The position numbers and the translations under genes are program-made. From the IMG/VR virus record IMGVR_UViG_3300006919_000363, positions 1 through 26,591 of that record: a DNA stretch of 26,591 nucleotides. One strand, 5' to 3'. This document shows, piece after piece, positions 1-26,591 of the stretch (its first letter is position 1; each line of letters starts with the position of its first letter). The notes below the pieces were generated by a model. That model was not told the DNA's origin. It did not search any database and was given only the letters and a program-made list of their open reading frames with translations. Source of the DNA: a virus.

Positions 1-1
1 A

Positions 2-1411
2 TTACGCCTGTATCAGGACACTTTCAATGCAGAGGGTATGACCGACGAGAACTCGTTGGCAAACGCTTTGTTGACTGAGCCTGATAAATTGTCTCCAGTA
101 TTGACTCACCTAGCGGGTCAGGAAGACAAGCGTTTCCCTTTATCTTTCTTAACTGAAGGATTGAACAATGTCAAGTACATTAACGACATTGAGTACGATT
201 ACCCAGTAATGGGTCGCTTGAACAAGAGCGTTATGGCAGTATCTCTAGATGCAGGTACTGGTGTTTCTCACTCTCGTTTCAAGGTAACTTTTGCAGAGCG
301 TTGGTTCGTTAAGCAGTACATCATTGAAAACCCAGCGGGTGTTCAAATGCGTGTAATGGAAGATCCAATCGAAACTGCAGGTGGATGGCAGTACACTTTA
401 CAATTGGTTACATCTGATTCTTCTGAAGCAGTTGCTGCAGGAGATGTTGCAGGTAAGCAATTCGTACAGTTGTTTGCACCTACTGCATTCTCTGGATCTC
501 GTGGTAACGAGAGCAACTGGGTAGCGCCTTCTAAAATGCGCAACCAGATCTCTTTAATTCGTAAGTCATACCGTTACGAAGGTAACATGCCTGACCGTGT
601 AGTTAACGTAGAGTTGACTGTAGGTGGTCGCACAACTAAGTTGTGGTACGATTTTGAAGAGTACCAGCACATGCTACGCTGGAAAGAAGAAGCTGAATAC
701 GCTCTTTGGTACTCTAAGTACAACCGCGACACTGATGGTGTTATTCACTTGAAAGATGACAACGGCAAACCAATTCCATTGGGTTCTGGTGTTATCGAGC
801 AGATTCCTAACGTAGATACTTACTCTGAGTTGACTGCTACTAAGTTAAAGAACGTTGTTCGTGACGCTCTCTACGGCGCTTCTGACGCTGCTCAAATGAA
901 CATCGTATTGTTCACTGGTTTGGGTGGTCTAGAAGAGTTTGACAAAGCTATGAAAGACGAAATTTCTAGTGGTTCTTACATCAAGAACACTGATCCTTCG
1001 AGCTTCATCACAGGCTCTGGTGCTAACTTGCAGTTAGGTGGATTCTTCACTAGCTACAAGCACATCGATGGTCACGTGATTACTGTACGTCACTTGCCTT
1101 TGTTTGACCACGGTGCTCGTGCGTTGAACTCTGACAAACACCCAGTAACAGGTCTTCCAATGGAATCATACCGTATGATCTTCTTGGATATGAGCTCTTA
1201 CGATGGTGAGCAAAACGTTGCTATGGTAACCCGTAAGGGACGTGAGCTTGTTCGTTGGGCTGTTGCAGGTGCTTCTGTGCCTCCAGGATTCCAAGGTAAC
1301 GCGCTTCGTGCGAATGACGTAGATGGTGCATCTGTACACTTCATGAAAGAGTCAGGTATCAGCATCCGTCGTGCTACGAACTGTTTACACTTAGAGTGTG
1401 TGCGTTCATAA
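2..1411 (+). CDS. Major capsid protein (5'-partial), crAss-like
   Basis: The reading frame is open from base 2 and runs without a stop into the ATG at 38, giving LRLYQDTFNAEG before that Met. The true start therefore lies upstream, and the ATG at 38, which has no spaced ribosome site, is internal. About 469 residues are visible, close to the roughly 490-505 aa I recall for crAss-like capsid proteins. Recognisable stretches are FPLSFLTEG and YPVMGRLNKS near the N-terminus. Near the C-terminus are GRELVRWAVAG, a VPPGF turn, DVDGASVHF and the ending RRATNCLHLECV. In this family the protein is expected to build the icosahedral shell with an HK97 fold. All its arginines that I checked use CGT or CGC and none AGA/AGG, unlike most neighbours, as expected of the most abundant virion protein. 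The identity is from family memory and gene position; the fold is inferred. Confidence 0.82.
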   Translation, partial: LRLYQDTFNAEGMTDENSLANALLTEPDKLSPVLTHLAGQEDKRFPLSFLTEGLNNVKYINDIEYDYPVMGRLNKSVMAVSLDAGTGVSHSRFKVTFAERWFVKQYIIENPAGVQMRVMEDPIETAGGWQYTLQLVTSDSSEAVAAGDVAGKQFVQLFAPTAFSGSRGNESNWVAPSKMRNQISLIRKSYRYEGNMPDRVVNVELTVGGRTTKLWYDFEEYQHMLRWKEEAEYALWYSKYNRDTDGVIHLKDDNGKPIPLGSGVIEQIPNVDTYSELTATKLKNVVRDALYGASDAAQMNIVLFTGLGGLEEFDKAMKDEISSGSYIKNTDPSSFITGSGANLQLGGFFTSYKHIDGHVITVRHLPLFDHGARALNSDKHPVTGLPMESYRMIFLDMSSYDGEQNVAMVTRKGRELVRWAVAGASVPPGFQGNALRANDVDGASVHFMKESGISIRRATNCLHLECVRS

Positions 1412-1414
1412 TAA

Positions 1415-1484
1415 TTAGGGGTTTGAGGGGGAGTTTGCTTAGGCGCTCCCCTGAAACTCCAATTTAATATAGTAAACCCCCAGA
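1415..1484 (+). promoter_or_regulatory. Nested or alternative RNA stem-loops after the MCP gene
   Basis: The leader between the MCP stop and the next ATG can fold two ways. In fold A an outer stem pairs GGGGTTT (1418-1424) with AAACCCC (1474-1480), and an inner stem pairs GGAGTTT (1430-1436) with AAACTCC (1454-1460). In fold B GGGGGAG (1427-1433) pairs with CTCCCC (1446-1451), which excludes the inner stem of fold A. No T-tract follows, so it is not a standard intrinsic terminator. It could stabilise or process the abundant capsid mRNA, or limit translation of the downstream gene, whose start lies 6 bases after the outer stem. The pairing is visible; the function is inferred. Confidence 0.45.
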
Positions 1485-1486
1485 AG

Positions 1487-2299
1487 ATGGCATCTAGAAT
1501 AATTACAATTAAGCGTAGAGAAAATACTACTAACCTTCCTGATCACGTATATGCAGAGAGTAAACGTCGCATAGGCAGCGTATTTACTAAGACTGGCGAT
1601 ATTTATACAGGTCTGACCTTCCCAGAGCAAAAAAAGTTTTTACCATACATTTTAGGTGTGGACCCAAATGACCCCGCATTTGGAAAAGAAGCTAAGCGTT
1701 ATTTTCGGAATATGACTATTGAGGTACCTCTCGAAGGCGTGCAGCTAGAAGCTGGCGCAGATGAGAGTGGTGAACCTCTAAACGTGATGGATTATGTTAA
1801 ATACAAGTTTGTAATCGGTCATCCTCATGTCGCAGGAGATGAAGGATCATTGAGCACAAACCGTAGCTTTAAGTACTATGTATACGATGAAGCTCTAGAA
1901 CTTGAAGAAGATTTCAATGAACTAGAGTACAGAAAGAAAGCATACAAAGAATTTATTAAGCTTACTGACAACGAGAAGAAGATGGATATGGTTATCCGTC
2001 TGCATTTAGAAAATCCAACTAAAATGGATGCTAAGACTAAAGAACTATTCTTGGAGCAAATGGTAGAAGAGAATCCTCTCAATTTCTACGAGATTGTTAC
2101 AAGCAAGAATCTTGAGTTGCAAGCGTTTATAGAAGAGTGTATTACTGCAGAAGTAATACGTAAAATAGGAAACTCTCTGTTGTTAGGTGATGAAAAGCTT
2201 GGTGATACTATGGAAGAAGCTATACTGTTCCTGAAGGATAAAAAGAATAGTTCGACTCTCACCACCCTAAAAGCTAGGGTACAACAATACGCTGAATAA
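1487..2299 (+). CDS. Conserved phage protein of unknown function in head-gene block (270 aa)
   Basis: I do not recognise a characterised domain. The N-terminal third is basic and mixed (IITIKRREN), followed by a TGLTFPEQKKFLPYILGVDP segment and a VMDYVKYKFVIGHPHVA segment. The C-terminal half, from about residue 125, is strongly charged and helical (LELEEDFNELEYRKK, KMDMVIRLHLENP). The segment TGLTFPEQKKFLP and its position directly behind the capsid gene resemble a conserved head-block protein seen in Bacteroidota phages, but I cannot name its role. A scaffold, internal head or connector-associated protein is possible. It starts at an ATG preceded by only a weak AGAAG. It ends in a TAATG overlap with the next gene, so the two are probably translationally coupled. 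Confidence 0.7.
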   Translation: MASRIITIKRRENTTNLPDHVYAESKRRIGSVFTKTGDIYTGLTFPEQKKFLPYILGVDPNDPAFGKEAKRYFRNMTIEVPLEGVQLEAGADESGEPLNVMDYVKYKFVIGHPHVAGDEGSLSTNRSFKYYVYDEALELEEDFNELEYRKKAYKEFIKLTDNEKKMDMVIRLHLENPTKMDAKTKELFLEQMVEENPLNFYEIVTSKNLELQAFIEECITAEVIRKIGNSLLLGDEKLGDTMEEAILFLKDKKNSSTLTTLKARVQQYAE

Positions 2300-2973
2300 T
2301 GACCGTACAAGAGATGCATTATGCTGTAGATCAAGGGCTCCAGAAAGTGGGGTCCTTTGTCTACGACACCTTTTTAGAAGAAGAACTAGATTTCTTCTTA
2401 AACAAGATGCAAGAGCGCTTTATAAAAGATAGAGTGTTTAAAACATCCGATCCTAAAAGGTTAGGCTTCTCTTTAAACCAAAAACGTCTCGATGATATTC
2501 GTAGTATTATTGAGATTGACTTTGTAGATACAAATGTTGGTAATGCTTCGGCAGAATATCAGCGCTATGATCTACCAATAGATTACCTCTACTTAGTCAA
2601 TTTACGCGCTAGATTAACTCCCTCTCATTGCGATAGTACGGTCCTTAAGAAGGTGCCCGCAAGAGTAGTGGAGCAAGATAAGTTATATGAAATGCTTCGC
2701 AATCCGTTTGCAAAGTCATTAGCTACTACACCTGTAGCGTCTCTTACACTAGAAGATATCACAGTGTTTCAGACAGAAAAGTTTATATTAAAAGGTGTAG
2801 AGCTTGACTACATTCGGAAGCCCGAAAATATTAGCTTATCTTTGAGTCAAGATTGCGAATTAGCAGAACATACCCACCATGAGATTGTGGATATGACAGT
2901 CAAGCACATTTTAGAAGTTATAGAATCACCACGTTACCAAGGTAACAGTATCGAAGAGTCGCAATCAGACTAA
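2299..2973 (+). CDS. Probable head-tail connector or ring virion protein (224 aa)
   Basis: The length, and a C-terminal helix reading EHTHHEIVDMTVKHILEVIE before the ending SPRYQ, resemble the small connector, or ring, proteins of crAss-like and other Bacteroidota podoviruses. These stack under the portal. The middle is beta-rich (YQRYDLPIDYLYLVNLRARL, FILKGVELDYIRKPE). The N-terminus is helical (VQEMHYAVDQGLQKVGSFVY), typical of adaptor proteins that pack helices against the portal. Its start ATG overlaps the previous stop as TAATG. A second protein of similar size and build appears at 25520, consistent with a stack of different rings. Function is by analogy. A different minor head protein is the main alternative. 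Confidence 0.6.
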   Translation: MTVQEMHYAVDQGLQKVGSFVYDTFLEEELDFFLNKMQERFIKDRVFKTSDPKRLGFSLNQKRLDDIRSIIEIDFVDTNVGNASAEYQRYDLPIDYLYLVNLRARLTPSHCDSTVLKKVPARVVEQDKLYEMLRNPFAKSLATTPVASLTLEDITVFQTEKFILKGVELDYIRKPENISLSLSQDCELAEHTHHEIVDMTVKHILEVIESPRYQGNSIEESQSD

Positions 2974-3007
2974 TTAGATTTTACTAATTCTATAAATATT
3001 TTTTAAA

Positions 3008-3793
3008 ATGGCAACACAAGTTTTTGTTATTAATGCTGCTGCTGACCTAAAGGTTGGTATCGCAGGTGCTGCAGATGCAGCTTACACTGGCATTACTGCT
3101 GGTGATAAAGAAGTAAACTTCATCGCAAACGGTAAGCGTTCTGTAGATCTAGACGCAGCTGAAGTGGTTCGTGTTACTTCTTACGACTACAATGCAGGTA
3201 CTGCACAAGTATCTACTATTGATTTATCAGGTGTAGCTTCTGGTGTTACAGAGTACGTTAAAATCATTAACACTACTCTAGGTACTATGAACCTTCCTAT
3301 TAAGAACTTCGAAGGCGCAAATGCTGCTGCAATCGTTGCTCTTATGACTGCTGAGTTTGCAAAAGCTTCTAGCGAATTTGCTGGATTTTCTGCTTCTGCT
3401 TCTGGCGAAGTAATTACTGTTACTGCTCCTATTAACGGTTCTTTCCGTTTGGCAGGTGCTGCAGGTTCTGTAATTGCTTACACTACTGCAATGGTTCCTT
3501 CTACAGGTGAAGCTACTGACGTAACTAGATTGTACGATCTATACGCTGGATACGATGGTATCACTAACCGCGTAGGTTTCCCAGTTAAGCGTCCAACTTC
3601 TCCAGTTGCATCTGCTACAAACTACGATCTTGTAATTGTAGAAGCAGTTGCTAAAGCGGGATCTAAAGACGGTATGTCTGCACAAAAAGGTGAATTAATT
3701 AAATTGATCTTTGCTGTAGATAGCAATGATGCTGCTATCTCTAATGGTGGTAGTGCTCCGTTGGCTACAGAACTATCTACTTGGAAAGGATAA
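3008..3793 (+). CDS. Probable abundant virion protein, capsid decoration candidate (261 aa)
   Basis: The sequence is alanine-, glycine- and serine-rich and alternates short beta strands (VSTIDLSGV, EVITVTAPINGSFRLAGAAG) with one helical stretch (ANAAAIVALMTAEFAKASSE). There is no signal peptide, membrane segment or catalytic motif. Codon choice is unusually even and GC-richer than that of the flanking 224-aa and 188-aa genes, with arginine almost always CGT or CGC. The MCP shows the same pattern. I take this as a sign of very high expression. A head decoration or auxiliary capsid protein, or a major tail component, fits best, but nothing in the sequence separates these. The ATG follows an A/T-rich leader (ATTTTTTAAAATGG) with no Shine-Dalgarno box. 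A G-rich stem-loop follows the stop. Confidence 0.6.
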   Translation: MATQVFVINAAADLKVGIAGAADAAYTGITAGDKEVNFIANGKRSVDLDAAEVVRVTSYDYNAGTAQVSTIDLSGVASGVTEYVKIINTTLGTMNLPIKNFEGANAAAIVALMTAEFAKASSEFAGFSASASGEVITVTAPINGSFRLAGAAGSVIAYTTAMVPSTGEATDVTRLYDLYAGYDGITNRVGFPVKRPTSPVASATNYDLVIVEAVAKAGSKDGMSAQKGELIKLIFAVDSNDAAISNGGSAPLATELSTWKG

Positions 3794-3799
3794 AAATTT

Positions 3800-3837
3800 A
3801 GAATATAAGGGGGGGGCATTTAGCCCCTCCTAATTCT
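3800..3837 (+). promoter_or_regulatory. G8-tract stem-loop behind the 261-aa gene
   Basis: A run of eight G (3809-3816) plus C3817 pairs with GCCCCTCC (3823-3830) around an ATTTA loop, with one G-T wobble. Flanking AGAAT (3800-3804) and ATTCT (3833-3837) can extend the stem beyond a small bulge. No T-tract follows, and the next ATG is at 3855. It may act as a 3' mRNA stabiliser, a partial terminator or an attenuator that lowers expression of the genes behind the abundant 261-aa protein. Only the fold is visible. Confidence 0.5.
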
Positions 3838-3854
3838 TCATCTAAAATCTAATC

Positions 3855-4421
3855 ATGGCTGCATTCTTTACTTTCGACATTAATCCTTCTACTACTGTAA
3901 AATTTACAGCACCTTATCCTGACCCTGCTTCAGGTGCATCACTAGTTATTACAACTCCTGATAGCGTAGTTATTACGATTAATGATCTTGCAGCTTTATC
4001 TGGATTTAATGAGTCTGATCCAGGCGCAGAAGTTGATTTTACAATTACTGAGCTTAATGCTTCAGCCGCAACCTTTGCTAAAGGTTCTGACACTCTAAAT
4101 ACTTTACCGTGGACTAAGTTTCCTCCAGGAAGTTATAAGGTTGGGTATACAACTGACACAGAATATTTAAATAAGAACTTTTTACTCTTTACTACAATCG
4201 ATGACTGTTTATATACCAAGATTGACGGCTATATGTTTAAAACCTGCTGTGATTCTTGCAGCGGTACAGAAACAAAAAGACTTGTCGAAAAACTACTTGC
4301 AGTCAAAGAAGGTGCAAAGCTAGATTTTAAATATGCTGCTTCGGCAGATTTAACTAATAAGCTTACAGCCCTAGAGCATTTATGTGAAGGAAATTTTTGT
4401 AATTGTGATTGTGGTTGTTAA
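3855..4421 (+). CDS. Phage protein with cysteine-rich C-terminus (188 aa)
   Basis: The first 115 residues are beta-rich and look like a structural domain (TVKFTAPYPD, LVITTPDSVVITINDLAAL, PGSYKVGYTTD). The rest carries nine cysteines at 118, 131, 132, 135, 177, 182, 184, 186 and 188, arranged as CCDSC and a terminal CEGNFCNCDCGC. The latter is the final residue stretch. Between them is an amphipathic helix (KRLVEKLLAVKEGAK). Such spacing suggests metal binding or disulphide or thiol chemistry, but it matches no named zinc finger that I know. Position among virion genes suggests a head or tail accessory protein. It ends in a TAATG overlap with the 62-aa gene, a likely partner. Function unknown. 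Confidence 0.65.
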   Translation: MAAFFTFDINPSTTVKFTAPYPDPASGASLVITTPDSVVITINDLAALSGFNESDPGAEVDFTITELNASAATFAKGSDTLNTLPWTKFPPGSYKVGYTTDTEYLNKNFLLFTTIDDCLYTKIDGYMFKTCCDSCSGTETKRLVEKLLAVKEGAKLDFKYAASADLTNKLTALEHLCEGNFCNCDCGC

Positions 4422-4609
4422 TGGCTAAGGTATATAAAAAATTAAATTATTTAACTCCTGCAGCTGAACAAGCAGATGTAGAGTCTACAATTAGAACGCT
4501 TAGTACAACACTTACTACGCGTTTAAATTATGACCTATGCACGCAAGAATTAGAAAATAAGCTAATGTACTTAAGAGCTCGATTAGAGTACCTTGAGCGT
4601 AACTCATAG
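4421..4609 (+). CDS. Small phage protein, coupled to the cysteine-rich protein (62 aa)
   Basis: I chose the ATG at 4421, which overlaps the previous stop as TAATG. A possible upstream TTG at 4409 would add only four residues inside the preceding gene. The protein is largely helical, with a predicted amphipathic run from about residue 15 (EQADVESTIRTLSTTLTTRL) and a second one ending YLRARLEYLERNS. It could form a short coiled coil. One cysteine (DLCTQ) is present. No family recognised. Tight coupling to the cysteine-rich gene suggests a shared complex; this is inference. Confidence 0.55.
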   Translation: MAKVYKKLNYLTPAAEQADVESTIRTLSTTLTTRLNYDLCTQELENKLMYLRARLEYLERNS

Positions 4610-4665
4610 ATAATTAATAAGTTACAAAAATTAGTTATATTGTAGGGGTAATTAAATACCTAAGC

Positions 4666-6090
4666 ATGGACATAAAAAAAGTAATTCAAAAGTATTGTAG
4701 AGACAATCAGACAATATCAGTAAGAAAATTAGCGGCAAAGATTTTAGAAGAGACGGATATTGCCGTCTCGTTTAATACAGTACGTAGACATATTAATAAA
4801 TGCAGAGCACAGGAGGATGTTGAAGAGACTCCAGAACCTGTTGTAAGAGATTTAGAATACGATAAAAGTTATGTGTACCAAGCGGATAAAGATTTGTACA
4901 TCTTCTTTATACCTGGATATAACAAGCCTTTATCTTTTGGGGGAGACAAAGTAAGAGAGTTAAAAAGAAGGTATAGTAATTGGGATGGTAGCCCTAATTC
5001 TATTAACCAAATATGTAGAGCCTTTAAGCTATCGCGTTCTTTATTTGATAAAATACGTCGCATCCTATCTTGGACTCATGACAGTGAACCATTTACCGAT
5101 GAGGAAATGGTTACTCGCAATGAAGAAGATTTGATGACCGAACTTGTACAAGGCAAAAAGTTTGCTTTAGAACAGAAGTTTGAAAAACAAAAACTTCAGC
5201 AGTTAGAGAAAGATGCACGTAAATGGCAAGAACTTAAACTAGGGGTACTTAATCCTTTTACAGATCATTTCGAGAGACACAAAGAAGCGCTAAAAGCTAC
5301 TCCTCAAATTAACTTTGAGAACAAAGAAGGTGAATACGCTTGTGTAATATCTCCATTTGATTTGCATTTTGGTAAGTATGGATGGGATAAAGAAGTAGGA
5401 GACACCTACAACAGACAAATCGCTGAAGAGCTTTTACTTAAGCACACAGAGGATTTGTTAGCAGAGATTAACCATTACCCTATTGAGAAATTTATCGTGC
5501 CTATAGGCAGCGATTATTTTCATTTTGACACAGTCCGAGGAACCACTACTAATGGAACCCCGCAAGATTGTGACGGTACGCTCGTTCAAATTATGTTTGA
5601 AGGCAGCTACCTAATGATTAAGTTCATTGACATGTTAAGACAGATTGCTGCAGTAGAAGTTCCTATGGCAGCAGGTAACCATGATAGAGTTCTTAGTAAC
5701 TCGTTATTACTCTTTTTGCAAGGGTACTACAGAGAAGCTAATGATGTTGAAGTTACGTCTAATTTAAAAATGCGTCAGTATGTTCAATACGGTAACACTG
5801 TAATGGGCTTTACGCATGGAGACGGACCTAAGATGAGTAACCTACCAGGTCTTATGGTAAACGAGTCAGGATTAACGTTCGGACCCGATACACATAAAGT
5901 TTGGTTTACAGGTCACTTGCATTTTGAAAAGGTTGTAGAACTTCAAAAAACAAAAGTCTATCAAATGCCCTCTTTGAGCGGTACAGATAGATGGCACCAT
6001 CATAATGGTTATAAATCTGTGCGAGGCATGTGTGCGTACTTAGTTACAAAAGATAAAGGTGTAAGACATAATATATTCTCTAATATATGA
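4666..6090 (+). CDS. Calcineurin-like metallophosphoesterase with N-terminal helix-turn-helix segments (474 aa)
   Basis: All the signature blocks of a two-metal phosphoesterase are present in order: D232-x-H234 (FDLHFGK), G-S-D283 (GSDYFHFD, with a Ser inserted where GD is usual), GNHD at 337-340, HGD at 384-386, and GHLH at 416-419. The enzyme should hydrolyse phosphodiester or phosphomonoester bonds using Mn or Fe. The N-terminal part carries two helix-turn-helix-like segments, residues about 1-46 (ISVRKLAAKIL, SFNTVRRHI) and 112-134 (SINQICRAFKLSRSLFDKI). A charged helical linker of about 60 residues follows. The combination suggests a DNA-directed phosphoesterase or nuclease, but the substrate is not readable. 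It sits between head and fibre genes. Its stop overlaps the next start as ATGA. Confidence 0.85.
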   Translation: MDIKKVIQKYCRDNQTISVRKLAAKILEETDIAVSFNTVRRHINKCRAQEDVEETPEPVVRDLEYDKSYVYQADKDLYIFFIPGYNKPLSFGGDKVRELKRRYSNWDGSPNSINQICRAFKLSRSLFDKIRRILSWTHDSEPFTDEEMVTRNEEDLMTELVQGKKFALEQKFEKQKLQQLEKDARKWQELKLGVLNPFTDHFERHKEALKATPQINFENKEGEYACVISPFDLHFGKYGWDKEVGDTYNRQIAEELLLKHTEDLLAEINHYPIEKFIVPIGSDYFHFDTVRGTTTNGTPQDCDGTLVQIMFEGSYLMIKFIDMLRQIAAVEVPMAAGNHDRVLSNSLLLFLQGYYREANDVEVTSNLKMRQYVQYGNTVMGFTHGDGPKMSNLPGLMVNESGLTFGPDTHKVWFTGHLHFEKVVELQKTKVYQMPSLSGTDRWHHHNGYKSVRGMCAYLVTKDKGVRHNIFSNI

Positions 6091-6437
6091 GTGCTGGTAA
6101 ATACAATATGGAAATAGAAGCAGGTGCTACTTTTACACGTACTATTACGTATAAAGATAGCACTGATACTCCTATAGATTTAAGTGGTTCTTCTGTTAGA
6201 ATGCAGATAAGAGACAACTATTCTTCTGCCGAAGCTGCTGTTTCTCTAAGCACTCCTAGTAGTGGAATAGTATTTACAGGAAACACTGGAGAATTTACTA
6301 TAACAATAACAGCTACTCAAACAGAATCTATAGATTTTAGACAAGGCGTCTATGACATTGAGATAGAGTATCAAAATAGCTATGTAGAAAGAATTTTAGA
6401 GGGACGTGTAAAAATTTCTAGCCAAGTAACACAATGA
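6087..6437 (+). CDS. BppU-like baseplate or fibre attachment protein (116 aa)
   Basis: This short all-beta protein opens with MEIEAGATFTRTITYKDSTD, then PIDLSGSSVRMQIRD, a GIVFTGNTGEFTITITATQT segment and a GVYDIEIEY strand before an ILEGRVKI ending. This is the pattern I know from the N-terminal domain of phage upper-baseplate proteins of the BppU type. Those link receptor-binding proteins to the tail. The family domain is about 110-140 aa, so this gene is just that domain, with the fibre supplied by later genes. It starts in an ATGA overlap with the phosphoesterase gene and ends in an ATGA overlap with the next. It probably acts at the tail-fibre junction; that role is inferred. Confidence 0.65.
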   Translation: MSAGKYNMEIEAGATFTRTITYKDSTDTPIDLSGSSVRMQIRDNYSSAEAAVSLSTPSSGIVFTGNTGEFTITITATQTESIDFRQGVYDIEIEYQNSYVERILEGRVKISSQVTQ

Positions 6438-6763
6438 GCAACAATATTGTAAAAGTTACTCAGGCTTCTGGGAATAAAGTTTCTGTACAAGAAACAAACT
6501 TTACCGTTTCTCTAACAGAAGAGACTGTAAAAGTTGTTAATGTAGGAACTGTTATTAGTACAGGTTTTGATAAAAATTATGTGCATGACCAAAATAGTCC
6601 TAGCAATAGTTGGATTATAACACACAATTTAAATAAAAATCCTGCAGTCTCTGTAGTAGATTCTGCGGGAACTTTAATTATATGCGATGTTCAATATGAT
6701 TCGAATAATCAAGTTACGTTAACTTTTGATTCTTCAACTTCAGGCAAAGCATACTTTAATTGA
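6434..6763 (+). CDS. Small fibre-tip-like protein (109 aa)
   Basis: The first 50 residues are a short beta segment (NKVSVQETNFTVSLTEETVK). The second half carries the motif YVHDQNSPSNSWIITHNLNK, followed by NPAVSVVDSAGT and a QVTLTFDSSTSGKAYFN ending. I recognise this as a module found at the ends of many phage tail fibres and as a stand-alone small protein next to fibre genes. It is thought to be a beta-structured trimer cap or fibre component. It is coupled to the BppU-like gene by ATGA overlap, so the two probably assemble together. The exact role is not known. Confidence 0.6.
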   Translation: MSNNIVKVTQASGNKVSVQETNFTVSLTEETVKVVNVGTVISTGFDKNYVHDQNSPSNSWIITHNLNKNPAVSVVDSAGTLIICDVQYDSNNQVTLTFDSSTSGKAYFN

Positions 6764-6789
6764 TTTAACTTTTAAAAAATAAATATATC

Positions 6790-8646
6790 ATGGCATTAAA
6801 AATAGTATCGGGGTTATCCGCAACTAGTATAACCCTATCATCTTACTTGGACCTTGCGAAGAACGAACTTCGTAACGCGCAGATTCAAAATTTATCAACT
6901 ACTCAAATCACAGCGATTAGTAGTCCAGTACAGGGGCAATTCGTATACGATAGTACACTAGATAAGCTAAAGGTTTATGATGGTGCAGACTGGACTTTAG
7001 TTGGTGCTGCTGCTGATGAAACTACTATCACGCTTTCAAGTAACACGCTTACTATTAAAGATGGTGGTGTTAGCGCAGCTAAACTTGCTTCAAGCGCAGT
7101 TACCTCTGCAAAGATTGCTACTGGAGCTGTAACAAATGCAAAGCTTGGTGCTGATGCCGTAACCGGAGCAAAGATTGCTGATGACTCTATTGATAGCGAA
7201 CACTATGTAGACGGGTCTATTGACACTGCTCATATTGCTGACGATGCTGTTACTGGTGATAAAATAGATGCACTTACGGTTGCTACCGGCAATATTGCAA
7301 ACCTTGCAGTTACTTCTGGTAAACTAGCTGATGGTGCTGTAGGTACTGCAAAAATTGCTGCTGATGCGGTAACAAGTGCTAAAATTGCAGACGGTCAAGT
7401 TGATACAGAACACCTCGCTACAGATGCCGTAACGGCAGCCAAGATTGCTGACAACTCGGTAGATATTGCACGATTGAATGTTACAGACGGATCTAACGGT
7501 CAGTTTTTGACTACTGATGGTTCCGGTAACTTGTCGTTTACATCTCAAGTAGATGCAGATGTAAGTTCAACTAACCTTGTACAACGTTTATCAGAGTTAG
7601 ATACTACACATACCCAGAATGTAGATTCTACCGATATAATTAAGATTGGCTCTTCAACAGATACTCCAGATGTTCAAATAACTGGTAGCTTTATTATTGA
7701 TGGTGATCTTACAGTTGGTGGTACAACTACTACGGTTAACTCTACTACAGTAACCATTGATGATCCCGTATTTACTCTTGGTGGGGACGAAGCTCCAGCA
7801 TCTGATGACAACAAAGACCGTGGTATTGAATTCCATTATCACACTGGCACAGAAGCACAATTAGGTTTCTTTGGTTATGATGACTCACTTCGTAAGTTTG
7901 TATTCCTTACGGATGCAACAAACACTTCGGAAGTATTTGCCGGTACTCATGCAGACGTTAAAATAGGTGATCTTGATGTAGCTACTATTGATATTACAGC
8001 AAACTTTAATATTGATGGGGTAGCAGTAACTTCAACTGCTGCTGAATTAAACATACTTGATGGTGTAACAGCAACCGCTTCTGAACTTAATATTCTTGAT
8101 GGTGTAACCGCTACTGCTACAGAGCTTAACATCATGGATGGTGTTACATCTACAACCGCAGAAATCAACAAACTTGATGGGTTTACAGGTGTTGTTGCTG
8201 ATCTTAACTATGCTAAAGATCTTCGTGCCACTGGAGTTACAACTACCGAGTTTGATAAGTTAGACGGATTAACAGCAAGTACTGGTGAGCTTAACAAGTT
8301 AGATGGAGCTACAGTAACCACTGCGGAAATTAACATCCTTGACGGTGTTACGGCAAGTACAGCGGAAATAAACAAGTTAGATGGTGTTACGGTAACAACC
8401 GGTGAAATTAACTCTGTTACTTCTCGTGCTGGTCGTTACTACCACGTAGAAGATAGCCACGGTGGTGGGGAATTACAAATCCCTTTTTCTACACACGGTT
8501 TGACATTCCCATTCCATGTTACTATTGTAGACAACAGTGGTAATACTCTTTTAGCGGAAATTATTCAAACTTCTGGAACGGATTTAATTACTATTCAAGA
8601 TTTACCAGCAGAATCTATACACGTACATATTACTGGGGGATTATAA
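6790..8646 (+). CDS. Repeat-rich tail fibre protein (618 aa)
   Basis: An N-terminal segment (MALKIVSGLS...) of 90 residues includes PVQGQFVYDSTLDKLKVYDG, a common fibre motif. Then come fourteen decapeptides (residues 91-230; consensus DAVTSAKIAD), which I expect to form a long thin shaft. A linker (SNGQFLTTDGSGNLSFTS) leads to a module containing TVTIDDPVFTLGGDEAP and KDRGIEFHYHTG that I know from cyanophage and other marine phage fibres. A second array of about ten 12-15-residue units (417-543; consensus TAEINKLDGVT) follows. The last 70 residues form a globular tip (RYYHVEDSHGGGELQIPF). The protein probably binds host surface glycans. It is closed by a clear terminator at 8671-8706. Confidence 0.85.
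   Translation: MALKIVSGLSATSITLSSYLDLAKNELRNAQIQNLSTTQITAISSPVQGQFVYDSTLDKLKVYDGADWTLVGAAADETTITLSSNTLTIKDGGVSAAKLASSAVTSAKIATGAVTNAKLGADAVTGAKIADDSIDSEHYVDGSIDTAHIADDAVTGDKIDALTVATGNIANLAVTSGKLADGAVGTAKIAADAVTSAKIADGQVDTEHLATDAVTAAKIADNSVDIARLNVTDGSNGQFLTTDGSGNLSFTSQVDADVSSTNLVQRLSELDTTHTQNVDSTDIIKIGSSTDTPDVQITGSFIIDGDLTVGGTTTTVNSTTVTIDDPVFTLGGDEAPASDDNKDRGIEFHYHTGTEAQLGFFGYDDSLRKFVFLTDATNTSEVFAGTHADVKIGDLDVATIDITANFNIDGVAVTSTAAELNILDGVTATASELNILDGVTATATELNIMDGVTSTTAEINKLDGFTGVVADLNYAKDLRATGVTTTEFDKLDGLTASTGELNKLDGATVTTAEINILDGVTASTAEINKLDGVTVTTGEINSVTSRAGRYYHVEDSHGGGELQIPFSTHGLTFPFHVTIVDNSGNTLLAEIIQTSGTDLITIQDLPAESIHVHITGGL
7060..7479 (+). repeat. Fourteen tandem decapeptide units (30 bp each)
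   Basis: Codons 91-230 of the 618-aa fibre read as fourteen 10-residue units without gaps, for example SSAVTSAKIA, TGAVTNAKLG, ADAVTGAKIA, DGSIDTAHIA and TDAVTAAKIA. Val/Ile at position 4 and Lys/His-Ile/Leu at positions 8-9 are the most constant. Codons vary between units. The regular spacing suggests a repeating beta or helical shaft element. Confidence 0.85.
8038..8418 (+). repeat. Tandem T-A-E-L-N-x-L-D-G-V-T units in the 618-aa fibre
   Basis: Residues 417-543 contain about ten units of 12-15 residues, such as AAELNILDGVTA, TELNIMDGVTS, AEINKLDGFTG, GELNKLDGATV and AEINILDGVTA. One unit is degenerate (VVADLNYAKDLRATG). It is a second shaft repeat of a different period from the decapeptide array. 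The same type of unit occurs in many marine phage fibres, as far as I recall. Confidence 0.8.
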
Positions 8647-8670
8647 TAAAGTCCAATAAGGTATAAGCGA

Positions 8671-8706
8671 GGAGGGCTAGGAATCAATCTTAGCCCTCTT
8701 TTTTTG
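8671..8706 (+). terminator. Rho-independent terminator behind the 618-aa fibre gene
   Basis: GAGGGCTA (8672-8679) pairs perfectly with TAGCCCTC (8691-8698) around an 11-base loop. The stem is followed immediately by seven T (8699-8705). It lies 25 bases behind the stop of the fibre gene and just ahead of a TAnnTTTG box, so it marks a transcription-unit boundary. Confidence 0.85.
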
Positions 8707-8707
8707 T

Positions 8708-8715
8708 TATCTTTG
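8708..8715 (+). promoter_or_regulatory. Bacteroidota-type -7 promoter box (TATCTTTG)
   Basis: TATCTTTG matches the TAnnTTTG -7 consensus of Bacteroidota primary-sigma promoters. It lies directly behind the terminator and 21 bases before the ATG at 8737, giving a short 5' leader. A matching -33 TTTG is not present at the expected distance, so strength is uncertain. Confidence 0.45.
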
Positions 8716-8736
8716 TAAAACACAAAACTCCATCAA

Positions 8737-8934
8737 ATGATACTAACTGTAATTTACAACAAGTCTACTGGAAGCTTTACGCTTACAAATGATGAAGATG
8801 CGCCTTGTGTTATTAACGAGAACGAAATTACAGATAACGATTTAGAATTAAGCTTTGAGGTTGCTATTGATCTTTCGCAATACCAAGAGTTTTTTAACGA
8901 TGAAATTTTAGAGGATGGCGACAATAACGAGTAA
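8737..8934 (+). CDS. Small acidic protein upstream of the tailspike-like gene (65 aa)
   Basis: No family recognised. The N-terminal 20 residues are beta-like (MILTVIYNKSTGSFTLTNDE). The rest is strongly acidic, ending FNDEILEDGDNNE. It has one cysteine and no membrane segment or signal peptide. It is the first gene after the terminator and TAnnTTTG box. It overlaps the next gene by 20 bases in another frame, which suggests translational coupling to the 909-aa protein. A fibre assembly helper or virion adaptor is possible, but this is only inferred from position. Confidence 0.55.
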   Translation: MILTVIYNKSTGSFTLTNDEDAPCVINENEITDNDLELSFEVAIDLSQYQEFFNDEILEDGDNNE

Positions 8935-11644
8935 TCAAACTGGAGACTGGGCAAGTACATTAACATGGGTAGGTGGTTCAGTTCCAGCTGCCGATGATTT
9001 AGTTGTCATTGCTCACGGTCATAAGGTAACGGTAAGCACAAACATACAATCTACCAGAACTGGAGACGTTGAGATAAACGGTAATTTACACTTTGCGGAT
9101 GGCGGTAAGATGCATCTTCATGGTAGGATGACGGTCTACAATAGAAGTAATTCTGGCAACAACTATGCTGGAGAGTTTGTAGAAGGATCAACTTCTTCTG
9201 GTTCTTTACTTTCCATGGCTGGAGGTTCAGAGATAAAAATATCTGGAAGCAATTCAGATCAACACGGTATAGACATTACTACTCGCAGATGGTGTGGTGT
9301 AGATCTTCAAGGAAGTGAACCCACTAATTACACAAATTTAAGTTCAAACCATCCGGTTGATTCACCATATCTATCTGTTACTAGTGTTGCTAATTTTGCT
9401 ACTGGTGATATGATTAGCTTGTACGAAAGAGAAGTAGATTGGAGGTTATCTCCAGATGAATGTCTTTATGTGCATTATGCCGATACAGCAAACAACAGAA
9501 TATACTTCAAGCAATTCGTTGGTCCAGAAGGAACGGTAATATCTAAATCTGGAAGTACCGTAACGGTTGACAATGGAAAACTATTTAGAGTCGGATATAC
9601 TGTTGTTTTTGGCAACTCTAACTCCAATATAAATTCAAAAGTGGTTACCGGTATAGATGGTAATACCTTGACATTTGCTTCTGCTGTTTCTGGTACAGTT
9701 GATGGTCAAAAAATATATGTATCTGGTACGGAAAAACTTCACCCTAGCGGAAGGATTGTAAGAAGACTGGCTACAACAGTTCGTTCAGCAATAACATCTA
9801 TAAACACCACTAATCAAGTTACGGTAGGAAACGCTTCTGACTTAAACGTTGGAGATGAAATCATGGTGGAAGCCATGACTAATGATGGCACTTATAACTA
9901 TGTAAGTGGTAGCGAAAGCAACGTTTGGAGACACAATATTATATACACGATATCTGCTATTAGTGGTAATACACTTACTTTAGATAGAAATCTACAATAC
10001 AAATCTGATGTAGGTTCTCTTGTTATAAGAATCACAAGAGACGTAGTTATTAAAGCTTGTAAAACTGATGGAGCTGAAGTCCCTAATGGAGATCAAGATT
10101 CTGCTCGTGTATTCTTTTGTGTTAGGTATTGGACATCTAACGGTTGGAATGCTGCTTCCACAAGACGTGTTAAGATTAAATATGTTAGGTTTAAAAATTT
10201 AGGGTATAATACAAACGATTCCACTAATTATAGGGCTGGTGTGACAATTGGTGGATATAACGGAAGATATATATCTACAATAAATGGATCTGCCGCAGAC
10301 GAGACAACAATACATACATCCAATGGTGTTTCTCAAAATGGAGAAAACTATGTAGATGGCTGTGCGATAACAGCTTATTCCTTATGTTCTAACGAAACAA
10401 GAGATGGAGATAGTTATCCTGGCTTGTGTATTCGTCACCCTTATGGAAACGTTACTAGAAATAACGTGTTGTGCGGAACTGGTAACGGTTACTGGAGATG
10501 GTCTAGTGGATATTTTACTAAAGATTCTGGTACTATATCAATGGTTAGCAATGCTTATAATTATATAACCGAGTCTATATACGCTGATTTCTGCGCTGTT
10601 GAGTACATAACTTGTCGTATGGCTGAAGACTATGGATTTAAGGTTAACCAGGTTAGAGAGGGGTATTCAAAGCATATAAGACATATTGATGTTCAGACAC
10701 AAAATGGTAGAGCATTTCAACTAGGAAACCTTACGCTAGATGGTGTATTACTAGAAAAATGGTACGCAGATAAATACAGATACCTAGGTGCGGATTCAGA
10801 CGTTAGATCGTTAAATATATTAAACAGCAAGGTCTTGCCAAATCAATGGGACATGACTGCTACATATTACGACCCGACTAAAACTGGTTCTATTTATGCT
10901 AATCAGTTTTATCATTTTCCTACCAGTTACGAAGATACCTGGAAAGCACCTGGAGGCACAAACATAGTAACGTTTGTTGAACACGGATTTTTAAGTGACG
11001 AAGTACTTGAGCAGCGATACAGAATGTATAGACTTAAAAAGTCTGGCGAGTCTGACTGGGATGTTTTAATAGCATACGACAGTGCTAAAGGAATCATTGA
11101 AAAAGTATTTGTCCCAGCGGGAACGACAGTTAAAATTCAGTCGGAAATATATGTAAATCCTATAAGATATAATGGTAATTCAGCCAGCATCGGAAGTAAT
11201 GGATACCCAGTTTTAATAGCAAAACCAGTAAATGGTTTAGAGATTTGGAGGGGTGGTAGATACTCTGATGGCGTTGTTGATTTTGGTCAAGGGGAGTCTT
11301 TTAGTGACACAAACTTTAATAGCAGTCAGTTTTCAAATAGCACAGAAGGAAACCTAGGTATAGGTTTTGTTGAACACGCTCGTCATACTAGTGCGTCACT
11401 AGGTGATTGGGAAACAAAAGAAGTAACAATACAGCCTCAATCAAAAGGATATCTTTTGACATTCGGTTTATGGGTAAATGATAGATCAATGCAAGAAGAA
11501 GGGTTTAAAATGAAAGATTTTAGAGTAGCTTTTGACATAGCATCTCCAGTTGGCAATGTTGCCTTCAAAGGTAATTCTGTGCAGAAAAGTGTACGCTCTT
11601 CATTTAATACTGGTAAAAAACGAATCGGAGGAACAAGATTATAA
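8915..11644 (+). CDS. G8-domain, beta-helix tailspike-like protein (909 aa)
   Basis: Residues 10-75 read as a G8-like domain: GDWAS, TWVGGSVPAADDLVVIAHG and then VEINGNLHF and GKMHLHGRM. This order (W-GG-VP-D-VVI-G) is typical of G8 domains, which have eight conserved glycines and are linked to polysaccharide binding. A long beta-strand and turn region follows, including GTEKLHPSGRIVRRL and RRVKIKYVRFKNLGY. From about residue 440 to 660 comes a stretch rich in short beta strands and N, G, C and Y (DGCAITAYSLC, YPGLCIRHPYGNVTRNNVLC) that looks like a parallel beta-helix. The C-terminal 200 residues are a separate beta domain. It resembles the G8 plus beta-helix architecture of CEMIP/TMEM2-type proteins. 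A capsule-binding or degrading spike is plausible, but no catalytic residues can be assigned from sequence alone. Confidence 0.7.
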   Translation: MATITSNQTGDWASTLTWVGGSVPAADDLVVIAHGHKVTVSTNIQSTRTGDVEINGNLHFADGGKMHLHGRMTVYNRSNSGNNYAGEFVEGSTSSGSLLSMAGGSEIKISGSNSDQHGIDITTRRWCGVDLQGSEPTNYTNLSSNHPVDSPYLSVTSVANFATGDMISLYEREVDWRLSPDECLYVHYADTANNRIYFKQFVGPEGTVISKSGSTVTVDNGKLFRVGYTVVFGNSNSNINSKVVTGIDGNTLTFASAVSGTVDGQKIYVSGTEKLHPSGRIVRRLATTVRSAITSINTTNQVTVGNASDLNVGDEIMVEAMTNDGTYNYVSGSESNVWRHNIIYTISAISGNTLTLDRNLQYKSDVGSLVIRITRDVVIKACKTDGAEVPNGDQDSARVFFCVRYWTSNGWNAASTRRVKIKYVRFKNLGYNTNDSTNYRAGVTIGGYNGRYISTINGSAADETTIHTSNGVSQNGENYVDGCAITAYSLCSNETRDGDSYPGLCIRHPYGNVTRNNVLCGTGNGYWRWSSGYFTKDSGTISMVSNAYNYITESIYADFCAVEYITCRMAEDYGFKVNQVREGYSKHIRHIDVQTQNGRAFQLGNLTLDGVLLEKWYADKYRYLGADSDVRSLNILNSKVLPNQWDMTATYYDPTKTGSIYANQFYHFPTSYEDTWKAPGGTNIVTFVEHGFLSDEVLEQRYRMYRLKKSGESDWDVLIAYDSAKGIIEKVFVPAGTTVKIQSEIYVNPIRYNGNSASIGSNGYPVLIAKPVNGLEIWRGGRYSDGVVDFGQGESFSDTNFNSSQFSNSTEGNLGIGFVEHARHTSASLGDWETKEVTIQPQSKGYLLTFGLWVNDRSMQEEGFKMKDFRVAFDIASPVGNVAFKGNSVQKSVRSSFNTGKKRIGGTRL

Positions 11645-11647
11645 GAT

Positions 11648-14600
11648 ATGGCAATAAAACTAGTCAGTGCGTTAAGCACACCGCAATTCATTCAGTTTCA
11701 GAATTCTTCTGGTCAGAACACCGGTAAGATAGAAACAAGTGGTAATGATCTTGTTATCAGCAATGCTGTCGGTAATGTACTTTTTGGAGACGGAGCTTCC
11801 GATATTTACATTGGTGACGGTGTAAACAGCGTGGATATTCTATTTGAACAAAGCGGTGCTATTCGTGGAGAGGGATCGGTAACCCTTACTTTAGGGTCAA
11901 GCAACACAACACTAAACGTGTACAACCCGCAGATGGCTAATGGTATGACACTTACGTCTACCATGACTATGGGTACTGGAGCAGTCATTGACTTCTTGCC
12001 AGACACTGGTGCAATCATCAACTTGGATGGTCAAACAATCCTAAAAAGAAACACGTTCAACGGTGGTATTACTCTAGGTCATGACGATGCTGTTATTATT
12101 GCTGGTGGTGATACTTATTCTGTTCTTGAAAGCAACATTAGCCTTGGCGCTGAAACTGTATTCCTAGGTGCTGAAGGTGGTGTTACAATCTATGCGTTCC
12201 CTAACAACGATACAGCTTGGTCAAACCGTAAAGAGTTTATCTTCTCTAACGATACTAACTTCTACCTAGACGGACGAGTATACCCAAGCGATCAGGCTAC
12301 AAACTATGTAGACTCAACACGCATTGCTAACTGGCAGACTGCTTATGGTTGGGGAAACCATGCTGGATTATACCTGGGGGCTACTGCTAAAGCAGCTGAC
12401 TCTAACTTGCTTGATGGTATTGATAGTAGCGCATTTTTAAGAAGTAATACAAGTGATACTTTTGGAAACGCTAACAGCGTACTCACTATAGAGGGAACTG
12501 TAAGAAGTAATAACAACTCAAATGGAAACGGTCCAAACTTCAATGTAAGTACTACCAATAAAGCCATAGAAGAATATGCTTATCGTGTAGACAGAAGTGG
12601 AACTGTTGCAGGTGGTATTCGCATAGACGGTAACATTAGTATTCCAGATTATATTTTTCATACTGGTGACACAAATACTTATATGCAGTTTCATGCTGCT
12701 GACCAGTGGCGTGTTGTTACTGGTGGTGGTGAAAGACTTGAGGTAAACAACTCACAAGTTACAGTAGCTAGTAATCTTGTTGTGGGTGGTGATACAACGA
12801 CTGGCAAGATTACAATTAGTAAACAATCACAACACGTTACTCAAGGCAGCATTTCTGCAAGTGACGCTCATTTGGATTTATACAACAACTGGGAATCTGA
12901 TACAGACCAAAAAGGTTCTATAATTACGTTTACTGATAATTACTATGGTAGTGGTACTTATAATAAAACTACCAGAGCAGCAATAAAAGGCGGTACTGAT
13001 ACTACGGGAAATACTGCGGATGGGTATTTAGAGTTTTACACAGATTCTGCGGGAGCTAACTCACCTAATATGGTGTTAAGGTTAGATAAAAATAAAAACG
13101 CATATTTTTCTGGTAGCATTAGTACCGCATCTAATGGTAGTTCTTCACAGTGGAATACAGCATATGGATGGGGCAATCACGCATCGGTTGGTTATTTAAC
13201 TACTTCAAGTGCAGCTTCAACATACGCTCCATTAGCTTCTCCAGCTTTAACTGGTACACCAACAGCACCTACTGCTGGATCCTCTACAAACACCACACAG
13301 ATCGCTACAACGGCTTTCGTGCAGACTGCGGTATCAAACCTTGTTGACTCTGCTCCAGGTGCGTTAAACACGCTTAATGAGCTTGCAGCTGCGTTAGGAG
13401 ACGATGCAAACTTCTCTACTACTATTACGAATAGTATTGCTACAAAGCTTCCTTTAGCTGGTGGAACTATTACAGGGAACGTTAAGTTTAATGATAATGT
13501 GGAGTTAAGGCTTGGTAGTGGCGCTGACCTTAAGGCATATCATTCAGGAACGCATACTTACTTTGATAACAACGTAGGAGATTTAATTTTAAGAAACTTA
13601 GCAGACGATAAAGACATTGTATTTCAATCGGATAATGGCTCTGGTGGTACTGCTACTTACATGTTCTTAGATGGTTCTCAGACTAATGTAAATTTCCAAA
13701 AAGACGCTATTTGGACTGATGGTAAAAAAGCGTTATTTGGAGGGTCGGGAGACCTACAGATTTATCACGATGGAAGTAATAGTTATCTAACAGACACTGG
13801 AACTGGCAACATGTATCTTAACGCTGCCGATAATATGTATTTCCAAGTTTACGCAACTGGAGAGCGTTGGATTACATTAACTAAAGACGCTGGTGTACAA
13901 TTATTTTATAATGATGTTGAAAAATTCCAAACTCAATCTACAGGTACAAAAACCTATGGAGTTCACAATATAGAATATAATGGAATTGGTCTTGATATAG
14001 AAAACAGTGCCTCCAGCGGTTCTGATACAGGAATTAGAATTAGAGGTGCAAGAAACGGTCAAGAATATGCTACAGATAATCTTACGTCATACATATTACT
14101 TTCAAACTTTGATGATAATACAACTCCTAATAACTATGATTTAGTTAAAATTGGGGCTGGGATGTATGATGCAAACTCTGATACTGGTTATTTTAGAGTA
14201 GAAACAAATAATGGTACGTCCTTAACTAAAGCTTTTGATATTGACAAGAACCAAGACGCTAAATTTTATGGCGATGTAGATTCTGACGGAAATATCACAG
14301 CTTCAAATCTTAACGTATCTAATTGGAATACAGCTTACAACTGGGGTAACCACGCCTCTGCGGGATACTCAACGGCTACGGGCGTTGCAAATAACGCAGA
14401 CAACTACGGATCATGGAATTTAAAAACCAATGATGTACAAAGAACAACAGTTGGTTCTGGTGGTGATCTAAACCTTGTTGCTGGTACTAACGTATCTCTT
14501 GGTTACTCTGCTGGCGGTACAGTCACTATTACGTCAACTGACACGAACACACAGCTTACTGATGCCCAGGTACGTGGTAAGATCAGCGGTACTGGATTGA

Positions 14601-17600
14601 TTAGCTACAATAGCTCAACTGGAGTTATATCTACAACTGCTAACAACTACAGCCTTCCAGCTGGTAGTTCAGCTACAAGAGGTGGATTTAAAATTGGTTA
14701 TGCTGAAAACGGAAAGAACTATCCAGTAGAGGTATCTTCAGAAAAAATGTATGTAAACGTCCCATGGACGGATACCAATACCGATACTGTTACTTCCGTA
14801 GGAGTTAGTGGTTCAGAGACTACTGGGACTATTACATTAGTAGGAGCTGGTGCTACTACGCTGTCTCAAAGCGGTCAGACTATTGAGATTAGATCAACGA
14901 ACACTACCTATACTGTTGGTGACGGTGGCTTGACTCAAAAGAACTTTACTACTACACTCAAGAATAAGCTTGATGGCATTGCTTCGGGTGCAGAAGTAAA
15001 TGTTCAATCAAATTGGAACGCTACTTCTGGGGATGCACTTATACTTAACAAGCCTACTATTCCAAGTGGAAGCCAACTTGTAAAAGTATATAATAATGTA
15101 GATTACATTGCAAGTGGTGGCACAACTGGTGATTATAGAGATAACTATGGTCCTGGTGTAACTGTTTATGAGGGTTATAGCGTAGGAGCTAATACACCAC
15201 ATAGTTACGACTCTACTGTTCAATTCATGTCTACGACTGGACAAGGTTTTGAGCTTTCTGCTGATTGGTTAAGTAATAGCACTACGCCTTTAAAAATTAG
15301 AAGTTTAAGAGACTGTTGTCAAGGATGGTCAACATGGAGAGACGTTGCTGTTGCAGAAGATGGGTTGTCTGGTACATTCTATTTTAACGACAGTATACAC
15401 GTTGGAAGTAAAATTACTCACTCTGGCGATACAAACACTTATGTGCAATTTGATGCTGATCGCATCAGATTAGTAGCTGGAGGCACAACCAAGTTTGATT
15501 CCAATAGCACATATGCAACTCAAACCTATGTAAACACAGCTGTATCAAATCTTGTTAGCTCTGCTCCAGCAGCACTTGACACCTTAAATGAATTGGCTGC
15601 GGCACTTGGTGATGATGCTAACTTTAGCACTACCACGACAACAGCTTTAGGTAATAGATTACGTATTGACACTGCCTCACAAGGTCTTACTTCTACGCAG
15701 AAATCTAATGGTCGTACAAACCTTGGATTGGGTACAGCAGCTACATCAGCTTCAACAGACTTTGTGTCTGTTTCTGGAGATACTATTAGCGGTAATATAG
15801 ATATTGTTCACGCTGCTAATGCGACTGGTCTTACCGTTAGGGTTACTGGAGGTGCAGTGCCTACAACGCCTCAATTTAAGGTTGGAAGAGATACATCTCA
15901 ATATTGGGGAGTATTTGTAGATGACGGAACAGCTAACTTAGTTCACAGACAAGATGAAATTGGAGGAGGTAGTAATCATCATACTCAGTTTCAGATATGG
16001 TCAAGTGGTGGCGGTACTCATTCTTGGAAGTGGCAAGTTGCTGATAATGCTGGTGCTAATGGTGCTGAAAAAATGAAGCTTACTGCTGATTCTGAGCTTA
16101 CTCTTGGTAGTGGTTCTAACACTATTACAAATACCAAAGTAGGTCAATGGGATACGGCTTACGGATGGGGAGATCATTCTACTGAGGGGTATTTAACAGC
16201 AGAAACATTTGGTTCATCTGATGTTATCATGTCTTTAAGCGGTGATGATGTTATTGCGGGAGAAAGTATAACATTAGCAGGAGGACTATCTTATAACTCC
16301 TCTACCAACACATTATCTCAGACTGATAACAACACTACGTATTCTGTAGGTGATGGTGGGCTTACTCAGAAAAACTTTACTACTACACTTAAAACCAAGC
16401 TAGATGGCATTGCCGCAAGTGCAAACAATTATACTCACCCTTCATATAATGGAGATGACTTTAGTGTAGATACAGGAGCTTTGACTGGTTTTAATGTCGT
16501 TTCAGATATTGATATCAATGTAACTACTGATGCTCTTGGTCATGTAACTGATGCTAATGGGTCTGTAGCAACAAGAGCATTGCAAAATCTAAACATACCT
16601 GATACAAGGGCTGGGGAAATAGCCCCAGACAGCTATTTAGATAAAGCCCTATCATTAGACTTTACAGACGAATTTGGAAGTTTAGGGTCTTGGTATAGTG
16701 GTCTTACATTAAAAGGATGGAGCGGTAGCTATGCTGCTTGGCAGCTAATATCAAACTCTGACAACAACACAGCAGATCAAAACTTATACTTTAGAAGTGG
16801 GTCTGGCGCTACTTGGGGAACAATGCATAAAGTTTACCACAGTGGTAACCTAACTGCTGGTACTAATGTAAGTATTAGTTCAGGGGGTGTTATTTCTTCT
16901 ACAGATACTAATACTACATACTCTGTAGGTGACGGGGGTTTAACGCAGAAAAACTTTACCACTACGCTCAAAACCAAGCTAGATGGTATTGAGGCATCTG
17001 CTGACGTTACTGATACAACTAATGTAGTAGCGGCTTTAACTGCCGGTACAAACGTTCAGATTGCAGCCAACGGTACCATCAGCGCAACAGATACAAATAC
17101 TACATACAGTGTTGGAGATGGTGGTCTTACGCAGAAGAACTTTACTACAACGCTTAAAACTAAACTTGATGGCATCGCTGCTGGTGCAGATGTTACTCCA
17201 TCTTGGGTTCCATCAACAGATCCAAGTTATGCAACACAAAGCTATGTAGGTACGCAAATATCAAATCTTGTAGCCTCAGCGCCTAGTACGCTTGATACGT
17301 TAAATGAGTTAGCTGCAGCTTTAGGAGATGATCCTAATTTTGCGACTACAATGAGCACTGCTCTTGGTAATAGATTGAGAGTAGATATTTCAACTCAGAA
17401 TCTTACTTCAACACAAAAATCAAACGGACGTACAAATTTAGGTTTAGGAACTGCAGCGACATTCGCTACGGGAGACTTTGCTACTTCTGCTCAAGGAACA
17501 CATGCTGATACTGCATTTAATTGGGGAGATCATGGCTTAGCAGGGTATGTTACTTCAAGTGGTGTTACAAGTGTTACTGTTGGAACTGGTTTGGATGTTG

Positions 17601-18310
17601 CTACTGGCACAACAACTCCAAATATTACTCTAGATCTTTCTGAGTTTACAGACATGACCGCTGCCATGGTAGGCACGGATGAGTTTATTGTTTTAGATGC
17701 TGGAGCAGAAAGAAGAAAGGCGGCTAACGAAATAAGCCTAAGTATTTTTAATGATGACTTAAATTATTTAGAAGACATCACTCCTGCTGCTCCTGCGGTA
17801 ACAGCTACAAATATTGTAGGTGAGACAATTGAAGTTGTTTTCTCTGCCTCTACTACAGCAGATATTGACTACTACCAAGTTTGGTCTTCTGTAGATGGCG
17901 GTTCTTATGGATTGATTGCACAAATTCCTGATACGGATTTTGCTTCATCTATGACAGTTATTGACGCTTCATTTAACGTAAGTGGTACTATTGCATATAG
18001 AGTGTACGCTGTTAAGAGTGGGGTTTATTCCTCACCTGGAACAGCTTCTAAAGCATTTACTGCACCAACTTTAGATGTGCTCAACATGTCTGTAGTTAGT
18101 TTAAATACTGCTTACTACATTCAATACGATTTGCCAGACTCTAGGTTTGTAGATCACATTGAGATATACATGGACTCGGAGGCTAGTGCTGCAAACTTAA
18201 CACGTACGGGAGCAACGTTAGTCTACAGCGGAAACAACACATCTTATATGTACGCTGTAGGAAGTAATAATAACTATCACCAATTCTGGGTTGAAGTTGT
18301 AGAATCATAA
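11648..18310 (+). CDS. Giant tail fibre protein with fibronectin-III-like C-terminus (2220 aa)
   Basis: At 6.7 kb this is a quarter of the window. The N-terminal start MAIKLVSALS matches the 618-aa fibre's MALKIVSGLS, suggesting a common docking segment. Shaft modules include five WNTAYGWGNHASAGY-like units, three NLVxSAPxxLxTLNELAAALGDD units, four VGDGGLTQKNFTTTLKxKLDGI units, and IYHDGSNSYLTDTGTGN and LRLGSGADLKAYHSGT units. All are known to me from marine phage and T4-like fibres. From about residue 2043 a fibronectin-III-like stretch begins (PAAPAVTATNIVGETIEVVF, DYYQVWSSVDGG, IAYRVYAVKSG). A second beta domain ends the protein. It is expected to be a long trimeric fibre binding host surface polymers. 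Codon use shifts from mainly CGN to mainly AGA arginines after about 12,420, hinting at mosaic origin. Confidence 0.88.
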   Translation: MAIKLVSALSTPQFIQFQNSSGQNTGKIETSGNDLVISNAVGNVLFGDGASDIYIGDGVNSVDILFEQSGAIRGEGSVTLTLGSSNTTLNVYNPQMANGMTLTSTMTMGTGAVIDFLPDTGAIINLDGQTILKRNTFNGGITLGHDDAVIIAGGDTYSVLESNISLGAETVFLGAEGGVTIYAFPNNDTAWSNRKEFIFSNDTNFYLDGRVYPSDQATNYVDSTRIANWQTAYGWGNHAGLYLGATAKAADSNLLDGIDSSAFLRSNTSDTFGNANSVLTIEGTVRSNNNSNGNGPNFNVSTTNKAIEEYAYRVDRSGTVAGGIRIDGNISIPDYIFHTGDTNTYMQFHAADQWRVVTGGGERLEVNNSQVTVASNLVVGGDTTTGKITISKQSQHVTQGSISASDAHLDLYNNWESDTDQKGSIITFTDNYYGSGTYNKTTRAAIKGGTDTTGNTADGYLEFYTDSAGANSPNMVLRLDKNKNAYFSGSISTASNGSSSQWNTAYGWGNHASVGYLTTSSAASTYAPLASPALTGTPTAPTAGSSTNTTQIATTAFVQTAVSNLVDSAPGALNTLNELAAALGDDANFSTTITNSIATKLPLAGGTITGNVKFNDNVELRLGSGADLKAYHSGTHTYFDNNVGDLILRNLADDKDIVFQSDNGSGGTATYMFLDGSQTNVNFQKDAIWTDGKKALFGGSGDLQIYHDGSNSYLTDTGTGNMYLNAADNMYFQVYATGERWITLTKDAGVQLFYNDVEKFQTQSTGTKTYGVHNIEYNGIGLDIENSASSGSDTGIRIRGARNGQEYATDNLTSYILLSNFDDNTTPNNYDLVKIGAGMYDANSDTGYFRVETNNGTSLTKAFDIDKNQDAKFYGDVDSDGNITASNLNVSNWNTAYNWGNHASAGYSTATGVANNADNYGSWNLKTNDVQRTTVGSGGDLNLVAGTNVSLGYSAGGTVTITSTDTNTQLTDAQVRGKISGTGLISYNSSTGVISTTANNYSLPAGSSATRGGFKIGYAENGKNYPVEVSSEKMYVNVPWTDTNTDTVTSVGVSGSETTGTITLVGAGATTLSQSGQTIEIRSTNTTYTVGDGGLTQKNFTTTLKNKLDGIASGAEVNVQSNWNATSGDALILNKPTIPSGSQLVKVYNNVDYIASGGTTGDYRDNYGPGVTVYEGYSVGANTPHSYDSTVQFMSTTGQGFELSADWLSNSTTPLKIRSLRDCCQGWSTWRDVAVAEDGLSGTFYFNDSIHVGSKITHSGDTNTYVQFDADRIRLVAGGTTKFDSNSTYATQTYVNTAVSNLVSSAPAALDTLNELAAALGDDANFSTTTTTALGNRLRIDTASQGLTSTQKSNGRTNLGLGTAATSASTDFVSVSGDTISGNIDIVHAANATGLTVRVTGGAVPTTPQFKVGRDTSQYWGVFVDDGTANLVHRQDEIGGGSNHHTQFQIWSSGGGTHSWKWQVADNAGANGAEKMKLTADSELTLGSGSNTITNTKVGQWDTAYGWGDHSTEGYLTAETFGSSDVIMSLSGDDVIAGESITLAGGLSYNSSTNTLSQTDNNTTYSVGDGGLTQKNFTTTLKTKLDGIAASANNYTHPSYNGDDFSVDTGALTGFNVVSDIDINVTTDALGHVTDANGSVATRALQNLNIPDTRAGEIAPDSYLDKALSLDFTDEFGSLGSWYSGLTLKGWSGSYAAWQLISNSDNNTADQNLYFRSGSGATWGTMHKVYHSGNLTAGTNVSISSGGVISSTDTNTTYSVGDGGLTQKNFTTTLKTKLDGIEASADVTDTTNVVAALTAGTNVQIAANGTISATDTNTTYSVGDGGLTQKNFTTTLKTKLDGIAAGADVTPSWVPSTDPSYATQSYVGTQISNLVASAPSTLDTLNELAAALGDDPNFATTMSTALGNRLRVDISTQNLTSTQKSNGRTNLGLGTAATFATGDFATSAQGTHADTAFNWGDHGLAGYVTSSGVTSVTVGTGLDVATGTTTPNITLDLSEFTDMTAAMVGTDEFIVLDAGAERRKAANEISLSIFNDDLNYLEDITPAAPAVTATNIVGETIEVVFSASTTADIDYYQVWSSVDGGSYGLIAQIPDTDFASSMTVIDASFNVSGTIAYRVYAVKSGVYSSPGTASKAFTAPTLDVLNMSVVSLNTAYYIQYDLPDSRFVDHIEIYMDSEASAANLTRTGATLVYSGNNTSYMYAVGSNNNYHQFWVEVVES
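13334..17350 (+). repeat. Three dispersed SNLVxSAPxxLxTLNELAAALGDD units
   Basis: Copies lie at 13334-13423, 15545-15634 and 17261-17350 (30 codons each). The last two are followed by a longer shared stretch, ALGNRLR then LTSTQKSNGRTNLGLGTAAT. Spacing is about 2.2 and 1.7 kb, so the fibre is built from large duplicated blocks rather than simple tandem repeats. Confidence 0.8.
14915..17176 (+). repeat. Four VGDGGLTQKNFTTTLKxKLDGI units with scrambled codons
   Basis: Copies lie at 14915-14980, 16346-16411, 16925-16990 and 17111-17176, each 22 codons. The protein is identical except for one position (N or T before KLDGI). The last two copies differ at 14 of 22 codons with no amino-acid change, including a TTA to CTT leucine switch. 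Confidence 0.88.
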
Positions 18311-18312
18311 TT

Positions 18313-18471
18313 ATGGAAATAGACGGATTGGAATACTGGAAACATGCATTAGCTGTGCAAGAAAATCATCTTGCTATTATTAAAAAGAAAGGCTTCAAGG
18401 ACATACGTGATATTGAAAATTGCAAAATGTCTATAGAAGAGGCTAAACTTAAAATACAAGAACTGGAATGA
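18313..18471 (+). CDS. Small helical protein between fibre genes (52 aa)
   Basis: An ATG at 18313, two bases after the giant fibre's stop, opens 52 codons (MEIDGLEYWKHALAVQENHL...) and ends TGA at 18469-18471. The next gene's ATG overlaps as ATGA. The protein is rich in E, K and I and almost entirely helical, with a QENHLAIIKKKGFKD middle and an EEAKLKIQELE end. It may be a fibre chaperone or coiled-coil adaptor. It fills an otherwise unexplained 157-base gap exactly, and this is the main evidence that it is real. No family recognised. Confidence 0.6.
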   Translation: MEIDGLEYWKHALAVQENHLAIIKKKGFKDIRDIENCKMSIEEAKLKIQELE

Positions 18472-20156
18472 TAAAAAACGATGTATTATCTAGGAGCAAG
18501 ATAGTTTCTATAACAGGAGCAATTGCAAACGATTACGAAGAGCAGAAAGCTATTGTTCCTGCTTGGAAGCGTGGTGTTGGAAACTACTCCGGTTATTTAA
18601 ATGCTGGCAGTGATGACACCATTGGCTTTCCTCACGGGTATGGCGTGCACGATGATATTTTGATTTTAGCTTCTTGGTCTTCTGGATTGGGTATTTATAA
18701 AATAAACAATGACGGAAGCTTTACCAATATCTATAACAATACAGATCCTTCTGCAGGATACGGAGATGCAAACAACCAGTCTATAGTTCTTCATAAGCCA
18801 AGCAAAAAATTTGTTATTGCGTCTTATGACAACAATGGGTATTCTATATGGGATTATTCTGACTGTTTTAATGGTAACGCACCAACACGTTTAGAAGCTG
18901 CTCAATATCTTATTAACGTTTCGGGAGGCGGAGCTTTTGATGATTTTGGGTCTTCATACTTTTCCGGTTTAACAATAGCTGGAGACTGGGTATACGCTGC
19001 CACAGAAAATGCAGATCACTACAAGAAGATTGGTCGCAGAAACATGGTTACAGGCGTACAAGAAGTTATAGATTTTACTGTTGATAAATATACAGGTTCC
19101 GCAACTATAGATAGAAACGGATATAGAGGATGCTTGAGCTATGACTCTGTAAATGATAGAGTGTTTTATCAAACATATTATAATGCTAATATGACTACAA
19201 TTGTTGATGCTTCAACATCTAATCCAAAAGCTGTTTGGTGTGATATGGGTGATGCAGGTCTTGGAGATGATGCCTATGAGCAAGGTATATTTGTAATTGA
19301 TCCTGTAAATGCGCCTAATGAAATGGTCGTAGGATGTAGTAGTAGATTTGCTCATGTAGATATTACTCCTTGCTTTACCGGAACTAAACCTACAGTGCTT
19401 AGTCAAATATATGTAGAAAGCGCTGCATCAGGTCAACGATTTGGAGCTTACAATAGAGCAGGTGTTCAGAATCAAGAAATAACAAGTAAACATTCTGAAA
19501 GAAATCCATCTTTCCCTACTATGATTCCAAGCACTGCTGATAGAGGAAGAAATATGTTAGAGGGTTGGATAGATTTAGATAACAATAAAATGGTGGGGTT
19601 GTATAGATATAATAGTACTACCGAAGATACGTCTACCGGAGGACGAGGAAGAAGCTTAAGATTTGATTACAGCAATCCTATTTTTAGAATGCAGTCTGCT
19701 AATGGTACATACTATTGGATTAAGTGTGGTCACTCTGGGGGTGACGGTCATCAATTGTGGAGTTATTCAGATTCTGTCGGCAATGGTCTTATAGGAAACT
19801 GGGAAGTTGTCTATGGAAATTATACATTGCCTAACTCAGCAAACATTGACTTTGTAAACTTAAATTACAATGACCACTACGTACCTTCTGGATGTGCTTT
19901 TTCTTATTATGTAAGTAATAACGGAGGTACTAGTTATGAATTGTATACAGGAGGATCAGATGGATATCATACCTTCAACTCTACCGGCACTAGCTTGAGA
20001 GTTAAATATGTAGCTACAGGATTTTCTGACAAAGCTCCTTACAAAATGGGGACAGCTTTTGATGGCGTGAATTACGGTTCCCTGTATACATCTATAAAAG
20101 ACGCAACCATACCATATAAGGTAACTAGAAAAAGACTGAGAGGTAAAAAAAATTAA
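18468..20156 (+). CDS. Propeller-like virion or adhesin protein (562 aa)
   Basis: The first 380 residues contain blade-like repeats of four short strands with Asp- and Gly-rich turns: DDILILASWSSGLGIYKINN, KKFVIASYDNNGYSIWDYSD, GDWVYAATENADHYKKIGRR, NDRVFYQTYYNANMTTIVDA and NEMVVGCSSRFAHVDITP. They look like a beta-propeller of the NHL, kelch or YVTN type. The last 180 residues form a separate beta region (FRMQSANGTYYWIKCGHSGG, SGCAFSYYVSNNGGTSYELY) and a basic tail (KVTRKRLRGKKN). There is no signal peptide. By location it is a fibre-associated adhesin or receptor-binding protein. The exact fold and ligand are inferred. The start overlaps the preceding stop (ATGA). Confidence 0.65.
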   Translation: MIKNDVLSRSKIVSITGAIANDYEEQKAIVPAWKRGVGNYSGYLNAGSDDTIGFPHGYGVHDDILILASWSSGLGIYKINNDGSFTNIYNNTDPSAGYGDANNQSIVLHKPSKKFVIASYDNNGYSIWDYSDCFNGNAPTRLEAAQYLINVSGGGAFDDFGSSYFSGLTIAGDWVYAATENADHYKKIGRRNMVTGVQEVIDFTVDKYTGSATIDRNGYRGCLSYDSVNDRVFYQTYYNANMTTIVDASTSNPKAVWCDMGDAGLGDDAYEQGIFVIDPVNAPNEMVVGCSSRFAHVDITPCFTGTKPTVLSQIYVESAASGQRFGAYNRAGVQNQEITSKHSERNPSFPTMIPSTADRGRNMLEGWIDLDNNKMVGLYRYNSTTEDTSTGGRGRSLRFDYSNPIFRMQSANGTYYWIKCGHSGGDGHQLWSYSDSVGNGLIGNWEVVYGNYTLPNSANIDFVNLNYNDHYVPSGCAFSYYVSNNGGTSYELYTGGSDGYHTFNSTGTSLRVKYVATGFSDKAPYKMGTAFDGVNYGSLYTSIKDATIPYKVTRKRLRGKKN

Positions 20157-20159
20157 ACA

Positions 20160-22712
20160 ATGGCAACAATAACTGGATCTAAAAGACACTTAGACATTAA
20201 TAGTAGTACGGTAACTACTTCATCAAATATAGATATTGGTGCTAAGTTGTTTATTTCTACTACCGATACAAACACCACAAGTACTACTGCTTTAGTCCTT
20301 AACTCTAATGAGGTAGAACAACGTACTCTAGGTTCTAACGCTTTTACAAGCTATACAGACCATAGTACACAAGGTTATTTAACTACTGTAACATTTGGAG
20401 ACATTACTGGCACTCCTACAACGATATCCGGATACGGCATTACGGATGCTTTTGATGGAGCGTATGGTTCATTAAGTAGCATTCCTTCTACATTTGCGCC
20501 ATCTGCCCACAACCAAGCGTGGAGTACTATAACAGGAACTCCTACTACTATAAGCGGGTATGGTATTACAGATGCCTTTGATGGTGCTTATAGTTCATTA
20601 ACAGGTGTTCCTTCTTTAGGTACGGCAGCTGCTAGCGCTGCAACAGATTTTGTAGCTGTAAGTGGAGACACAATTACTGGCAACTTGTTGTTACAAGACA
20701 GCGTTGAGTTGATACTTGGTACAGATACAGATTTAAAAATCTATCACGATGGAACAAATGGTAGAATAGCAAATAACACTGGTCACCTTTACATTCAAAA
20801 TTTATCAGATGATAAAGATATTATCCTCAGAAGCGATGATGGTTCTGGTGGCTTAGAAACATACTTGAATATAGATGGGTCTCTCGGGCAGGTTAGCGTT
20901 CCAAAACCTTTTGTTGTAACTAGTAATGCGACTATTAGCGGAGAGCTGTATACAGGAGCTAATCTTACCGTTGGTGATGGAACTGATGACTCTAAAATTA
21001 TTATTAAAAACTTCAATGCCACATCTGAGCATATTGAGTTTTATCATGGTAGCACTCGTGTAGGTGAAATTGGTGCTGAAGACACTACTTGGTTGCGTAT
21101 TAATCAAGAAACTAACAAAAACATATACACTCCTAGATATATACGTGCTGACAATGGTTTCTTTGTAGATGGCACAACAAAAGGTATTAATGGTAGCGGT
21201 AACTTTATCGGAGGCACTATCACAGGTGCAAGTGATGCTAATGTTACAAACTGGGATGCCGCTTATACTCACTCTCAAGCTGCACATGCACCAAGTAATG
21301 CGGAAGCTAACGTACAATCAGATTGGAACGCTACAAGTGGTGATGCTTTAATCCTTAACAAACCTACTATTCCTACAAACAATAATCAGTTGACCAATGG
21401 TGCTGGATATATAACAGGTATTGCTGCTAACTCTGTAGGTATAACAGAACTAAATGTTTCGGATGGTACTTCTGGTCAAGTATTGACTACTGATGGTAAT
21501 GGAACGCTGTCTTTTACTACGGTATCTGCAAGTGGTTCTAACTACTACCTAGACGATATTACAAGAACTGCTAGTACAAACACTCTTGTGTTTAGTGTTA
21601 ATGGAACTACAGACCAGTCTTATACCTTTGGTGCTAACGCATTTACCGATACAGCTATCCCAGTAAGTGGAACAGACTTTGACCCAGTAGGAACAGACAA
21701 TTCTACAAACGTAACACTTGCTTCTGTAACAGGAAACTATCTAAGCATTAGTGGTCAAGAAATTACAGCAGGTACTGTTCCTATTTCTTTAGGTGGTACT
21801 GGAGCAACTACAGCATCGGCTGCTAGAACAAACCTAGGTGTTGACCCAGCGGGTACAGACAACTCTACAGATGTTTCACTTGTTACTACAGCTGCTAATT
21901 ACTTGACTATTAGTGGTCAGGCAATCACCCTTGCTAAGCCTAAGCTTAGTGAAATCAATGGTGGTGCTACAGCAGGTATTCTAACCACAAATACGGGTGG
22001 TGTTGTATCTGTTGACACAAGTACATACTTGACAGAAGTTGCGTTCTCAGACCTTATCTCAACACCAACCACCCTTTCTGGATATGGTATTACTGACGCT
22101 GATAACTATGGTTCTTGGAGTATACAAAATGGCGGAGGAACAGCTACATCAATTACAAGCGGTAAGCATATTAGATTTGATGGCGCTTCTATTAGCGGTT
22201 CGGGTACTTCAGGAGATCCATATGCTGTAGACTTATCATCATTAAATACTACTTACTCAGCTGGAACAGGTTTAACTTTAAGTGGTACAACATTTAGTGT
22301 TACAGCTGGAACATATGCTGCAGCATCTCACACGCATACACCTACTCAAGCAGGTCTTAGTAACTTGTCTAACAGCGGCAACAGCTTGGCTGGTACATTT
22401 ACCGCTACAGGGGATATCATTGCTTACTCAGATGTCCGTGTAAAAGAAAACATCAAAGACATTGATAACGCTTTAGACAAAGTCTCTAAATTGAGAGGTG
22501 TTGAATACAACAAGATTGGAAGTGATGAAAAGTCTATTGGTGTCATTGCTCAAGAGATTCAAAAGGTTCTTCCAGAAGTTGTAAGAGAAGATCAAGATGG
22601 AATGCTTGGTGTGTCTTACGGAAATATTACAGCAGTTCTTATTGAAGCGATTAAAGATCAGCAAAAGCAAATTGATGAACTAAAATCTATTATCGATGGC
22701 TTTACAAAGTAG
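20160..22712 (+). CDS. Tail fibre with C-terminal S74 intramolecular chaperone (850 aa)
   Basis: The N-terminal half is a fibre shaft with GYGITDAFDGAY units, LILGTDTDLKIYHDGTNG, and a QSDWNATSGDALILNKPTIP unit also present in the giant fibre. From residue 757 the classic S74 (endosialidase-type) chaperone begins: SDVRVKENIKDIDNAL, then GVEYNKIG, a SIGVIAQEIQKVLPEVV block and a terminal coil (IEAIKDQQKQIDELKSI). Ser757 and Lys762 sit five residues apart, as in the Ser911-Lys916 dyad of phage K1F endosialidase. This suggests trimerisation followed by self-cleavage before Ser757, releasing about 94 residues. It probably matures a receptor-binding fibre. Family knowledge supports the mechanism; cleavage here is inferred. 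Confidence 0.9.
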   Translation: MATITGSKRHLDINSSTVTTSSNIDIGAKLFISTTDTNTTSTTALVLNSNEVEQRTLGSNAFTSYTDHSTQGYLTTVTFGDITGTPTTISGYGITDAFDGAYGSLSSIPSTFAPSAHNQAWSTITGTPTTISGYGITDAFDGAYSSLTGVPSLGTAAASAATDFVAVSGDTITGNLLLQDSVELILGTDTDLKIYHDGTNGRIANNTGHLYIQNLSDDKDIILRSDDGSGGLETYLNIDGSLGQVSVPKPFVVTSNATISGELYTGANLTVGDGTDDSKIIIKNFNATSEHIEFYHGSTRVGEIGAEDTTWLRINQETNKNIYTPRYIRADNGFFVDGTTKGINGSGNFIGGTITGASDANVTNWDAAYTHSQAAHAPSNAEANVQSDWNATSGDALILNKPTIPTNNNQLTNGAGYITGIAANSVGITELNVSDGTSGQVLTTDGNGTLSFTTVSASGSNYYLDDITRTASTNTLVFSVNGTTDQSYTFGANAFTDTAIPVSGTDFDPVGTDNSTNVTLASVTGNYLSISGQEITAGTVPISLGGTGATTASAARTNLGVDPAGTDNSTDVSLVTTAANYLTISGQAITLAKPKLSEINGGATAGILTTNTGGVVSVDTSTYLTEVAFSDLISTPTTLSGYGITDADNYGSWSIQNGGGTATSITSGKHIRFDGASISGSGTSGDPYAVDLSSLNTTYSAGTGLTLSGTTFSVTAGTYAAASHTHTPTQAGLSNLSNSGNSLAGTFTATGDIIAYSDVRVKENIKDIDNALDKVSKLRGVEYNKIGSDEKSIGVIAQEIQKVLPEVVREDQDGMLGVSYGNITAVLIEAIKDQQKQIDELKSIIDGFTK
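20406..20591 (+). repeat. Two identical 20-residue fibre units with different codons
   Basis: TGTPTTISGYGITDAFDGAY is encoded at 20406-20465 and again at 20532-20591. All 20 residues agree, but 12 of 20 codons differ. One is a TCC to AGC serine switch that cannot occur by a single synonymous change. A degenerate third unit (STPTTLSGYGITDADNYG) lies near 22060. Confidence 0.9.
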
Positions 22713-23658
22713 TGGTACAATAAAAATGTCAGAAATAAATTCAGAACTGGGTCGGTCAAGTACTGCTACTATTTCTCTTGACAGCGCTGAGTCTGGATCC
22801 TATGGAACTATTAATACTGCTTCTGCATCTTATCCTAGTGATGCAAGACCTGCATCTATGAGTGAGTGGTACAGCTACGATCACAGCGCAAGTGCTGCAT
22901 TGTCTTACTGGGATCTGAGTAATGATATTAAGTGGGATAGTGCCGTAACAAAGCCTGTTCCTACATCTTCGTCAGATATGACAATATCTTTGTGGATTAG
23001 ACCCCAGTGGACTGCTACAGATCTTAATTTAATTGTGTTTGATCTTACACCATCTGGAACAACTTCTACTGCAAACCGCTTTTTCCTACAGTACGACTAC
23101 GGGTTAAATAGATTTATAGCACGTTACAGAAGTGCCTCGGTAAACTTTGATAGGCAATGGGCACTGCATAGTAATAATTCTGCAACTGGTACAGGAACAT
23201 CTTCTACCAATTACTGGACATCATCTAATAGAGGTAACGCTAATTCAGACGGGTTTGTTAATTTGATATTGACATATGACGGATCCCAGTCTACCGCAGC
23301 AGCTGCTTTTAAAATATATTGGAACGGTTCAGAGCTTACCTCAACAGCAGCATCAAATAACGGCTCTCGTTCAAATATGACGCTTGATGAACTTACGTTC
23401 TGCGGTAATGATCACAATACAGGTGGTAGTCGTATTGCTGATTACATGTACATGCATATGTGGGGATATGTATTTGACATAAACGGGGTAAATGGTATAT
23501 ATAACTCAGGTACACCTATATCAGCTACAGATGCTTCTTTGTCTGACCTCCTTATTTTTGGTGACACTTCTACTTCTATTCCAGCCAATAATGATCCTGA
23601 CGACAGCGGCAACTACGACTTCTTGACAGCAAACAGCCAATCTATGGCAGTGTTATAA
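22696..23658 (+). CDS. LamG-like lectin fibre protein (320 aa)
   Basis: I chose the ATG at 22696, which overlaps the S74 fibre stop. The first 20 residues, MALQSSGTIKMSEINSELGR, match a start I know from many small phage fibre proteins, whereas a start at 22726 would lose that motif. A second shared feature, DARPASMSEWYSYDHS, follows. Residues about 85-320 resemble a concanavalin-A or LamG jelly roll (MTISLWIRPQWTATDLNLIV, GFVNLILTYDGSQ, FKIYWNGSELTSTA, MTLDELTFCGND). That fold commonly binds sugars. It is likely a carbohydrate-binding fibre or adhesin. The specific glycan is unknown. Confidence 0.75.
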   Translation: MALQSSGTIKMSEINSELGRSSTATISLDSAESGSYGTINTASASYPSDARPASMSEWYSYDHSASAALSYWDLSNDIKWDSAVTKPVPTSSSDMTISLWIRPQWTATDLNLIVFDLTPSGTTSTANRFFLQYDYGLNRFIARYRSASVNFDRQWALHSNNSATGTGTSSTNYWTSSNRGNANSDGFVNLILTYDGSQSTAAAAFKIYWNGSELTSTAASNNGSRSNMTLDELTFCGNDHNTGGSRIADYMYMHMWGYVFDINGVNGIYNSGTPISATDASLSDLLIFGDTSTSIPANNDPDDSGNYDFLTANSQSMAVL

Positions 23659-23671
23659 AAAAACAAATAAA

Positions 23672-23690
23672 TATATTTGTACTATATTTG
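23672..23690 (+). promoter_or_regulatory. Two TATATTTG promoter-like boxes
   Basis: TATATTTG occurs at 23672-23679 and again at 23683-23690, the second followed by C (TATATTTGC). Both match the Bacteroidota TAnnTTTG -7 box. They lie in the A/T-rich gap between the fibre cluster and the 23724 gene, where a new transcription unit for the lysis genes would be expected. No clear -33 TTTG is seen at 19 bases upstream. Confidence 0.5.
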
Positions 23691-23723
23691 CAGTAGTTGA
23701 ATCTAATAAAACATTTTAATAGC

Positions 23724-23996
23724 ATGGCAACAAAAGTCAAAAAACTCTCGCAAGAGGAACTAGAAAAAATCCAAGTAGCTGTAAATACTTTTACAAAAGC
23801 AAAGCAGAATTTGGGTGAGATGGAATACCAAAAGTCTCAATTGATTGCTAACATTGGTCTATTTGAAAATAACCTTAAAGAGCTGCAAGAAGAACTAGAG
23901 CAAAAGTATGGTCAAGTAACTATTGACCTTAACACAGGAGAGTACACTCCTATGGAAGAGCCTGCCCCAGCTGAACAACTAGAAGTTGTAGAGTAA
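23724..23996 (+). CDS. Small coiled-coil phage protein (90 aa)
   Basis: I chose the ATG at 23724 (MATKVKKLSQEELEKIQVAV) over one 27 bases upstream. It has the usual A/T-rich leader, and the KLSQEELEKIQ start is typical. Residues about 10-65 form a long helix (FTKAKQNLGEMEYQKSQLI, ENNLKELQEELEQKYGQ). Then comes a short beta turn (VTIDLNTGEYTP) and an acidic proline-rich tail. I know similar small proteins from many marine phages with the same helix then KYG then GxYT layout, but no function has been assigned. It is first in the unit leading into the lysis genes. Confidence 0.65.
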   Translation: MATKVKKLSQEELEKIQVAVNTFTKAKQNLGEMEYQKSQLIANIGLFENNLKELQEELEQKYGQVTIDLNTGEYTPMEEPAPAEQLEVVE

Positions 23997-24035
23997 TGTG
24001 GTATACAACGGCAACATTAAAATTGAAGATAAACT

Positions 24036-24491
24036 ATGAAATTACGCGTAGTTAGATACAATTCTTCTGATGACTTTACACTTGGAATGCTTTTCGATGA
24101 AACAAACGGGAAGCATTTCTTGTGTTATACATTAGAGGATGAGCACCGAGATGAAAAGGTAATGCACGAGACTCGTATTCCTGCAGGTACATATAAGATT
24201 ACACTTCGTACTGTAGGAGGGTTTAATACTAGATACCAAGCAAAATACGGCGACATGCATAAAGGCATGTTATGGGTGAGAGATGTACCAGGATTTGAGT
24301 ACATATTAATTCACACAGGTAATACAGACGAGCACACTAGTGGGTGTTTGCTTGTAGGTAGTACCTCAGACATTAAAGGATTTGTTGGAGGGTCAGTAAA
24401 CGCTTATAAGAAGATTTACCCTGCAATAGCTAAAGCACTTGAGGATGGAGAAGAAGTCACAATTACATACGAAAACTACGACACAATCTGA
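24036..24491 (+). CDS. DUF5675-like protein, candidate endolysin (151 aa)
   Basis: The pattern matches the DUF5675 family: L-E-D then RIPAGTYKI (residues 47-55), W80-VRDVPGFEY, then ILIHTGNTDEHTSGCLL with His93, Ser102 and Cys104. The SGC context with an upstream His resembles the catalytic His/Cys arrangement of YkuD-type L,D-transpeptidases, so a cell-wall enzyme is plausible. In phages this family sits in lysis cassettes, and the holin and spanin-like genes here follow it directly. There is no signal peptide, so release would depend on the holin. Whether it cleaves or rearranges peptidoglycan is inferred. Confidence 0.75.
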   Translation: MKLRVVRYNSSDDFTLGMLFDETNGKHFLCYTLEDEHRDEKVMHETRIPAGTYKITLRTVGGFNTRYQAKYGDMHKGMLWVRDVPGFEYILIHTGNTDEHTSGCLLVGSTSDIKGFVGGSVNAYKKIYPAIAKALEDGEEVTITYENYDTI

Positions 24492-24528
24492 AACAAAAAG
24501 TAAGGTCCGTCGTATAATAGATAAAATT

Positions 24529-24750
24529 ATGAGTTTTAAAGATATTTTTAAGGATGACAATACGTATAACGAAAAAACCGTTATCGGATTTATGTCTTTT
24601 GCTGTTATGGTAATTGTTATGGTTGCTGATGTAATTAGCGGCATGGTTGGTAATGATCTTCCTATAAACGAGTTTACATATAACAGTTTTGTTATAGTAA
24701 CGTTAGGTAGTTTTGGTATCGCAGGATTAGAAAAATTTGCAAAGAAATGA
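24529..24750 (+). CDS. Two-TM holin-like protein (73 aa)
   Basis: I chose the ATG at 24529. Earlier in-frame starts back to 24439 lie inside the DUF5675-like gene and would add a basic, unstructured leader. The product has a charged N-terminus (MSFKDIFKDDNTYNEK) and a first hydrophobic segment of about 22 residues (VIGFMSFAVMVIVMVADVIS). A short loop (GNDLPINEFTYN) and a second hydrophobic segment (SFVIVTLGSFGIAGLEKFA) end at KK. Size and layout fit a class II-like holin. Similar proteins with the EKTVIGF and TLGSFGIAGLEKF motifs occur in Bacteroidota phages, as I recall. It overlaps the next gene as ATGA. Confidence 0.7.
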   Translation: MSFKDIFKDDNTYNEKTVIGFMSFAVMVIVMVADVISGMVGNDLPINEFTYNSFVIVTLGSFGIAGLEKFAKK

Positions 24751-24905
24751 TAAAAATTAAGAACGGCTGGAAAGCCACAAACAAGCAAGGAGACAAGGTA
24801 ATGGTTAAAGTGCGTTTTGGCATTGTAACTGTATTTGATCTTAACATGGACTTAGGAGCAAGACGCTACTCTGTTACATTATTTAATTACATCTTTAGAT
24901 TCTAA
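24747..24905 (+). CDS. Small basic protein in the lysis cassette (52 aa)
   Basis: This frame starts in an ATGA overlap with the holin-like gene and ends in a TAATG overlap with the spanin-like gene, filling the space exactly. It reads MIKIKNGWKATNKQGDKVMV and ends LFNYIFRF. It is basic with beta-like stretches (VMVKVRFGIVTVFDL) and aromatic residues at the end, without a clear membrane segment. No family recognised. Perfect fit between two coupled genes is the evidence that it is translated. A holin regulator is possible but unsupported. Confidence 0.55.
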   Translation: MIKIKNGWKATNKQGDKVMVKVRFGIVTVFDLNMDLGARRYSVTLFNYIFRF

Positions 24906-25228
24906 TGATTGTAGATAGACGTATACTAACTGCTGTTGTAGTACTGTTCTTATTTGGAGCGGGATACTTCATGGGCAGTTATACTACGCCTACTACTGTG
25001 GATATAGAATTCAACCAGAGAGTAATAGACTCTCTATCTGTAGAGATAGACAAGCTACATTACAGCATCGACAGTTACCAACATGACATTGACTCTATGC
25101 ACTTAGAGTCTATACGTGTAGATTCCCTTCTGTATAACATAAATGCTGAATACAATGAAAAAGCTACTGCTGTTGACTCTATGTCTCATGATGAGCTTGT
25201 CAGCTTTCTCGCAAAGCGATACAATTAA
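24905..25228 (+). CDS. Rz-like inner-membrane spanin candidate (107 aa)
   Basis: A single N-terminal membrane segment (residues about 6-24, ILTAVVVLFLFGAGYFMG) is followed by an 80-residue periplasmic-type region. This is rich in Asp, Ser, Glu and Leu in heptad-like spacing (VIDSLSVEIDKLHYSIDSYQ, DSMHLESIRVDSLL), so it should form a coiled coil. This is the Rz (i-spanin) layout, and the gene lies directly behind the holin. Its last 74 bases overlap the next gene in another frame, as Rz and Rz1 pairs often do. There are no cysteines. Confidence is moderate because spanins are identified by layout, not by sequence. Confidence 0.6.
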   Translation: MIVDRRILTAVVVLFLFGAGYFMGSYTTPTTVDIEFNQRVIDSLSVEIDKLHYSIDSYQHDIDSMHLESIRVDSLLYNINAEYNEKATAVDSMSHDELVSFLAKRYN

Positions 25229-25523
25229 TTTTGCGAAGATCGTAAAAGACTTACATCGACTTGATTACCTCGAGCAGGTACATCAAGCTGATAGCGTAAA
25301 AATTAGTATCTTTGCTAAACAGCTATCCTTAAAGGATTCCATCATTAAAGATCAAGGGCAACAAGTTCTGTTGTGCGACAGTATACAATCTGTGTATGTT
25401 CGTCAAACAGACGAGCTGCTAGAAGAGCAAAAGAAGTTAAAGCGAAAGGTTAAGTCTGCTAAGGCTGGACGTAACGTTGTTGGTGGAGCATCTGGGATAG
25501 CTATAATACTTTTGCTCTTATGA
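25155..25523 (+). CDS. Signal-peptide protein with C-terminal TM, second spanin candidate (122 aa)
   Basis: I chose the ATG at 25155, giving MKKLLLLTLCLMMSLSAFS before Gln20, a signal peptide typical of Bacteroidota with cleavage before Q. An upstream ATG at 25143 adds only MLNT. The mature part is helical and charged (KIVKDLHRLDYLEQVHQAD, DELLEEQKKLKRKVKSAKAG) and ends in a C-terminal hydrophobic segment (VVGGASGIAIILLLL) at the stop. An exported N-terminus with a C-terminal membrane anchor is the topology of unimolecular spanins. A lipobox cysteine is not evident, since Cys10 lacks the small residue before it. It overlaps the Rz-like gene by 74 bases and the next gene as ATGA. Confidence 0.6.
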   Translation: MKKLLLLTLCLMMSLSAFSQSDTINFAKIVKDLHRLDYLEQVHQADSVKISIFAKQLSLKDSIIKDQGQQVLLCDSIQSVYVRQTDELLEEQKKLKRKVKSAKAGRNVVGGASGIAIILLLL

Positions 25524-26152
25524 CTTTAAATGAGATTGTATATAACCTTGCAGACATCGTAGGCAAAACAGATGTACCACACTTCGTGGAGCGTCTGAAG
25601 TTTAACGTTATGTACTACCGTGCGTTGTTGATCCGTAGAGATCAAGAGCGTAATACACATTTACCTGAGCAGTTTATGCAGAGCTTCTGTATAGATATGG
25701 AAAAGGTAAATGCATCTGAGTGCTGTGATGTACAGATTGATTGTATTATCATGCGCAGTAAGAAAAAACTTCCTTCTCCTATCCGTCTTAAAAATGGCAG
25801 TCCATTTACTTATGTAGGTACGCTAGACAACTTAAAGTCTTATGCTCCCATGAGTGTTGGAGAACTTCCTTTTATAGGTCACAGTACTTTTACTGGTAAG
25901 GTTGCACGTTACTTTGTACAAAATGATTATTTGTATATTGTAAATGCTAAGCCAATAAAGGTTGTAGTAAAGGGAATATTTGAAGACCCTAGAGATTTAA
26001 AAGATTTTGATTGTGATGGAGATTGTTATGATGATGACAACTCGTTCCCAATTACAGCGGATATGGTACAAAGAATAACACAAGCATTATTAGCAGGAGA
26101 GTTACAAATTCTCTTACCGGATGATGGAGGAGAAGTAAAAGTAAATGAATAG
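25520..26152 (+). CDS. Probable crAss-type ring or tail-connector protein (210 aa)
   Basis: An N-terminal helical part (TLNEIVYNLADIVG, VERLKFNVMYYRALLIRRDQ) precedes beta-rich modules (SPIRLKNGSPFTYVGTLDN, VARYFVQNDYLYIVNAKPIK). An acidic linker (CDGDCYDDDNSFP) then leads to a final helix (DMVQRITQALLAGELQILLP). I recognise this layout, especially the acidic FPI-x-DMVxxIT ending, from conserved ring or connector proteins of crAss-like phages. They sit between portal and tail. It resembles in build the 224-aa protein at 2299. It overlaps the preceding gene as ATGA and the next by 8 bases. Function rests on family memory. Confidence 0.65.
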   Translation: MTLNEIVYNLADIVGKTDVPHFVERLKFNVMYYRALLIRRDQERNTHLPEQFMQSFCIDMEKVNASECCDVQIDCIIMRSKKKLPSPIRLKNGSPFTYVGTLDNLKSYAPMSVGELPFIGHSTFTGKVARYFVQNDYLYIVNAKPIKVVVKGIFEDPRDLKDFDCDGDCYDDDNSFPITADMVQRITQALLAGELQILLPDDGGEVKVNE

Positions 26153-26579
26153 ATACGCAGTAAAAGACATGTACAAAGAGTACAAAAAGTTGCACCCTGA
26201 GAGTGATGTAACTTATTCTTTGTTCTCGCACTACATAGAAAGATTCAACAAGAAGATCATAGAGAAGGTCTTAGAAGGTAAAACGTTTTACTTTGGACAC
26301 AACCTAGGGTCAGTTAGAATTAAGCGCGTAAAACGAAACTTTAACAAACCTACTATAGACTGGTTTGAAACTAATAAGCTAAAAGCGCAAGGCATTAACA
26401 AGCACGTTTACTATACCGATGAATTTTGGTTTAGGTGGTACTGGGATAAGTACAGAGCTAAAGTTAAAAATAAAGCCGCTTACAGATTTGAGCCTACTAA
26501 AGGACCTACAGGTGCAAAGAAGCAATTGATAAAGCTTTTAAAAACAGATGAGTTCGCTCAACTAAACTTTAAGGAATGA
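26145..26579 (+). CDS. IHF-like crAss-type conserved protein (144 aa)
   Basis: The helical N-terminus (YAVKDMYKEYKKLHPESD, LFSHYIERFNKKIIEKVLEG) leads into a beta segment (KTFYFGHNLGSVRIKRVKR) that resembles the G-x-x-V/F-x-L-G-x-x arm-forming region of HU/IHF proteins. A conserved aromatic block (HVYYTDEFWFRWYWDKYRAK) and YRFEPTKG follow. Proteins of this kind are a known conserved gene of crAss-like phages, sometimes annotated as an IHF subunit. DNA binding or genome packaging is suggested but not shown. The ATG overlaps the previous gene's end. The basic composition agrees with nucleic-acid contact. Confidence 0.6.
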   Translation: MNRYAVKDMYKEYKKLHPESDVTYSLFSHYIERFNKKIIEKVLEGKTFYFGHNLGSVRIKRVKRNFNKPTIDWFETNKLKAQGINKHVYYTDEFWFRWYWDKYRAKVKNKAAYRFEPTKGPTGAKKQLIKLLKTDEFAQLNFKE

Positions 26580-26591
26580 TTTATAAAACGC
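26576..26591 (+). CDS. Start of a further phage gene (3'-partial)
   Basis: An ATG at 26576 overlaps the TGA of the IHF-like gene (ATGA), the same coupling used elsewhere here. Only M-I-Y-K-T is visible before the window ends. The product cannot be identified. Confidence 0.45.

Follow-up and report, generated by a model that had tools for sequence, protein, structure and literature searches.

An overlapped gene pair in a lysis cassette of crAss-like context: a candidate spanin-type pair with a non-lipoprotein second subunit

Overview

The virus fragment analysed here at its full length of 26,591 bases (the window), from which most of the phage genome is absent, encodes two small overlapped genes, U (24905..25228, + strand) and P (25155..25523, + strand), downstream of genes for a candidate lysis peptidase and a holin-like protein. 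A spanin-type function of the U/P pair appears quite likely, and it is reasonably probable that the two products form a lysis pair with a non-lipoprotein second subunit, regardless of the membrane in which its tail resides. U is i-spanin-like as judged by profile (HMM) searches, an AlphaFold2 (AF2) model and a weak Rz-like PHROG match, and P combines, by HMM, AF2 and alignments, a signal peptidase I (SPI)-type signal peptide, a coiled coil and a C-terminal hydrophobic helix. Judged from its sequence, P resembles a two-component spanin's second subunit more closely than it does a unimolecular spanin (u-spanin), and it would belong to neither the o-spanin nor the u-spanin class as these are defined by lipoprotein anchor or lipobox.

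Lysis cassette of the window

The candidate lysis peptidase is a DUF5675 protein encoded at 24036..24491 on the + strand (PF18925, E 2.6e-28). The residues HxGN....T.GC are invariant in an alignment of 8 such proteins, relatives in gut crAss phages are annotated as L,D-carboxypeptidase/transpeptidase, and the protein of the window presumably resembles an L,D-transpeptidase. It is followed at 24439..24750 (+) by a two-TM protein, judged holin-like by eye and conserved from about 24529 onwards, which matched no named family in Pfam, NCBIfam and PHROGs profile searches and which shares 79% (L084) and 81% (L088) identity over 72 aa with relatives that both adjoin DUF5675 genes. The 52-codon ORF at 24747..24905 (+) is kept in marine crAss-like relatives, and inspection by eye showed ORFs of the same type in 15 of the 16 listed loci (L002-L016). 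The proteins of this type measure 51-59 aa, with an alternating beta-like pattern and an aromatic or hydrophobic end, and their genes lie beside those for lysis even in marine crAss-like relatives devoid of the U/P pair. Downstream of P, a CrAss_Ring_2 tail ring protein (25520..26152, +; PF25702, E 4.7e-33) marks the crAss-like phage context. Elsewhere in the window, positions 11648-18310 and 20160-22712 encode long repetitive tail-fibre-like proteins, the C-terminal end of the latter presumably resembling a peptidase S74 chaperone.

Features of proteins U and P

By hydropathy and AF2, U carries a TM-type helix at its N-terminus (24917-24973) followed by a coiled coil, the model consisting of helices 5-23, 38-91 and 95-106 (pLDDT 81, two-sequence alignment). 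These are the features by which i-spanins are recognised, a predicted N-terminal TM segment and a periplasmic domain (hydropathy, AF2), adjoining a gene for a second subunit. The C-terminus of U holds a conserved motif, EK...x..MS..EL..F..RY (C-terminal core EK...I..MS..EL..FF). Neither U nor P received a confident name in the Pfam, NCBIfam and PHROGs profile searches, and a structural comparison of U with viral models returned nothing at E<=0.001. The Rz-like match of the window U (phrog_1327, E 0.027) is weak; at E<=0.05 an Rz-like PHROG was matched by 8 of the 12 U proteins scanned, being top-ranked in 4 with a best value of 1.2e-5 (L206), and by none of the other four (L105, L165, L167 and L171), and these weak matches are rivalled by other coiled-coil families.

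The frame of P is open from 25143 (25143-25523, 126 aa) and in alignments its relatives begin at the ATG of position 25155 (122 aa), the overlap with U measuring 86 nt from the former start or 74 nt from the latter. Within 25155..25228 (+), the DNA of the conserved C-terminal motif of U doubles as code for the signal peptide of P. This signal peptide of 19 codons (25155..25211, +) is predicted as MKKLLLLTLCLMMSLSAFS|Q, with the Q codon at 25212-25214; beyond it, P continues as a single long helix with a hydrophobic C-terminus of 15-16 residues. The basic flank (KKLKRKVKSAKAGR) and the C-terminal hydrophobic helix occupy 25431..25520 (+), the helix running to the last residue, and Cys74 (25374..25376, +) is shared with the nearest relative, L002. 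The signal peptide and TM calls were based on motif, hydropathy and the AF2 model, which has helices 2-13 and 20-121 (mean pLDDT 71, pTM 0.31, two-sequence alignment) and, at this confidence, is all-helical with no beta-rich periplasmic domain.

These results agree with most of what the sequence-only reading had proposed. The signal peptide cleaved at AFS|Q was confirmed by motif, hydropathy and model, and the C-terminal TM segment by hydropathy and model; counted from 25155, the gene overlaps the end of U, with its weak Rz-like match, by 74 nt. The lysis cassette, with its DUF5675 and holin-like genes, and the i-spanin-like partner, with its N-terminal TM-type helix and coiled coil, are likewise supported. 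Its remark that P has no clear lipobox also held.

No lipobox was found in the P of the window or of L002. The alignment of 12 P proteins contains no conserved Cys within the signal peptides, and Q20 is its only invariant column past the initiator Met (in L165 the aligned Q differs from the Q at the likely cleavage site). A Q-rule glutamine was assigned by motif in 24 of 25 P proteins, the exception being L167. According to PMC5837995, signal peptidase I of Bacteroidetes exposes a glutamine that becomes pyroglutamate, and five Q-rule proteins of unknown function are mentioned for Porphyromonas gingivalis phages in PMC10367356. P might still be lipidated through a non-standard lipobox, in which case the pair would be an overlapped spanin of the usual Rz/Rz1 type, distinguished by an additional hydrophobic tail at the C-terminus of P. 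A candidate of this kind, LWTC, occurs within the signal peptides of L191 and L195, and unusual lipoboxes do exist, AWAC having been verified in one spanin (PMC6139136). We regard lipidation as very unlikely, as L105, L171, L190 and L200 have no Cys before the Q while Q20 is invariant, and the only Cys ahead of the Q in the window P, Cys10 (LTLC), has just nine residues ahead of it, with Leu at -1.

For a P that is not lipidated, the remaining anchor would be the C-terminal tail. In all 25 P proteins, many of which are closely related, the helix at the C-terminus has no more than one K/R after it, compared with 2-3 K/R after the TM segment in all 5 lipobox u-spanins measured, a set that is not independent. 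With at most one K/R after it, the tail is not a usual positive-inside inner-membrane anchor. The charge pattern of the tail, read from sequence, points to the outer membrane, and we hold insertion there to be an appreciable possibility, somewhat short of probable.

A hydrophobic C-terminus after Sec export normally acts as a stop-transfer segment in the inner membrane. This counts for an alternative in which P would be a type I inner-membrane protein (N-out, C-in) making no link to the outer membrane, and the outer-membrane subunit would be a phage lipoprotein or a host protein encoded elsewhere. An o-spanin encoded outside the window is possible, as the window is a 26.6 kb fragment. We nevertheless consider an inner-membrane P unlikely, though a serious alternative. 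The window contains no credible lipoprotein ORF, its single lipobox-like match lying antisense to a long tail gene; the basic residues of all 25 P proteins lie on the side opposite to that expected of a type I anchor; and the coil of the single-chain relatives described below would need to fold back as a hairpin. The core claim of our preferred explanation, a lysis pair with a non-lipoprotein second subunit, is shared by this alternative.

A periplasmic Cys in at least one subunit is reported for 507 of 528 two-component spanins (PMC6139136). Mature P contains Cys in 23 of 25 cases. As a signature of two-component spanins this residue was rejected, since all 5 lipobox u-spanins of the present set contain Cys too and it does not discriminate.

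Evidence against a chance overlap

The nearest relative, L002, has the same overlapped pair, with identities of 85% for the ring protein, 52% for P and 41% for U. We scanned for a Q-rule or lipobox signal peptide followed by a hydrophilic middle and a C-terminal hydrophobic segment. In 2828 stop-to-stop frames the first scan gave 6 matches, each of them on the + strand: the window, L002, L047 and L042-L044, the last three being mutually identical proteins of the lipobox type. The same scan on 88 further loci gave 11 matches among 4052 frames, again all on the + strand. Overlapped pairs of an N-TM protein and a signal-peptide/C-TM protein, searched over 158 loci (1,750,765 nt), numbered ten on the + strand and zero on the other strand. 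These ten, among which no lipobox was found (0/10), lie in the window, L002, L047, L105, L106, L160, L167, L168, L169 and L170; eight are distinct, as L106 duplicates L105 and L169 duplicates L168. The topology scans are conservative, having missed L165 (found by eye) and the pair of Flavobacterium phage immuto (found by homology).

For the HMMs of U and P we used 18 pairs (the 15 family-search loci described below, L105, immuto and L160) and excluded the window and L002. Searched against 4740 ORFs, the P HMM placed the window at the top (1.4e-10), followed by L165 (2.1e-5) and L002 (1.4e-4), and the two best matches of the U HMM were L002 (9.6e-10) and the window (6.8e-9). Unrelated U matches on the + strand begin at 2.3e-4 (L086), and on the other strand the best values were 0.003 for U and 0.039 for P. 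The L086 candidate (U 2.3e-4, P 0.089) was rejected as a pair because what scored as U is an N-TM protein of unrelated kind and what scored as P is secreted and thioredoxin-like; its score indicates that unrelated N-TM coiled coils may reach about 2e-4 in the U HMM test. The ten-to-zero strand result, together with the recovery of U and P by HMMs built without the window and L002, argues that the overlapped pair is not a chance arrangement.

The pair follows different lysis genes. It comes after a DUF5675-holin block in the window, L002 and L105, and after a CHAP lysin in 6 of 7 CHAP loci (L164 being the L047 contig), L166 having no pair. The CHAP-linked pairs score weakly by HMM (L047, P 0.07 and U 0.29; L167, P 0.72 and U 1.5; L168, P unlisted and U 0.026), so L047, L167 and L168 have their architecture in common with the window pair, homology not being clear by HMM. 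A structural (tail) role, suggested by the ring genes downstream, was judged less likely because the pair accompanies lysins and holins in otherwise different contexts.

Distribution of the pair in Bacteroidota

The P of L105 matched a protein of the cultured Flavobacterium phage immuto (vB_FspM_immuto, NC_055915) with 58% identity over 60 residues. The corresponding immuto genes, gp187 and gp186, are overlapped, both annotated as hypothetical, and separated by two genes from the annotated holin and endolysin. The annotation of gp186 (L171:4947-5348) begins at an internal TTG at 4989, whereas a start at the ATG of position 4947 gives the protein a Q-rule signal peptide again. Only the L105 query found immuto in the phage-genome collection, where single queries with the P of the window, L165 and L184 returned nothing, the P of L002 reached merely E 8-10, and the U of the window gave unrelated genes (best E 0.03). 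Among viral contigs, the window P had no match, alignment A1 found only the contig of L002 and the L047 P only its own contig; genome contigs gave no matches in the single-member search.

The family and class names used for genome searches were inferred from the title of the central MAG. The first search of the Flavobacteriaceae-level family gave 9 of 397 genomes at E<=1e-3, among whose loci L184 (genome G040) contains the pair, and L182, L183 and L188 were inspected and dismissed as having none. With the P of L184 as query, 12 of the 397 genomes of this family matched at E<=1e-14 in 15 loci, a number that includes the query itself (L190 = L184) and several near-identical loci. An overlapped U lies upstream in 15 of 15, with overlaps of 89-155 nt by first start codon. 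A profile of 12 P members searched against the class matched 12 of 395 genomes at E<=1e-4 in 13 loci, consisting of seven full-length P with a signal peptide, five single longer proteins and one false match (L227, a 661-aa repeat protein, which was dropped). All seven full-length P overlap a U by 83-137 nt. Also dropped was a G362 match (E 4.9e-4) that fell within a frame of 404 aa, and the matches of L179 and L180 (E 0.003) are excluded from the counts. The P profile found 0 of 381 genomes in the class of a Parvibaculum MAG, a weak control in which no positive genome is known.

The pair of L209 and L212-L215 (genomes G040 and G075) is part of an island that also encodes hydrolases of the CHAP, amidase and M15 types, ATPase-like products and several TM proteins, of which one gave a sub-threshold peptidoglycan-binding match, and in G040 the island is followed by TssD (Hcp, E 4.4e-37) and VgrG-like genes.

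Single-chain relatives

The five longer proteins of the class search (L223, L224, L225, L226 and L228, from four genomes of the Bacteroidia class) are single chains of 214-232 aa. They consist of an N-terminal TM segment, a long coil, a P-like basic flank and a C-terminal helix, and have no counterpart of the signal peptide of P. Their C-terminal halves score 23-31 bits with the P HMM in 5 of 5 cases. With the U HMM, the N-terminal half of L225 is matched clearly (26 bits), those of L226 and L224 reach 14 and 11 bits, and the proteins of L223 and L228 are not matched. A holin-like gene, recognised by eye, lies directly upstream in all five loci, and genes resembling cell-wall hydrolases, again by eye, lie close by at some loci. 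The single chains in which both halves are detected constitute Rosetta-Stone evidence for joint action of U and P, and their order implies a junction of the U C-terminus with the P N-terminus. A further protein, L108:6480-7091, directly after a DUF5675 gene, has 203 aa with hydrophobic ends and a long coil (U HMM 8.5e-4). It was excluded from the counts and, as far as its sequence goes, may be another single-chain form.

Lipobox u-spanins in comparable loci

Among the best 80 of at least 594 DUF5675 loci, the pair was detected in three (L105; L106, which duplicates L105; and L160, with about 5 kb between the pair and DUF5675) and a lipobox u-spanin in six (L084, L087, L088, L097, L098 and L101), the scans giving neither in the others, many of which are short pieces. 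Further lipobox u-spanins were found in L172, a genome contig with DUF5675, and in the ring-protein loci L042-L044. Their lipoboxes are LTSC, LSGC or LMSC, those of L097, L098 and L172 being LTSC or LMSC by eye. L084 and L088, whose holins are 79% and 81% identical to that of the window, carry the lipobox u-spanin in place of U/P, and no locus with both was found by the scans. In all 13 of the loci L003-L015 the place of the pair is taken by a different TM-segment protein of 148-150 aa, and no spanin was recognised there.

This alternation with lipobox u-spanins also bears on the possibility that the pair regulates or excludes, with P as a periplasmic antiholin or superinfection-exclusion protein and U as its membrane partner. 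The antiholin RI of T4 has a cleavable signal peptide (PMC8385771), and the pair is found near a holin. However, the geometry of the overlap and the single-chain relatives, as well as the alternation itself, suit spanins better, and two long coiled coils would be unnecessary for an antiholin. Such a regulatory role is improbable in our view. That P is a genuine u-spanin linking both membranes alone appears very unlikely: it does have hydrophobic segments at both ends, and lipobox u-spanins do occupy comparable cassettes, but P has no lipobox, its model is all-helical and a U overlaps it in every two-gene case inspected. For the same reasons (no lipoprotein anchor, the all-helical model and the overlapped U), the label 'u-spanin-like' was the part of the sequence-only reading that found no support, its cassette, partner, topology and missing lipobox having stood.

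Unrelated to the pair, bajarodmic and Dulem virus records (H91-H94, 6.2-6.8 kb) are very small genomes with DUF5675 relatives. In crAssphage cr60_1 (L080:11524-22411) the lysis genes and their neighbours contain many in-frame stops under table 11, as expected of a recoded crAss phage.

Relation to known spanins

Rz/Rz1 is the embedded form of the two-component spanin. The U/P pair resembles the overlapped form (P2 LysB/LysC type) in consisting of two small out-of-frame genes of which the second starts within the first, in the N-TM coiled coil of the first product, in the holin/lysin cassette and, although this point does not discriminate, in the Cys of most mature P proteins (23/25). It differs from this type in that P has no lipobox, an SPI-type cleavage with Q-rule and a C-terminal hydrophobic helix. 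Two-component spanins make a C-to-C contact, whereas the single chains make contact of the U C-terminus with the P N-terminus probable. With unimolecular spanins (T1 gp11; L042-L044, L084 and others here) P shares the signal sequence, the C-terminal hydrophobic helix and an occurrence in DUF5675 cassettes. Unlike P, the lipobox u-spanins of our set possess a lipobox, 2-3 K/R after the TM segment (5 measured) and no detected overlapping partner. T1 gp11-type u-spanins are described as beta-rich (PMC6139136), in contrast to the all-helical model of P.

The definitions used in that survey demand an outer-membrane lipoprotein for the two-component spanin and a lipobox for the u-spanin (PMC6139136), and in this survey and in PMC12596118, o- and u-spanins are alike defined by lipobox. 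The same text allows that other topologies or anchors are possible outside its criteria (PMC6139136). Bacteroides phage B124-14 and Croceibacter phages are entered as spanin-less in its lists (PMC6139136). In the 2025 survey, only unimolecular spanins are named for Bacteroidetes phages and o-spanin candidates without lipobox were removed (PMC12596118), in line with the view of the sequence-only reading that the arrangement is unusual for Bacteroidota. Annotated unimolecular spanins are on record for some phages of flavobacteria (PMC8776804). Spanins being recognised by lipobox, a lipid-free class, if real, would escape lipobox searches. Two-component spanins in Bacteroidota were suggested earlier by the pair of phage B40-8, which we take to infect Bacteroides. 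For this phage a two-component pair with widely separated genes was predicted (PMC6139136). No published description of the U/P arrangement was found among the matches listed in full-text literature, a body of text with subscription journals and preprints mostly outside its scope.

The pair recurs, apparently at times fused, in other Bacteroidota phages and prophage-like regions. With a homologous pair in immuto, a phage in culture, and with single-chain relatives known, the spanin question can be tested directly.

Proposed mode of action

In the lysis pair as we picture it, U would be located in the inner membrane, and signal peptidase I would cut P and free it into the periplasm with an N-terminal pyroglutamate. 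The C-terminal motif of U may then meet the N-terminal part of P and produce an in-line rod of about 23 nm (69 + 86 helical residues x 0.15 nm), with the hydrophobic tail of P at its far end. This tail would enter the outer membrane as the distal anchor. Once the holin and the DUF5675 enzyme have cleared the peptidoglycan, the rod might oligomerise or collapse, and then disrupt or fuse the membranes as proposed for Rz/Rz1.

Generalised, this would amount to a lipid-free spanin class of Bacteroidota, in which a Sec/SPI-exported pyroglutamate coil with a C-terminal outer-membrane anchor is joined end-to-end with an inner-membrane coil. The single chain of some prophages would then be a unimolecular spanin in inverted orientation, held in the inner membrane by its N-terminus and in the outer membrane by its C-terminus. 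We offer this class as a tentative proposal, its likelihood falling moderately below even.

A protein of Cellulophaga phage phi14:2 (gp087, L073:3331-3909) is encoded after a GH19-type lysin and has an N-terminal TM segment and a match to PHROG 25644, of unknown function. Its C-terminal stretch resembles an outer-membrane beta-hairpin by eye, and it is possibly another non-lipoprotein spanin type.
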